Position numbers and translations under genes: made by a program | Shown here: piece after piece, positions 1 to 64,000 of the stretch | Position numbering within the stretch: the first letter of the stretch is position 1 | How the letters are laid out: each line of letters opens with the position of its first letter | The notes under the pieces: generated by a model | The model's database searches: none | What the model saw: only the letters and a program-made list of their open reading frames with translations | Told to the model about the DNA's origin: nothing | Assembly (NCBI GenBank): GCA_002011125.2 | Contig: MTMF02000009.1 | Location: 426,006 to 490,005 of the forward strand | Source: Candidatus Hydrothermarchaeum profundi | GTDB taxonomy: Archaea > Hydrothermarchaeota > Hydrothermarchaeia > Hydrothermarchaeales > Hydrothermarchaeaceae | Direction of reading: 5' to 3' | Length of the DNA: 64,000 bases

Positions 1-537
1 TAGTAGGGGATTGGCTGCATCTATCTTTCTTCCAGTGAACCTAGCGATTTTTTCAATTATTCTCTGAATGCTTTCATCATTTGTGAAAATGACGTTAGTA
101 GGTATTGTACCGTATTTCCTATGCGCAACATAAACTGGAGCGTTTACACCTATAACCATTACTTCTTCCAAGTTATCATCTTGTAATAAAGGATCAATCG
201 CACCATATCCTACCATGTTGTCAAGTACTATCGCCTTCATAGCCATTAGCTTTTCATTATCCGGGATCTCAAAATTTTCCATCTTTTTTAATCCGTCTTT
301 TATGGCCTCAAGTTCCCCAAGCATTATTTTTAAAACATCCTCCTCTAATGCTTTCTTCTTTAAAGCGATATCAGTTACCGTTTCAACGTTTACGGTTACC
401 TCTTTTATTGCCCGATCTTCTACGTCCTTCAAAAATTTTTTTTCAGCTAAAGTAAGGCGAGGAAGTTTGAGATGATAAGTAATATCATCCTCCTCTTCGA
501 TAATCTCATAATTAGGCCCTGAGTCTAAAATTCGCAT
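1..537 (-). CDS. Type II/IV secretion or archaellum-type ATPase, N-terminal part (truncated by window edge)
   Basis: A minus-strand frame of 179 codons runs off the left edge with no stop. Its last readable part, with a GYGAIDPLL segment, an EEVMVIG segment and the closing RKIDAANPLL, is typical of the N-terminal domain that precedes the Walker A motif in GspE/ArlI/TadA-type ATPases of archaeal pili, archaella and secretion systems. The catalytic domain lies outside the window. The start is ATG at 537, with an in-frame GTG at 540 and a TAG further upstream, and no Shine-Dalgarno is seen, so a leaderless transcript is plausible. It is transcribed divergently from the OB-fold gene at 619. Which filament or secretion system it serves cannot be told here. 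Confidence 0.75.
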   Translation of the reverse strand, partial: MRILDSGPNYEIIEEEDDITYHLKLPRLTLAEKKFLKDVEDRAIKEVTVNVETVTDIALKKKALEEDVLKIMLGELEAIKDGLKKMENFEIPDNEKLMAMKAIVLDNMVGYGAIDPLLQDDNLEEVMVIGVNAPVYVAHRKYGTIPTNVIFTNDESIQRIIEKIARFTGRKIDAANPLL

Positions 538-618
538 CACATTATCTTTATAGTGTTCATACTAAAAATTTTTCCGCTATAGATAAACTTAATAAATGGG
601 CTTGGCTTACATATCAAT

Positions 619-948
619 ATGGAAAGACAGCGAAGACTTCCGGCTGTAGAAAGAAAAATATCAGATTTATCTCCAGAGGACTACCGTGTAAAAATTCTAG
701 GAACCATTGTGGATAGGAATGAAGTTGATAATTCTGTAATGATAGACGACGGAACTGGAAGACTTGTCGCCTATTTTGCTAATGAAGAAGGTTTTTTAAA
801 AGCGGAGGAAGGTAAAATAGTTAGATTAATAGGTAGAATAAGAAAAGAAGATAATTATGAAATGGACGTTGAGATAATTCAAAATATGGAGAAGTTAGAT
901 ATAGGGTTATACGACCAGTTAAAGTATATAGAAGAAAAGTTGAGGTGA
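619..948 (+). CDS. Single OB-fold protein, RPA-related
   Basis: This 109-residue protein is essentially one OB fold (about residues 20-95), with a VKILGTIVDR first strand and a MIDDGTGRL turn as in replication protein A and other nucleic-acid-binding OB proteins. Euryarchaeal genomes often carry such small RPA-associated subunits. It lies 4 bp ahead of PCNA, so the two are probably co-transcribed, which supports a role in DNA replication or repair. No Shine-Dalgarno precedes the ATG, and an AT-rich TATA-like stretch near 588-597 sits about 25 bp upstream, fitting a leaderless transcript. It has no zinc finger and is too short to be a complete RPA. A tRNA-binding or other OB function cannot be excluded. 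Confidence 0.7.
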   Translation: MERQRRLPAVERKISDLSPEDYRVKILGTIVDRNEVDNSVMIDDGTGRLVAYFANEEGFLKAEEGKIVRLIGRIRKEDNYEMDVEIIQNMEKLDIGLYDQLKYIEEKLR

Positions 949-952
949 TTAA

Positions 953-1693
953 ATGTTTAAAGCGCGCTTGGCTGACCCTAAAATATTGAAATACTCTATT
1001 GATGCAGTCTCCAATATGATAGATGAGGCAGGAGTGAGTGTTACAAAGGATGGACTCCGGCTTAAAGCAATGGATCCTGCTCATGTGGCATTAGTGGATC
1101 TTGAGCTTAAGAAAGAAGCTTTTGACGAATTCGAAGTAGAAGAGCCCCTTGTATTGGGTATTGACTTAGAAAGATTAAACACTATACTCAAGAGGGCTGG
1201 TACTGATCAAATACTCATACAGCTTGATAGTGAAAATAATGTCCTTAAAATAAGATTTAAAAATTCATCAACAAGGACTTTTGACTTACCACTCATTGAA
1301 GTTTCTGAAGAGGAGCTTAAAGTACCAAATCTGGATTTTCCAAGCCAAATAGAAATTCCACCAAAAATACTTAGCGAGAGCATAAAAGACGCAGAGATAG
1401 TAAGTGACCATGTAACCCTGATGGTTGATGAAGAAAACTTATTCATCTCAGCAAAGGGCGATTTAGGCAATGTTGAAGTTAAGGTCCCGAAAGATGAAGC
1501 AAAGTCCTTTGAGGTCTCCAAAAGTTGCCGTAGTATGTTCTCATTGGAATATTTAAAGGACATGATCAAAGCTAGTGATATAGCTGACTCGGTTAAAATA
1601 TATTTAGGGGACAATATTCCTGTGAGGATGGACTTTACAACAGAAAATGCTAGGCTAAGCTTTCTTTTAGCTCCCAGAATCGAAAGCGAATAA
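953..1693 (+). CDS. pcn: DNA polymerase sliding clamp (PCNA)
   Basis: The 246-residue product has the normal length of archaeal PCNA and opens with the family pattern of a first-domain helix followed by KDGLRLKAMDPAHVALVDLEL. Residues near 120-130 form the interdomain connector that binds PIP-box peptides, and the C-terminal LAPR segment is the other part of that pocket. The homotrimer encircles DNA and tethers PolD, RFC and other partners. Two PIP-box tails are visible in this same window, on the RFC large subunit and on DP2. The ATG follows GAGGTGATTAA, a good ribosome binding site, and lies 4 bp after the OB-fold gene. Confidence 0.97.
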   Translation: MFKARLADPKILKYSIDAVSNMIDEAGVSVTKDGLRLKAMDPAHVALVDLELKKEAFDEFEVEEPLVLGIDLERLNTILKRAGTDQILIQLDSENNVLKIRFKNSSTRTFDLPLIEVSEEELKVPNLDFPSQIEIPPKILSESIKDAEIVSDHVTLMVDEENLFISAKGDLGNVEVKVPKDEAKSFEVSKSCRSMFSLEYLKDMIKASDIADSVKIYLGDNIPVRMDFTTENARLSFLLAPRIESE

Positions 1694-1749
1694 TTTTTCC
1701 TACGGACTTGGATAAAATTAAATACATTTTATTTTAAATAGTCTGTATA

Positions 1750-3333
1750 ATGGGTATATTAGTTGATCCCTTAGCACCTGAAGCAAAGGAGCTGGTTAAG
1801 AAATCTGAAGCTATTATAGACCTTCCAGAAGAAGTATTTATATTGGCTGAAAAGAAAATCCGGTGGAAAAAAACCACTAAGAGGCCTCCGAGGGATTTAA
1901 TAGAATTAGAACCAGAGAAAGATGTTTTATCATATTATATTCTTTTTTTGATAGCTGGAATCAATTATAGTCCATATTCTAATGAAGTAAAACTTGTTAA
2001 AGAGGTAGTATACCAGATTACGAAGGCAAGATTAATAGAGCTCGCCAAGCAGGGAGATGAAAAACTAATAACGCAACTCAAAAAGAGATTTGAAATTATA
2101 AGAGGAGAAGTTACAAGAGATTTTCTGAAGCTTGACAACACACTGATAGAAAAGAAAGAAATCTACGCTTTCTATAAAAATAAGATTGAAGGCCCATTGG
2201 ATAATAAAAGAGTAAAAAAATATGGTGTACCGTGGAGAACTCTTCTACCATTACTAAAGAATAAGGAAATTAAACTTTCAGACTGGTACATAAAAAATAG
2301 TAACGCCATCTTAAGTCTTTTAGATATGATCGAGATTTATTCTAGATTAGTAGCACTTGAAGCTTTAGAAGAAATATCAAAAATTAGAAAACCGGGGAGA
2401 AAAATAGAGATAGATAAATTAGAAAGGTTATCAAATCTTCTTTCTAGTATATCAAAGACTTCCTATAAGGTTCCCTTATCTATAGCTAAACCAGGAAAAT
2501 TTGTACCAGAGAATTTTCCTCCATGTATTAAAAGTGTTTTAAACGGTGTTTCTACCGGATCTAGGAATTATGCTATAAGTGTTCTCCTCACTTCATTCTT
2601 ATCTTATGCGAGAGCGGCTCCTAGTAATGTTCAAAATCCTAAAATTTCAGACTTTATAAAAGACCCCGCTATTCTTACAGAAGAAATAATGCCGCTGATA
2701 TATGAGGCAGCTGAGAGATGTGAACCCCCCCTATTCGAGGACCAGCCTATAGAGAAACTGAACATTGCATACCACTTAGGTTTAGGTCTGACGGAAGAGG
2801 TTAAATTGGAAAATGCTGGCGCATCTAAGTGGTACTTTCCACCAAACTGTGAGAAGATACAAAGGGATGCACCAGCACTATGTATGCCAGATGAGTTTTG
2901 CGGGAAGATAAAGAATCCCTTGAATTATTATTTTTTGAAGAATAAAATATCAACCCAAAAAGAAGAAGGTGCACGCAGAGAAGTGATAGTGGGCAAGATA
3001 ATTAAAATTCATCCTATGAGTGGCCTAATAGAGCGCTGTCCTCAGTGCAGACAGCGAGTAATTAACAATAGATGTATCATTCATGGGAATATCCATGGTC
3101 AACCAGACCTAAGAATAAAGGCAACCCTTGTACAAGATAATACTCTTTTTACTCTTATATTCAATAAAGAAGTTACTGAAAATATTCTTGGTATTGATCT
3201 CGAAAAAGCTATTAAAATAGGGAGAAAAACTCTGCTAAATATCATTAAAGAGAGATTATTAGAAAATAACTTTGAGGTTAGTGGGAGGAAAGTAGGTAAA
3301 AACTTCTTGGTCCAAAGCATTAATAGCAAATAA
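1750..3333 (+). CDS. priL: DNA primase large subunit PriL with C-terminal RPA-like zinc-finger/OB extension
   Basis: PriL is the regulatory subunit of the archaeal-eukaryotic replicative primase. Residues 1-240 form the helical N-terminal domain. Residues about 255-395 are the Fe-S domain, with C259 (FPPC), C324, C367 (PPNC), C378 and C384 as candidate ligands and the conserved KNPLNYY segment at 388-394. The protein then continues about 120 residues beyond the family's usual end: C430-x2-C433-x8-C442-x2-H445 is the zinc-finger spacing of euryarchaeal RPA proteins, followed by OB-like strands and a helical tail. At 527 residues it is clearly longer than ordinary archaeal PriL. It starts at ATG without a Shine-Dalgarno. 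PriS is encoded about 0.6 kb downstream. Confidence 0.92.
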   Translation: MGILVDPLAPEAKELVKKSEAIIDLPEEVFILAEKKIRWKKTTKRPPRDLIELEPEKDVLSYYILFLIAGINYSPYSNEVKLVKEVVYQITKARLIELAKQGDEKLITQLKKRFEIIRGEVTRDFLKLDNTLIEKKEIYAFYKNKIEGPLDNKRVKKYGVPWRTLLPLLKNKEIKLSDWYIKNSNAILSLLDMIEIYSRLVALEALEEISKIRKPGRKIEIDKLERLSNLLSSISKTSYKVPLSIAKPGKFVPENFPPCIKSVLNGVSTGSRNYAISVLLTSFLSYARAAPSNVQNPKISDFIKDPAILTEEIMPLIYEAAERCEPPLFEDQPIEKLNIAYHLGLGLTEEVKLENAGASKWYFPPNCEKIQRDAPALCMPDEFCGKIKNPLNYYFLKNKISTQKEEGARREVIVGKIIKIHPMSGLIERCPQCRQRVINNRCIIHGNIHGQPDLRIKATLVQDNTLFTLIFNKEVTENILGIDLEKAIKIGRKTLLNIIKERLLENNFEVSGRKVGKNFLVQSINSK

Positions 3334-3515
3334 GATTAAGCCATATCGAACTACAGAAAATAGTACATCAAGTAATCTTAGGCCCGCTTAATAATTAGTT
3401 GCGTTTTAGCAAAATGGAACACAAGGAATAATTGGAGGTATAGAAAACGGAAATTAAGAAAGACATAAGAATAGTCAAAAGTGCTAAAATATTCAGAAAC
3501 TGCACAGTTATTTAT

Positions 3516-3941
3516 TTGCCGGAGGGACTAAGTGGGAGTAAAGAGAAAAAATGGATCTCGAAAATAATTGAACGGTTTGAGAAGCATCAGAGAAAGCTTA
3601 AGTTGAACGACAAATATTTAGAGAAAAGAGCTAAGGAGATTAATAAAAAGTATTTCGGAGGGAAACTGAAGATCAAATCCGTAACTTTTTCTATGAATCA
3701 AAACACGATATTTGGTAGTTGTACCCCAGATAAAGGCACGATACGTCTATCACATAAAGCTCGGAATATGCCTAAATGGGTTCTTGACTATCTTATTATA
3801 CATGAACTTGCTCATCTTATATACCATAATCACTCAAAAGCTTTCTGGAAACTTGTGAATAAATACCCCTACGCTGAGAGAGCAAAAGGATTTCTGATAG
3901 CTAAGGGAATGGAAGAGGATGCTAAGAAGAGCAACGCCTGA
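3516..3941 (+). CDS. YgjP-like (DUF45/M48-type) zinc metalloprotein; true N-terminus uncertain
   Basis: The protein has the HELAHLIYHNH zinc motif (H-E-x-x-H plus a third His) and the QNTIFGSCTP and WVLDYLIIHELAH segments of YgjP-like metalloproteins. Such proteins are related to SprT and M48 peptidases, and their substrates are mostly unknown. The first standard start codon is TTG at 3516, but the frame stays open back to a TAG at 3441. The intervening codons (3444-3515) encode residues resembling the beta strand normally found before this point in relatives, although they include no ATG, GTG or TTG. A GGAGGT stands at 3434-3439. The 3' end overlaps PriS by 23 bp, so the gene sits in the primase operon. 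A SprT-like role in DNA-protein crosslink handling is only a guess. Confidence 0.8.
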   Translation: MPEGLSGSKEKKWISKIIERFEKHQRKLKLNDKYLEKRAKEINKKYFGGKLKIKSVTFSMNQNTIFGSCTPDKGTIRLSHKARNMPKWVLDYLIIHELAHLIYHNHSKAFWKLVNKYPYAERAKGFLIAKGMEEDAKKSNA

Positions 3942-4869
3942 AGAAAGAAAAATATATTACTTGGAGGAATGGAAGCCAGAAGACCTACCTACTTTTATAA
4001 CCGATTCACTAGAAATGAGGGAATTTGGCTTTGACTATGATGGCTCTGGTCCTAGAGATAGATACAATCGTTTTACTTCGGTGGCAGATTTAGAAGTTTT
4101 TTTACGAGAAAGGGCTCCATTTTCAGTTTACAACAGCATTTCCTACTATAATGAGCCAGAAAAAAGGAAAGGGTGGATAAAAGCTGAACTTGTCTTTGAT
4201 ATAGACGCTAAGGAAATGGCAATAAAAACTTGTTGTCTAGAAGGCCAGGTTTGTGAAGAGTGTTTAGAAAACGCAAAAAAGATTTCTATGGAAATTACCG
4301 GAATATTGAGAAAAAATTTAGGGCTAAAGAATATTTTCCATGTTTATTCTGGGCGTGGATATCATATCAGGGTATTTGACGATGACCTTATGGAGCAAGG
4401 GTCTGAGGTTCGTGCAGAGATTTTTGAATACGTCAGAGATAGGGTTTATACTCCTCCTGAGCTAATAATTAACCCTCCATCTATTATTTCCAACATGATG
4501 AGAGAAACTATAGAAAAACTAATTTCAAGCGGAACCAGAAATCTTGAAAATATCCCTGGTATTGGTTTTAAAAAAAGTAGAGAATTGTATGAGAGAAAGG
4601 ATGAAATTTTAGATGACTTGGATAGCAATAAAATAACTATTTTAAAAGAGGTTCTTGGAGAAAAATTAACTGAGAGTTTTTTGAACTATTTGTATAAGGC
4701 TCAAATAGCTATATTAGACGCTAAAGTAACAGTGGACATAAAAAGAATATTACGCCTTCCTAGCTCCCTTCATTCTACCGTTAGCATGAAGTGCATGCTG
4801 ATTAAGGACTTGAAAAGCTTTTCACCTTTCAGAGATGCCGTTCCTAGGTTTATGAAGGAGAAATCATGA
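3919..4869 (+). CDS. priS: DNA primase catalytic (small) subunit PriS
   Basis: PriS synthesises RNA/DNA primers as the catalytic half of the PriSL heterodimer. The start matches the family (RATPEER then YY, EEW, REFGF). The metal-binding D94-x-D96 lies in LVFDIDAKE, a zinc knuckle is formed by cysteines 105/106, 112 and 115, and SGRGYHIRV (about 144-152) is the conserved catalytic His loop. The late LPSSLHSTVS segment is also standard. At 316 residues it is slightly short for the family but looks complete. The gene overlaps the YgjP-like frame upstream and the membrane gene downstream (ATGA overlap), so translation is probably coupled along the operon. Confidence 0.96.
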   Translation: MLRRATPEERKIYYLEEWKPEDLPTFITDSLEMREFGFDYDGSGPRDRYNRFTSVADLEVFLRERAPFSVYNSISYYNEPEKRKGWIKAELVFDIDAKEMAIKTCCLEGQVCEECLENAKKISMEITGILRKNLGLKNIFHVYSGRGYHIRVFDDDLMEQGSEVRAEIFEYVRDRVYTPPELIINPPSIISNMMRETIEKLISSGTRNLENIPGIGFKKSRELYERKDEILDDLDSNKITILKEVLGEKLTESFLNYLYKAQIAILDAKVTVDIKRILRLPSSLHSTVSMKCMLIKDLKSFSPFRDAVPRFMKEKS

Positions 4870-5807
4870 ACGAAAAAATATTTAAGAGAGATAGCAAAAC
4901 CATCTTATCATTTCTTTTTGCCTTCGCCATCCTTTATCTCCTTATTACTAGAGCAAACTTGAGAGAAACCGTTAGAATAATCTCTAACGCTGACTTAATA
5001 CTTTATCTACTAGCGATCCTATATTTATTTCCCTCTTTTTTAATTCGTAGTTACCGCTGGAAAATCCTATTAGAGAATGTTAGATATACCGGAAAATTAA
5101 GGGACCTGAATGAAGTAGTTGTACTTTCATTTTTCGTTAACTGCATAGTACCCGCCAAAGTAGGGGATATCTACCGTTGCTATTTAATGAAGAAAAACTT
5201 TCAACAATCTATCTCAAAGGTTCTTGGTACTGTATTCGTTGAACGAAGTCTTGACACCATCGGAATAAGTGTTATCTTTCTGTTATCTGCCTTTATGAGC
5301 TTTAGAGTAATACCGGGCAATGTATTGAGGTTAATGGAATTTGGAGTAATTATAACAGTACTATTTATATTGCTGCTTATCTTGCTGAAATACCAAAACA
5401 CCAAAATTGCAAAGTTTATGCCTGGCAAGTCTAGCGAACTTATGCTTAGGTTTGGAGAAGGTGCTTCTGGATCCTTAAAAAGCTCTTCTCTGCCTATGAT
5501 ATCTATAACAACTATCTTCCTCTGGTTACTAGAAGGAGGCAGGTTATTTCTAGTTATGAAATCAATAGGTCTAATTTTACCTTTCGCTATGATACTATTT
5601 GTAGCATTGGCCTCCGCACTAGCTACGGCCTTCCCTCTCACACCTGCCGGACTCGGAGCTGTAGAGCTAGTAATGGCCGGTTTACTTATATTAGTCGGGA
5701 TTAACAAAGATATGGCTGTTTCTGTTGCAATTATGGACCGATTTATAAGCTATTGGTGTATCCTTATTTTAGGAGGGATTATCTATGCCCTCAGTTCTAA
5801 GACATGA
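4866..5807 (+). CDS. UPF0104 / LPG-synthase-TM family membrane protein (flippase-like)
   Basis: This is a polytopic protein with about eight hydrophobic segments across 313 residues. It has family landmarks of the lysylphosphatidylglycerol-synthase transmembrane/UPF0104 group: RSYRWKILL in the second quarter, NCIVPAKVGDIYRCYLMK, VFVERSLD, and PLTPAGLGAVELVMAG near the C-terminus. Archaeal members include AglD-type proteins, implicated in lipid-linked sugar transfer or flipping. No soluble enzyme domain is attached. The start codon overlaps the PriS stop by 4 bp, and the 3' end overlaps the next membrane gene by 23 bp, so these envelope genes ride on the primase operon. The substrate is unknown. 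Confidence 0.85.
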   Translation: MNEKIFKRDSKTILSFLFAFAILYLLITRANLRETVRIISNADLILYLLAILYLFPSFLIRSYRWKILLENVRYTGKLRDLNEVVVLSFFVNCIVPAKVGDIYRCYLMKKNFQQSISKVLGTVFVERSLDTIGISVIFLLSAFMSFRVIPGNVLRLMEFGVIITVLFILLLILLKYQNTKIAKFMPGKSSELMLRFGEGASGSLKSSSLPMISITTIFLWLLEGGRLFLVMKSIGLILPFAMILFVALASALATAFPLTPAGLGAVELVMAGLLILVGINKDMAVSVAIMDRFISYWCILILGGIIYALSSKT

Positions 5808-7392
5808 TATAGCTATTATATCTGCTTTATCCATTATCGGAATAACGCCGCTATTAAAACCTGGATTTTTCGCCTCACATGATATGGCCGCTCCATTATA
5901 TCGCTTATTGGAACTGGATATTTGCCTTAAGTCAGGTGATATCTTTCCTAGGTGGTTTCCAGACCTCTATGGAGGACGAGGAGGTATGTTCTTTAATTTT
6001 TATGCACCTTTATCATATTACGTTGCAGAACTCTTTCATATACTTGGTATAGGCTATATTAACTCGATAAAAGCGGTATATCTTCTTTCTTTCGTTTTCT
6101 CTGGAGTTTTTATGTATCTCTTCGCCCTGGAAAAGACTTCTAGACACGGCGCATTGATTGCGGCAACATTATACATGTATGCTCCATATAGATTTACAGA
6201 TGTTTTTATTAGAGGGGACCTAGCCGAAGCATTTTCTTTTGTTTTCCTACCAATGATTTTGCTATCTATCGAGAGGCTCTCAAAAAATAGCAAAATAGAG
6301 AATATACTTCTATTCGGGTTTTCATATGCAGGATTAATATTAACCCACAATATCACTGCACTTATATTTTCATATTTTATGGTGCCGTATATTATATACG
6401 TCGCTTATAGGAATGTCTTGCTTTATAGAGACATTTTCATTTCTATTATCCTTGCGTTTTCACTTTCAGCCTTTTTTTGGCTCCCTGCAATTGTAGAGAA
6501 AAAGTATGTGAATATCGAAAATGCTATTTTCACTTTTAGTTTTATAGAGTTAAAGAAACTCCTTCCAACGCTCACAAGTTATACCAGTAATCAAGGAGAG
6601 ATGGCTTTTCAGCTGGGCGTATTCCATCTTGCATTTATTTTGATTGCTTTAACCTATTTAAATGAGAAATACGTGAAGTTTATTTTTGCTAATTTAATAG
6701 CTGCTATTTTTATGCTTACCCCTTATTCAACGCCACTTTGGAAAGTCTTACCTCTCACTCAGTATACTCAATTCTCTTGGAGGCTCTTAACTATTACAAC
6801 TCTGCTTGTATCACTCTTAGGAGGGTTATCTACTAAGAGATTTAATCTTTCAGATGCTAGGGTAGCAATTTTATGCCTCGCTATAACGCTTTCATCAATA
6901 AATTTCATCGGGTATTCTGAAAGTCTATCCTTATCAGACGAAGAAATTAATAGGGTAGAGCTACGGAATTTAAACACGGGCTTAACTTATGGGCACGAGT
7001 ATCTTCCTCTAGATGCGGAAATAATCGAGAAACCTATGAGCGAAAAAATTGCACTGCTTGAAGGAAATATCTCGATAAAGGAACTCAAAGAGGATTGTGA
7101 AAAAATATCTTTTAATACGATAGCAAAAGAAGACTCCTTATTACTCATAAACACTTATTGGTTCCCTGGTTGGAGCGTTAAACTTAATGGAGAAAAAATT
7201 AATATTCAAAGCAAAGATGGCTTAATGTTAATCAGAATACCAAAAGGGGAATCCGACGTACTTGTAAAATTTGAGGAAACACGAGTTAGAAAAGTATCTA
7301 ACATAATTTCTATTCTATCTTTTATGACTGCAATAGTGGTTATCTTACGAAAGGGGATAAAGAGTCTAAAGGCATCCAGACTTCCCCATTAA
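5785..7392 (+). CDS. Large polytopic membrane protein of the 6-PTPS-related (GT-C-like) family
   Basis: The 535-residue protein has roughly ten membrane segments and the family pattern FASHDMAAPLYRLLE, FPRWFPDLYGGRGGMFFNFYAP, then THNITAL. This is the membrane domain named for its distant link to 6-pyruvoyl-tetrahydropterin-synthase-related proteins, which resembles GT-C glycosyltransferases that use polyprenyl-phosphate sugars. A C-terminal extracytoplasmic beta-rich region (about residues 430-505, with NTYWFPGWSVKLNG) is seen in the same family. It starts inside the preceding membrane gene (23-bp overlap), and its last 53 bp overlap the convergent gene on the other strand. It probably takes part in envelope glycan or glycolipid assembly; the activity is inferred from family membership only. 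Confidence 0.78.
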   Translation: MPSVLRHDIAIISALSIIGITPLLKPGFFASHDMAAPLYRLLELDICLKSGDIFPRWFPDLYGGRGGMFFNFYAPLSYYVAELFHILGIGYINSIKAVYLLSFVFSGVFMYLFALEKTSRHGALIAATLYMYAPYRFTDVFIRGDLAEAFSFVFLPMILLSIERLSKNSKIENILLFGFSYAGLILTHNITALIFSYFMVPYIIYVAYRNVLLYRDIFISIILAFSLSAFFWLPAIVEKKYVNIENAIFTFSFIELKKLLPTLTSYTSNQGEMAFQLGVFHLAFILIALTYLNEKYVKFIFANLIAAIFMLTPYSTPLWKVLPLTQYTQFSWRLLTITTLLVSLLGGLSTKRFNLSDARVAILCLAITLSSINFIGYSESLSLSDEEINRVELRNLNTGLTYGHEYLPLDAEIIEKPMSEKIALLEGNISIKELKEDCEKISFNTIAKEDSLLLINTYWFPGWSVKLNGEKINIQSKDGLMLIRIPKGESDVLVKFEETRVRKVSNIISILSFMTAIVVILRKGIKSLKASRLPH

Positions 7393-8443
7393 TAATGAGA
7401 GCTTGATAGAAGTAATATTGAGACAAAACCGCATATAAGAAGACGCATACCAAAATTAAGCCTTTCCCACGATATCCGAATAAATCCGAAATCATTAACC
7501 CGCTCAAAATAGCGAGAGGTTGAGCTACATATTCAATAAACCTATCAGGAAAGAAAATCAACATAGGAATCAATCCTATCCCCCAGAAAACGGTGAGTTT
7601 ACCTAATCTATCAGGCTTCTTAAATCCCATATGAATAATCAAGATTATTGTAAGAATGAAAAGAGGATATCCTAGATATTTTATCGCAAAGAGAGGTTCT
7701 GTGATAACTCCTAACTCCTGGGGTTCATTAATCCCGCCAGTCTCCGGTATGAAGACTTCAGCTTTTATCAATGCTGGAGTATAGTATAACATGAGAAGTA
7801 TTAGGGGCAAACATGCTAATAAAATTGAGTAAAAGATCTTTAGGCGTTCTTTCTCGTAGAGATAGGTATAGGCTAATAAGGATATCACGAACAATCCCGA
7901 ATACAACCAATGAGAATATAAGAGATAGGAACTAATAGCAATAAAAATAGAGTTCTTTTTTTCTGTATAAAATAAAATCGCCATCGGAAACAGCAAAAGA
8001 TCAACTGCTTGAGGAATAACTTGGGCTCCTCTATCCCAGAAAGCAGGACTCGTAGCTAAGATTAGTACGCTTATAACAGCCGTAAGAGTGTCTTTTTTTT
8101 TATAAACTAGATAAAATGTGGTTAATAAAATCGATGGAAACAAAATTACTTGAAGTATATTTGCTACATCAATTAAGCCTACTAGAGGGGCTAAGGATAA
8201 GGCTGCTAATGTAAGATGGAAGGCTGGTGGATAAGGGAATAACCCTTTACTAAAATATCGGTCATCAAAAAGAGGTACATCTAAATTTAACCAGCCTTGT
8301 GAAAGCCGTAAGTGAAGCGATATATCACTCCCGCTAGGATATTTATATTTTACAACATATGCAACCCCTCCTGCTAATATTAGGCTAATTGTTAATATAA
8401 AAAATACGAGAGCAATTTTATCCAAATCCCTATTTATTTTCAT
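7340..8443 (-). CDS. Polytopic membrane protein, probable GT-C-type glycosyltransferase
   Basis: This is a 367-residue protein with about ten hydrophobic helices. After the first helix, a short loop with SGSDISLHLRLSQGW carries an acidic residue in the position where GT-C enzymes place their catalytic Asp, followed by YPPAFHL. No C-terminal soluble domain is present. It is transcribed toward the upstream membrane gene, and the two coding ends overlap by 53 bp on opposite strands. PurQ lies 8 bp upstream on the same strand, so it may be the last gene of the purS-purL-purQ transcript although its function looks unrelated. I infer the glycosyltransferase assignment from topology and the loop motif alone. 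Confidence 0.6.
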   Translation of the reverse strand: MKINRDLDKIALVFFILTISLILAGGVAYVVKYKYPSGSDISLHLRLSQGWLNLDVPLFDDRYFSKGLFPYPPAFHLTLAALSLAPLVGLIDVANILQVILFPSILLTTFYLVYKKKDTLTAVISVLILATSPAFWDRGAQVIPQAVDLLLFPMAILFYTEKKNSIFIAISSYLLYSHWLYSGLFVISLLAYTYLYEKERLKIFYSILLACLPLILLMLYYTPALIKAEVFIPETGGINEPQELGVITEPLFAIKYLGYPLFILTIILIIHMGFKKPDRLGKLTVFWGIGLIPMLIFFPDRFIEYVAQPLAILSGLMISDLFGYRGKGLILVCVFLYAVLSQYYFYQALIINGEVWMPLDSLSPFVR

Positions 8444-8451
8444 TTATGTCC

Positions 8452-9249
8452 TCAAAAATTATCTTTAACGTATTTTACCATGTTCTCAAATATCACATAA
8501 CCGTCTCCATAACCTTTTAAGCCCTTTCTCGTCCAATCAGGATAAGTAATCCAATGAAACGCCCTTTCAGGATGAGGCATCATTCCAAGTATCAAACCAG
8601 AAGGATCACATATCCCAGCGATATCGAATATCGAACCATTAGGATTATGAGGATACTTTCCTAACGCTGGAGTTCCATCTTCATATGAATACCTAAAAAC
8701 AATTTGATCGTTTCTCTTTAGTCTGTCTAAATATTCTTCTTCAAGTCCCAAGGGTAGAATAAGCTTTCCTTCCCCATGCGCAACAGGCATCCTTAAAACT
8801 TTTTTGAGATTCCTAGTAAAAATACAATTTCCACGGTTTTCATTAACTAAATATACCCATCGATCTTCAAATCTTGAGGAAGAATTAGTTCCTAATGCAA
8901 CCTCTTGCTCTTCCTTGAACCCTGGAAGCATACCTGCTTCAACAAGTACTTGAAATCCATTACATATACCGAGGATCGGTTTCTCTTCCTCAACGAATTT
9001 TTTTATTTCATTCCCAATCTTCTTCATAAGTGTTTTACCCATTATAGCCCCAGATCTCACTCGGTCACCATAAGAAAATCCTCCAGGAATTACTAAACCA
9101 TGATAATCAAGCAGACTCCTTTCTCCTTTTATAAGCTTGTTAATATGTAGAATCTCGGCGGTACATCTAAAGTGCTCTAAGGAAACTTTAGTTTCTATAT
9201 CGCAGTTAGTACCAGGTCCTCTTAAAACGCAAAATTTTATATCCCTCAT
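8452..9249 (-). CDS. purQ: Phosphoribosylformylglycinamidine synthase, glutaminase subunit PurQ
   Basis: PurQ is a class I glutamine amidotransferase that feeds ammonia to PurL in the fourth step of purine synthesis. The nucleophile C96 lies in PILGICNGFQ and the catalytic His in MMPHPERA near the end, and VLRGPGTNCD opens the protein as usual. I take ATG 9249, which overlaps the PurL stop as ATGA behind a GGGAGG; an in-frame ATG at 9264 would add five residues. The length, about 265 residues, is slightly above bacterial PurQ (about 225). PurS, PurL and PurQ are encoded in this order on one strand and form a three-part enzyme. Confidence 0.96.
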   Translation of the reverse strand: MRDIKFCVLRGPGTNCDIETKVSLEHFRCTAEILHINKLIKGERSLLDYHGLVIPGGFSYGDRVRSGAIMGKTLMKKIGNEIKKFVEEEKPILGICNGFQVLVEAGMLPGFKEEQEVALGTNSSSRFEDRWVYLVNENRGNCIFTRNLKKVLRMPVAHGEGKLILPLGLEEEYLDRLKRNDQIVFRYSYEDGTPALGKYPHNPNGSIFDIAGICDPSGLILGMMPHPERAFHWITYPDWTRKGLKGYGDGYVIFENMVKYVKDNF

Positions 9250-11570
9250 AACCCTCCCTGCCATGCTTTTCTTAAATCATCAATAGTAGACGAAATAAGT
9301 TTTCTACTACTAGCATAAACTATTAGCTCGTCTGATTCGGTTGTGACTCCGATCTCACTGTAGGGACATCCATTAAACAATTCTTCGAATGCGTCTTTAT
9401 TCTTTTCAGCGACTTCTACTAAAAATCTACTATTAGACTCCGAGAATAGTATATGATCACTTCGGAGTTTCCCTCTGACAAGCACTCTCTCTAAATCTAT
9501 CTCTAAACCTATATTTCCTCCAATAGCCATTTCTGCAGCTGCTACCGCCAAACCCCCCTCTGATAAATCATGACATGACAAAATTAGCCCCTTGTCCATC
9601 GCCCTAATTAAGGTATCGATCTGTATCTTTGCTCTAAGAGCATCCACTTTTGGTACAGAATTCCCCAAATAACCATGGACCTTATAGTAATGAGAACCCC
9701 CAAGTTCATCAAATGTCAAACCAATTATATATACCAAACTATTTTTTTCTTTTAAATCCATACTTACAGCTTTCCTCACATCCGGTAATATCCCAATAGC
9801 CGAAATAAGAAGAGTTGGAGTTACAGGTCCTGCCGATGACTCATTATACAAGCTGTCCTTCCCAGATATGAAAGGAGTCTCGAACGCCTTTGCAATATCA
9901 TAACAAGCTTGAGCTGCTCTAACTAGTCCACCCATATTCTCAGGCTTCTCTGGATTCCCCCAGCAAAAATTGTCCAATAATGCTATTCTTCTACCACCCA
10001 CCGCTACATTATTCCGTATAGCTTCATCTATAGCTGACGCCGCCATCCAATATGGGTCTATTTTCCCGTACTCTGGATTTATCCCATTTGAGATAACTAT
10101 ACCTTTCCAAGAATTGTATAAAGGCTTTAGAACTGCCGCATCGCTAGGAGCATCATTATATACCCCTTGTAAAGGTTTTAAGACAGTCATTGCTTTAACT
10201 TCGTGGTCATACGTCCTTATCACAGATTCTTTGCTCACAACATTAGGAGAAGATAAAATTTTCAAGAGATCAAGAGTTAGATCATCTGGCATAGAGAACT
10301 TTGCTTCTGGATGCCTCCTCTCCTTCCACACCGCCTTTCTAACAGCTTTTATTTCATTAAAAAGGAAAGACACATCTATCTGGCCCACTAGCTCCCCTTT
10401 ATAGTAGATGTTAAGCTTATTTTCTCTAATGAATTCTCCGATAGGAGTAGCTTCCACGTTTTCATCACTAAAAATCTCCAAAACTTCTTCTAAATTTTCC
10501 TTTGGTACGCAAAGAAGCATTCTTTCCTGCGATTCTGAGACCCATATCTCCCAAGGACTCATTTTAGGATACTTGAGAGGTACTTTATCTAGCTCGACTA
10601 TCGCTCCACAGTTAAATAGGCGAGCTAGTTCTCCCACAGCAGAAGAAAGCCCTCCTCCCCCTAAGTCGGTTATAGCACTGCCTAATTGTCTATTCCTTAC
10701 CTCTATTATTCCTCTCTTTATCTTTTCTTCTTCGATTGGATCACCTATCTGAACTGCTGTCCCAAATGTCTCCTCGGCTTCTTCATGCAGTTCTGTAGAA
10801 GCAAAAGTAACACCATGGATTCCGTCTCTACCGGTTTTACCACCAACTAATACTAAAATGTCTCCAGGCTTTCCTTTCCTTACATATTTACTTTTTGGGA
10901 CAAGGCCTACAGTCCCGCAAAAGACCAAAGGATTAGTAACATAACTCTCATCAAATAATATTGCTCCATTAACAGTTGGTATCCCCATGTTATTTCCATA
11001 TGCTCCAATACCCAGTATAACGTACTTTGATATAAATCTTGGATGTTTTGTACCTTTTGGTAGTTTATGATAAGGGAAATCCTGAGGTCCAAAACATAGG
11101 ACATCTGTGTTAGCAATAGGCTCTCCCCACACTCCTAATATGTCTCTTATAACACCTCCAACTCCCGTTGCCGCACCTCCAAAAGGCTCAATAGCTGATG
11201 GATGATTATGAGTTTCTACTTTAAATGCTACCCCTATATCCCCTTCAAAATCCACAATGCCTGCGTTGTCCTCGAAAACTGAAAAACACCACTCACAGTT
11301 GAGTTCTTTAGTGACTCTAGCGATTGTACTTTTTAGAAGATTGTTAATTTTACCCTCCTTCGTCAAAATTTCTCCCTTAAAAGTCTTGTGTACGCAGTGC
11401 TCACTCCAAGTTTGAGCGAATGTTTCTAATTCCACATCAGTTGGGTCTCTGCCTAGCGATGAAAAATAGGACTGTATTGCCTTCATCTCTTCTAAATTCA
11501 AGGAAAGTTGCCTTTTTTCACTGATTTCCAAAAGCTGATTTGCATCTATACCAATTAGTTTTACTCTCAT
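9246..11570 (-). CDS. purL: Phosphoribosylformylglycinamidine synthase, synthetase subunit PurL
   Basis: This is the small-type PurL of PurSLQ complexes; it converts FGAR to FGAM with ATP and ammonia. FAQTWSEHC near the N-terminus, the glycine-rich GGAATGVGGVIRDILG, DLGGGGLSSAVGE and the late CHDLSEGGLAVA are family signatures of the two PurM-like halves. The start is taken at ATG 11570, with GTGGA just upstream; an in-frame GTG at 11579 is possible. The stop overlaps the PurQ start. The length, about 774 residues, is a little above the typical 720-750 of small PurL. Confidence 0.97.
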   Translation of the reverse strand: MRVKLIGIDANQLLEISEKRQLSLNLEEMKAIQSYFSSLGRDPTDVELETFAQTWSEHCVHKTFKGEILTKEGKINNLLKSTIARVTKELNCEWCFSVFEDNAGIVDFEGDIGVAFKVETHNHPSAIEPFGGAATGVGGVIRDILGVWGEPIANTDVLCFGPQDFPYHKLPKGTKHPRFISKYVILGIGAYGNNMGIPTVNGAILFDESYVTNPLVFCGTVGLVPKSKYVRKGKPGDILVLVGGKTGRDGIHGVTFASTELHEEAEETFGTAVQIGDPIEEEKIKRGIIEVRNRQLGSAITDLGGGGLSSAVGELARLFNCGAIVELDKVPLKYPKMSPWEIWVSESQERMLLCVPKENLEEVLEIFSDENVEATPIGEFIRENKLNIYYKGELVGQIDVSFLFNEIKAVRKAVWKERRHPEAKFSMPDDLTLDLLKILSSPNVVSKESVIRTYDHEVKAMTVLKPLQGVYNDAPSDAAVLKPLYNSWKGIVISNGINPEYGKIDPYWMAASAIDEAIRNNVAVGGRRIALLDNFCWGNPEKPENMGGLVRAAQACYDIAKAFETPFISGKDSLYNESSAGPVTPTLLISAIGILPDVRKAVSMDLKEKNSLVYIIGLTFDELGGSHYYKVHGYLGNSVPKVDALRAKIQIDTLIRAMDKGLILSCHDLSEGGLAVAAAEMAIGGNIGLEIDLERVLVRGKLRSDHILFSESNSRFLVEVAEKNKDAFEELFNGCPYSEIGVTTESDELIVYASSRKLISSTIDDLRKAWQGGL

Positions 11571-11664
11571 TTTTTCCACTTTTAAGTAATTTTAAAGAAA
11601 ATCGCATTACCTTAAGGAAGTTTTTACCGGTAAAGGATACTGATTGTTTTTTAAAAACACTGGT

Positions 11665-11907
11665 TCACCTCGAACTATGCTGTTTAACTTCCCTGATTTC
11701 ATAGTCCTGACTAATCGGGTTTGCTAAAAGACGTTTACACATTTCCTCTATTTGCTGGAGATCATAGTCGCTTTTAATCACATATAGCTTAGCACTGCGG
11801 ACTTCTTCAACTTTTTCAAATCCCAATGCCCTCAGTCCTTCAAGTGTCGACTCCCCTTCCGGATCTTGTACTCCCGGTTTATAAGAAATCCTAACTTCAT
11901 ATATCAT
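11665..11907 (-). CDS. purS: Phosphoribosylformylglycinamidine synthase subunit PurS
   Basis: PurS is a small protein that bridges PurL and PurQ. The 80-residue product matches the family: an opening beta strand, KPGVQDPEGESTLEGLRALGF, then the second beta-alpha-beta with a variable end. The first ATG is at 11919, but the ATG at 11907 places the N-terminus where relatives start, so I prefer it. The gene heads the purS-purL-purQ set, with an 85-bp gap before purL. It diverges from hisF across a 128-bp AT-rich spacer that must hold both promoters. Confidence 0.92.
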   Translation of the reverse strand: MIYEVRISYKPGVQDPEGESTLEGLRALGFEKVEEVRSAKLYVIKSDYDLQQIEEMCKRLLANPISQDYEIREVKQHSSR

Positions 11908-12035
11908 GTTAATACACATATGGTCCTTAAAAAATTACAATATATTTAATTTTTGATTATCTGATATTTATAAAATCCTGAAATGATGTTTAAAATATAA
12001 AACAGATGATAGTGTTAAAAAAGTAAAATAGTAGC

Positions 12036-12836
12036 ATGATTACCAAAAGGATAATACCATGTTTGGACGTAAAAGACGGCAGAGTTGTTAAAGGAATTAA
12101 TTTTAAAAATTTAAAAGATGCCGGCCATCCCGTTAAGCTCGCTAAAATGTACGATGAACAAGGAGCTGACGAACTGGTTTACCTTGATATAAGTGCCTCA
12201 CCAGAAGGAAGAAAAACTATGTTAGACTTAGTGGAAAAAACAGCAGATCAAGTCTTCATCCCTCTAACTGTAGGCGGAGGAATAAGTAGTGTTGAAGACA
12301 TTAGAAGAATTTTAAAGGCAGGAGCAGATAAAGTTGCGATCAACACCGCTGCTGTTAAAAATCCTGAAATCATTAAAAAAGGAGCCACTAAATTTGGTTC
12401 CCAATGCATCGTTTCAGCAATTGATGCTAAAAGAGTCTATGAAAACAATAAAACAAAAAATGTTATAGAGACTCTAGAGGGAAAATGCTGGCTTGAAGTC
12501 TACATCTATGGTGGAAGAAAACCTACGGGAATAGATGCAATTACTTGGGCAAAAAAAGTTGAAGAACTTGGGGCAGGCGAAATATTACTTACAAGCATGG
12601 ACGCGGATGGTACTAAAATGGGTTTTGACATCCCTCTAACAAGAACCATTTCTGAAGAAACGAATATACCAATTATAGCAAGCGGTGGTGCCGGAACTCT
12701 AGAGCACATTTATGAGGCTCTAACTATCGGAAAAGCAGATGCCGCGTTGGCTGCCTCAATATTTCATTATAAGGAGTATACGGTTGGGGATATTAAAAAT
12801 TATCTTAAAGAGCGGAACGTACCGGTGAGAATTTAA
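12036..12836 (+). CDS. hisF: Imidazole glycerol phosphate synthase cyclase subunit HisF
   Basis: HisF is the (beta/alpha)8 half of IGP synthase; it uses ammonia from HisH to form IGP and AICAR in histidine synthesis. The catalytic D11 lies in [13 protein letters not shown], and [13 protein letters not shown] and [13 protein letters not shown] are the two phosphate-binding loops. At 266 residues it is slightly longer than usual because of an insertion around residues 133-150. The ATG has only a weak upstream AG-rich site. Its stop overlaps the start of the CDF transporter (TAATG). The partner hisH lies one gene downstream. Confidence 0.97.
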
Positions 12837-13717
12837 TGGCCCACAACCATGAATTTAAAACTGAAGTTGAACTAAAAAAAGTAATACTATTTATTTCTCT
12901 GATCTTCATTGCTGAAATTATAGGCGGAGTTCTTTCCAACAGCCTTGCTCTCCTCAGTGATGCCGCGCATGTTTTCTCTGACCTATTTGCTTTAACTTTA
13001 AGCTGGACTGCTCTTAAAATATCTGAAAAACCGGCAAGTACTTCTAGAACCTTTGGATTTCATAGAATGGAAATATTTGCGGCACTTATTAACGGAGTTC
13101 TTTTATTGTTAATCTCTTTATTCATTTTCCGTGAGGCTTATTATAGAATTCTTTCCCCACCCCACGTAAAAACTTCTCAAATGTTAATTGTTGCTACTTT
13201 AGGTTTACTTGTAAATATATGGGTAGTTATCAGACTTAAACGCCATACTTCCGATCTTAATGTGAAAAGTGCCTTTTTACATGCACTAGGGGACGCAATC
13301 GCTTCAGTAGGTGTTATAACGGGAGGTGTAATAATACTTTTTACTGGATATTTCATAGCAGATCCCCTTATTAGCGTATTTATTGGAATTATAATCCTAG
13401 TAGGATCTCTTAGGCTTATCAAAGAAGCGTCTCATATTCTATTAGAAGGCACTCCACGGCATATTGATATTGAACAAGTAACAGTTGCTATCTCCTCAAT
13501 AGAGGGGGTAAAAAATATACATGACCTACATGTCTGGAGTATATGTTCTCATATAAATGCCGCAAGCGCACATGTCATCGTGGAAGACAAAAAGGTAAGT
13601 GAAATCGAAGAAATGTCAAAAAAAATAAAAGATAAAATGGAAGATTTCAACATCAAACATACAACGATCGAATTCGAATGCGGAGAAGATGGCGAGCCTT
13701 GCCAATTAACCCATTAA
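12836..13717 (+). CDS. Cation diffusion facilitator (CDF/CzcD-type) metal exporter
   Basis: A 293-residue antiporter-like membrane protein with six predicted helices. The metal site residues are visible: SDAAHVFSDLFAL in helix 2 (HxxxD) and FLHALGDAIASVGVI in helix 5 (HxxxD). The cytoplasmic C-terminal domain contains IHDLHVWSI and TIEFECGEDGEPC, common in zinc transporters. It probably exports Zn2+ or a similar divalent ion in exchange for protons. The start overlaps the hisF stop by one base and hisH follows 10 bp later, so it is embedded in the histidine operon. HxxxD-type sites favour zinc, but specificity is inferred. Confidence 0.93.
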   Translation: MAHNHEFKTEVELKKVILFISLIFIAEIIGGVLSNSLALLSDAAHVFSDLFALTLSWTALKISEKPASTSRTFGFHRMEIFAALINGVLLLLISLFIFREAYYRILSPPHVKTSQMLIVATLGLLVNIWVVIRLKRHTSDLNVKSAFLHALGDAIASVGVITGGVIILFTGYFIADPLISVFIGIIILVGSLRLIKEASHILLEGTPRHIDIEQVTVAISSIEGVKNIHDLHVWSICSHINAASAHVIVEDKKVSEIEEMSKKIKDKMEDFNIKHTTIEFECGEDGEPCQLTH

Positions 13718-13727
13718 AAGTGTTATT

Positions 13728-14327
13728 ATGAAAGTTGCAATAATCGACTACGGCATGGGAAACCTACGAAGCGTGTACCGAGGTTTAGAATATGGAGGGG
13801 CTAAACCAGTTATTACAATCGATAGAGAGGAAATAGAAGATAGTGATGCAATAGTTCTTCCAGGCGTAGGAGCTTTTTGTGATGCCATTAATGGCTTAAA
13901 AGGGATAGAAGACATCATTAAAGAAAGCTCTAAAGAAAAACCGATTCTGGGTATCTGCTTAGGGCTTCAACTCTACTTTAGCGAGAGCGAGGAGGATGGA
14001 CTCCATAAGGGTTTAGATCTAATGGTGGGTAAAGTAGTAAAACTTCCACCTACAGTTAAAGTACCTCAAATGGGGTGGAATTCCATAAAAATAAAGAAGG
14101 AAAGCAGATTACTAGACGGCATTAGAGATGGAGAGTTTTTTTACTTCGTTCACTCATTTTACGCCAAGCCTAAAGAAGATGTGACCGTTGCAACAACAGA
14201 ATATGGTGTTGAGATTCCCGCGATATTAGAAAAAGGCAAACTATATGCTACGCAGTTCCATCCAGAAAAGAGCGGGAAAATTGGGTTAAACCTCCTTAAA
14301 AATTTCATAGCTATAGCTAAAGAATAA
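13728..14327 (+). CDS. hisH: Imidazole glycerol phosphate synthase glutaminase subunit HisH
   Basis: HisH hydrolyses glutamine and channels ammonia to HisF. C77 in PILGICLGLQ is the nucleophile, and H and E in ATQFHPEKSG complete the triad. IDYGMGNLRSV and VLPGVGAF near the N-terminus are the standard oxyanion and binding loops. The length of 199 residues is normal. It follows the CDF gene by 10 bp. A T-rich run after the stop (near 14343-14350) could end transcription; the next gene converges from the other strand. Confidence 0.97.
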   Translation: MKVAIIDYGMGNLRSVYRGLEYGGAKPVITIDREEIEDSDAIVLPGVGAFCDAINGLKGIEDIIKESSKEKPILGICLGLQLYFSESEEDGLHKGLDLMVGKVVKLPPTVKVPQMGWNSIKIKKESRLLDGIRDGEFFYFVHSFYAKPKEDVTVATTEYGVEIPAILEKGKLYATQFHPEKSGKIGLNLLKNFIAIAKE

Positions 14328-14371
14328 AAAGTAAAAAATACGCTTTTTTTAATCTACAAGCATGATTTAGT

Positions 14372-15163
14372 TCATATCGCTAGATTAAAGGCCCTCCCTT
14401 TCCATAGTGCCAAGAATTTCTCACGACTAATTCTTAGATAATCCCTATCATGAGCATGGATCTCCAAGGTAATAGTACCATCATACACTCTCTTTAATTC
14501 TCTTACCATTTTTTTCCAGTCGATATTCCCTGTACCTAGAGGGAGATGAAGATCTTCATATCCTAAATTATCGTGAACATGAACATGAGCTAATCTTTCA
14601 TAAAAATTTTTTAAGAATACGAAAAGTTCCTCTTCCTCTCTAAGACCCAAATTAGCATGCCCAATATCGAATAAAAACTTAGCGTTTGGAACTTCGCTAA
14701 AGATTCTAGAGAAATCTTCAACATTGAACGTGGAGATATCCATATTTTCAACGCAGAGCGTTATTCCTCTGTCGCTTGCTTCCTCAACTATTTCTTTAAT
14801 TCCCGCTATATTGCGTCCAAGTTTATCCTCAAATAGTCCCTTTGGCTTTAAAATATGAATTCCAACTTTTTCTATCTCGAATTTTGAAGCTATTTTTATA
14901 ACCTTTTTAGCCTCTTTGAGATATGCTTTTTGAACGGTCTTGTACGGATTTCCTATGTCAAAGAACCAAGGTATATGGGCAATAGCAAACATTTCGTACC
15001 TAGTAAGTTGCTCTTTGATTTCATTTAAATTCTCTTTAAGTGTCTCTGGATCTGCTTTTGGTCCTTCAACTGCCAATTCTACAAAGTCAAACCTCATTTC
15101 TCCAAAAAGATTGATCTCCTTTATCACATTTCTTTCGGGATTATTCATAGCGCCAAGCTTCAT
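14372..15163 (-). CDS. Sugar phosphate isomerase/epimerase-like TIM barrel (AP endonuclease 2 / xylose isomerase-like fold)
   Basis: The 263-residue barrel has the metal-ligand pattern of this superfamily: a Glu in LCVENMD, Asp and His in FLFDIGHAN, HVHDN with a following His, and a Glu in LEIHAHD. Members range from endonuclease IV to sugar and inositol isomerases. The short length and absence of endonuclease IV signatures favour a sugar or related isomerase, but the substrate cannot be told. The ATG at 15163 follows a T-rich leader. The region between it and rubrerythrin holds a long inverted repeat described separately. It converges on hisH. Confidence 0.75.
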   Translation of the reverse strand: MKLGAMNNPERNVIKEINLFGEMRFDFVELAVEGPKADPETLKENLNEIKEQLTRYEMFAIAHIPWFFDIGNPYKTVQKAYLKEAKKVIKIASKFEIEKVGIHILKPKGLFEDKLGRNIAGIKEIVEEASDRGITLCVENMDISTFNVEDFSRIFSEVPNAKFLFDIGHANLGLREEEELFVFLKNFYERLAHVHVHDNLGYEDLHLPLGTGNIDWKKMVRELKRVYDGTITLEIHAHDRDYLRISREKFLALWKGRAFNLAI

Positions 15164-15200
15164 GTCATAAGTTTGCTTATTTAACCTTATTTAACAATTA

Positions 15201-15297
15201 AAAAAAAAGGAAAATATGAAGAAACCGGATTTGCTTGTTAAAGGAATATGCGCCCATAGGATTTGAATAGTTTCTTAAGGCGCATATATCCTTTAAA
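15201..15297 (-). other. Inverted repeat downstream of the rubrerythrin gene, possible terminator or structured RNA
   Basis: Arms AAAGGAATATGCGCC (15240-15254) and GGCGCATATATCCTTT (15279-15294) are complementary apart from one bulged base, giving a stem of about 15 bp around a 24-nt loop. On the minus strand the hairpin begins about 15 nt after the rubrerythrin stop and is followed, some 30 nt later, by a run of Ts (complement of 15201-15208). It could end or protect the rubrerythrin mRNA, or act as an operator or leader for the isomerase-like gene downstream. Confidence 0.5.
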
Positions 15298-15310
15298 AGT
15301 TTTGGAAATT

Positions 15311-15733
15311 TTATTTAAAATACCTGTCTAATAGTCCTTGAAGTGCTTTTGCATGCCTTGCCTCATCTCTCGAAGATTCATCAAAAAAATCATGCGCCTC
15401 ATCGATGCCTCCTTCCTTAGCTTTTACTGCAGCTTCTCTTTTTCCTTTATTCGCCATTTTTTCTCCTGCCAACATCTTTTCTAGATTCTCTTTAGTACTC
15501 GTTGATATCAAGCCATTGAGTTCAGCAAACCTAGCCGCATGCCATGCTTCATCCATCGCTATTTTCTCAAGGGCCACTGCTATCTCAGGATATCCTTCAC
15601 GCAATGCCTGCTTTGACATTGCGAGATAAAGACCAACTTCACTCGTTTCTCCCATAAAATTTTTCTTTACATGTTCTTCCACAGGGCTTCCCTTAGCAAT
15701 GCCCACCTTGCTTTCAAATTCTAATTCTTGCAT
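15311..15733 (-). CDS. Rubrerythrin-family diiron protein without rubredoxin domain
   Basis: A 140-residue four-helix ferritin-like protein with two E-x-x-H motifs, E62-A-W-H65 in [10 protein letters not shown] and EARH near residue 128, plus glutamates in [10 protein letters not shown] near residue 29. These are the diiron ligands of rubrerythrins. The usual C-terminal rubredoxin domain is absent, as in sulerythrin-like and other short forms. It likely reduces peroxide in an anaerobe and would need an external electron donor. GGAGGTG (15741-15747 on the complement) is a strong ribosome site 7 bp from ATG. It shares a compact divergent promoter region with the Lrp-type gene on the other side. 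Confidence 0.9.
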
Positions 15734-15768
15734 TTTTTACCACCTCCATAATTTTTATATAGGTATAT

Positions 15769-15820
15769 CGCATATATTTATACTAAATATATAAATTTTT
15801 GGTACGAAATTCGTACTTAA
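15769..15820. promoter_or_regulatory. Back-to-back promoters of rubrerythrin and Lrp genes with a palindromic operator
   Basis: Two TATA-like elements are adjacent: TATAAATATATGCG reading left (complement of about 15769-15782) and AAATATATAAA reading right (15785-15795). Directly after the right-hand TATA box stands GTACGAA-A-TTCGTAC (15802-15816), a perfect 7-bp dyad with one central base, placed where a bound protein would block transcription start of the Lrp-type gene. Autoregulation by that Lrp-type protein and co-control of rubrerythrin are the simplest reading; binding is inferred. Confidence 0.6.
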
Positions 15821-15837
15821 AAAAAGGAGAAAGTAGT

Positions 15838-16260
15838 ATGGTAGATTGGAAAGATTTGAAAATAATAGAAATGCTTCGCAATAATGCTCGCACCCCTTTT
15901 ACAAAAATAGCAGAAGAACTAGGAGTAACTGAGTCTACTATTAGAAAACGTGTTAAAGCGCTAGAAAAAAGCGGTGCAATAATAGGGTATACTATAAATG
16001 TAGACCCCGTTAAATTGGGTTATAAAAATATTGCCCTTATTGGAATAGATACAGCTCCAGAAAATTATTTTGAAGTAGTAGAAAAACTGATAAGCGAAGA
16101 AGAAGTTCGCTCTGTATCTACCTCTTCTGGAGATCATATGATAATGATAGAATATTGGGCGAAAAATAACAAAGAACTCATGGAATTCACCAATAAATTA
16201 AATTCTTTAAAAGGCGTAACAAAAGTTTGTCCCGCCATCATATTAGAGAAGCTAAAATAG
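15838..16260 (+). CDS. Lrp/AsnC-family transcription regulator
   Basis: A 140-residue regulator: a helix-turn-helix at about residues 6-55 (KIIEMLRNNARTPFTKIAEELGV, then TESTIRKRVKALEKSG, shown here as two consecutive stretches of the same domain) and a RAM ligand-binding domain from about 60 to 138. The start is ATG 15838, directly downstream of AAAAAAGGAGAAAGT; earlier in-frame codons back to TTG 15799 overlap the palindrome and promoter and are unlikely to be coding. It faces rubrerythrin across a shared promoter region, so an oxidative-stress or redox link is plausible. The ligand is unknown. Confidence 0.93.
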   Translation: MVDWKDLKIIEMLRNNARTPFTKIAEELGVTESTIRKRVKALEKSGAIIGYTINVDPVKLGYKNIALIGIDTAPENYFEVVEKLISEEEVRSVSTSSGDHMIMIEYWAKNNKELMEFTNKLNSLKGVTKVCPAIILEKLK

Positions 16261-16301
16261 AAGCGGATATCTTTATTATTTAATAGAGGATATACTCAAA
16301 T

Positions 16302-17651
16302 ATGGATCTAGAAGGTTTCGCGAGAAGAAAAATACTAGAAGGATACGATCACCAGGAAATAATCAAAGAATTAAAACAAGCAATAAAAGAATTCAAAGAC
16401 TGGAGTGAGGAAAGGAACGAAGAGTTTTCTAAAGCGGTATTAGACGAAGTTATAACCTCAGAATCATACAAAAAAATTAAGGATACTTTCTTAAGAAGGC
16501 TTTTAGGATATCCTACAGCAGAAGTCAAGATGGGAGAATTTGGCGTAGGTTCTAGGGGCGAGGGAGATTTTTTTGTTCATAGAAAAATCGCTGATATTCT
16601 TGGGAGTATGGGCGAGGTTATTGGACCTCAACAGCAGGATGATGCAGGAGTAGTTAAGGGTTCAGGTAGATACTTAACTGTCTCAATAGATGGAATGCAC
16701 TCCAGACTTAGTGAGTTTCCTTTTTTAGCAGGCTTTCATGTTGCCAGAGCTGCTTTGAGGGACGTTTACGTTATGGGATCTAAACCTGTAGCATTGATAA
16801 GCGACCTTCACTTAGGAGACGATGGAGATATAGGGAAGCTTCTTGATTTTACAGCCGGCGTTTCTACTATTTCAGAACTAACAGGAGTTCCAACCGTAGC
16901 TGGGAGTACTCTACGTATAGGAGGAGACATGGTATTTGGCGACCGCTTGGTCGCAGCAGTCGGAGCTGTAGGAACCTCTTCAGAAAGACCTAAAGCTAGA
17001 AAAAATGCTGAAGAAAGTGATGTAATCCTTATAACCGAAGGTAAAGGAGGCGGAACAATCACTACTATAGCGATTTATAATGGATATTTTGATACAATTA
17101 AGGTTACATTGAATGTTGAGTTTATGAAAGCATGTGAAACAATTATGCAGAAGGGTCATATGCAAAGTATTCATGCTATGACTGATGTAACTAATGGTGG
17201 ATTAAGGGGAGATGCTATAGAGATCTCTAGGACTTCTAAAAAGAAACTGATATTTTATGAGGAAATGCTTAATAAATTTGTAAACCCAGAAGTTATGAAA
17301 ATGCTTAAAGACCTGAATATAGATCCCTTAGGTATATCTACCGACTCTTTATTACTAATTTTACCCGAGAAGGAAGTTGAAGATGTTAAGAAATGTTTAA
17401 ATGAAGTAACGAAAACCTACGAAATAGGTAGAGTAGAATCCGGAAAGGGAGTTAAAATTCTTGGTGAGGGAGAAACTGAACTCAAGCCTCTATTCCGTGA
17501 GGCGCCCTACACTAAGATAAAAAAAATTATTGGTGAAAAAACACCGCAGAATGTGGAAAAAATGAAAGAAAATATAGAAAAAGCTAAAAAAGAAGCGGTA
17601 GAAAAAAAGAAAGAGATAATAAAATTTATTGGAGGTGGCAGCTTTGACTGA
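16302..17651 (+). CDS. AIR synthase-related (PurM/SelD/ThiL superfamily) protein of unknown substrate
   Basis: The 449-residue protein has an N-terminal helical extension (1-80), then a PurM-like ATP-binding half with QQDDAGVV and [33 protein letters not shown] and [12 protein letters not shown], and a C-terminal half with [17 protein letters not shown]. This resembles AIR synthase-related proteins of methanogens and other archaea, which presumably phosphorylate or dehydrate an amide or carbonyl using ATP. A basic Lys/Glu-rich helix (about 405-440) closes it. It is not purM itself and lacks clear HypE or SelD hallmarks. The stop overlaps the PdxS start region, suggesting translational coupling, but a role in pyridoxal phosphate synthesis is not established. 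Confidence 0.8.
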
Positions 17652-18528
17652 AACAGGCACTGAAAAAGTGAAGAGAGGCTTGGCTCAAATGCTTAAGGGA
17701 GGAGTAATAATGGATGTTACAAACGCAGAGCAGGCGGTAATCGCGGAAGAAGCTGGAGCAGTAGCAGTAATGGCTTTGGAAAGAGTGCCCGCGGATATAA
17801 GAGCTGCTGGCGGAGTAGCTAGGATGGCAGATCCAAAAAAAATCGAGGAAATAATGGACGCTGTCACCATACCTGTGATGGCTAAAGTTAGAATTGGACA
17901 TTTCGCTGAAGCCCAGATACTTGAAGCTATGGGAGTTGACTTTATAGATGAAAGTGAAGTTCTCACTCCAGCTGATGAAAGGAATCATATTGACAAAACT
18001 AAATTTAAAGTGCCTTTTGTATGCGGCGCAAGAAGTCTTGGAGAGGCTTTACGTAGGATTGGAGAGGGTGCTGCGATGATAAGGACTAAAGGAGAAGCAG
18101 GTAGCGGTAATGTAGTAGAAGCTGTAAGGCATATGCGAGAGGTGATGGGGCATATTAGAAAACTTCAAAACATGTCAGAAGACGAACTTATGACTGAAGC
18201 TAAAGAGATGGGTGCACCATATGACCTAGTAAAAGAAACCGCTAAGCTTGGAAGACTACCTGTAGTTAATTTCGCTGCTGGCGGAATTGCTACTCCTGCT
18301 GATGCTTCATTAATGATGCAGTTAGGCGCTGATGGTATTTTTGTAGGCTCTGGTATTTTCAAGTCTGAAAATCCTGCTGCAAGAGCTAAAGCAATAGTGA
18401 TGGCTACTACTCACTATGATGATCCAAAGGTATTAATTGAAGCTTCAAAAGGAATCGGAGAGGCTATGAAAGGATTGGATATTAGAAGCCTTAAGCCTGA
18501 AGAACTCCTTCAAACTAGGGGGGTTTGA
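17644..18528 (+). CDS. pdxS: Pyridoxal 5'-phosphate synthase subunit PdxS
   Basis: PdxS makes PLP from ribose 5-phosphate, glyceraldehyde 3-phosphate and ammonia supplied by PdxT. The 294-residue barrel carries [20 protein letters not shown], the Schiff-base lysine in [20 protein letters not shown] and [13 protein letters not shown] take TTG 17644 as start because GGAGGTG (17631-17637) lies 6 bp upstream and the protein then begins where relatives do; the frame is open further upstream through TTG 17629, which would place the ribosome site inside the gene. The ATG of cysS overlaps its stop. Confidence 0.96.
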
Positions 18529-19760
18529 TGCTAAAGTTTTTTAATACCCTCTCCAGAAAGAAGGAGCTTTTTTTTCCTTTGGAGGAGGGAAGAGTAAAAC
18601 TTTACACATGTGGTCCTTCTGTTTATGACACTCCTCACCTTGGTAATTATCGAACTTATGCTTTTGAAGATACATTAAAAAGATACTTAGAATTCAAAGG
18701 TTTTGAAGTATTCCATGTAATGAATGTTACCGATGTTGAAGATAAAGCTATAAGAGCTGCGAAAAAAGATAAAATATCTCTTAAAGAACTTACCAATAGG
18801 TATTTAGATATTTTTTTAAAAGATATGGATTTACTGAAGATAAAGCTTCCTAATATCTGTGCTATAGCTTCTGAACATATAAAAGATGCCGAAAAACTTG
18901 TTAAAATCTTATTAAACAAAGGTTTAGCTTATAAGGATGAAAAAGGCAATGTTTTCTACGATATATCAAAATTTAAGGGATATGGAATGCTTTCAAAAAT
19001 TAAACTCACCGATAAAATGTTAAACCGCAGAGTTACAAAAGATGATTACCAGAATTGGGAGGCAGGAGACTATGTTCTTTGGAAAGCATGGAAGAAGAGT
19101 GATGGAGAAGTATATTGGGAGAGTTATTTAGGGAAAGGACGTCCAGGATGGCATCTAGAGGATACTGCTATCGCCCTTCGATATTTAGGTGATAGATATG
19201 ATATCCACTGCGGTGGTGCGGATAATGTTTTCCCACACCATGAAAATCTAATCGCGCAAAATGATGGAGTAACCGGCCATAAAACTGTTAATTACTGGCT
19301 CCATTGCCGACATTTAATAATAGAAGGAAGAAAGATGTCAAAACGTACCGGAAATGTAGTGTATCCCCAAGACCTTATCTCTAAAGGTTTTACTCCAGAA
19401 GGCATAAGGTATCTATTCTACTCTACCCACTATCGTAGAAGATTGAACTTCACTATGGATGAAATGCGGAAGGCGGAAGAAGAAGTCAAACGCCTAAATG
19501 GATTTATAAAATCCCTAAAAATAGGAGGAAATGAATATATCCCTGAGATAAAGGAGGAAGTTGATAAATTAATTAAAGATTTTGAGAAATCGATGGATGA
19601 CGATCTTAATACTGTGTTAGCTCTCAAGGCAATTTCAAATATGATTGAAAATCTGGGGAAATATAGGAATGTTAAGCTGTCAAAAGATAATTACACGGAG
19701 ATTATGGAAACTATCAAAAGAGTTAATAGCGTGCTCCCTATCTTTCAATATTATCTGTAA
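18528..19760 (+). CDS. cysS: Cysteinyl-tRNA synthetase
   Basis: This class I synthetase charges tRNA-Cys. C28 in YTCGPSVYD, the HLGN version of HIGH at 37-40, HCGGADNVFPHHEN with zinc ligands, and KMSKRTGN near residue 270 are all present. At 410 residues it is shorter than the usual 460 or so; the trimming is in the C-terminal anticodon-binding region, as in some archaea. The ATG overlaps the PdxS stop (TGATG), and pdxT follows 33 bp downstream, so cysS is embedded between the two PLP synthase genes. Confidence 0.96.
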   Translation: MLKFFNTLSRKKELFFPLEEGRVKLYTCGPSVYDTPHLGNYRTYAFEDTLKRYLEFKGFEVFHVMNVTDVEDKAIRAAKKDKISLKELTNRYLDIFLKDMDLLKIKLPNICAIASEHIKDAEKLVKILLNKGLAYKDEKGNVFYDISKFKGYGMLSKIKLTDKMLNRRVTKDDYQNWEAGDYVLWKAWKKSDGEVYWESYLGKGRPGWHLEDTAIALRYLGDRYDIHCGGADNVFPHHENLIAQNDGVTGHKTVNYWLHCRHLIIEGRKMSKRTGNVVYPQDLISKGFTPEGIRYLFYSTHYRRRLNFTMDEMRKAEEEVKRLNGFIKSLKIGGNEYIPEIKEEVDKLIKDFEKSMDDDLNTVLALKAISNMIENLGKYRNVKLSKDNYTEIMETIKRVNSVLPIFQYYL

Positions 19761-19793
19761 GGATGTTACACGTTAAAGTATAAAAAAAAAGAT

Positions 19794-20369
19794 ATGCTTA
19801 TAGGTGTTTTAGCATTACAAGGTGATGTCTCAGAACATTTTAATATCTTGCGAAATTTATTGGCAGCCGAAGAAGTAACTTTGGTTAAAACTAAGGAAAG
19901 GATATCAGAACTTGACGGGCTAATTATACCTGGCGGGGAGAGCACGACCGTTGGAAAACTGATGGTTAAATATGGGATAGATAAAAAGATTAAGAGTAGT
20001 GAAAATTTAGCGATTTTTGGAACCTGCACAGGAGCTATTCTACTTGCTAAAAAAATATTAGGAATGAAACAGTTTACCCTTAATCTTATGGATTTTGAGG
20101 TCGAGAGAAATGCATATGGACGCCAAAGAGAGAGCTTCGAGGCTGACCTAGCGATTCCGGTATTAGATGGGAAGCCGTTTAGAGGTATATTTATCAGGGC
20201 CCCAGTAATTAAAAATGTTGGGAAGAAAGTTAAAGTTCTAGCGAGATATAAGAATGACCCAGTGCTAATAGAAGAGGACAGATTTTTGGCTGCAACTTTT
20301 CACCCAGAACTAACAGATGACATAAGGATACATAAATACTTCATAAAAATCGTTAGGAAGTATCTCTAA
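19794..20369 (+). CDS. pdxT: Pyridoxal 5'-phosphate synthase glutaminase subunit PdxT
   Basis: PdxT hydrolyses glutamine and passes ammonia to PdxS. The start MLIGVLALQGDVSEH and LIIPGGESTT are diagnostic; C78 in FGTCTGA is the nucleophile and ATFHPELTDD supplies the His and Glu. The length of 191 residues is normal. The ATG has a weak upstream purine stretch. It is separated from pdxS by cysS but is on the same strand with short gaps, so all three are probably one transcript. Confidence 0.96.
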   Translation: MLIGVLALQGDVSEHFNILRNLLAAEEVTLVKTKERISELDGLIIPGGESTTVGKLMVKYGIDKKIKSSENLAIFGTCTGAILLAKKILGMKQFTLNLMDFEVERNAYGRQRESFEADLAIPVLDGKPFRGIFIRAPVIKNVGKKVKVLARYKNDPVLIEEDRFLAATFHPELTDDIRIHKYFIKIVRKYL

Positions 20370-20412
20370 TTACGTTAACGTTTTTATAATATGAAAACTT
20401 AGGGGTAGAGAC

Positions 20413-21582
20413 ATGTTTGTTAGCCTTTATAACTTCAAAGACGAAGTAAGAAATGGATTTAACTTCAAAGAAATAAAGATAAATGACACTACTTTACGAG
20501 ATGGAGAACAAACTCCTGGAGTAGTCTTCTCTATCGAAGAGAAGGTTAATATAGCTAAGATGCTTGACGAGATAGGGGTACAGCAAATTGAAGCTGGAAC
20601 TCCTGCTATGTCTCCTGAAGAGATTAAAGCCGTAAAATCAATTGTCCAAGAAAATCTTAATGCAAGTATTATGGGTTGGGCACGGGCAGTTAAAAGTGAC
20701 ATCGACGCTGTGTTGAAAACTGATGCCGACGCTATTGCTATATCTATTGCTACCTCAGATATACACCTCAAGTACAAGCTGAGAAAAACCAGAGAAGAAG
20801 TTTTAGAGATGGCTACCAATATGGTAGAATATGCAAAATCCCATGGACTATATGTTTCTCTTAATTCAGAAGACGCTACAAGGACGGATTTCCCATTCCT
20901 AAAAGAATTCGCTAAAAGCGGACTTGAAGCCGGAGCTAATAGGCTTAGGATATGTGATACTCTTGGAGTTCTTATACCTGCTTCAAGCAAATACCTAACA
21001 AAGAAAATTATCGAAGAAGTTGGAATAACTGTAGAAATACACACCCACAATGATTATGGACTGGCGGTTGCAAATGCTCTTGCGGCTTTTGAAGCAGGAG
21101 CCGAGTGGGCTTCAACAACTGTTAATGGGTTAGGAGAGAGAGCAGGAAACTCCTCCCTCGAAGGGGTGATAATGAGCCTCATCAAACTATATAACTTAGA
21201 TCTTCCATTTAAAATAAGTAAAATCTACCAGCTTTCTAAATACGTTGAAAAGGCAAGCGGTATACCTATCCCACCCAATAGATCAATCGTTGGCCAACAT
21301 ATGTTCACACATGAATCTGGTATTCATGTAGATGGTGTATTAAAGTACCCCTATACATACGAGTCCTTCTTACCTGACGAAATCGGTGCAAGCAGACGGA
21401 TAGTTATAGGAAAACACTCGGGAAAACATGCAGTGTGGGATAAGCTAAAGTCACTTGGATTCGAGGTGAATAAAGAGGACCTGATGAAAATAGTTGAAAT
21501 AGTAAAAAAGAGAGCCGAAGAGAGAAAGAGTGCTTTAACAGATGACGAATTAAAACAGATAGCTCTGGAAGTACTTAAATGA
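20413..21582 (+). CDS. Homocitrate synthase / 2-isopropylmalate synthase family (DRE-TIM metallolyase)
   Basis: The product condenses acetyl-CoA with a 2-oxoacid. DTTLRDGEQTPGV contains the metal Asp and the catalytic Arg-Asp, VEIHTHNDYGLAVANALAA the metal-binding HxH pair, and NGLGERAGNSSLEGV the active-site loop. At 389 residues it lacks the leucine-binding regulatory domain of classical LeuA, and the SLNSEDATRTD segment with its Thr is closer to homocitrate synthases (NifV, LysS, AksA) than to LeuA, which usually has Ser there. It is followed within 10 bp by the large and then the small aconitase-family subunit, so the three probably extend a 2-oxoacid chain for lysine, leucine or a cofactor. 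The exact pathway is not settled by sequence. Confidence 0.85.
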   Translation: MFVSLYNFKDEVRNGFNFKEIKINDTTLRDGEQTPGVVFSIEEKVNIAKMLDEIGVQQIEAGTPAMSPEEIKAVKSIVQENLNASIMGWARAVKSDIDAVLKTDADAIAISIATSDIHLKYKLRKTREEVLEMATNMVEYAKSHGLYVSLNSEDATRTDFPFLKEFAKSGLEAGANRLRICDTLGVLIPASSKYLTKKIIEEVGITVEIHTHNDYGLAVANALAAFEAGAEWASTTVNGLGERAGNSSLEGVIMSLIKLYNLDLPFKISKIYQLSKYVEKASGIPIPPNRSIVGQHMFTHESGIHVDGVLKYPYTYESFLPDEIGASRRIVIGKHSGKHAVWDKLKSLGFEVNKEDLMKIVEIVKKRAEERKSALTDDELKQIALEVLK

Positions 21583-21591
21583 GGCTTTTAC

Positions 21592-22845
21592 ATGGGGAAA
21601 ACCATCTCAGAAAAAATATTAAGTTCCCATTCTAAGAAAGATGTTTACGCTGGAGATATCATTGTAGCAAATATTGACCTAGCAATTGCCCAAGATGGTA
21701 CCGGACCTTTAACTGTCCAAAAAATTCGAGAATTAAATAGAGCAGTAAAAAATCCTTCAAAAACTATATTCTTCATAGACCATGCCTCACCAAGCCCTAG
21801 AAAAGAGCTTTCTGATGCTCATACTATTTTAAGGGAGTTTACAATTGAAAGCGGATGTAAACTCTACGACATTGGATGTGGAATATCACATCAAATAATA
21901 GCTGAAGAATACGTTAATCCCGGAGAAATAGTAATCGGGGCAGATTCCCATACGTGTACAGCTGGAGCTCTTGGTGCCTTCGCTACTGGTATGGGGTCCA
22001 CGGATATTGCTGTAGGGATGGTACTCGGCAAGACTTGGTTCAGAGTACCAGAAACGTATAAAATCTTAGTGACTGGAAAATTGCCTGTAGGAACTTATCC
22101 TAAAGATCTGATTCTTTATATAATAGGTAAGTTAGGCGCTAATGGTGCAACATATAAAGCTTTAGAATTCTCTGGCGAAACTATAGAAAGAATGGAAATG
22201 GCGGGCAGACTTACGCTTACTAATATGGCAGTTGAAGCCGGAGCTAAAACCGGCTTAATAGCAACCGATAAAACTACGGAAGAGTATCTTATCAGACAGG
22301 GAAGAGGAGAGAAATATGTTGAAATCAAGCCAGATAAAGATGCCAATTACAAGAGGGAAATTTATATCGATGCCTCTGATTTAGTGCCGTTGGTTTCAGT
22401 ACCTCATAGAGTGGATAACGTTAAACCAGCCTCGGAGTTATCAGACATAAAATTGGATCAGGTATATATTGGAACTTGCACTAACGGGAGAATAGAAGAT
22501 TTTAGGATTGCCGCTAAAATACTTAGAGGAAAAAAGAGGAACCCTGAAACTCGGCTAATAATCGCTCCTGCTTCTAAAGATGTATATGAGAAGGCCTTAG
22601 AAGAAGGTCTTATAAAGATTTTTTTGAATGCTGGTGCAACCATACTACCCCCTGGCTGTGGACCCTGCGTGGGCGTTCATGGAGGTATCCTTGGAAATGG
22701 AGAAATTTGTTTATCTACGCAAAATAGAAATTTTAAAGGGCGGATGGGAAATCCTGATGCCGAAATATACCTAGCCTCTCCTGCAACCGCTGCTTATTCA
22801 GCATTATCTGGAGTGATCTCAGATCCCCAGGAGGCAATGCTATGA
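21592..22845 (+). CDS. Homoaconitase / 3-isopropylmalate dehydratase large subunit
   Basis: This aconitase-family large subunit isomerises the product of the preceding synthase. The three Fe-S cysteines are visible: IGTCTNG near residue 300 and PPGCGPCVGVHGG near 360. GADSHTCTAGALGAFATGMGS (positions 21947-22009) contains the substrate-binding His. At 417 residues it is the standard archaeal size. It starts 10 bp after the synthase and overlaps the small subunit by 4 bp (ATGA). The type (LeuC, AksD or LysT) is not resolvable from the large subunit alone. Confidence 0.93.
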   Translation: MGKTISEKILSSHSKKDVYAGDIIVANIDLAIAQDGTGPLTVQKIRELNRAVKNPSKTIFFIDHASPSPRKELSDAHTILREFTIESGCKLYDIGCGISHQIIAEEYVNPGEIVIGADSHTCTAGALGAFATGMGSTDIAVGMVLGKTWFRVPETYKILVTGKLPVGTYPKDLILYIIGKLGANGATYKALEFSGETIERMEMAGRLTLTNMAVEAGAKTGLIATDKTTEEYLIRQGRGEKYVEIKPDKDANYKREIYIDASDLVPLVSVPHRVDNVKPASELSDIKLDQVYIGTCTNGRIEDFRIAAKILRGKKRNPETRLIIAPASKDVYEKALEEGLIKIFLNAGATILPPGCGPCVGVHGGILGNGEICLSTQNRNFKGRMGNPDAEIYLASPATAAYSALSGVISDPQEAML

Positions 22846-23339
22846 TTCTTAAAGGGAGAGCTTGGAAATTCGGAGATAATATTAGTACCGATCTAATAGC
22901 ACCTGGGAGATACTTCCATTTAAGAACAAATTTGCCTGAACTTGCCAAACACACATTAGAAGACGCTGATCCAGAGTTTTCAAAAAAGGTAAGAAAAGGC
23001 GACTTTATAGTTGCTGGTGAAAATTTTGGTCTAGGGTCTAGCAGAGAGCACGCTCCACAAATAATTAAGCTCTCAGGAGTCAGTGCAGTTCTCGCAAAAT
23101 CCTTTGCGAGAATCTTTTATCGTAACGCTGTTAATATAGGACTTCCTGTTTTAGAAGCTGACACAGATAAAATAGATAATGGAGACAAAATAGAAGTCGA
23201 TATAGAAAAGGGATTAATCATAAATAATTCTAAAGATATTAAGATTAGATCACAACCCCTACCAGAATTTATGATTAAACTATTAGAAAACGGGGGACTT
23301 ATAGCTTATATTCAAAAATATAAAGACTTAGAAATTTAA
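22842..23339 (+). CDS. Homoaconitase / 3-isopropylmalate dehydratase small subunit
   Basis: The 165-residue swivel domain pairs with the large subunit. GDNISTDLIAPGRYFHLRT opens it, ENFGLGSSREHAP is the family signature and AKSFARIFYRNAVNIGLP the active-site region. The substrate-specificity loop reads HLRT where archaeal homoaconitase and broad-range enzymes have YLRT and bacterial LeuD has YLVY. This favours homoaconitase-type or relaxed specificity. The Tyr-to-His change is unusual. Confidence 0.93.
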   Translation: MILKGRAWKFGDNISTDLIAPGRYFHLRTNLPELAKHTLEDADPEFSKKVRKGDFIVAGENFGLGSSREHAPQIIKLSGVSAVLAKSFARIFYRNAVNIGLPVLEADTDKIDNGDKIEVDIEKGLIINNSKDIKIRSQPLPEFMIKLLENGGLIAYIQKYKDLEI

Positions 23340-23369
23340 AAAGAAGGGATGGAGTCTCTAGAAATTTAT

Positions 23370-23465
23370 TTATCCAAATGGGTGGAAAAGCATCCCTATT
23401 ACCATAATCCCCAAGAAATAGGCTATTAAACCTCCAAAAACTATATATCCTAGCGCACTGGGCAT
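23370..23465 (-). CDS. 31-residue single-pass membrane peptide
   Basis: On the minus strand an ATG at 23465 stands 7 bp after a strong GGAGGTG and opens 31 codons ending in TAA. The peptide has one hydrophobic helix (about residues 6-26, with GYIVFGGLIAYFLGI), a small polar start and the tail FHPFG. The ribosome site, clean start and uninterrupted hydrophobic stretch argue that it is real despite its size. It is convergent with the aconitase small-subunit gene (30 bp between ends). It does not match a peptide family I recognise; tiny membrane subunits of oxidases or transporters have a similar look. Confidence 0.62.
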   Translation of the reverse strand: MPSALGYIVFGGLIAYFLGIMVIGMLFHPFG

Positions 23466-23740
23466 TTTATTTCACCTCCTTGAGCCTCTTTCTGTTGTTA
23501 TGTTCTTTTTACGTGAATATACTAATAGCGAAAAAAAAGAGTAAAATATATGTTAAATGTGATAAAAATAACTAAAAATCTCCGGATGTAATTTACAATT
23601 TTATTGATTTTTCCATAGAATTAAGTAATTAAAACGTAAAAAAGAGTTAACAACATATGTAAATTCGTAGTTTTAATTTAGTTAAACTTGTCCCTAAAAG
23701 ATACGGTTTTTATATTAGTATCTTTAACTATAAGTTCCAA
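23466..23740. other. AT-rich intergenic region between a small membrane gene and dph6
   Basis: This 275-bp spacer contains the ribosome site of the 31-codon minus-strand gene at its left end. Its rightmost part, with TTTTTATATTAGT near 23707-23719, probably serves as TATA element for a leaderless dph6 transcript. No further reading frame, repeat or tRNA-like fold is visible. Confidence 0.45.
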
Positions 23741-24466
23741 ATGTTTACAGAAAAAATTAAACACAAGGATTTAAGCCAAAATTTAGCTGTTTTAACTTCG
23801 GGGGGTAAGGATTCATTATATTCGGCCTATGTAATGTACAAAAGAGGTTTCGACATCTCACATTTTCTAACAATCTTCCCAGAAACTGAGGAGAGTTACA
23901 TGTTTCATTATCCTAATGTCAAACTTACAAAACTTCAAGCAGAAGCTGTGAGTGTCCAGCATTTTGTATCCTATAGTAAAGGTGAAAAGGAGAAGGAACT
24001 CGAAGATCTAAAGTTTCTAATTTCGAAAGTTAAAGGCAAGGTTTCCGGACTAGTTTCTGGAGCCATAGCCTCTGAATATCAGAAAAAAAGGGTAGACGCA
24101 ATATGCCGTCTGATAGGTATAAGGTCATACGCTCCGCTTTGGAATTTAAACCCCAAAAACCTTCTTCATAGCATGCTAAAAGAAAAATTTGAGATAATTA
24201 TAACCTCTGTGGCAGCTAGTGGGCTTGACGAAAGTTGGCTTGGAAGAAAAATTGATTCAAAATGTATTAAAGATCTAATAAAACTGAACGAAAAGTTTGG
24301 GATACATCTAACAGGCGAAGGAGGAGAATATGAAACTCTAGTTATTGATATGCCCTTGTTTAGGAAAAAATTAGAAATTATAGATGCAGAGAAAATATGG
24401 GAAGAAAATTCCGGAAGTTATATTATAAGAAGGGCAAGACTTGTTGAAAAAATTAATATCGAGTGA
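23741..24466 (+). CDS. Diphthine-ammonia ligase-like ATP pyrophosphatase (Dph6 family)
   Basis: The protein has the N-type ATP pyrophosphatase loop SGGKDS at 20-25 and the family-specific GEGGEYETL near residue 192, with LVSGAIASEYQ and SVAASGLDESWLGR between them. Dph6 performs the last step of diphthamide formation on elongation factor 2, using ATP and ammonium. At 241 residues it is the single-domain archaeal form. The ATG has no Shine-Dalgarno. The stop region overlaps the first possible start codons of nadE, so the two are likely co-transcribed. Confidence 0.9.
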   Translation: MFTEKIKHKDLSQNLAVLTSGGKDSLYSAYVMYKRGFDISHFLTIFPETEESYMFHYPNVKLTKLQAEAVSVQHFVSYSKGEKEKELEDLKFLISKVKGKVSGLVSGAIASEYQKKRVDAICRLIGIRSYAPLWNLNPKNLLHSMLKEKFEIIITSVAASGLDESWLGRKIDSKCIKDLIKLNEKFGIHLTGEGGEYETLVIDMPLFRKKLEIIDAEKIWEENSGSYIIRRARLVEKINIE

Positions 24467-24477
24467 GGATGGAAATA

Positions 24478-26073
24478 ATGATAAAAATCGCTATAGCTCA
24501 AATTAATCCGACAGTTGGAGACTTGGAGGGAAATACAGAAAAAATCATTGAGTATATCAGCCTAGCCAAAAGCAAAGGAGCAAATTTAGTTGTATTTCCT
24601 GAACTCGCTATCACAGGCTATCCCCCAAAAGACCTCCTACTTAAACCCTCATTTATTGAAGACAACCAAAAAAAACTTGATGAAATAATAGAAAACACTC
24701 ATGGAATAGCTGCTGTTGTTGGTTTTGTAGACGGCCTTCGTGAGATATATAATGCCGCGGCCCTTATAAAAGATGGAGAGCTTATTGGAGTCCAACACAA
24801 GACACACCTTCCTAATTACGATGTCTTTGACGAAAAAAGATATTTTACGCCTGCTAAAACTTGCCGTATTTTCGATGTAGAAGGAGTAAAAATAGGTATA
24901 AACATCTGCGAAGATATCTGGGTAGAGGATGGCCCTCCCAAGATTCAATCTAGACTAGGAGCGGAGTTGCTGGTTACTATCAATGCATCTCCATTTCATG
25001 CTGGAAAACTTAAAGAAAGAGAGAAACTCATAGCAAAAAGAGCCAAAGAAAATTGGGTTCCAATAATCTACTGCAATATGGTTGGAGGGCAGGATGACCT
25101 TGTTTTCGATGGCGGAAGTTATATTTTTGATAGAGAAGGCCGGCTCATAGCACGATGTAAACGCTTTGAGGAGGATCTTCTCCTCTGGGAGCCTGAGAGC
25201 AAACCTGAAGTGATTCCTGAAGAGGACCCAATGGAAGAGATTTTTAATGCACTAGTATTAGGGATACGCGATTATGCTAGAAAAAATGGATTCGATAAAG
25301 CAATTATTGGATTGAGCGGTGGTATAGACTCTTCATTAACAGCTGCCTTAGCAACAAAAGCCTTAGGTAGTGAAAATGTTATAGGACTGTCTATGCCCAG
25401 CAGGATAACATCAAATGAAAGTATGGAAGATGCAATGGAAGTTGCAAAAAATCTTGGAATAGCCTATAAAGTTGTACCAATTAGCGAGATAATGGACGCA
25501 TATACTAAAGCCCTCGCAGAGGAATTCAAGGGACTGCCTGAGGATGTAACAGAAGAAAATCTCCAAGCAAGAATCAGAGGAAATTTGCTTTTGGCGTTTT
25601 CTAATAAATTCGGTTATTTAGTGATTTCAACTGGAAATAAATCAGAATTAGCTGTAGGTTATACCACTCTCTATGGCGATATGGCAGGAGGCTTGGCAGC
25701 AATAAGCGATGTCCCTAAGACAATGGTTTATGAACTTGCTAAATTCATTAATATGAAAGAAGGAAAAGAGCTAATACCCAAGAGAGTAATTGAGAAAGAA
25801 CCCTCCGCTGAACTTAGAGTCGGCCAAAAAGACGCAGATGAGATTCCACCATACGAAGTCCTAGATCCTATACTTCACGCCTATATCGAAGAGAATAAAA
25901 GTAAGAGAGAGATTATAGCGATGGGATACGATAGAAAAATCGTTGAAGATATAATTTGGAGAGTTGATCACAATGAATATAAAAGAAAACAAGCCCCAAT
26001 TGGGATAAAAGTGACAACAAAAGCTTTCGGGTTTGGAAGGAGAATGCCAATTACAAACAAATATGGAGGATGA
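24478..26073 (+). CDS. nadE: Glutamine-dependent NAD+ synthetase
   Basis: This is a two-domain enzyme converting nicotinic acid adenine dinucleotide to NAD+. The N-terminal nitrilase-like glutaminase has its Glu in VFPELAITGYPP, Lys in QHKTHLPNY and Cys near 144 in NICEDIW; the C-terminal synthetase has the ATP loop GLSGGIDSS near 280 and the STGNKSELAVGY segment. The start is ATG 24478, 8 bp after a GAGG; in-frame ATG 24469 and GTG 24463 would add three or five residues. Most archaea have a synthetase-only ammonia-dependent NadE, so the glutaminase fusion resembles the bacterial form. Malate dehydrogenase follows after 3 bp. Confidence 0.95.
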   Translation: MIKIAIAQINPTVGDLEGNTEKIIEYISLAKSKGANLVVFPELAITGYPPKDLLLKPSFIEDNQKKLDEIIENTHGIAAVVGFVDGLREIYNAAALIKDGELIGVQHKTHLPNYDVFDEKRYFTPAKTCRIFDVEGVKIGINICEDIWVEDGPPKIQSRLGAELLVTINASPFHAGKLKEREKLIAKRAKENWVPIIYCNMVGGQDDLVFDGGSYIFDREGRLIARCKRFEEDLLLWEPESKPEVIPEEDPMEEIFNALVLGIRDYARKNGFDKAIIGLSGGIDSSLTAALATKALGSENVIGLSMPSRITSNESMEDAMEVAKNLGIAYKVVPISEIMDAYTKALAEEFKGLPEDVTEENLQARIRGNLLLAFSNKFGYLVISTGNKSELAVGYTTLYGDMAGGLAAISDVPKTMVYELAKFINMKEGKELIPKRVIEKEPSAELRVGQKDADEIPPYEVLDPILHAYIEENKSKREIIAMGYDRKIVEDIIWRVDHNEYKRKQAPIGIKVTTKAFGFGRRMPITNKYGG

Positions 26074-26076
26074 GGA

Positions 26077-26940
26077 ATGAAGATAAGTATCATTGGAGCA
26101 GGAAGAGTAGGATCACAAATAGCATTTGTGTTGATGGAACGTGGCCTATGTGATGAAATTGTTATAATCGATATCATAAAGGATCGAGCGCAAGGGGAAG
26201 CTCTCGACCTTTTACATTGCTCATCAGAAATTGATAAAAAAATAAAAATCTCTGGTGGAGATGATTATTCATTGGTCAACGGCTCTGAGATTATTATAAT
26301 TACAGCAGGCGTAGCACGTAAACCTGGAGATACTCGGTTGGACCTAGCTAAAAAGAATTCTCAGATAATGCAAGATATCGTAAGAAGACTTCCAAAAGAG
26401 GGGCTGATCTTAGTAGTCTCTAATCCTGTGGACGTGATGACCTATCAAGTACTTAAGAGTACCAATAAAGATAAAACTGAGGTATTTGGACTTGGAACGA
26501 TGCTTGATACCATGAGATTACGGTCATTACTCTTAGAGAAATATGGAAAATGTGATGAAGTATATATAATTGGAGAACACGGTGACAGCATGATTCCAGT
26601 ATTCGGAAAACTTGCAGAAAGAGGTAATATGAATGAATTGAAATCAGTCTTTGAGAATGTAAGAAAAGGAGCAGCAGAAGTAATTAAGCTTAAAGGTGCT
26701 ACCGTGTTCGCCCCTGCCGTTGCTGTCGCCAAAGTAGTGCAGAGCGTGGTTAGAGATGAAAGAAAGATATTACCTATCTCAGCTCTGCGAGAGGAGTATG
26801 GGGTATGTATAAGTCTGCCTACCATAATAGGTAAGAAGGGTGCTAACTTTATAGATTTCGAGCTAAATGAAGAAGAAAAAGACGGATTATTAAAGTCAGT
26901 AGAAGTTCTAAAAAAAGCAAAAGAACAACTACATCTTTAG
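26077..26940 (+). CDS. mdh: Malate dehydrogenase (lactate/malate dehydrogenase family)
   Basis: The enzyme oxidises malate to oxaloacetate with NAD(P). The nucleotide loop GAGRVG is at 7-12 with an acidic residue (VIIDI) after strand two, suggesting NAD. TAGVARKPGDTRLDL near 78-90 contains the two substrate-binding arginines, the first being the Arg that marks malate rather than lactate. IGEHGDS holds the catalytic His. At 287 residues it is slightly short. It follows nadE by 3 bp and its last 12 bp overlap the convergent amidohydrolase gene. Confidence 0.92.
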   Translation: MKISIIGAGRVGSQIAFVLMERGLCDEIVIIDIIKDRAQGEALDLLHCSSEIDKKIKISGGDDYSLVNGSEIIIITAGVARKPGDTRLDLAKKNSQIMQDIVRRLPKEGLILVVSNPVDVMTYQVLKSTNKDKTEVFGLGTMLDTMRLRSLLLEKYGKCDEVYIIGEHGDSMIPVFGKLAERGNMNELKSVFENVRKGAAEVIKLKGATVFAPAVAVAKVVQSVVRDERKILPISALREEYGVCISLPTIIGKKGANFIDFELNEEEKDGLLKSVEVLKKAKEQLHL

Positions 26941-27657
26941 TACTCTAGCAATATTTTTCCAGAGTATAAGCTCTTTAACATCCTTATTTAACTCTATTTC
27001 CTCAAATTTTTCTATGAGTTCTTTTCTCATATTAGAGTAAGGAGAATCAGATCCCGCAATTATTCTCCTTGGTCCAAGCCTCACTAAGGCCTCTTTTATC
27101 TTGTTAAGGTTCCACGCTTTCACCGTACCTAAGTATAGGTTTTTATGCTCTTCACACACCTCTATGAAATTCTCTCCACGCATATGAGCTAGGATAATAA
27201 TGGCGTCAGGGACTTCCCCAGCAAGTTTACCTATACCTTCATTAGGAGATTCCTTTTTCCCATTATCGAAAACTACAGGTACACCGTGCTCAGCAGCTTT
27301 TTTTATTACTTCTAAAACATAGGGATGATCTAGAGTAAATGCCTGAGCCGTAGGATGTAACTTAACTCCTTTTAACCCTAATTCATTAATGCTTCTTTCT
27401 AGTTCTTCTAAGGTCTTTTCTTCAAAATTAGGATCCAATCTACAAAAGCCTATAAGATGCTCAGGATATTTTTCAACTGCGGAGGAAACTGCGTTATTAG
27501 CTTTAGAAAAAGAAATACCAGGATCTATATCATTAAAAGGGAATACAATGGCTTTATCTACACCAATATCCTCCATAGAATTAACTAATTCCTCAGGAGT
27601 CAAAGTAGCCCCGTCTTTGTCGGGCCCTCCCATATGAACATGAGAATCAATTATCAT
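26929..27657 (-). CDS. Amidohydrolase family 2 TIM-barrel hydrolase or decarboxylase
   Basis: The 242-residue protein has the metal-binding H6-x-H8 of DSHVHMGG, KLHPTAQ and LAHMRGE with further His ligands, and the late AGSDSPY Asp near residue 204. This is the small amidohydrolase-2 form (COG2159-like) that includes decarboxylases and lactonases. The substrate is unknown. The last 12 bp overlap the malate dehydrogenase gene on the opposite strand. It lies 43 bp from the 5' side of the pntB coding end, and both are on the minus strand, so it could be the tail gene of the pnt transcript. Confidence 0.8.
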   Translation of the reverse strand: MIIDSHVHMGGPDKDGATLTPEELVNSMEDIGVDKAIVFPFNDIDPGISFSKANNAVSSAVEKYPEHLIGFCRLDPNFEEKTLEELERSINELGLKGVKLHPTAQAFTLDHPYVLEVIKKAAEHGVPVVFDNGKKESPNEGIGKLAGEVPDAIIILAHMRGENFIEVCEEHKNLYLGTVKAWNLNKIKEALVRLGPRRIIAGSDSPYSNMRKELIEKFEEIELNKDVKELILWKNIARVLKM

Positions 27658-27700
27658 AGAATAAAAAGGAATATGACAATAAGGTTATATATTTTTCTAG

Positions 27701-29077
27701 TCACAATTGCCTAATTTCATTTAATAGCCGGGTACATACTTCACGAGCATCCCCAAAAAGCATCATTGTATTCTTTTTATAAAATAACTCATTATCTATT
27801 CCTGCGTATCCCGGGTTGAGGCTACGCTTTATTACAATAATATTATGAGCTTTGTCTACATCTAAGATAGGCATACCATACAGAGGGCTATTAACATCGT
27901 GACGAGCTACAGGATTTACAATATCATTTGCACCAACAACTAAAACAACATCAGTTCTACTAAACTCAGGGTTAATTTCCTCCATGCTATACATTTTATC
28001 ATAGGGGACCTCTGCTTCAGCAAGCAAAACATTCATATGCCCCGGCATTCTCCCAGCAACTGGATGAATTGCAAACTTAACTTCTACTCCTCGTTTCTCA
28101 AGCTGTTCAGCGATCTCGCTTACCACATGCTGTGCTCTCGCTGCAGCCATACCATACCCTGGAACTATAACTAGAGAACGAGCATACACTAACATAGTTG
28201 CTGCTTCCTCAATTCCAATTGAGTTAACGTTCTTTTCTTCAGATTTAAAAGATACTCCTCTATCTTCAAAAACACCAAACAATATATTTTTTAATGAACG
28301 ATTCATCGCTTTACTCATAATCCTTGTGAGTATAATACCTGAAGCTCCAACAAGTGCGCCTGAGATAATTAAAATATTATTCATAATTACAAACCCGGTC
28401 GCAGAAGCTGCGATCCCTGAAAAAGAATTCAGGAGAGCTATCGCTACTGGCATATCAGCTCCTCCTATCGGAATTACGAATAATATACCTAAAACTAATG
28501 AAAGCCCGATGAGAAAAAGAAATATTAATGGTTCTCTGCGAAGCATGATAAGATATCCTGACCCAATGAGAAAAGATAAGAATAATGATACGCTAAAATA
28601 CTGGTGAAGAGGGATTTTTATTGGTTTCAATGAAATTATTTTTTGTAATTTTCCAAATGCGATCATACTACCTGAAAAGGTAATCCCGCCTATAAATAGC
28701 CCGAGTACTATAGTGACTAACATATAAGGAGGTATAAAATCCTCCTTGGACATCCAAAACTCTCCAACTGAGATAATTGCAGACGCTCCTCCCCCAAAAC
28801 CATTAAAAAGTCCTACCATTTGAGGCATTGCAGTCATTTTCACTTTCTTAGCTGCAATTGCCCCCAGAATAGATCCTATAATTAGTCCAAGTAAAATAAT
28901 TTGATAATCTATTATAGACTTATTTAAAAGTGTTACTACTATAGCAATAAACATTCCGGTAGAGGCACGTAAGTTGCCTCTGCGAGCAGTTATTGGAGAA
29001 CCTAAGTCATGTAAACCGATAATGAATAGCGAGGCAGAAACAAGGTATGCTATCTCTACTAATGCTTGAACGTTCAT
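27701..29077 (-). CDS. pntB: NAD(P) transhydrogenase subunit beta
   Basis: PntB contains the beta part of the proton-translocating membrane domain (about eight helices, residues 1-255) and the NADP(H)-binding domain III (about 285-458). Domain III has VPGYGMAAARAQH, HPVAGRMPGHMNVLLAEA and DVVLVVGANDIVNP, all family signatures. The enzyme couples hydride transfer between NADH and NADP+ to proton movement. It overlaps PntAB by 4 bp. The order pntAA, pntAB, pntB on one strand gives the complete three-gene complex. Confidence 0.97.
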   Translation of the reverse strand: MNVQALVEIAYLVSASLFIIGLHDLGSPITARRGNLRASTGMFIAIVVTLLNKSIIDYQIILLGLIIGSILGAIAAKKVKMTAMPQMVGLFNGFGGGASAIISVGEFWMSKEDFIPPYMLVTIVLGLFIGGITFSGSMIAFGKLQKIISLKPIKIPLHQYFSVSLFLSFLIGSGYLIMLRREPLIFLFLIGLSLVLGILFVIPIGGADMPVAIALLNSFSGIAASATGFVIMNNILIISGALVGASGIILTRIMSKAMNRSLKNILFGVFEDRGVSFKSEEKNVNSIGIEEAATMLVYARSLVIVPGYGMAAARAQHVVSEIAEQLEKRGVEVKFAIHPVAGRMPGHMNVLLAEAEVPYDKMYSMEEINPEFSRTDVVLVVGANDIVNPVARHDVNSPLYGMPILDVDKAHNIIVIKRSLNPGYAGIDNELFYKKNTMMLFGDAREVCTRLLNEIRQL

Positions 29078-29361
29078 TCCCTTCCCCTTTTGAACATTTT
29101 AAGCATACGGTCTGTAACCAAGAATCCTCCTACTACATTTATAGTTGCAAGTATTATAGCTAATAGCCCTAATATCTTCAAAGCTCCTTTTTCCTGAGAA
29201 CCCGCCGTTACTAGAGCTCCTATTAATACTATCCCAGAGATAGCATTTGCACCTGACATAAGGGGAGTATGGAGCGTAGGAGGAACCTTTCTAATAACTT
29301 CAAATCCAACAAATATTGCCAAAATAAAAATATACAAGCCTGTTATTATTGCATCAACCAT
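29074..29361 (-). CDS. pntAB: NAD(P) transhydrogenase subunit alpha 2 (membrane part)
   Basis: A 95-residue membrane protein with three to four helices, containing HTPLMSGANAISGIVLIGAL and the C-terminal ATINVVGGFLVTDRML. These match the alpha-2 subunit, which supplies part of the proton channel of split transhydrogenases. It lies 13 bp after PntAA and overlaps PntB by 4 bp. Confidence 0.95.
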   Translation of the reverse strand: MVDAIITGLYIFILAIFVGFEVIRKVPPTLHTPLMSGANAISGIVLIGALVTAGSQEKGALKILGLLAIILATINVVGGFLVTDRMLKMFKRGRE

Positions 29362-29374
29362 TTAGTCGCTTCAC

Positions 29375-30511
29375 CTACTGAACTTCGCCTAACTTTCTTA
29401 GAACTTCCTCATTCCTAATCACGCCGTTGTATACAATGCAAGACCTATTTATTATTTCATCAGCAAAGTCTATTCTTAATTTGCCATCCCTTACTATATA
29501 TTGTAAAAAGGAAGATATGTTATTTGAGTACATTTCACTAGCATGAACTTGCATTGAGGAAGGTAAATTAATAGCTCCTATGATTTTGACTCCATTATAA
29601 ACTACCTCTTTTCCAGCTATAGTTAACTCGCAATTACCGCCTCGTTCTGCAGCCAAATCTACTATCACCGATCCGGGCTTCATCTTTTTAACCATGTCTT
29701 TTGTTATAAGCACTGGCGCTTTTTTCCCATAAACCGAAGCAGTCGTTATTATGACATCGTACATTTCTATATATTGAGCTAATATCTCTTGTTCACGAAT
29801 TTTAGTCTCTTCAGAGACCTCCTTTATATAACCCTCTTCATCAGAATTTTCTTTAACTATAGTTATTTCTAAGAACTTTGCTCCAACGCTTTCGACTTCC
29901 TCTTTTACTTCAGGCCTTACATCAAAAGCCTCTACAACAGCCCCTAAACGCTTAGCTGTTGCTATCGCCTGTAGGCCTGCAACACCTGCTCCTATGACCA
30001 AAACTTTAATAGGCACAGTAGTTCCTGCCGCTGTTATCATCATGGGAAAAAGCTTTCCAATCGAATCTGCTGCAATTATAACGGACTTGTATCCTGCTAG
30101 ATTAGCTTGCGATGTTAAAGCATCCATATTTTGGGCTCTACTTATTCTTGGTATCATATCCATGCTAAAAGTGTTAATATTCCTAGATGCCAAAAGCTTG
30201 ACCAATTTTAGATTTACAAAGGGATCAATAAAACCTATAATAGTAGAACCGGACCGAAGCGTTTCTATTTCCTTCTGCCTAGGGGGTCTAATCTTTAGTA
30301 TAATATCAGATTCCCCCCAGATTTTTTTTACATCAGAAATGATTTGAGCGCCCATCTCAACATACTGATAGTCATAAAAAAATGATTTTTCTCCAGCCCC
30401 TGATTCTACCCATACCTTGAATCTTTTTTTTAAAAGTTTGCTTACCGCTGATGGAACCAAAGCAACTCTATTTTCTCCGGGATCTACTTCTTTTGGAACC
30501 GCTATAATCAT
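29375..30511 (-). CDS. pntAA: NAD(P) transhydrogenase subunit alpha 1 (NAD-binding)
   Basis: The 378-residue soluble domain I binds NAD(H). MIIAVPKEVDPGENRVALVPS opens it in the manner of the alanine dehydrogenase/transhydrogenase family, and LVIGAGVAGLQAIATAKRLGAVVEAFDVR is the Rossmann loop with the acidic end typical of NAD. It lacks an attached membrane domain, fitting the split subunit form. AAGGTG stands 7 bp before the ATG. It diverges from the isocitrate dehydrogenase gene over 81 bp, which suggests coordinated NADP control. Confidence 0.95.
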   Translation of the reverse strand: MIIAVPKEVDPGENRVALVPSAVSKLLKKRFKVWVESGAGEKSFFYDYQYVEMGAQIISDVKKIWGESDIILKIRPPRQKEIETLRSGSTIIGFIDPFVNLKLVKLLASRNINTFSMDMIPRISRAQNMDALTSQANLAGYKSVIIAADSIGKLFPMMITAAGTTVPIKVLVIGAGVAGLQAIATAKRLGAVVEAFDVRPEVKEEVESVGAKFLEITIVKENSDEEGYIKEVSEETKIREQEILAQYIEMYDVIITTASVYGKKAPVLITKDMVKKMKPGSVIVDLAAERGGNCELTIAGKEVVYNGVKIIGAINLPSSMQVHASEMYSNNISSFLQYIVRDGKLRIDFADEIINRSCIVYNGVIRNEEVLRKLGEVQ

Positions 30512-30592
30512 TTTATTTCACCTTATATTCAAAATATTCTTAGGATGTATAAAAAAATTCATAAAAAATTTGAAATACCCTCGCGATAAAAT

Positions 30593-31863
30593 ATGGCTAT
30601 GAAATTTGAAAAATTAGAACCTCCAAGCGATGGTAAAAGAATAAGAGTTAAGAAAGGTAAACTCATCGTCCCTGATAACCCAATAATACCAGTAATTTAT
30701 GGTGACGGCATAGGTCCTGAAGTAGTAGAAGTTGCTATTAATGTTCTTTCAGCGGCCGTAGATCACGCTTATCAAGGAAATAAAAAGATAAAATGGCTTG
30801 AAGTATTTGCAGGGAATAGGGCTAAAGAACTTTATGGAGAACTATTACCAGAAGAAACATTAAAGGCCATAAAGCACTATTGTGTAGCTTTGAAGGGTCC
30901 TTTAACAACCCCTATAGGAGGAGGTTTTAGAAGTCTAAATGTTACATTACGTCAGACGTTAGATCTTTATGCCTGTGTGAGACCTGTCTATTATCTAGAA
31001 GGGGTTCCTAGCCCAGTAAAACATCCTGAAAAAATGAATATAGTTATTTTTAGGGAAAATACTGAGGATGTTTACGCTGGTATTGAGTGGAAGAAAGATA
31101 GTGAAGATGCAAAAAAAATTATAGAGTTCTTATACCAAGAATTTGGAATAAGAATTAGGGAAGACTCTGGTATAGGAGTGAAACCGATCAGCGAGTTTGG
31201 AACAAAGAGGCTGGTAAGAAAAGCTATTCAATATGCTATAGATATGAGGAGGAAAAGTGTGACCCTTGTTCACAAAGGGAATATCATGAAATATACAGAA
31301 GGTGCTTTTAGGGACTGGGGATATGAAGTTGCGAAAGATGAATTTGACGACAGGATTATTACCGAACAAGAACTGTGGGAGAAATACGATGGAAAACAGC
31401 CTGAAGAAAAGATTGTAATAAAAGATAGACTTGCTGATAACATGTTCCAACAAATTCTTACTAGGACTGAGGAATATGATGTATTAGCGATGCCAAATTT
31501 GAATGGAGATTACTTTAGTGATGCCGCTGCAGCTCAGGTGGGAGGCCTTGGAGTAGCCCCTGGGGGAAATATTGGGGACTACATTGGTATATTCGAAGCT
31601 ACACATGGCACTGCCCCAAAATATGCTGGACTTAATAAAGTAAATCCAATATCAATTATACTATCTGGAGTAATGATGCTTGAATATATAGGATGGAACG
31701 AAGCAGCCAAACTAATAGTTAAAGGAATTAAAAAAACGGTTAAACAGAAATTAGTAACCTACGACCTCGCAAGACAGATGAAAGATGCAACCGAAGTTAA
31801 AACTGCAGAATTCGGTAATTATGTAATAAAAAATATAAAAGAGACAAAACTTTTTAAGAGAAT

Positions 31864-31867
<4 letters not shown>
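30593..31867 (+). CDS. icd: Isocitrate dehydrogenase (NADP-type)
   Basis: The beta-decarboxylating dehydrogenase makes 2-oxoglutarate, the acceptor for the ammonia-assimilating genes further along. [29 protein letters not shown] contains the Ser and Arg ligands of isocitrate, [14 protein letters not shown] the conserved loop, and [14 protein letters not shown] the adenine region. At 424 residues it matches bacterial-type homodimeric Icd. The start is ATG 30593 with a second in-frame ATG two codons later, and no Shine-Dalgarno is seen. Its last 4 bp overlap the convergent dehydrogenase gene. Confidence 0.94.
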
Positions 31868-35217
<3,350 letters not shown>

Positions 35218-35266
35218 ACCCGGTATCCTCAAAGTGATAACATAAAAAAAAATTGAGATAATTATT

Positions 35267-35740
35267 TTAAATCCTTATACCGTGTTCTTCTTTCACTGTA
35301 TTAAGCACTATCATCGTATATGTTCTTTTAACATGTTTAGTTGCTAGAATTTTTTTTACAAAATCATTTAGAGAAGAGCGGCTTTTAAATTTGGCAACTA
35401 TCATAGCATCATACTCCCCTGTCACATCATAGACCGCCGTAGCATTCGGCTCTTTCGCGATTTGCTCTTCTATCTCCGGGAGATGACCACCTTCAACCAT
35501 TACCCCTATTAGTGCTACAATATCGTATCCCAGCTTAGAATAATCTATGTCTGGAATAAATCCTCTTATAACTTTATTCTCTTTAAGCTTGCTTACTCTG
35601 TTATATACTGTGCCCTCAGCAACTCCAAGCTTCTCGGCTATCTCACGATAGCTTTTTCTAGCATCAGCTTGAAGTTCTCTAATTATTTTTAAATCCAACT
35701 CGTCGATTTTTACCATGGACTTGAAATGTCCTCTGCCCAT
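35267..35740 (-). CDS. Lrp/AsnC-family transcription regulator
   Basis: The 157-residue regulator has a helix-turn-helix (about residues 12-60, with LDLKIIRELQADARKSYREI) and a C-terminal RAM ligand-binding domain. The first ATG (35740) has no ribosome site; a second at 35716 gives the N-terminus usual for relatives and has GAGG 13 bp before it. It is on the same strand as the Nfn-like operon, 49 bp away, and precedes the glutamine synthetase region, so amino acid or nitrogen control is plausible. Confidence 0.93.
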   Translation of the reverse strand: MGRGHFKSMVKIDELDLKIIRELQADARKSYREIAEKLGVAEGTVYNRVSKLKENKVIRGFIPDIDYSKLGYDIVALIGVMVEGGHLPEIEEQIAKEPNATAVYDVTGEYDAMIVAKFKSRSSLNDFVKKILATKHVKRTYTMIVLNTVKEEHGIRI

Positions 35741-35761
35741 TATTAATTTTTTCTAAAGAGT

Positions 35762-36304
35762 CTATTTTATTGCTTTTACTCTTAACTTCGCAAAATCTTC
35801 TTTTATTTCAACTTTATACCCCATACTAGGGAGTACTACCTCCAAAAAGGTTTTAACAAATCTTTTTGTAAGATCAGAAAATAAGATAAGCGTGAATTCA
35901 TTTTCTGAGGCTTTGTTTAACTTAAAAAAATTGCATGCCTCAAGTCTTTTAAGAACACCCTCTGCCGTGGGCACCTGCGATGAAAATTGCTCAGAATGAG
36001 ATTTAGCTACTTTTAAGTGATCTTCCCAAAATTTTTCTTTATCGGGAGAAGATTCTATAAATTTTAAGAATAGGAGAAAATGATCTACATCAAGAATTAT
36101 ATGTTCCCCGCTGGATAACATATCAACATAAATTTTAATTCTTTCGCTTCCAAATTCGTCAACAATTTTCTTATTCTCGCTGTAAAATCTGAGAGCCCTT
36201 CTAAAAACTCCACTCTGGGAGAGCTTCATATCTCTCCTTAACTTTTCAAGAAGAGACATTGTTTCTGAGTCTAAAGATATTGTGATTCTAGTTGGAACCC
36301 TCAT
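35762..36304 (-). CDS. Ribbon-helix-helix DNA-binding protein with extra C-terminal domain
   Basis: Residues 1-45 form a ribbon-helix-helix: RVPTRITISLDSETMSLLEKL is the strand plus first helix, and SQSGVFRRALRFY the second helix. Residues about 60-180 form a separate alpha/beta domain rich in Phe and Lys, with FLVVLPSM-like hydrophobic strands at the end. It lacks the metal-binding histidines of NikR. The start is ATG 36304, or TTG 36325. It lies upstream of and divergent from glutamine synthetase, so it may regulate that gene. The C-terminal domain does not match a family I can name. Confidence 0.72.
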   Translation of the reverse strand: MRVPTRITISLDSETMSLLEKLRRDMKLSQSGVFRRALRFYSENKKIVDEFGSERIKIYVDMLSSGEHIILDVDHFLLFLKFIESSPDKEKFWEDHLKVAKSHSEQFSSQVPTAEGVLKRLEACNFFKLNKASENEFTLILFSDLTKRFVKTFLEVVLPSMGYKVEIKEDFAKLRVKAIK

Positions 36305-36627
36305 TGGAATAATAGTTGTTACCAAATAGTATAAATTTCATTCTATTCAGAGCTAATTTGAAGAAAATACTATTATTACTGATTTAATTGACATTTCTAT
36401 TTCAAAATAATTAAAATTTCTTTGACGTAGATGGTCTTGAGAATCAAGTAATAGAATAAAGGTTTATTCTACGCCGAAAAAATGACACGTTCAAAGAATG
36501 AGTGAGTATAATCAAAGGATTTCTGAACATTTCATAATTTTTCTTAAAAAGTTTTATATATGTCTTCAATTTTTTCTACAATGTTTTGTGGTTTCATAAA
36601 TATTCCACATGTGTGAGGTGAATATGT
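36305..36627. promoter_or_regulatory. Divergent regulatory region of the RHH gene and glnA
   Basis: This AT-rich 323-bp non-coding stretch separates the ribbon-helix-helix regulator (minus) from glnA (plus). On the plus strand TTTATATA (36553-36560) is a good TATA element that would start transcription near 36585, followed by GAGGTG (36615-36620) 7 bp from the glnA start. ATAGAATAAAGGTTTATTCTACG (36452-36474) contains an imperfect inverted repeat (TAGAATAAA / TTTATTCTA) that could be an operator. No other gene is seen. Confidence 0.6.
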
Positions 36628-38001
36628 ATGGCGCGAATAAAAAGCGGATATTCTGATGAAGAAAAACAAAATGCTTTAGAATGTGCTAAAAAAGAGGACG
36701 TAAAATTTGTAAGACTACAGTTTACCGACATTAAGGGTACGTTAAAAAGCACTGCAATTCTAGTTAACGACCTTGAAGACGTATTAGATAATGGGCAAGG
36801 CTTTGATGGCTCTTCTATTTTAGGATACACGCCAATACATGAGTCTGATATGCTGTTAGTGCCTGACCCAAATACCTTCTCAATACTTCCTTGGAGACCC
36901 TCCCCTAAAAGAGTGGCAAGACTTATATGTGACGTATATCATCCTGACGGCAGACGATTCGAAGGAGACCCACGCTATGTAGCTCAAAGAGCTCTCGAAG
37001 AAGCTAAGAAAATGGGGTATATCTTTAACTGTGGTCCAGAACTGGAGTTTTTCCTATTCAAAAAGGAATTTAACCCTGCATTTGGTCCAGAAACCGTGGA
37101 TCATGGAGGCTACTTTGACTTCCATCCACTAGACCTTGCTGAAGACATCCGTAGAGAGATGGTTTTCGACTTAGAAAAATTTGGAATAAGAGTTGAGATG
37201 AGTCACCATGAAGTCTCTCCAAGTCAATATGAAGTAGATTTTCAATATGATAATCTTGTCAAAACGGCGGATAATGTAGTAACATATAAAATGGTAGCGA
37301 AAACGATAGCCCATCTTAACAACTACATAGCAACGTTTATGCCGAAACCTATCTATGGAATCAATGGGTCTGGAATGCATACTCACCAGAGCTTATGGGA
37401 TATTAAAGAAAATAGAAACGCCTTTTATGATCCTGAAAGAAAGAGAGCAGATGCTATGTCTGATATTTTTCTATATTTCATTGGAGGTTTATTAAATCAT
37501 GCTAAAGCTCTTTCAGCAATAGTTGCTCCAACTGTAAACTCATATAAAAGGCTAGTACCAGGATATGAAGCTCCCGTATACATTTCATGGGCTCATAAAA
37601 ACAGGTCAGCTCTAATACGGGTGCCAGAATATTTCCCAGGCATGGAAAAAGCTATGAGAGCAGAGTTCAGGTGTCCAGATCCAAGTTGCAATCCATATCT
37701 GGCATTCGCTGCCATGTGCGCTGCCGGACTTGATGGAATAAGGAAAAAAATTACGCCTCCTGATCCTGTAGAAGCAGATATATTCGAAATGAGTCCCAAG
37801 GAAAAAGCAGAACGCGGTATAGAATCATTACCAAGCACTCTTAAGGAGGCTCTTAACGAGCTGGAAAATGACAAAGTAATTCAGAAAGCCCTAGGAAACC
37901 ACGTATATACAAATTATATGAAAATTAAAAATCAGGAATGGGATGAATATAGAATGTCTGTATCTCAATGGGAACTTGAAAAATATCTAAAGTTCTGTTA
38001 A
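36628..38001 (+). CDS. glnA: Glutamine synthetase type I
   Basis: GlnA makes glutamine from glutamate, ammonia and ATP. GFDGSSILGYTPIHESDM, PELEFFLFK, HHEVSPSQYEVDF and INGSGMHTHQSLW are the metal and nucleotide sites, and APVYISWAHKNRSALIRVP the substrate site. At 457 residues it resembles the GSI-alpha type and lacks the insertion and tyrosine motif of adenylylated enzymes. The ATG has GAGGTG 7 bp upstream. A hairpin followed by Ts (38012-38042) lies behind the stop. The split glutamate synthase genes follow on the same strand, so this block performs ammonia assimilation. Confidence 0.97.
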   Translation: MARIKSGYSDEEKQNALECAKKEDVKFVRLQFTDIKGTLKSTAILVNDLEDVLDNGQGFDGSSILGYTPIHESDMLLVPDPNTFSILPWRPSPKRVARLICDVYHPDGRRFEGDPRYVAQRALEEAKKMGYIFNCGPELEFFLFKKEFNPAFGPETVDHGGYFDFHPLDLAEDIRREMVFDLEKFGIRVEMSHHEVSPSQYEVDFQYDNLVKTADNVVTYKMVAKTIAHLNNYIATFMPKPIYGINGSGMHTHQSLWDIKENRNAFYDPERKRADAMSDIFLYFIGGLLNHAKALSAIVAPTVNSYKRLVPGYEAPVYISWAHKNRSALIRVPEYFPGMEKAMRAEFRCPDPSCNPYLAFAAMCAAGLDGIRKKITPPDPVEADIFEMSPKEKAERGIESLPSTLKEALNELENDKVIQKALGNHVYTNYMKIKNQEWDEYRMSVSQWELEKYLKFC

Positions 38002-38011
38002 AATGTATATC

Positions 38012-38042
38012 AGGGGTGCCATAGTGGTCTCCCCTCTTTTTT
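38012..38042 (+). terminator. Probable transcription terminator after glnA
   Basis: AGGGG (38012-38016) pairs with CCCCT (38031-38035), with an inner CCA/TGG pairing, followed by TCTTTTTTAT. Hairpins plus T-runs are bacterial-like, but archaeal RNA polymerase also stops at T-runs, so this is a reasonable end of the glnA message. Confidence 0.6.
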
Positions 38043-38110
38043 ATATATTTAAGAGAGTTTATGAACTTTTCACAAATAATTTTATAAATTAATTTTTGTA
38101 GTTATCAACT

Positions 38111-38133
38111 CCTCTAATTAGAAAAATTAGGGG
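38111..38133. promoter_or_regulatory. Inverted repeat in the gltB1 leader
   Basis: CCTCTAATT (38111-38119) and AATTAGGGG (38125-38133) are complementary with one mismatch, around 5 bases, only 11 bp ahead of the gltB1 ATG and about 25 bp after a TATA-like TTTATAAATT (38081-38090). The position suits an operator covering the transcription start or a leader hairpin. No protein can be assigned. Confidence 0.5.
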
Positions 38134-38144
38134 TATAAATTAGG

Positions 38145-39320
38145 ATGAATACTTATAAATTTACAAAAAGATCGAATTATGCCTTTAGAGACTCTGGCGC
38201 CTGCGGGATTACTGCATTATTCAATTTAGATTTAGAACCAGTAAGTGGAGAAAAAATAAAGGACATGATCTGTGTAATGCGGGAGAGGGAAAATGGACAA
38301 GGCGCTGGATTCTCGGTCTATGGACTTTTTCCGGAATATCAAGATCAGTATTGCATTCAGCTTATACTTGAAGATATCCCAGAACGCCCTCCTGCCAAAG
38401 AAAGGGTAGAAGACTTCCTCTCTTCATGCACTGATATCGTAAAGGAGGAAAAGGTACCAGTGGATTCAAATGTTTTCAGGGAGTATCCTCTCGTATGGAG
38501 ATTCTTTGTTGAACCTAAGTGTGTCTCTGGAGAAGAAGACGATATGATGAAGAATATCATGATGTACATAAATGACAGGATTGACGGCGCCTTTTGTATG
38601 AGCGGCGGTAAGAATATGGCAGTATTTAAGGGTGTAGGCTGGTCGGACGAAATTGCAAAATTTTACAGGATTGAAGACTTGAAAGGTTATATGTGGAGTT
38701 TTCATTCACGTTTTCCAACAAACACGCCAGGATGGTGGGGTGGTGCTCATCCGTTTTCTATACTGGGCCATGCAGTTATCCATAACGGCGAGATCACGTC
38801 CTACGGAACAAACGTGGAATACCTAAGGGAACTTGGGTATACGTGTACATTGATGACCGACACAGAGCCTCTGATTTATATTTTCGACTATATAGTCAGG
38901 AAAAGCGGGTATCCATATAAAATAGCACTTCAAACTGCCACAATGGCAATGGCTCCTCCATATTGGAGGGATATTGATAGAATGGATCCCATTCTGAAAA
39001 AATGGGTTGCCTCTATTAGAATAACGCATAGGTGGGCCATGGCTAATGGTCCTTTTAGTATCGTATTAACAACCAATATGCCAAGACCTACTATGATCGG
39101 ACATTCGGACAGAAAAAAACTTAGACCGCTAATTGCAGCTCTTTCTGAAGATGAAAAGACATTTTATTTAGCAAGCGAACTCAACGCTATTCACGAAGTG
39201 GATAATACAAGCAACTACTGGCAACCAGACCCTGGAAGACCGGTTATTGCAACTGAAGACGGAGTAATGTTGAAAGGATCTGATAGGGATATCTATAAAT
39301 TTGCGGAGGTTCTTAAGTGA
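38145..39320 (+). CDS. Archaeal-type split glutamate synthase, glutamine amidotransferase subunit
   Basis: This is the amidotransferase (class II, N-terminal nucleophile) part of glutamate synthase as a separate 391-residue protein. SGACGITALF places the nucleophile at C20, implying removal of a 19-residue leader before activity; SFHSRFPTNTPGWWGGAHPF and VIHNGEITSYGTNVEYL are the glutamine-binding segments. It passes ammonia to the synthase subunit encoded next (4-bp overlap). Confidence 0.93.
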   Translation: MNTYKFTKRSNYAFRDSGACGITALFNLDLEPVSGEKIKDMICVMRERENGQGAGFSVYGLFPEYQDQYCIQLILEDIPERPPAKERVEDFLSSCTDIVKEEKVPVDSNVFREYPLVWRFFVEPKCVSGEEDDMMKNIMMYINDRIDGAFCMSGGKNMAVFKGVGWSDEIAKFYRIEDLKGYMWSFHSRFPTNTPGWWGGAHPFSILGHAVIHNGEITSYGTNVEYLRELGYTCTLMTDTEPLIYIFDYIVRKSGYPYKIALQTATMAMAPPYWRDIDRMDPILKKWVASIRITHRWAMANGPFSIVLTTNMPRPTMIGHSDRKKLRPLIAALSEDEKTFYLASELNAIHEVDNTSNYWQPDPGRPVIATEDGVMLKGSDRDIYKFAEVLK

Positions 39321-40855
39321 CAGCACCAAGAGACAAGCTGCTTCCTAGATTTAAAACAATTATAGATTATGATAGGTGTATTGGATGTGGTAAGTGCGGA
39401 GAAAGTTGTTCATACGGGTGTATTTTTTTCGACAAAGAACAAAAAAAGCCTTTTGTTAAAAAACAGGAAAACTGCGTAGCATGCCAAAGATGCGTTATTT
39501 TCTGCCCGAAAGAAGCGATTGAGATACATAACTACCCGGTTTCCTATCCACCTCATGCTCTTTGGAGTCCCTACCACGTACGCAGTATTATAGAACAGGC
39601 ACGCAGTGGAAGCGTTTTGATCTCAGGCACCGGAAATGATAGGCCTTACCCCGTGATCTTCGACTATTTAGTCTGGGATGCCTGTCAAGTTACTAATCCC
39701 TCTATAGATGCTCTTAGAGAGCCTGTAGAAACACGGACATGGCTAGGCAGAAAACCTAAACATCTCAGTATTAAAGAAGTTGACGGTAAATTTGAAATTG
39801 ATGATTTCCCTCCTAATGTAATGCTTTCTACTCCACTTATAATAGGACACATGAGCTTAGGATCTTTGAGCTATAATGCGATAACATCAATGTATAAAGC
39901 AGTAAAAGAGGTAGGCACTTTGATGGGTACTGGAGAGGGAGGTCTTCATAAGGACCATTATATTTATAAGGACAGGTTAATAGGAGAAGTCGCAAGCGGT
40001 AGATTTGGAGTTAGTCCTGAATACCTGGATATTGCGGCTTTAGAAATAAAAATAGGACAAGGAGCAAAGCCCGGACATGGCGGGCAACTTCCTGGCGAAA
40101 AAGTAACGGAATTAATTTCTGAGACTAGAGGCATACCAGTTGGAACTGACGCTCTTAGCCCTAATCCTCAACACGATATATACTCAATTGAAGACCTTAA
40201 AACTTTAATAGCTGCCCTTCATGAAGCTACCGAATACCGGATACCTGTTGGAGTTAAGATTGCGGCTGTCAATAACGTTGCAGCTATAGCATCGGGTATT
40301 GTAAGAGCAGATGCTGATTTCATTACAATCGATGGCTTCCGAGGTGGGACTGGTGCAGCTCCAAGGATCCTAAGGGACAATGCTGGTATACCTATTGAAC
40401 TTGCTATTGCATCCGTGGATCAGCACCTAAGAGATGAGAAGCTGAGACATAAAATTACACTAATAGCCGGAGGCGGAATAAGGTCCCCTTCAGATATGAT
40501 AAAAATTATAGCACTAGGTGCGGATATTGCGATGGTAGGAACCGCTCCGCTAATTGCGCTCGGATGCAAGGTATGCCAACAGTGCACTACAGGTAAATGT
40601 TCTTGGGGTATCGCTACTGGAAACCCAGAACTTGGAAAAAGGATTGATATTGAGTGGGGAGCTAGAAGAGTAGCTAATATGCTTAGAGCATGGACAGCCG
40701 AACTAGAGGAAGTACTCGGTACAATGGGGATTGATGCCGTAGAGAGTTTTGTAGGAAATAGAGATAGATTACGGTACTTGGGGCCTAACCCTCATGAAGC
40801 TGAAATTCTCGGAGTTAAACATGCCGGAGAGAGAATAACTAGGGGCGGAGAGTGA
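39317..40855 (+). CDS. Split glutamate synthase, FMN/Fe-S synthase subunit with two N-terminal [4Fe-4S] sites
   Basis: The 512-residue protein begins with a ferredoxin-like domain, CIGCGKCGESC and CVACQRCVIFCP, then carries the FMN barrel (GTGEGGLHKDHY, GQGAKPGHGGQLPGEKV, IDGFRGGTGAAP) and the 3Fe-4S cysteines CKVCQQCTTGKC. It reduces 2-iminoglutarate to glutamate. The ferredoxin-like head and absence of a pyridine nucleotide domain suggest a ferredoxin or an NfnB/GltA-type partner as donor. It starts at GTG 39317, overlapping the amidotransferase stop, and the GXGXG subunit gene follows after 3 bp. Confidence 0.95.
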   Translation: MTAPRDKLLPRFKTIIDYDRCIGCGKCGESCSYGCIFFDKEQKKPFVKKQENCVACQRCVIFCPKEAIEIHNYPVSYPPHALWSPYHVRSIIEQARSGSVLISGTGNDRPYPVIFDYLVWDACQVTNPSIDALREPVETRTWLGRKPKHLSIKEVDGKFEIDDFPPNVMLSTPLIIGHMSLGSLSYNAITSMYKAVKEVGTLMGTGEGGLHKDHYIYKDRLIGEVASGRFGVSPEYLDIAALEIKIGQGAKPGHGGQLPGEKVTELISETRGIPVGTDALSPNPQHDIYSIEDLKTLIAALHEATEYRIPVGVKIAAVNNVAAIASGIVRADADFITIDGFRGGTGAAPRILRDNAGIPIELAIASVDQHLRDEKLRHKITLIAGGGIRSPSDMIKIIALGADIAMVGTAPLIALGCKVCQQCTTGKCSWGIATGNPELGKRIDIEWGARRVANMLRAWTAELEEVLGTMGIDAVESFVGNRDRLRYLGPNPHEAEILGVKHAGERITRGGE

Positions 40856-40858
40856 AAG

Positions 40859-41698
40859 ATGGGTGAGAATAGACAGATAGTTATAAATGCAAATGAAAAT
40901 GGATGCAAGCTTTATCATAGAGAATTGAACAGGAAAATAAGAGAAGCCATTCAAAACGGTTACAAGCATATTATATTAAAGAATATAATGGGACAGAGAT
41001 TCATAGGGGCTGGGATAAAAGATGATGTAGTCATTGAAATCTATGGAGATGCGGGTCTTGATCTCGGAGTATTCTTTGGAGGTAAACAGATAATCGTTCA
41101 TGGATGTTCGGAATATCTGCTTGGAAATACGCTTAATGGCGGAGAAATTGTTGTTTATGGAGATTCATGGGATATCACAGGTATGGGGGCTCGAGATGGA
41201 AAAATATTTGTAATGGGCAATGGAGGGAGTCGAGTAGGAATTCACATGAAGGAATATAAAGACAAAAAACCGGTTATCTGCTATGGAGGCAAAGTAAAGC
41301 AGTACTGTGGCGAGTATATGGCTGGGGGAATCATAGTTATACTTGGTCTAGATTTCAGAGAAGCTATAATTGACAGAAAAAAGCCCTTAGACCGAGATAA
41401 TATCGATCCAAGTAAGATAAAAAATTATGATGATCCTATTGTTCAATCAGATATTGGTGGAGGGATACACGGGGGAGCAATTTATGTTCGTGGTGAAGTT
41501 CCCAAAGAATATCTAGGGGTATACGCAGTGAAAGAAAAAGCAACGAACGCTGATAAGAGAATTCTAAAACCAATAATTAAAAGGTTTTGTGAACTGTTCA
41601 ACTGCCCTGAAGACCTTATATGGCAGAAGGAATTCACTAAAATAAGGCCGATATCTTCTAGACCATTCGGGAAGCATTATAGTACCGTGCCTATTTAA
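40859..41698 (+). CDS. Split glutamate synthase, GXGXG beta-helix subunit
   Basis: The 279-residue protein is a right-handed beta helix with repeated glycine turns, such as GAGIKDDVVIEIYGDAGLDLG, YGDSWDITGMGARDGKIFVMG and GGGIHGGAIYVRG. This is the C-terminal structural domain of glutamate synthase and also resembles formylmethanofuran dehydrogenase subunit C. In an operon with the amidotransferase and FMN subunits it is the third part of glutamate synthase. Confidence 0.94.
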   Translation: MGENRQIVINANENGCKLYHRELNRKIREAIQNGYKHIILKNIMGQRFIGAGIKDDVVIEIYGDAGLDLGVFFGGKQIIVHGCSEYLLGNTLNGGEIVVYGDSWDITGMGARDGKIFVMGNGGSRVGIHMKEYKDKKPVICYGGKVKQYCGEYMAGGIIVILGLDFREAIIDRKKPLDRDNIDPSKIKNYDDPIVQSDIGGGIHGGAIYVRGEVPKEYLGVYAVKEKATNADKRILKPIIKRFCELFNCPEDLIWQKEFTKIRPISSRPFGKHYSTVPI

Positions 41699-41736
41699 GA
41701 TAACTTTAATATTGCCCTACGTTTAAAATTAATTAA

Positions 41737-43275
41737 ATGCAACGAAAGATTATTGGCCTACTACTCTTTATCCTTATTCTTTCTTTAACTGCTACTTTCA
41801 CTTTTATGAAAGTAGAGGGTAGAAGCTTTGTTGACTCTGTATATTTCGTTGTAGCTACTATAACGACCGTAGGGTATGGAGATATAGTAGCTGAAACTCT
41901 TGAAGGAAAACTTTTATCAGTATTTTTAATGATTCTAGGCGTAGGTGCTGTACTTTCACTTATACCCTTAGCCTTTAGCTATTTTTTAGAAAGAGGAATT
42001 AGGATAAGTCTCGGGCTTGGAAGCGTACCAAAATTAAAAGATCACATAATAATATGCCGTTACAACGAACTGAGTGGAGAAGCGATAGAGGAAATAAAAG
42101 AGCATGGATTGTCATTCATAGTAATTGAGGATGATGAGGATAGAGTTAGAGAGCTAAGAGAATTAGACTTACCTTTTATAAACGGCGATCCTAGTGAAGA
42201 AAGAATCTTAGAAAAAGCTTCTACTAGAAGCGCGTTGTCAGCTATACTCGCCTCTAAAAATGATTCGGAAAATGTTTTTGTCGCAATGGCTGCTAAAAAT
42301 CTTAATCCCAACATTAGATTAATAGGTATTGTCAATACAAGTGAAAACACTCCAATATATGAGAAAGTAGAAATTGATAAAATTATAGACCCCCACGATA
42401 TTTCTCTCAAAATCCTTAGTAAAAACGCTCTTTCTCCATATGCTGCTGATTTACTTGATAAAATTTCTCTTTTCGCTGATATAAATCTAGGCCAATTCCA
42501 AGTTACCGCCGATTCTCCTCTTTTAGGAAAAACCATTCAAGAAAGCGAGTTTAGGAATAAATCAGGGGCTTCAATTGTAGCTATATGGAGAAAAAATGAG
42601 ATAATCCCTAATCCCTCTTCAAGTGAAATATTTGAAGAAAATGATGTCTTATTAGTTCTTGGAACTTCTACTCAGCTTAAAGAAGCTAAGGCTCTAATTG
42701 AGAAGGGGACAAGAAAAAAGAAAATCAAGGAACTGAGGGAGGAGAAAAAATTAAAACAAAAAGAAGCCGCGAATGAGATTAGAGTTAGATTGCCTAAAGT
42801 AGCTTTAAATACTCTACTAATTCTAGGTTTTTTATTCGCAGTTACTGTAGTTTTTCCCTCAATGGCTGCTGTGTGGAATCTAATACCCCCTGTAGGAACT
42901 GCATTAGGGACCCTATTACCAATAACTGCTTGGATAGTAATAGCTCTTTTAGTATTCAGAATTGCGGAAGACATCAAAGTACTTTTTGAGATCACCTCTG
43001 AAGCAGTAACCGGGCTTTTTCCAGGCGTAGAAGGTTTAAACTTACGAAGAGCGATGAAAGACATAATTTACGCTGCAGCTACGGTTATTTTTTTCACTTT
43101 ACTATCTCCGTTCATCTCTGGAACTCCAACTATAGTTAGAAGCTTTTTCTCAATAGTTACTATAATAATCCCTATACTTTTTCTTTACGATGCTGGTAGA
43201 ATACTGTATGGGCAATTAGCTATAATAGTTGATAGAATAACGGAAAAAGTAGCTGGAGAATTAGAGAAAAAATAA
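41737..43275 (+). CDS. Two-helix potassium channel with RCK domains and an additional C-terminal membrane domain
   Basis: Residues 5-22 and 58-80 are membrane helices around the selectivity filter TVGYGD (44-49). Residues 100-230 form a TrkA-N (RCK) domain whose nucleotide loop reads CRYNELSG instead of the usual glycine-rich CGxGxxG. Residues 245-315 are a TrkA-C domain. A charged linker (318-350) is followed by four more hydrophobic segments (about 354-373, 393-410, 442-460, 468-487) not found in MthK-like channels. The protein (512 residues) is probably a tetrameric K+ channel. The next gene encodes a free RCK with an intact loop. It starts 38 bp after the glutamate synthase operon, without a Shine-Dalgarno. 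Confidence 0.85.
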   Translation: MQRKIIGLLLFILILSLTATFTFMKVEGRSFVDSVYFVVATITTVGYGDIVAETLEGKLLSVFLMILGVGAVLSLIPLAFSYFLERGIRISLGLGSVPKLKDHIIICRYNELSGEAIEEIKEHGLSFIVIEDDEDRVRELRELDLPFINGDPSEERILEKASTRSALSAILASKNDSENVFVAMAAKNLNPNIRLIGIVNTSENTPIYEKVEIDKIIDPHDISLKILSKNALSPYAADLLDKISLFADINLGQFQVTADSPLLGKTIQESEFRNKSGASIVAIWRKNEIIPNPSSSEIFEENDVLLVLGTSTQLKEAKALIEKGTRKKKIKELREEKKLKQKEAANEIRVRLPKVALNTLLILGFLFAVTVVFPSMAAVWNLIPPVGTALGTLLPITAWIVIALLVFRIAEDIKVLFEITSEAVTGLFPGVEGLNLRRAMKDIIYAAATVIFFTLLSPFISGTPTIVRSFFSIVTIIIPILFLYDAGRILYGQLAIIVDRITEKVAGELEKK

Positions 43276-43351
43276 AATGCGGGAGTAATAAAAGAAAAGT
43301 ATTGGATTTTAAAAATAATTCCAATAGTAAGCGGAGTAAAAAAGAGGTGAA

Positions 43352-43387
43352 TAGGCAAACTCGACTAGGTTACTGGATTATTGCCTA
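43352..43387 (+). repeat. Short inverted repeat upstream of the RCK gene
   Basis: TAGGCAA (43352-43358) and TTGCCTA (43381-43387) flank a 22-nt loop, directly after an unused GAGGTGA (43344-43350) and just before the ATG at 43394. It also encloses a 13-codon leader frame from GTG 43348. Possible leader regulation; no known element is recognised. Confidence 0.35.
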
Positions 43388-43393
43388 GATGAA

Positions 43394-44056
43394 ATGAAGG
43401 ACCATGTAGTAATTTGTGGTTATGGATATAATGGTAAAAAACTCGCTGAAGAACTAGACAGAAGGAATATTGAATACATCATTATAGATAAGAGAGAGGA
43501 TGCTTTTAAAGAATTAAAAAAAATAAAGACCAAAAAAATTGTAGGAGACGGCAAAGACGAAGAAACACTAAAGAAAGCATATATTAAGGAGGCTAGAACT
43601 CTTCTGATTACTGTAAGCAGTGATGTTGAAGCGGCGTTTATAAGTCTAGTAGCAAAGAAATTAAATCCTTCCCTAAACATAATAGTTAAGGCTAATAAAC
43701 TCGAATCTATTAATAAATTATATCAAGCAGGAGCAACTAAGGTAGTTTCTCCCCTAGTTATCGGCGGAAAACTCGCAGCAAAATACGCTATTCGGCCCTT
43801 TGTAGCAGAGTTTCTAGATATGATAACTTTTACAAAGGATCTAGATATAACACAATTTAAAGTTGAAAAAGACTCACATTTTAACAATAAAAAAATAAAA
43901 GATCTAAATCTCTCTCAAAAGAAGATTTCAATATTAGCCATATATAGAAAAGGAAATCTACTTCCCAATCCTTCCCCAGACCTAGAACTCAAGCCAGAGG
44001 ATATTGTTGTAATCCTAGGATCCTCGAAGGAGATTAGAGAATTAACCCATCACTAA
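43394..44056 (+). CDS. Free RCK/TrkA-type regulatory protein
   Basis: A 220-residue soluble protein with a TrkA-N domain ([17 protein letters not shown], with intact glycines and IIIDKRE for the adenosine ribose) and a TrkA-C domain (about 138-215). It binds NAD(H) or another nucleotide and gates a K+ channel or transporter. The domain order matches the RCK part of the channel encoded just upstream, and its TrkA-C has the same DITQFKV and LLPNPSPD features, so it probably arose by duplication and may assemble with that channel. Its stop lies 3 bp past the convergent gyrA stop. Confidence 0.9.
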
Positions 44057-46485
44057 TCTTTAACTGTAACTTTAGTAAATGCCGCTACTTTATCTCCTTT
44101 ATCTAATTTCATAAGCTTTACGCCTTGAGTATTTCTCCCTATGACCGATATCCCTCTTACAGGAAGCCTAATTATAACCCCTTCCCTACTGCTTATCATA
44201 ATCTCATCATCATCGGCCACATCTTCAATACCTACAACTAGACCATTTCTTTTGCTCGGAATTATATTAATTACTCCTTTACCGCCTCTACGATGAAGAG
44301 GATAATCTTCTAAAGCCGTTCTCTTACCATATCCATTCTCAGTAACGGTTAAAATAGTGTCACCTTTAGAAACAATCTTCATACCAACTATTTCATCCTT
44401 TTCTCTCAATCTCATTCCAATGACTCCCTTAGCCGTTCTTCCCATAGGTCTAACGTCATCTTCTGAAAACCTTATTGCTTTTCCATATTTCGCTGCTAGG
44501 ATAATTTCCCTAGAACCGTCTGTTAATCCGACTTTCACAAGGTCATCTCCATCTTCCAAGGTTATAGCTCTAATACCCCCTCTCCGAGGATTGCTAAAAT
44601 CTGATAAAGGAGTCTTTTTAACCATTCCTTTTTTAGTCGCAAAAAATAAGTAGTGCTTTTCATCAAACTCCTTTACCGCTATATTAGCAGTTACTTTTTC
44701 TCCCTCGTCTAACTCAATTAGATTTACTATTGCTTTACCTTTTGAATATCTCCCCCCAGTTGGGATATTATATACTTTTTTCCAATGGACTTTTCCTTTA
44801 TTTGTAAAAAATAATATGTAATCATGAGTAGATGCAACAAATATATCCGAGATCATATCTTCTTCTTTTGTCTCCATGCCTATGATCCCTTTTCCGCCTC
44901 TTCGCTGAGCCCTATATGTAGTAAGAGGCAGCTTTTTAATATATCCACTACTCGTAACAGTTACAACAACTTCTTCTTCCTTTATAAGATCCTCAATATC
45001 TATCTCTCCCGGGTCCTCAATTATTTCAGTTCTCCTAGAATCACCGTATTTATTTTTAAGTTCAAACAACTCCTCTTTAATAATCTTGAGAATCTCAGAT
45101 TCACTCGCCAGCACTTCTTTAAGACGTGAAATAAGCTTAAGTAGACCCTTATATTCATCATCAATCTTCTCCCTCTCTAATGTAGTAAGCTTCTGTAGCT
45201 TCATATCTAATATCGCATTTGCTTGCTCTACACTAAGTTTAAAATTCAAAATAAGTCCTTCTCTAGCTTCGTCCGTTGTCTTAGAAGCTCTAACGAGTTT
45301 AATAACCTTATCTATGTTGTTAAGAGCTATACGGAGTCCTTCTAATATATGCGCTCTCCTCTCAGCTTTTTCTAACTCAAACTTTGTTCTCCTTGTGACT
45401 ACATTTTTTCTATGTTTTATGAACTCCCAAATCGTATCCTGGAGAGTTAAAACCTTTGGCTCCCCATCCACCAAAGCTAGATTAATTATCCCAAAAGTGC
45501 TTTCAAGCTGAGTATGCTTATATAGCTGGTTCAAGACTATTTCCGGTACTGCGCCACTCTTAAGAACAAAAACAATCCTCATACCCTCCCTGTCTGACTC
45601 ATCCCTAATATCAGAAATACCGTCTATTACTTTATTCCTAACTAACTCCGCAGCATTTTCAATTAACTTTGCCTTATTAACCTGATAAGGAATCTCGGTT
45701 ACAACGATGCAATCTCTATTTTTTATTTTTTCGAAAACTGCTCTACCACGTATTTTTATACTGCCCCTACCACTACTATAAGCTTCTATTATGCCCTTTC
45801 TACCTAAAATCAGGCCCCCTGTCGGAAAATCAGGCCCCTTAATATATCTCATCAAACTTCTTAAGTCGGCATCAGGATTATCAATTTGATAAGTAATAGC
45901 ATCTACCACCTCCGCCAAATTATGAGGCGGAATATTAGTAGCCATTCCAACTGCTATACCTGAGGAACCGTTTATAAGGAGATTCGGGACTTTCCCAGGA
46001 AGTATTGACGGCTCCTTTAAGGATTCGTCGAAATTAGGAACAAAATCAACCGTATTCTTATCTATATCTTCTATTAATTCCTCAGCTATCTTTTCCAGCC
46101 TTGCCTCAGTATATCGCATCGCCGCAGCGGAATCACCATCGACGCTACCGAAATTGCCTTGACCATCTATTAACGGATATCGTAAAGAGAAGTCTTGAAC
46201 CATTCTTACTAGGGCATCGTATACTGCCATATCACCATGCGGATGATACTTACCTAAAACTTCCCCAACTATCCTAGCACACTTTTTATAGGGTTTGTTA
46301 GATGTCAAGCCCATGTCCCGCATGGCATATAGTATGCGCCGATGTACAGGTTTCAAACCATCTCGGACATCTGGAAGCGCTCTGCCCACTATCACACTCA
46401 TAGCGTAGTCAATATAGCTACGCTTCATTTCTTCTTCAATCTTCACAGGAATTATAATCTCGCCGCTAGGTATTTCTACGCTCAT
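44053..46485 (-). CDS. gyrA: DNA gyrase subunit A
   Basis: GyrA breaks and rejoins DNA during negative supercoiling. [10 protein letters not shown]-like residues near 119-128 hold the catalytic Tyr, after the [14 protein letters not shown] and [13 protein letters not shown] segments. The C-terminal beta-pinwheel contains the GyrA box QRRGGKG near residue 525, which distinguishes gyrase from topoisomerase IV. At 810 residues it is complete. gyrB ends 3 bp upstream. It is of bacterial type, as in several euryarchaeal groups where the genes were acquired long ago; it converges on the RCK gene with a 4-bp overlap. Confidence 0.97.
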
Positions 46486-46488
46486 AAG

Positions 46489-48477
<1,989 letters not shown>

Positions 48478-48514
48478 CTATTTCCGGCTCTAAAAACCTT
48501 TTTATTTAATATAG

Positions 48515-48823
48515 ATGAATTTACCCTTTGCAAGGCTGTTTGAAAAAATGACTCGGAGAAAAAGAATTATTAATGCTTTAAGATACAATCCTCTAACTAT
48601 TGAGGAGATATCGGAAATCGCTGAAGTAAACGTTAAAACTGTAATAAGCGACTTAAAGCATATAAGGCTCTCGCTTAAAAACCAAAATAAAAGCTTATAC
48701 ATCCAGCCGCCTTATTGCAATTCCTGCGATTCTATTATAAACATTAAAGATATTAAGAATATTAAGAAGTGCCCAAAATGTAAGTCGGAATGGATATCCA
48801 GAGCTAGATTTTTTATAAGGTGA
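48515..48823 (+). CDS. Predicted transcription regulator with HTH and C-terminal zinc ribbon
   Basis: The 102-residue protein has a helix-turn-helix (about 15-60, with IIN AL, LTIEEISEIAEVNVKTVISDL) and a C-terminal zinc ribbon CNSC ... CPKC (about 72-92). This is the COG3357-type archaeal family of unknown target. It lies 4 bp ahead of the RFC large subunit, consistent with co-transcription. The ATG has no Shine-Dalgarno. Confidence 0.85.
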   Translation: MNLPFARLFEKMTRRKRIINALRYNPLTIEEISEIAEVNVKTVISDLKHIRLSLKNQNKSLYIQPPYCNSCDSIINIKDIKNIKKCPKCKSEWISRARFFIR

Positions 48824-48827
48824 TTAG

Positions 48828-50168
48828 ATGCTTACCTGGGTTGAAAAATATAGGCCCCAAAAACTAAGGGACATTGCAGGTAACCCTAGAGCAATAAAAG
48901 ATCTAGTTAAATGGGCTGAAAGCTGGAAAAAAGGTATCCCCACTAAAAAAGCCATATTGCTTCACGGCCCTCCCGGCACCGGCAAAACCACTACAGCATA
49001 TGCTTTAGCGAGGGAACTTGGTTACGATTATATAGAGCTAAACGCTTCTGATAGCCGGACAAAAGATATTGTAGATAGAATCATTGGAAATGCGTCTAAG
49101 CTAGGAACTTTGAATCCTAATTTGGTAAAAAAAGTATTGATAATTGATGAAGTCGACGGAATACATGGCAAGGAAGAATACGGAGGACTCGCAGCTTTAA
49201 AAAAGTGGATTAAAACTTCATTGCAACCAATTATTCTCATTGCGAATGATCCCTGGGCACTGCCCAAAGAATTCAGAAATCTGTGCGAAATGGTTGCCTT
49301 CAAAAGAATTGATCAGAGGACTGTATTGAAAGTGTTGAAGAAAATCTGCTCAAGAGAAGGGATTACCGCAGATGAAAGAGCATTGAAGTTAATAGCTACT
49401 AACTCGAATGGTGATCTACGTTCAGCTATAAATGATCTTCAAAGTCTTTCTGAAGGAAAGAAAAAGATCAGTTTAGATGATACTGATATTCTTACAATCA
49501 GAGACTCTGAGCTACGGATTTTTGAAACTATGGCCCGCATATTTAAAGCAACCTCATGTGATAGAGCTAAGGAAGCTCTCAGAGAATCTGAAGAACAGCC
49601 TGAAACGGTATTAATGTGGGTAGCTGAGAACCTCCCTATCGAATATGAGGATCCAAGTGATTTAGCAAGAGGATACGATAGCATATCCAAGGCTGATATT
49701 TTTCTTGGCCGAATAGAAAGAAGGCAGGATTGGGGACTACTTAAATATGCTGTAGATTACATGTCTGCGGGAGTAGCGATGGCTAAGAAGAGAAGATATC
49801 ATAAATGGTCGCGATATCAGTATCCCAAAATCCTGACTATTTACGCTGAAACTCGCAAAAAAAGAGAAATAATGAACTCGATTGCAGAAAAGCTTCAAGG
49901 GAAGAAAGATACCTATGAAAAATGTCATGGTTCAAAAAAATTAATGAAGTCCTACTTACCCATTATGAGAATAATATTTAATAACAACTATGAGATGGCT
50001 GCTCAGATAGCATCAGAATTTGAGTTAAATCTAGAGGATATCAGTTTTTTTATAGAGGATAATGAGACCGCTGGGAAAATATACTACCGTGCAAAAGAAC
50101 TCACTTCGGAAAGAATCAAATTAAAAACACGAGGAGAAAAGCAAATCTCACTTCTTGAGTTTGGATAA
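48828..50168 (+). CDS. rfcL: Replication factor C large subunit with C-terminal PIP box
   Basis: RFC-L is the clamp loader subunit that opens PCNA. Walker A GPPGTGKT is at 47-54 and Walker B LIIDEVDG at 104-111; NSNGDLRSAINDLQ is the sensor 2 region. At 446 residues it is normal for archaea. The last residues, QISLLEF (439-445), form a PCNA-interacting peptide (Q-x-x-L-x-x-F). The last 21 bp overlap truA on the opposite strand. Confidence 0.97.
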   Translation: MLTWVEKYRPQKLRDIAGNPRAIKDLVKWAESWKKGIPTKKAILLHGPPGTGKTTTAYALARELGYDYIELNASDSRTKDIVDRIIGNASKLGTLNPNLVKKVLIIDEVDGIHGKEEYGGLAALKKWIKTSLQPIILIANDPWALPKEFRNLCEMVAFKRIDQRTVLKVLKKICSREGITADERALKLIATNSNGDLRSAINDLQSLSEGKKKISLDDTDILTIRDSELRIFETMARIFKATSCDRAKEALRESEEQPETVLMWVAENLPIEYEDPSDLARGYDSISKADIFLGRIERRQDWGLLKYAVDYMSAGVAMAKKRRYHKWSRYQYPKILTIYAETRKKREIMNSIAEKLQGKKDTYEKCHGSKKLMKSYLPIMRIIFNNNYEMAAQIASEFELNLEDISFFIEDNETAGKIYYRAKELTSERIKLKTRGEKQISLLEFG

Positions 50169-50942
50169 AGTATCGAGGATATGCTGATCTATTAAAGCCG
50201 TTCTACTTAGACTAATTTTAGATTCAAAAATATTTTGAGTAAGATTATCCAGAGAGTATTTCTCATAATTAAATTCAAAAGGATATCTTATATCCCATAA
50301 GATCAAGCCTTCAGGACCGGAGGGAGGTATTTTTTTATTTATCTCCGGATTGAAGTACATTTTAAGATTTTCTAGAGTTATTTCGCCATTGCCCACTTTT
50401 TTCAATGCAGTCATTATTCTTCTTACCATTTGCCATAAAAAGCTTTTACCCGATAATGTAACAACAAAAAATTCGCCCTCCTTGTTTATATCTGCTTTAT
50501 TAATTCTTCTAATGGGATTCCTCTTATCTGAGACGCAGAAATTATGGAAGCTGTGAATTCCCTCAAAGACTTTTATCCCTTTTTTTAATAATTCAAGATC
50601 ATACCCTTCATCATACAAAAAATATTTATATACTCTTTCCAATGCCTCATTCCGAGGATTAAAATCATCAGAAACTTCTCTAATACCATAAACTCTTATA
50701 TTTCTCGATATTACACTATTCAACATCCTTGGTGATATTTTGATGTTAGTTGTAACTGCGAATACGTTTCCAAGAGCAGAAACACCTTTATCCGTTCTCC
50801 CCGCCCTTTGAAAATTACTTGCCACTATACCAAGCTTTTCAAATCCTTCAATTAGCTCTCCTTCAACAGTTCGAACACCTGGCTGTATTTGAGAGCCGAA
50901 AAAACTTTTGCCATCATAATAAACCTTAAGGGCGTATCTCAT
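50148..50942 (-). CDS. truA: tRNA pseudouridine synthase A
   Basis: TruA modifies uridines 38-40 in the tRNA anticodon arm. The catalytic D51 stands in RAGRTDKGVSALG, and FLWQMVRRIMTALKKVGNGEI is the conserved C-terminal segment. At 264 residues it is standard. It overlaps radB by 4 bp on the same strand and the rfcL end by 21 bp on the other strand. Its presence at the tail of the orc1-polD-radB set is probably positional rather than functional. Confidence 0.95.
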   Translation of the reverse strand: MRYALKVYYDGKSFFGSQIQPGVRTVEGELIEGFEKLGIVASNFQRAGRTDKGVSALGNVFAVTTNIKISPRMLNSVISRNIRVYGIREVSDDFNPRNEALERVYKYFLYDEGYDLELLKKGIKVFEGIHSFHNFCVSDKRNPIRRINKADINKEGEFFVVTLSGKSFLWQMVRRIMTALKKVGNGEITLENLKMYFNPEINKKIPPSGPEGLILWDIRYPFEFNYEKYSLDNLTQNIFESKISLSRTALIDQHILDTLSKLKK

Positions 50943-51640
50943 TCAACGCTCCTCAAACCACTTCCAACTATCGTGAATTTAGTACTTATAGATTCCGGCA
51001 TAGAGCGATGCCTTCTAAGAATAGCGACTCTAACACCATTTTCTTTTTGAAGTTCTATTATCGTCTTGCTCCAATATTTCAAAATATTTCCGCCTACGGG
51101 TTCCACGCCTCCATTCTCAAAAGAGGAGTAAACTTGATTAGTTATAATCACAGCTAAATTAAACTTCTTAGCTACCTCTCTGAGAAGTTCAAGTTGCTTG
51201 CTGAGCTGGCGACTCATTGACAGTTTATCTTCATCTGCTCCTGTCCTAAATAGCGTTACTGCGCTATCTAAAACAATTAAACCAAAATCTTCGTTAACTA
51301 CCTTACCTAAGTTTTTAATAATTTTATCCTGCTCTTCAAAATTGGTGGGTTCAAAGAATATACAATTCTCCAGTACTCTCTTAAAATCATCCTTTGCTAT
51401 CTGTTTTATCCTCTCGATAGAGTGACCTCCTTCTGTATCAATAAAAATTACTTTCTTCCCGGCTCTTACGCAGTTGATAGCGAGAATAAGGCAAATATTT
51501 GTTTTCCCACTAGCAGGAGGACCATAAATTTGCGTAATAATTTTACTCTCTATTCCTCCCCCAAGTATGTCATCAATGCAACATCCTATCTGCAGTTTTT
51601 TAGTATTGTCAACGGCGCGGAAAGGTTCCAGTTCTTTCAT
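50939..51640 (-). CDS. radB: DNA repair/recombination protein RadB
   Basis: A RecA-family ATPase, 233 residues, with Walker A GPPASGKT at 40-47 and Walker B LIVLDSA near 125. It has only the core domain and lacks the N-terminal helix-hairpin domain of RadA, which identifies the euryarchaeal paralogue RadB. It lies 70 bp downstream of DP2, reading away from the candidate origin. In Pyrococcus the same genes cluster around the origin. Confidence 0.95.
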   Translation of the reverse strand: MKELEPFRAVDNTKKLQIGCCIDDILGGGIESKIITQIYGPPASGKTNICLILAINCVRAGKKVIFIDTEGGHSIERIKQIAKDDFKRVLENCIFFEPTNFEEQDKIIKNLGKVVNEDFGLIVLDSAVTLFRTGADEDKLSMSRQLSKQLELLREVAKKFNLAVIITNQVYSSFENGGVEPVGGNILKYWSKTIIELQKENGVRVAILRRHRSMPESISTKFTIVGSGLRSVE

Positions 51641-51710
51641 TTTAAAACCATGTTTGAATTACTCCAACATTTTCCTCCCTGAGATATAATTCTTTTCCTT
51701 TCCATATTTA

Positions 51711-54700
51711 TTAATTGATGAAATCAGATAATGAAACCTGCTTCGCTGCATCATTATCGAAGACTGACGAAATACTCATTTCTATGATTTCAATTCTCTG
51801 GCGTAGATAATCTTCTAACCGGTAATCTTCTATTAAGGATTTAGTGACCTCAAGATATTTTTCAACAGAGCCCTTAGAAACCGTCAATACTAGTTTTCCT
51901 CCACCACATTTCCTACACTTCCCATTCAAAGGTACCCTCCGGTATTTTGTGTTGCAATTAACGCATCTAGTGGTTTGCTTTGAAAAAGCCCTTAAATTAC
52001 CCGCCAAATCAGGTAAAAAATGGCTTTCTATTACTCTACGCGCTACGTCTTTTTCATCCACGGCTCTTATTTTCTTGGCTAAATCAAGTTGATGACGCAC
52101 TTTTTCAAACATAGCTCCTAAGGTTTTATAGGAACTCATCACCGGTCCAGAAGAAATTTCACTAGTATCATGCGTAAACTTTAAGCCATAATACTGCTCT
52201 GGCTTTCCGATTCTATTAGATACCGTTTCTATTAAGCTTGCCATCTCCTGAGGACGAGCATATCTAAGACTAGCTTCAAAGAATTCTAAAGGATATTTTT
52301 CCACTATATCTAAATTGTGAGCCTCATCATCAATCTCAGCCGGATCTAGCTTCAATGTTAGAACTAAAGGAGCGTCCATTTTTCCTCCTCTTGTACTAGG
52401 TAGATATTTTTTAGAGAAATTAATCAAAGCATCAAGGAGAAGTATAACAGAATCCTCATCTCCATCACAGTTCCGTCGGCGCGCAGCATGAAAATAAGGA
52501 TGCGCATATCCAACATTAGCCTTACAAAATCCGATTATCCTGCCTAATATTGCCGCAGACGTATGAGGAGCCAAACCAATAACAAGGTGTCCTAAAAGGT
52601 CTTCCTTAGTTTCAGCTCTATAGAAGGGCTCTAGCCCGTATAGCTGAGTTAATAAATCGTCAACAAATTTAGCAACCCTGAGAAGATAATCAGCGCCTGC
52701 CTCAGGAAGTATTATATCCTGACACTTAAGCTCAACAATTTGGTCATCTCTCTCTAATGGCCTGCCTTTGTAGTCCTTTTCATATCCTAGTTCTTTCAGC
52801 TTCTCTACTGAAACATTAATTTCGGAAGGTCTGAAATGCGTTAGAGGAACATCAGTAGAATCAAATCTAATCGTTCCATCTTTAAAAACAAAAACTCTAT
52901 GTCTCGATCTTAAGATACCTTTTTCAAGTGGCTCAGGTATCTTAAATGATGACGTCATCCCTATAACTCCTTTTAAATCATTAAAGGCGTTGCCCACTTT
53001 TTTAACAGCCTCATTTAACTCCTCCCTAACATTTATCTCTCTTTCCTCAAAGCATTTAGTTGGAGCTGCACATGCCGGGTTTTTACAAATCTCAGTGTTA
53101 TTCTCATAAACTCTACCGCATTTAATACAGATTCTTTTTAGCTTAGTGACCTTTCCACACGTAGGGCAAAGGGTTTTAAAGGTGATTTTACCACACACCG
53201 GACAGCTTCTTCTTGCAATCTCTACTCTTATTTTGAAGTTTTGAGCAGCCTTCTTAACATCCCGTGTCCTACCTCCCTCTTGACCTACTGGGAAAAGTAC
53301 GTTAACAGGCGGTTGCATTTTTCTTTCCTTTGCTTTCTCCGGTCTTCCCATTCTAGCTCCAATATACGTAGGTGCCTTAGCCCTAACCTTTATACCAAAG
53401 CTATTAACAATTTCCATTACATCTAACGATTTATCAAAGACCTTATTGAATTGATCCATAGAAAAATCCTGTATTCCTAAAACTCTTAATAGCGCTTTAT
53501 ATTCCTCTATTATTATATTATTGCCTTTAACGCTATGCGGTACTCCAAGTACTTCTAGAACCCTTTTTGCATCAGACTTTTTTAAGACAAGGGCGTCGCT
53601 TTCAATTTGACCTTGGCATAGCCATTCACACAGTTTTTTAAGATCATCTTTTTCTATGTCATGATAAAAGTAAGTATATCTTGGATGAAGAGGTATTGCA
53701 AGTTCTTCTGATATCTTTAAAGCTACTTCTTGGGAAGGTATCCTTTTTCTATCAATATACTCTCTAAATTTCCCACTATCTGCCTCCTCCAACTCTTGAA
53801 TCCACCACTCTTCCACATAGCCGGACGGCATTAGAACATGATTATTTTCCAAAAAATCTCCAAAACTAACTAGGATGTCCCCCAAAAAAAGAATCTCCTT
53901 TATACTATCCTTCACTCTTTCTGCTTCTTCTTCGCTTTCAACTCTAATAACGCTTCCATCTACCAGCTTAACTATAGGTCCTTCAATTTCATCGCATGGT
54001 GTTATTGCTGAACCTTTACCGGGCCTCTCGGTTTTTATTTGAGTTCCAATAGCAATAAACCCGTCTAGCAAAATCATCGTAGCTGGGTGCAACGAGCATG
54101 CTGCCAGACCCGAATTCCTACACCTACCGTATCTTAATCTTAATCCTCCCTTCCTAGAAGGATGAGACAAAACCGGTCTACCAGCTATTAAGTCTTTAAT
54201 ATACTTATAATTAGGGCTTATTTCAATATTACTTTCGACTCTTTCTACTTTTGAGTTATTAATCTCTCTGAGCCATTCCCATCCCTTTAGATCAAGTTTT
54301 TCAACGTATTTCAATATTTTAGGCGCTTTCTGAAGAACTCCTTCTGCTAATGCAAGAATAGCTCCTCCTCTTAGTTGATTTGTTTCAACTCTTGGGAGGT
54401 CTCTATACCCAGAGACCTCTATTTTATCTGTTGACTCGCCAGTAATTTCAATAGGGATATTTCTTACTGCTAACCGCGTTTCCTTTGCACTAGGAAGATA
54501 CTGAAGTCTAGCGGCTTCTTGGTTATATAAATCCACTTCCTCTACGAATCTCTCTATCTCATCGCTAGTAGGTTTATATCTATCTAGACCAACTGCTCTT
54601 CTAATATAATCTCCGGTTAACACAGCAAGAGCTTGAGCAGATCCTCCTGCAGATCTTATAGGCCCCGCAAAATAAATAGCCAAATATTTTGAGCCATCTA

Positions 54701-55073
54701 AATTTTTTTTAACTTTAACTTTAACTATACCTTCTAGCGGAGCGGCTACAATTCCTTCAGTAAGTATCGCTAGGGAAGTTCTTATTGCCTGTTCTGAGGC
54801 TTCTTCTAATGAAGAAAAATTTTGAAATTTACCTTCCACAATTTCTTTAGCAATTTTAAGAGAGGCCTCCTCCTTTGACATGCTAGAAGTCAATTCTCGA
54901 ATTCTATTAGAAATGCCGGGAGGACCAACTAATCCTTCTACCCTCTCCGCTAGATCTTTAGCTAATGGTATCTCTGGGTCTAACTCGGGGTCATAACCTC
55001 GCTTCCTTGCCTTACGAGCTACCTCATATGCTTTTTCAACCTCCTCTTCCAGTTTTTTAAAATATAACATCAT
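51711..55073 (-). CDS. polC: DNA polymerase II (family D) large subunit DP2
   Basis: DP2 holds the polymerase active site of PolD, a replicative polymerase of Euryarchaeota. The catalytic N868-x-D870-x-D872 is in NCDGDED. A cysteine-rich zinc region (about 624-678, CPVCG, CPTCG, CIKCG) and a C-terminal zinc module (about 1036-1062) are present. At 1120 residues it is intein-free and complete. The C-terminus QVSLSDFI (1112-1119) is a PCNA-interacting peptide. The first ATG codons overlap the DP1 stop by 4 bp. Confidence 0.97.
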   Translation of the reverse strand: MMLYFKKLEEEVEKAYEVARKARKRGYDPELDPEIPLAKDLAERVEGLVGPPGISNRIRELTSSMSKEEASLKIAKEIVEGKFQNFSSLEEASEQAIRTSLAILTEGIVAAPLEGIVKVKVKKNLDGSKYLAIYFAGPIRSAGGSAQALAVLTGDYIRRAVGLDRYKPTSDEIERFVEEVDLYNQEAARLQYLPSAKETRLAVRNIPIEITGESTDKIEVSGYRDLPRVETNQLRGGAILALAEGVLQKAPKILKYVEKLDLKGWEWLREINNSKVERVESNIEISPNYKYIKDLIAGRPVLSHPSRKGGLRLRYGRCRNSGLAACSLHPATMILLDGFIAIGTQIKTERPGKGSAITPCDEIEGPIVKLVDGSVIRVESEEEAERVKDSIKEILFLGDILVSFGDFLENNHVLMPSGYVEEWWIQELEEADSGKFREYIDRKRIPSQEVALKISEELAIPLHPRYTYFYHDIEKDDLKKLCEWLCQGQIESDALVLKKSDAKRVLEVLGVPHSVKGNNIIIEEYKALLRVLGIQDFSMDQFNKVFDKSLDVMEIVNSFGIKVRAKAPTYIGARMGRPEKAKERKMQPPVNVLFPVGQEGGRTRDVKKAAQNFKIRVEIARRSCPVCGKITFKTLCPTCGKVTKLKRICIKCGRVYENNTEICKNPACAAPTKCFEEREINVREELNEAVKKVGNAFNDLKGVIGMTSSFKIPEPLEKGILRSRHRVFVFKDGTIRFDSTDVPLTHFRPSEINVSVEKLKELGYEKDYKGRPLERDDQIVELKCQDIILPEAGADYLLRVAKFVDDLLTQLYGLEPFYRAETKEDLLGHLVIGLAPHTSAAILGRIIGFCKANVGYAHPYFHAARRRNCDGDEDSVILLLDALINFSKKYLPSTRGGKMDAPLVLTLKLDPAEIDDEAHNLDIVEKYPLEFFEASLRYARPQEMASLIETVSNRIGKPEQYYGLKFTHDTSEISSGPVMSSYKTLGAMFEKVRHQLDLAKKIRAVDEKDVARRVIESHFLPDLAGNLRAFSKQTTRCVNCNTKYRRVPLNGKCRKCGGGKLVLTVSKGSVEKYLEVTKSLIEDYRLEDYLRQRIEIIEMSISSVFDNDAAKQVSLSDFIN

Positions 55074-56563
55074 AAGAACTCCATTTTAATAGTCTTAAGC
55101 TCAGAAAGGTCAATTATTGGAACTTTTCCTGGAGTTGGGATCATGTTCAGTTTCCTCTGAAATGATGTTTGATCCTGAAAGGTACCAGAATTTATAAGGG
55201 TTACTCCCCTATATTGAGCCCATCCATAGTGGTGTACATGTCCTAAGTGGAGAATATCCGGAAGATCTTCTATAACCATATAGTCCATGCTCTCCGGGGC
55301 TAAGGGAATTTTTCCCCCATAGATGGGAGTTAAATGCCTTTTCCTAAGAAGCTCTAACATTGCTTTTTCTGGCTTAGAATAAGAGTGATCCGGTAATGTT
55401 GAAATTATGTCATCTAGACTTCTCCCATGGTATGAAAGGACTTCAACTCCATGAAATGTAGTTCTACAGGGATTGCCGACCATATGAAATCTAGAGTTTT
55501 CATAGAATCTAGGTGCAAAATCCTGGCTTATAGCAGGCTGAGGTTCTGCTTGTCTAACCGCATCGTGATTTCCAGGAAGAACTATTATCTCGATATAATC
55601 TGGAATCTCCTCTAAAAAATCTGCGACTCTCTTATATTGCTGAGTAATATCTTTTATAACTAATTCCTTTTCTTGGCCTGGATAAACTCCCACTCCATCT
55701 ACAAGGTCTCCACCAATGAGTAGATATTTTATCCTTTCTGCTAGATTCTTGTGTTTTAGACTCCCCATTTCACCTTTTAGCCACTTTATGAACTTAGTGA
55801 AAACTTCCTCTAAAAATTTAGTACTGCCCATATGAATATCTGATATTAAAGCTAAACAGAGGGGAACATCGCTCTTATTGGCTTCTTTATTTATGGGCAG
55901 ATCAGGGAACAAAATCTCTTCGGCAATAACCATGTCATTCCACATTCTTCCTACAACGCCGATTACCTCGTCTTTTACAAGGGAATTAGAAACTTTCAAT
56001 AAGTCTCCATCATTTTTACTGAGTAATACAGTGATAGTGCCCGTAAGATCTTCTAGCTCTAGAAGGAGATGTCCTTTTTTACTCCATCTTATATCTGATA
56101 TCATCCCAATTAATCTAACGTCATCTCGGCTTCTTCTGCGGAGGTCTTCTATATTAGCGGCATCTTTAAGTTGCTCTCTGACCCTAAGTATGTTAGAAAT
56201 TTTTTCAAATCTATCCTGGAAATATTTAACAAATCCTTGGATATCCCCATTAGAAAAGGATCTATTTGTAATATCTAGTTCATTTTTTATTCTAAGTTCG
56301 GCGTCATACTCTTCGGCTAATGCTCTTTTCCTTTTTTTAAAAACAACTACATTATTTTCATTCTTTTCAAGAGAAGAGCCATTATTTTTTTTTAAAATAG
56401 TAATCTGCTCTACTGTTATTACGTTTTTGTTTTCTAGTTTTGTAAGTTTAGAAAGAATCCTCTCTATTTCGGAATCATCCATTTTTTTAAGCTCTTCTAA
56501 TGCAAGAGGATGTAAGTTTAAATTTCCTTCCAAAAATCTGCTAATTATTTCAATATCATCCAT
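55070..56563 (-). CDS. polB: DNA polymerase II (family D) small subunit DP1
   Basis: DP1 is the proofreading subunit of PolD. An OB fold (about residues 150-225) precedes a calcineurin-like phosphoesterase with intact metal sites: SDIHMGS near 242, GGDLVDG near 288, PGNHDAV near 330 and LGHVHHYG near 440. Unlike eukaryotic B subunits the 3'-5' exonuclease should be active. The N-terminal 130 residues are charged and probably flexible. It lies 18 bp downstream of orc1 and overlaps DP2 by 4 bp, giving one transcript. Confidence 0.97.
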   Translation of the reverse strand: MDDIEIISRFLEGNLNLHPLALEELKKMDDSEIERILSKLTKLENKNVITVEQITILKKNNGSSLEKNENNVVVFKKRKRALAEEYDAELRIKNELDITNRSFSNGDIQGFVKYFQDRFEKISNILRVREQLKDAANIEDLRRRSRDDVRLIGMISDIRWSKKGHLLLELEDLTGTITVLLSKNDGDLLKVSNSLVKDEVIGVVGRMWNDMVIAEEILFPDLPINKEANKSDVPLCLALISDIHMGSTKFLEEVFTKFIKWLKGEMGSLKHKNLAERIKYLLIGGDLVDGVGVYPGQEKELVIKDITQQYKRVADFLEEIPDYIEIIVLPGNHDAVRQAEPQPAISQDFAPRFYENSRFHMVGNPCRTTFHGVEVLSYHGRSLDDIISTLPDHSYSKPEKAMLELLRKRHLTPIYGGKIPLAPESMDYMVIEDLPDILHLGHVHHYGWAQYRGVTLINSGTFQDQTSFQRKLNMIPTPGKVPIIDLSELKTIKMEFL

Positions 56564-56581
56564 AAAGACGCCTCATTAATC

Positions 56582-57823
56582 CTAGAATAACCTACGCTGA
56601 GGAAACTTGAAGTTACTGAGGTTCCTTAGCCTCGTATCGTCTTCTAATACAAGCTTTATTCCTACAGGAGACACCTCAAGCTTTATCTCTTTAGTACGAC
56701 CGTACCTCCCCTTACTTACCACATGAGAGTTTATGATACCCAATAGGTCAAGTTCAGATATTAAATCTGAAACCCTTCTTTGAGTTAAAATATCAAGGGA
56801 TAAAGATTTACACATACGTTTATAGATATCGTAAACTTCCCCCGTAGTAACCATTTCCGAGCCGCGCTCCTCCAAGAGAATAATTGCATAAAGAAGTACT
56901 TTTGATTGTGTTGGAAGAGTTCTTACAACTTCAACTATATTATCTGACTCGATTTTCTCGTTCGCCCTCCTCACATGTTTTTCTGTGATAATTTCAGCGT
57001 TTTCCCTTTCAGCTACCTCTCCTGCCACTCTAAGAAGGTCTAAAGCCTTTCTCGCATCACCATGCTCACGAGCAGCAAGAGCAGCGCAAAGAGGAATAAC
57101 GAACTCATCCAATACTCCCGGCTTGAAAGCCATTTCCGCTCTCTGTCTAAGTATATCCTCAAGTTGCCTTGCGTTATACGGTGAAAATACTAATTCCTCC
57201 TCGCTTAAAGAACTTTGAACTCTAGGATCTAGGTAATTTGTGAATCTCAGATCGTTAGAAATCCCTACAATACTTACCTTAGCGTTTTTAAGTTCAGAAT
57301 TTATTCTTGTTAGATTATATACTACAGTATCACCACTTTTACTTACTAGCTTATCTATTTCATCTAGAATTATTATTACACATCTATTTTCCTCATCTAT
57401 AGATTTTTTAAAGGCGTTGTAGACTTTATCTGTGGGCCATCCAGTAAACGGTATTTTTTCTCCAAAATGTTTAGCGAGATTTGCCAAAATCCTATACTGC
57501 GTATCAGTTACTTCGCAATTTAGATAGATAGGCGTAACAGGATAGAAGTTAGTATTTTTCTTTAATGTTTCAACTAATAAATCACATACAAATTTTGTTA
57601 CAATAGTTTTTCCTGTACCATTTTTTCCATAAATTAGAATATTGGAGGGAGTTTCTCCTTTTAATGCCGGAGCAAGTATCGTAGCAAGTTGTTTAATCTC
57701 TGATTCTCTATGAGGGAGCTCTGAAGGTGTATAAGAATGCCTGAGTATATCTTTATCTTTAAATAGTGGTTCTTTCGATAGAATAGATTCAAATATGCCA
57801 CTAAACGAACTTTTAAGGTCCAT
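56582..57823 (-). CDS. cdc6: Origin recognition protein Orc1/Cdc6
   Basis: The 413-residue AAA+ initiator has Walker A GKNGTGKT (66-73), Walker B IILDEIDKL (151-159), the initiator-specific motif region, and a C-terminal winged helix (about 310-413) that recognises origin repeats. The ATG at 57823 lies at the left edge of a 545-bp non-coding region carrying ORB-like repeats. Origin-adjacent orc1 is the typical archaeal layout. DP1 and DP2 follow on the same strand. Confidence 0.97.
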   Translation of the reverse strand: MDLKSSFSGIFESILSKEPLFKDKDILRHSYTPSELPHRESEIKQLATILAPALKGETPSNILIYGKNGTGKTIVTKFVCDLLVETLKKNTNFYPVTPIYLNCEVTDTQYRILANLAKHFGEKIPFTGWPTDKVYNAFKKSIDEENRCVIIILDEIDKLVSKSGDTVVYNLTRINSELKNAKVSIVGISNDLRFTNYLDPRVQSSLSEEELVFSPYNARQLEDILRQRAEMAFKPGVLDEFVIPLCAALAAREHGDARKALDLLRVAGEVAERENAEIITEKHVRRANEKIESDNIVEVVRTLPTQSKVLLYAIILLEERGSEMVTTGEVYDIYKRMCKSLSLDILTQRRVSDLISELDLLGIINSHVVSKGRYGRTKEIKLEVSPVGIKLVLEDDTRLRNLSNFKFPQRRLF

Positions 57824-58050
57824 ACGAAACCCCGGCCTTTAATTTCATGTTTTCACCCACAGCTCCATAAGAAATAAAGGTTTTCTGTAAAACTTCGTAG
57901 TAGAGATAGTTTAAATTAATATTTAATGCTTTTGTGTCGACAACTAATACTTCCTATGGAGTTAATTATCTTGAGTAATTTAAAGGGTAAGGTAGCCCCG
58001 AAAGATTGTTTAAAAAATTATTGCAAAAATATTTAATGACAAGAGGGTAT

Positions 58051-58069
58051 TATTTCCACTGGAAATTTG
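58051..58069 (-). repeat. ORB-like repeat, copy 1
   Basis: TATTTCCACTGGAAATTTG; inner dyad ATTTCCA-C-TGGAAAT at 58052-58066. It is identical over 19 bases to copy 2. The flanking G-string is on the other side (GAGGG at 58043-58047), so it looks like a mini-ORB dyad rather than a full ORB. Confidence 0.75.
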
Positions 58070-58095
58070 ACTGTTTTAATATTTCTATACCCTTA

Positions 58096-58114
58096 TATTT
58101 CCACTGGAAATTTG
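58096..58114 (-). repeat. ORB-like repeat, copy 2
   Basis: TATTTCCACTGGAAATTTG; inner dyad at 58097-58111. On the minus strand it is followed by ATAAGGGTAT, which resembles the G-rich arm that Orc1 winged-helix domains contact in full ORB elements. This fixes its orientation toward orc1. Confidence 0.78.
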
Positions 58115-58368
58115 CAGAATACTGTGTGTGCTTTAAATACTGGAGATATTCCAACGACAAAATTTAAAAAGGAATTTATTAATGTCTCCTTTAGCATATT
58201 TACTTCATATAATAACTTACTGTTTTTATTCAAAAATTTATCCGACTTAATAAGTTTTCAATAAATATTTATAGTAGTAAGTGAAAGAAAAGATAGGGGA
58301 TTTTTGATTAAAACTTTTTTGTAATACCATTATAGTAATTTATTTGCATTAGAAATATAGGGGTCTCT

Positions 58369-58893
58369 CTAGTATTCCAGCTTATTTAGCTGTTGTCGTA
58401 ATTTATCCAATTTCACTTTTATTGGCTTTAAACCTTCAGCATCATGATTCTCAAATAAAAACCTATATAGAGAATGATATTTTATTGACAAATCAAAATA
58501 TCGTAATTCTAATTTTTTTGGGTCTTCATAGTGCTTAATTAAATCTTCCTTCAAAAAGTTGATGTCATTTTCAAGATCTTTAATTATTCTCTGTGAAAAA
58601 AGATCCCATTTAACTATAGAATGATCTCTTCTTGTAAAACCTTTTTCTATTATTATTTTACTGACAGAGTAATCTTCATAAGGTTCCGAGTTTCCTAAAA
58701 TATATCCGAGTTTATTCTCCGAATTCTCTTCTGGAAAAATCTTATAAATTATGTATTCGTTTTCAAGCTCTTCTAAATAATTATTCAATATTTTTAAATT
58801 CTTTCTGTCAGTTAGTTCATTCCAAACTATCTCAATTTCATCATTAAAAGCAATAAAGAGCGAGTATACTATAGAAAGTATTAATTTTTTCAT
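58369..58893 (-). CDS. Hypothetical protein next to the candidate origin
   Basis: A 174-residue charged protein that I do not recognise. The N-terminus has a hydrophobic stretch (KKLILSIVYSLFIAF), and the rest is rich in Glu, Lys, Tyr and Leu with helical character; the C-terminal third (KVKLDKLRQQLNKL) could form a coiled coil. It is AT-richer than its neighbours and has no cysteine or evident catalytic motif. It starts 4 bp after the UPF0147 gene on the same strand and ends at the edge of the candidate origin region. It may be lineage-specific or recently acquired. Confidence 0.6.
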   Translation of the reverse strand: MKKLILSIVYSLFIAFNDEIEIVWNELTDRKNLKILNNYLEELENEYIIYKIFPEENSENKLGYILGNSEPYEDYSVSKIIIEKGFTRRDHSIVKWDLFSQRIIKDLENDINFLKEDLIKHYEDPKKLELRYFDLSIKYHSLYRFLFENHDAEGLKPIKVKLDKLRQQLNKLEY

Positions 58894-58897
58894 CTAA

Positions 58898-59152
58898 TTA
58901 ACTTATTTTGATAGTTTCTAATTCGCTCGACACATTCCATACGATAGTCCTAGCATGAATAGGAAGATTTCTATCGTTACTAATCTCTTCTAGTATGTAT
59001 ATTGCAGAAGAAACTCTTACCCCTAAATCCTCCTTATCGTTTAAAAGTATATTTTTTGCTTCTTCTGCCGATCTTCTAATATTTCTAGGAACAGAAGTGT
59101 CTTCAATAAGCTGATCTAAAACTTCTGCTACCTGTTTTATTTTCTTCTCCAT
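58898..59152 (-). CDS. UPF0147 family protein
   Basis: An 84-residue helical protein matching the archaeal UPF0147 family: LDQLIEDTSVPRNIRRSAEEAK, then DLGVRVSSAIYILEEISNDRNLPIHARTIVW (split across two conserved helices). The function is unknown; family members are widespread in Euryarchaeota and usually sit near information-processing genes, as here. It diverges from the zinc-ribbon protein gene across 48 bp. Confidence 0.93.
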   Translation of the reverse strand: MEKKIKQVAEVLDQLIEDTSVPRNIRRSAEEAKNILLNDKEDLGVRVSSAIYILEEISNDRNLPIHARTIVWNVSSELETIKIS

Positions 59153-59200
59153 ATCAATACCTCCATAATAATAAATATAACTCCATTAATAAAAATTACC

Positions 59201-59500
59201 ATGGAAAAGGAAAAAGCTTTGAAAGAGATGGCAGATCTTCTATTATCCAAAGCTACGATGTTAAGATACCACTGTGCGGAATGTAAATCTCCCTTATTTG
59301 AGAAAGACGGTAAGATAATATGTCCCGTCTGTGGAGAATTTGATCGAAAATCAGCGAAAGAGAAAAAGAAGAAATCCCATACTAGGGATATACTAAAGAA
59401 AAAAAGAGATGAATTGCTTAAACAATTAGAGAAGGAGAAAGATCCAAAAAAAATTTCGGAACTTGCAGAAGCGATAAGCAAGCTTGAAAAAATACTCTAA
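59201..59500 (+). CDS. Autoantigen p27 / Sjogren-Scleroderma autoantigen 1-like zinc ribbon protein
   Basis: The 99-residue protein has an N-terminal helix (LKEMADLLLSKATML), a zinc ribbon C-x2-C ... C-x2-C (CAEC at about 25-28, CPVC at 41-44) and a charged C-terminal coiled-coil helix. This is the archaeal COG1645 family, related to human SSSCA1. The role is not established. Its last base lies 5 bp from the convergent glyS stop. Confidence 0.9.
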   Translation: MEKEKALKEMADLLLSKATMLRYHCAECKSPLFEKDGKIICPVCGEFDRKSAKEKKKKSHTRDILKKKRDELLKQLEKEKDPKKISELAEAISKLEKIL

Positions 59501-59504
59501 AAGT

Positions 59505-61214
59505 TTATATATTCTCAATAGTAATTTCGCCTTTAAGTAGATTTTTAATTATCTTAGAAACATCTTTAATATGGACTCTAAATTGTTTCGTCGTATCTCT
59601 ATCTCTAATCGTCACCATATCGTCTTTAAGGCTCTCAAAGTCTACGGTAATAGCATACGGCACACCGATCTCATCAACTCGAGCATATCTTCTTCCAATA
59701 GAGTCATTTTCATCATAAGTGACATAAAATCCTTCATTTTTTAATGAATCATAGATTCTCTTAGCGACTTCATTAAGTTGGGGTTTATTTATCAAAGGAA
59801 ATACAGCTACTTCTATAGGAGCTAAAGGTTTCTTTAACATTAACACTACTTTATTATCCCTCTCGGTATAGGCTGTTTCTAACATGCAGTAGAGTATCCT
59901 GTCAATTCCATATGAGGGCTCTATAACATGAGGAGTTATTTTCTCTCCAGTAATAGTTTCTTCAACATACTTAACTTCTAGATATCTCTCATCCAATTTG
60001 ATTTTCTGGCCCATTATCTCAATCTCAATAAACCCAGATTCCAAAAAATCTCTGACGCCTTCATCACCGATTGAATTTATCTTATTTACTATTTCACCTA
60101 CCATTTGCTTAAACCGAGGCCCTAATTCTCGCATATTAGGGATTAAAATCTCTTTCTTTTTCTTTTTAGGCTTTGAATATTGTTTGAATGCTTTAAGTTC
60201 TGTTTTACTCTCTTTTTCATGGGATTCTAAATCATAGCAGGTTCTATCCGCTATACCTACTACTTCAACCCATCCAAATCTTTCAGTAGAAACTTCAGCA
60301 TCCCAACAATCTGCTGCATAATGAGCCATCTCATTTTGTGCATGTTGCCTAAATCTAATTTTTTGAGAGGGAATTCCAATTTCTAACAAAAATTCCTGAG
60401 TAAGAATTATTTGATAGGCCAGTAACTCATGAGCAATAATATTCTTTTTAACAGCATCTCCAGCAGTGATTATAATTTCTTTTCCATCTCTAGGAAGTAA
60501 TCTCAATTTTTTATTAGCAACGGACGAAAATCCTTTATGAGTCTTATCCTCAGGATCAACGAATATTTCAACTTCCGCCTGGCTAAACTCTCTAAGCCTT
60601 AGGAGGCCTTGCCGTGGTGAGATTTCATTTCTATAGGCTTTTCCCAATTGAGCAACTCCAAAAGGTAATTTTTTTCTATAAAAGGAATAAAGGCGATTAA
60701 AAAGAACAAACATATTTTGAGCAGTCTCCGGTCTTAAATATCCCACCTTTCTTTCTCCGGGACCAATATGTGTTTTGAACATTAAATTATAGCTCCAAAC
60801 ACCGCTAAGTTCTCCTCCACAGTCAGGACATTTTATGCGTTTTTCTCTAATTAGGTCTTCCAATTCCTTAAATGATAAACCGTCTAATTTAATGTCTAAA
60901 ACAGAAGTAATTAAATGATCAGCTCTGAAAGGAGTTCTACATTTTTTACATTCCACCATAGGATCAACAAAACTTTCTACATGGCCGCTAGCAATAAAGA
61001 CTTCTTCAGGCCCAATTGTAGGTGAAAATATTTCAAGATATCCCTCTTTAACACAGTAAAACTCTCGCCACTTGTCTTCTATCTTCTTCTTTAAAGTAGC
61101 TCCAAGAGGTCCATAGTCATAAAATCCGCTAACGCCACCATAAATCTCGAAGCTAGGCCAAAAGAATCCTCTCCGAAGGGCAAGCTCCATTACTTTGTCG
61201 TGCTTATCGGCCAA
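59505..61214 (-). CDS. glyS: Glycyl-tRNA synthetase (class II, alpha2 type)
   Basis: The enzyme charges tRNA-Gly. RRGFFWPSFEIYGGVSGFYDYGPLG is the N-terminal signature (61111-61187), LRPETAQNMFV, EFSQAEVEIFVDPED and GIDRILYCML the class II motifs. A zinc-binding pair of CxxC motifs (CKKC and CPDC) lies at about 89-155. At 569 residues it matches the archaeal/eukaryotic homodimeric type. A 78-residue membrane protein and CBS protein precede it on the same strand, 51 bp away. Confidence 0.96.
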   Translation of the reverse strand: MADKHDKVMELALRRGFFWPSFEIYGGVSGFYDYGPLGATLKKKIEDKWREFYCVKEGYLEIFSPTIGPEEVFIASGHVESFVDPMVECKKCRTPFRADHLITSVLDIKLDGLSFKELEDLIREKRIKCPDCGGELSGVWSYNLMFKTHIGPGERKVGYLRPETAQNMFVLFNRLYSFYRKKLPFGVAQLGKAYRNEISPRQGLLRLREFSQAEVEIFVDPEDKTHKGFSSVANKKLRLLPRDGKEIIITAGDAVKKNIIAHELLAYQIILTQEFLLEIGIPSQKIRFRQHAQNEMAHYAADCWDAEVSTERFGWVEVVGIADRTCYDLESHEKESKTELKAFKQYSKPKKKKKEILIPNMRELGPRFKQMVGEIVNKINSIGDEGVRDFLESGFIEIEIMGQKIKLDERYLEVKYVEETITGEKITPHVIEPSYGIDRILYCMLETAYTERDNKVVLMLKKPLAPIEVAVFPLINKPQLNEVAKRIYDSLKNEGFYVTYDENDSIGRRYARVDEIGVPYAITVDFESLKDDMVTIRDRDTTKQFRVHIKDVSKIIKNLLKGEITIENI

Positions 61215-61265
61215 GTTTCCTCACCAGTCTTCTAATAAGCTAACGAATATTTAGTAGACGCCTGA

Positions 61266-61502
61266 CTATTTTTTCTTTCTTTTTTTCTTGGCTTTCCCTT
61301 TTTTATCATCGTAAAGAGAAATAGGACAACTCCCTCTTCTCCGATCTAGGAACACCAATATAATTCCAGCTCCAATCAAGATAAACGGCAAAATAAATTT
61401 TACGCTCTGAAATGTTGTGATTATAAAAAGTCCTCCAAATGCACCTATCACAGCGGCTATAATTGCCCCTATGGATATCAACAGCTTTTTTGAAGATACC
61501 AT
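61266..61502 (-). CDS. Small two-helix membrane protein with lysine-rich tail
   Basis: The 78-residue protein has two hydrophobic helices (about 7-30 and 34-52) and a strongly basic C-terminus (KKGKAKKKRKKK) after a CPISLYDD loop. By the positive-inside rule the tail is cytoplasmic. The family is not recognised. It is 4 bp from the CBS protein gene on the same strand, so co-transcription is likely. Confidence 0.65.
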   Translation of the reverse strand: MVSSKKLLISIGAIIAAVIGAFGGLFIITTFQSVKFILPFILIGAGIILVFLDRRRGSCPISLYDDKKGKAKKKRKKK

Positions 61503-61506
61503 TGTT

Positions 61507-62340
61507 TTATCTCAACGCTTTTAATAAATTCGTATCTTTCACAATACCTATTATTCTACCCTCAGCATCTATCACAGGCACTTGTTCAATTCTTGCGTCA
61601 GCCATCCTTTTCGAGCACTCAGAAACCGGAGTCTTTCTAGTCACGGTCACGACTTTTTTAACCATTAGATCACGAACGAGTATGTCTGGAACTTCGAATT
61701 TTTTTTTCATTATATAAACAACGCTTTTACTATCCCATCCCCATCTATCGCCTTCAGTACCGCTTGATATCTCTGACTTTTCTGTAGATTCGGTTAATTC
61801 TATAACTTTAAGTATATCTGTATCTCCAATCACTCCTACAAGAGTGTTATCAGAATCCAGCACGGGCAGCGCTCTCGTTTTAGCGAGGCTCATTATTTGA
61901 TATGCAACTTTTAGGGGCGTTCCGTCCCAAATTGCGGTCAGTGAGTCGTCCATGTACTTTTCAATAGGCTCTGATATGTCCATTTTTGCAAGCGCTCTCC
62001 ATACAATATCGCTTATCGTAACTATCCCTATTAGATCAGAATTTTCCACTACAGGAAGCCTGCGGAAGCCTTTTTCTTTAAATATTTTGGCCGCTTCAGA
62101 AATATCAGCGTCAGGGGAAATTGTCATTACAGTTCTAGTCATAAGTAAAGCAAGTTGACTTTCATCGGGATTTCTAGAAAAATCGTTTCTAGTTACTACT
62201 CCCACAATCTCTTTAGTTCCTCTTTTTACTACGGGCAAACCAGAAACGTTGCTTTTTAAAAGTAATTCTAATGCATCGCTGGCATTGCCAGGAACCTCAG
62301 CATATACTACATCTTTAGTCATTATGTCTTTAACCAGCAT
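61507..62340 (-). CDS. Protein with four CBS domains
   Basis: The 277-residue protein consists of two CBS pairs (Bateman modules): about 1-55, 65-125, 130-190 and 215-277, each with the pattern MTxxxxV, LPVV and GIVTxxDIxx. Such modules bind adenosine nucleotides and sense energy state. The start is ATG 62340 with GGAGG 7 bp upstream; an ATG at 62355 would add five residues and place the ribosome site inside the gene. The Usp gene lies immediately upstream, so the pair may act together in stress signalling. Confidence 0.92.
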   Translation of the reverse strand: MLVKDIMTKDVVYAEVPGNASDALELLLKSNVSGLPVVKRGTKEIVGVVTRNDFSRNPDESQLALLMTRTVMTISPDADISEAAKIFKEKGFRRLPVVENSDLIGIVTISDIVWRALAKMDISEPIEKYMDDSLTAIWDGTPLKVAYQIMSLAKTRALPVLDSDNTLVGVIGDTDILKVIELTESTEKSEISSGTEGDRWGWDSKSVVYIMKKKFEVPDILVRDLMVKKVVTVTRKTPVSECSKRMADARIEQVPVIDAEGRIIGIVKDTNLLKALR

Positions 62341-62355
62341 TGGAAAAACCTCCAT

Positions 62356-62784
62356 TTATTTATGCACTACTAATACAGGACAAGCGGAAGTCCTAACCAC
62401 TTTCTCGGTTACACTCCCTAATAAGAAGCGATCAAGTCCTGTCCTACCTGCCGTGCCCATTACTATTAAATCTACCCCTTTTTCTTTAGATATCCTAACA
62501 ATATCTTCTGATGGAACACCCTCCTCAAGTATATTCTCAAATTTTACTCGGTTCTCTTTTGCTACTTTTTCGATTTTTTCAAGAGCTTTTTTACCTTCGT
62601 CTTCAAGAAGTTCTCGCATGTTTTCCCATATTGCTTCTGTAGGCACTCCTGTGAAGGCTGATACGTCTATTACATAGAGGCCGTAGACCTTAGCATTCAC
62701 AGCCTTAGCTAACTTTACGCCATGTTCAACAGCTAGCTCTGCAGTATCAGATCCATCGGTAGGTATTAATATCTTTTTATACAT
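62356..62784 (-). CDS. Universal stress protein (UspA family)
   Basis: The 142-residue protein has the Rossmann-like Usp fold with the ATP-binding pattern GTAGRTGLDRFLLGSVTEKV (G-x2-G-x9-G-S/T) and the closing CPVLVV. It is probably an ATP-binding stress protein. The start overlaps the amidohydrolase end by 19 bp. The CBS protein gene follows. Confidence 0.95.
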   Translation of the reverse strand: MYKKILIPTDGSDTAELAVEHGVKLAKAVNAKVYGLYVIDVSAFTGVPTEAIWENMRELLEDEGKKALEKIEKVAKENRVKFENILEEGVPSEDIVRISKEKGVDLIVMGTAGRTGLDRFLLGSVTEKVVRTSACPVLVVHK

Positions 62785-63845
62785 TTTGACCCCTTAACGA
62801 GTGCCCTGATGTCTTTTATTTCGAATCTGTGTAGAATAGCTATTATCGGGTCATATATATATTTTCTGTTATGGAAAATTAAGAAGTCTGCTTTAGCTCC
62901 TTCTTTAATTGCATTATCTTCTAAACCAAGAACGCGCCTACCGTTTAATGTCGCAGCTTTCAATATCCTCTCTCCATTAAATCTATAGTCTTTGGATAGT
63001 CCTCTTATAATCTTAAACGCGAATTCCATCTCTCGCAACATATTTAATGAATTTACCATAACGTTATCAGTTCCAAAAGCAGCTAATGTATTACTTAAAA
63101 TCTCTTTAATAGGAGGGATACCCACCCCAAGCATGGCATTTGCTCTAGGGCAAAGCACTACCGGAAGATTTTTTGAAAACACTAGCTCAAGGCTTTCTTC
63201 ATTCACATTAGTTAGATGAACTAGAAAATCAGGCTCTAGTTTTAAGGCTTCCTCTAAATCATCCCTTACCTCTCCTGCGTGAATTGCCAGCAACTTTCCA
63301 GAACTTTTTACAGCGGTTGAGATTTTTTTAAGTTCAGTTTCATTATAGGAGCTGATACTGCTTATGCCGATTCCATTACTCTCGTTTAGGACGCTTTGAA
63401 TAGGGTCTCCATCAGGCCTACCGAGAATAACAGCTTCATGAAGAGGCGTTAAGCATCCTTTTAATTTTTTAATCCCTTCTACTCCCCCCTCCCTAAAATC
63501 GCAGAAAGATGTTGTTCCGCTTGAAATCATTTCTTTAAGAGAGGCTTTTATTCCAGGAATTATGTTTCTTTTAAGAATCTTAAACTTTATACTCTCTTTT
63601 CCAACCCTCTTCTCAATAGGCTCATAAGCCCCAATGTCCTGCGCGATGCCGTCTCCTAAATGTACATGGGCATTGGTAAAAGAGGGAACTACATATCCTC
63701 TTTTAACGTCGATAGCTCTCTTTTTTGGAGTTTTTCCCTCTCCTATTTCAGTAATAACGCCATCTTCTACTACTAAATATCCTCGGGTTATCTCAAATTC
63801 CTCTCCCTCTAAAATAATTGCGTTATTAAAGATCATACTTTTCAT
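62766..63845 (-). CDS. Amidohydrolase (cytosine/guanine deaminase-related metal-dependent hydrolase)
   Basis: The protein has a metal-binding H-x-H in NAHVHLGD (about residues 59-66), further His in LAIHAGE and an Asp in AFGTDNVMV, plus the C-terminal EGAKADFLIF of the deaminase/SsnA type. At about 360 residues it is short for the family. The start is ATG 63845, which overlaps the upstream MazG-like stop as ATGA; ATG 63854 or 63836 are alternatives. The substrate is unknown, probably a nucleobase or related amine. Confidence 0.82.
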   Translation of the reverse strand: MKSMIFNNAIILEGEEFEITRGYLVVEDGVITEIGEGKTPKKRAIDVKRGYVVPSFTNAHVHLGDGIAQDIGAYEPIEKRVGKESIKFKILKRNIIPGIKASLKEMISSGTTSFCDFREGGVEGIKKLKGCLTPLHEAVILGRPDGDPIQSVLNESNGIGISSISSYNETELKKISTAVKSSGKLLAIHAGEVRDDLEEALKLEPDFLVHLTNVNEESLELVFSKNLPVVLCPRANAMLGVGIPPIKEILSNTLAAFGTDNVMVNSLNMLREMEFAFKIIRGLSKDYRFNGERILKAATLNGRRVLGLEDNAIKEGAKADFLIFHNRKYIYDPIIAILHRFEIKDIRALVKGSKCIKRY

Positions 63846-64000
63846 TTTTCGCATTGGCAGGGGGCTTGCCTACAGTAGTTGCACACACCCGGATATTTAC
63901 GACTCAAGGAATCCTCAAGATCTATATTAAGTAAATTTGCCAAGGAAGTTGTCCACGCGATTACATCAGCGAGTTCGTTCTCAATAGATTGAGCATCTCC
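63842..64000 (-). CDS. MazG-like nucleotide pyrophosphohydrolase, C-terminal fragment (truncated by window edge)
   Basis: A minus-strand frame of 52 residues enters from the right edge and ends at TGA (63844-63842). ENELADVIAWTTSLANLLNI is the late metal-binding helix of MazG proteins, and the protein ends with a CNYCRQAPCQCEK cysteine cluster found in an archaeal MazG-like subgroup. It would hydrolyse non-canonical or other NTPs. Its stop overlaps the amidohydrolase start, so the two are coupled. The N-terminal part lies outside the window. Confidence 0.8.
   Translation of the reverse strand, partial: GDAQSIENELADVIAWTTSLANLLNIDLEDSLSRKYPGVCNYCRQAPCQCEK

Follow-up and report, generated by a model that had tools for sequence, protein, structure and literature searches.

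A predicted oriC1-type replication origin beside orc1-dp1-dp2 in Candidatus Hydrothermarchaeum profundi

Results

Gene content and conservation of the locus

The window analysed here is a 64,000-nucleotide stretch of the Candidatus Hydrothermarchaeum profundi genome (contig MTMF02000009.1, here C9, positions 426006-490005); the contig measures 1.92 Mb and the genome 2.19 Mb, rated 97.65% complete, and order-mates of this archaeon carry the labels Euryarchaeota or Candidatus Hydrothermarchaeota. Positions 57824-58368 of the window form a 545-bp stretch between orc1 and an uncharacterised ORF, an intergenic region directly adjoining orc1/cdc6 as at oriC1-type origins (Table 1). The first-pass annotation had called it the longest gene-free stretch, which holds at an ORF threshold of 75 aa and fails at 90 aa, where 618 bp at the window edge exceed it. 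The ORF list places a single frame in it, 65 aa long with a TTG start (58067-58264) and with no Pfam match, and a tRNA and Rfam search of the window gave zero matches. The AT-rich flank described in the same annotation is borne out by a GC content of 27.7%, against 37.1% for the whole window. The window's second-longest ORF-free stretch, 401 bp at 23340-23740, includes an AT-rich 200 bp at 20.5% GC.

Pfam matches to Cdc6_C and Cdc6_lid identify the neighbouring gene as a true orc1/cdc6, as first annotated. The nearest solved chains to its product are 2qby_A (S. solfataricus Orc1-1, the closest) and 2v1u_A (A. pernix ORC1), and the alignment with both extends through the winged-helix end; both structures contain origin DNA. 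Downstream lie the two DNA polymerase D genes, and the locus thus reads, as in Thermococcales, predicted origin, then cdc6, DP1 and DP2 in one direction, a resemblance of loci and not a taxonomic membership. The cdc6-DP1-DP2 operon order is known in Thermococcus (PMC5663688), and in euryarchaea the linkage of cdc6 to DP1 at origins has long been noted (PMC2643942).

Table 1. Features of the predicted origin locus (window coordinates)
Feature	Position	Strand	Evidence or remarks
Putative origin region, gene-free, between orc1 and upstream ORF	57824..58368	.	no ORF of at least 75 aa; 27.7% GC; inside skew breakpoint interval
orc1/cdc6, initiator, 413 aa	56582..57823	-	Pfam Cdc6_C 1.5e-32, Cdc6_lid 8.6e-31
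dp1, DNA polymerase D small subunit	55070..56563	-	Pfam DNA_pol_E_B 5.2e-18
dp2, DNA polymerase D large subunit	51711..55073	-	Pfam PolC_DP2_cat 2.7e-147
Predicted ORB A, TTTCCAGTGGAAATAATACCCTCTTG, holds most of 19-mer copy 1	58040..58065	-	rank 3 with motif from relatives (~1.03 Mb); best match of published Thermococcaceae motif, 18/20
Predicted ORB B, TTTCCAGTGGAAATATAAGGGTATAG, holds most of 19-mer copy 2	58085..58110	-	rank 1 (~1.03 Mb), 23.9 bits; best match of published Common and Sulfolobaceae motifs, 18/20
Predicted ORB C, TTTGCATTAGAAATATAGGGGTCTCT, inverted relative to A and B	58343..58368	+	rank 7; 16-bp block GAGACCCCTATATTTC identical in closest relative (L016)
Predicted ORB D, GCTCCATAAGAAATAAAGGTTTTCTG, just upstream of orc1 start	57862..57887	+	rank 25; same-orientation orc1-proximal boxes in many relatives
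Possible weak ORB half-site, ACTCCATAGGAAGTATTAGTTGTCGA	57937..57962	-	score 11.4 (rank 141 among 2.07 million positions); possibly a chance match
AT-rich stretch, candidate duplex unwinding element	58111..58342	.	between inverted boxes B and C; 58124-58342 at 22.8% GC

The linkage of orc1 to dp1 is kept in most of the relatives fetched. The gene order glyS, p27-like gene, UPF0147 gene, ORF, origin, orc1, dp1 is shared with L016, whose Orc1 is 77% identical and which is the closest of the relatives retrieved together with flanking genes. Alignment of the two intergenic regions places boxes at A, B and C, with the C block unchanged. The outer inverted box also occurs in four further relatives (L018, L019, L051 and L059); in three of them (L018, L019 and L059) it directly adjoins the end of the upstream ORF. 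Boxes immediately ahead of the orc1 start are common among the relatives.

Repeats and predicted origin recognition boxes

Two exact copies of TATTTCCACTGGAAATTTG lie at 58051-58069 and 58096-58114. They had been reported as identical 19-mers 45 bp apart, which is their start-to-start distance, the gap between them being 26 bp. Shuffled sequence gives an expectation of 0.06 occurrences with up to three mismatches in the window, against the two exact copies seen. Across the 2.19-Mb genome the exact 19-mer is confined to this locus, with three weaker sites (two to three mismatches) elsewhere, so the scatter of further copies that would have weakened the first annotation was not observed; the core TTCCACTGGAAA has four exact occurrences, two of them here. 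Copy 2 carries the arm claimed for it on the minus strand, reading TTCCAGTGGAAATATAAGGG, and in copy 1 the same dyad is followed by AATACCC.

We derived a held-out motif from up to 700 bp upstream of orc1 in 16 relatives of the same order or class, the window being excluded. An EM search was seeded with random 24-mers from these upstream sequences, and all of the best seeds gave one motif resembling an origin recognition box (ORB), TTCCAcTGGAAATaaAGG. Both strands of ~1.03 Mb of the genome (2.07 million positions) were then scored with the refined 26-column matrix, by which B ranked first, A third, C seventh and D 25th, rank 5 being the palindrome of ORB A read in reverse. Four of the megabase's best boxes are thus packed into 545 bp, and no second comparable cluster was found in the sampled ~1.03 Mb. 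A match at C9:1910900 was set aside as an ORB, falling as it does within a gene that reads like threonyl-tRNA synthetase.

Published ORB expressions from Ori-Finder 2/DoriC (PMC4164010), scanned over the same sample, agreed with the held-out motif. The Common and Sulfolobaceae motifs each had their single best match at ORB B (18/20), the first Thermococcaceae motif had its single best match at ORB A (18/20), and two of the three perfect matches of the second Thermococcaceae motif are the 19-mers. Copy 1, in which the GGG arm is missing, thus best fits the Thermococcaceae form of the box. With both kinds of motif, the repeats, first proposed as ORB-like dyads, group with the ORB family, and the locus is enriched in ORBs of known motif, as oriC1-type origins are (at least two such boxes). 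Could the 19-mer pair nevertheless be a chance or unrelated repeat in AT-rich intergenic DNA? There are just two exact copies, and two-copy repeats often arise by chance; against this, the 19-mer is unique in the genome, independent motifs rank its copies at the top and the box positions are conserved in the closest relative. A chance repeat is therefore barely credible.

The first-pass annotation had missed two boxes, the inverted ORB C and the orc1-proximal ORB D, the latter ~40-65 bp before the orc1 start codon. With C included, the layout is that of an oriC1-type origin: A and B lie on the minus strand and C on the plus strand at the opposite side of an AT-rich stretch, and the lowest-GC 200 bp of the 64 kb (58159-58358, 19.5% GC) falls between B and C, its end overlapping C. 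Such a position is as expected of an unwinding element, for which this segment is a candidate, and inverted ORBs flanking an AT-rich element are a standard design, functionally shown in Sulfolobus oriC1 (PMC12141716). Two details of the boxes count against the reading as an origin, namely that ORB A is without a GGG arm and that the dyad of ORB C is degenerate.

GC skew

The third-codon-position GC skew was calculated per gene, with coding-strand bias fitted separately, over sampled stretches that together cover roughly half of the contig. Two arms stand out: from 484 kb to 1.55 Mb the gene-oriented skew is +0.18 for forward genes and +0.03 for reverse genes, and outside this interval it is the opposite. 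A two-breakpoint fit places the origin at 488 kb (95% bootstrap 476.2-501.5 kb) and the terminus at 1.535 Mb (1.526-1.564), with a gain of 204.8 versus a maximum of 11.2 in 300 gene-order permutations. The skew inflection by which the first annotation proposed to check the site was therefore found, and its interval includes the feature (484.06 kb), which lies at the extreme of strand composition as oriC1-type origins do; with the breakpoint set to 485.1 kb, next to the feature, the score is 204.2, hardly below the best value. The pattern fits one bidirectional origin. Counting against the reading as an origin, the interval spans ~25 kb, with the best point 4 kb off the feature; the skew by itself cannot separate 57824-58368 from regions within ~25 kb, and this region is chosen within the interval because of the box and layout evidence. 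In one relative (G013) the skew around orc1 is too weak for the same analysis. A Pyrococcus-like dif sequence, sought as confirmation of the terminus, was not found.

The width of this interval (476-502 kb) leaves room for a reading in which the boxes are mere operators of the orc1-dp1-dp2 promoter, bound by Orc1 or another dyad-binding regulator, with the active origin elsewhere within ~20 kb; ORB D and the similar boxes of relatives do sit just before the orc1 start. However, boxes A, B and C are 217-545 bp away from orc1 and inverted around the AT-richest 200 bp, which exceeds the needs of a promoter, no such cluster exists anywhere else in the sampled genome, and in Pyrococcus and Sulfolobus the ORB clusters adjacent to orc1 have been proven to be origins (PMC4010727, PMC12141716). 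We regard the operator reading as very unlikely. A relict or dormant origin, which shaped the skew in the past while replication now starts from several places or by recombination, the mode reported for T. kodakarensis, is highly improbable. Skew is a record of history and not of present use, and in T. kodakarensis replication proceeds in the absence of cdc6 and the presumed origin (PMC5663688), but the boxes here remain intact, relatives have matching ones, and the skew switches sharply.

A second, distant Cdc6/Orc paralogue (L007:574-1680, C9:1870890-1871981) is 32% identical to Orc1. At this gene (~1.871 Mb) we found no skew switch, no ORB cluster and no top-scoring box nearby; lacking a skew switch and such a box, it is an unlikely site for a second origin.

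Discussion

Three independent tests, the skew flip, the held-out and published motifs, and the conservation of gene order and box layout in relatives, support the origin function first proposed for this region. In all likelihood, 57824-58368 is a chromosomal replication origin of the oriC1/Orc1-1 type, and the locus is very probably the single point at which copying of the chromosome starts. Its design is canonical and standard among archaea, a solid annotation without surprise. The product of the adjacent gene, Orc1, would occupy ORBs A and B at one flank of the AT-rich element (approximately 58111-58342) and the inverted ORB C at the other flank. With the help of Orc1 the element would melt and MCM would be loaded, giving rise to two divergent forks, of which the left-moving one would be co-directional with orc1-dp1-dp2. 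Through ORB D, Orc1 may act on its own promoter, a form of autoregulation. Use of the predicted origin in growing cells is not guaranteed, given that the homologous origin and cdc6 of T. kodakarensis are dispensable (PMC5663688).

The arrangement resembles the oriC of Pyrococcus and Thermococcus in that the origin lies directly upstream of cdc6, followed by both PolD genes, in the box dyad TTCCAGTGGAAA and, for Pyrococcus, in the single bidirectional origin (PMC4010727, PMC5663688, PMC4164010). It differs in lineage and in the upstream genes, here UPF0147 and an uncharacterised ORF; unlike the CTC arm of Thermococcaceae, B and C carry the common GGG, and only A approaches CTC. As in Sulfolobus oriC1 (ORB3-DUE-ORB2), inverted ORBs surround an AT-rich element beside orc1-1 (PMC12141716), and among solved structures the Sulfolobus Orc1-1 (2qby_A) is nearest to the Orc1 described here; in contrast to Sulfolobus, there is no sign of two further origins, the sampled contig having a single skew minimum and a single box cluster linked to cdc6. 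Haloarchaeal oriC1-cdc6 likewise has inverted ORBs with G-rich ends around an AT-rich element beside cdc6 (PMC4010727, PMC3528665), whereas the G arm of the present boxes is short (GGG or GGGG) and is missing from ORB A, and no cluster of many cdc6-linked origins is present.

No earlier report of an origin in Hydrothermarchaeota was found in the literature searched. From sequence alone, with a strong skew signal, the prediction gives a location for the replication origin in an uncultured archaeal lineage that has been little studied, and would extend the single-origin, orc1-dp1-dp2 arrangement of Thermococcales to a Hydrothermarchaeota lineage. The ORB model of this lineage may serve to locate origins in fragmentary relatives.

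Single ORB-like dyads with TATACCC after them were observed at two other places, C9:1851607 (L005:1501-1519), 39 bp upstream of a hel308-like gene, and C9:1629403 (L003:1501-1519), near an Lrp-like regulator; the CCC-arm dyad of ORB A resembles both. We speculated that the two kinds of box, the GGG-arm ORBs (B, C) and the CCC-arm dyad (A), might be read by different initiators, Orc1 and the second Cdc6 paralogue (C9:1870890), which would couple the start of replication to the expression of other genes, an idea that we consider quite unlikely. The palindrome upstream of hel308, at C9:1851610, was rejected as a conserved Orc1 regulatory site, since a search upstream of hel308 in the relatives found no comparable box.

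The 174-aa ORF adjoining the predicted origin (58369-58893, minus strand) is without a Pfam match and has homologous ORFs in the same place in three relatives (L016, L018 and L059; 33-41% identity); by its position it is an uncharacterised family with a putative link to the origin. The UPF0147 gene (58898-59152, minus strand) is two genes from the origin. UPF0147 is also found near orc1 in Candidatus Methanoperedens (L022, L024 and L025), and its link to orc1 therefore extends past this order.
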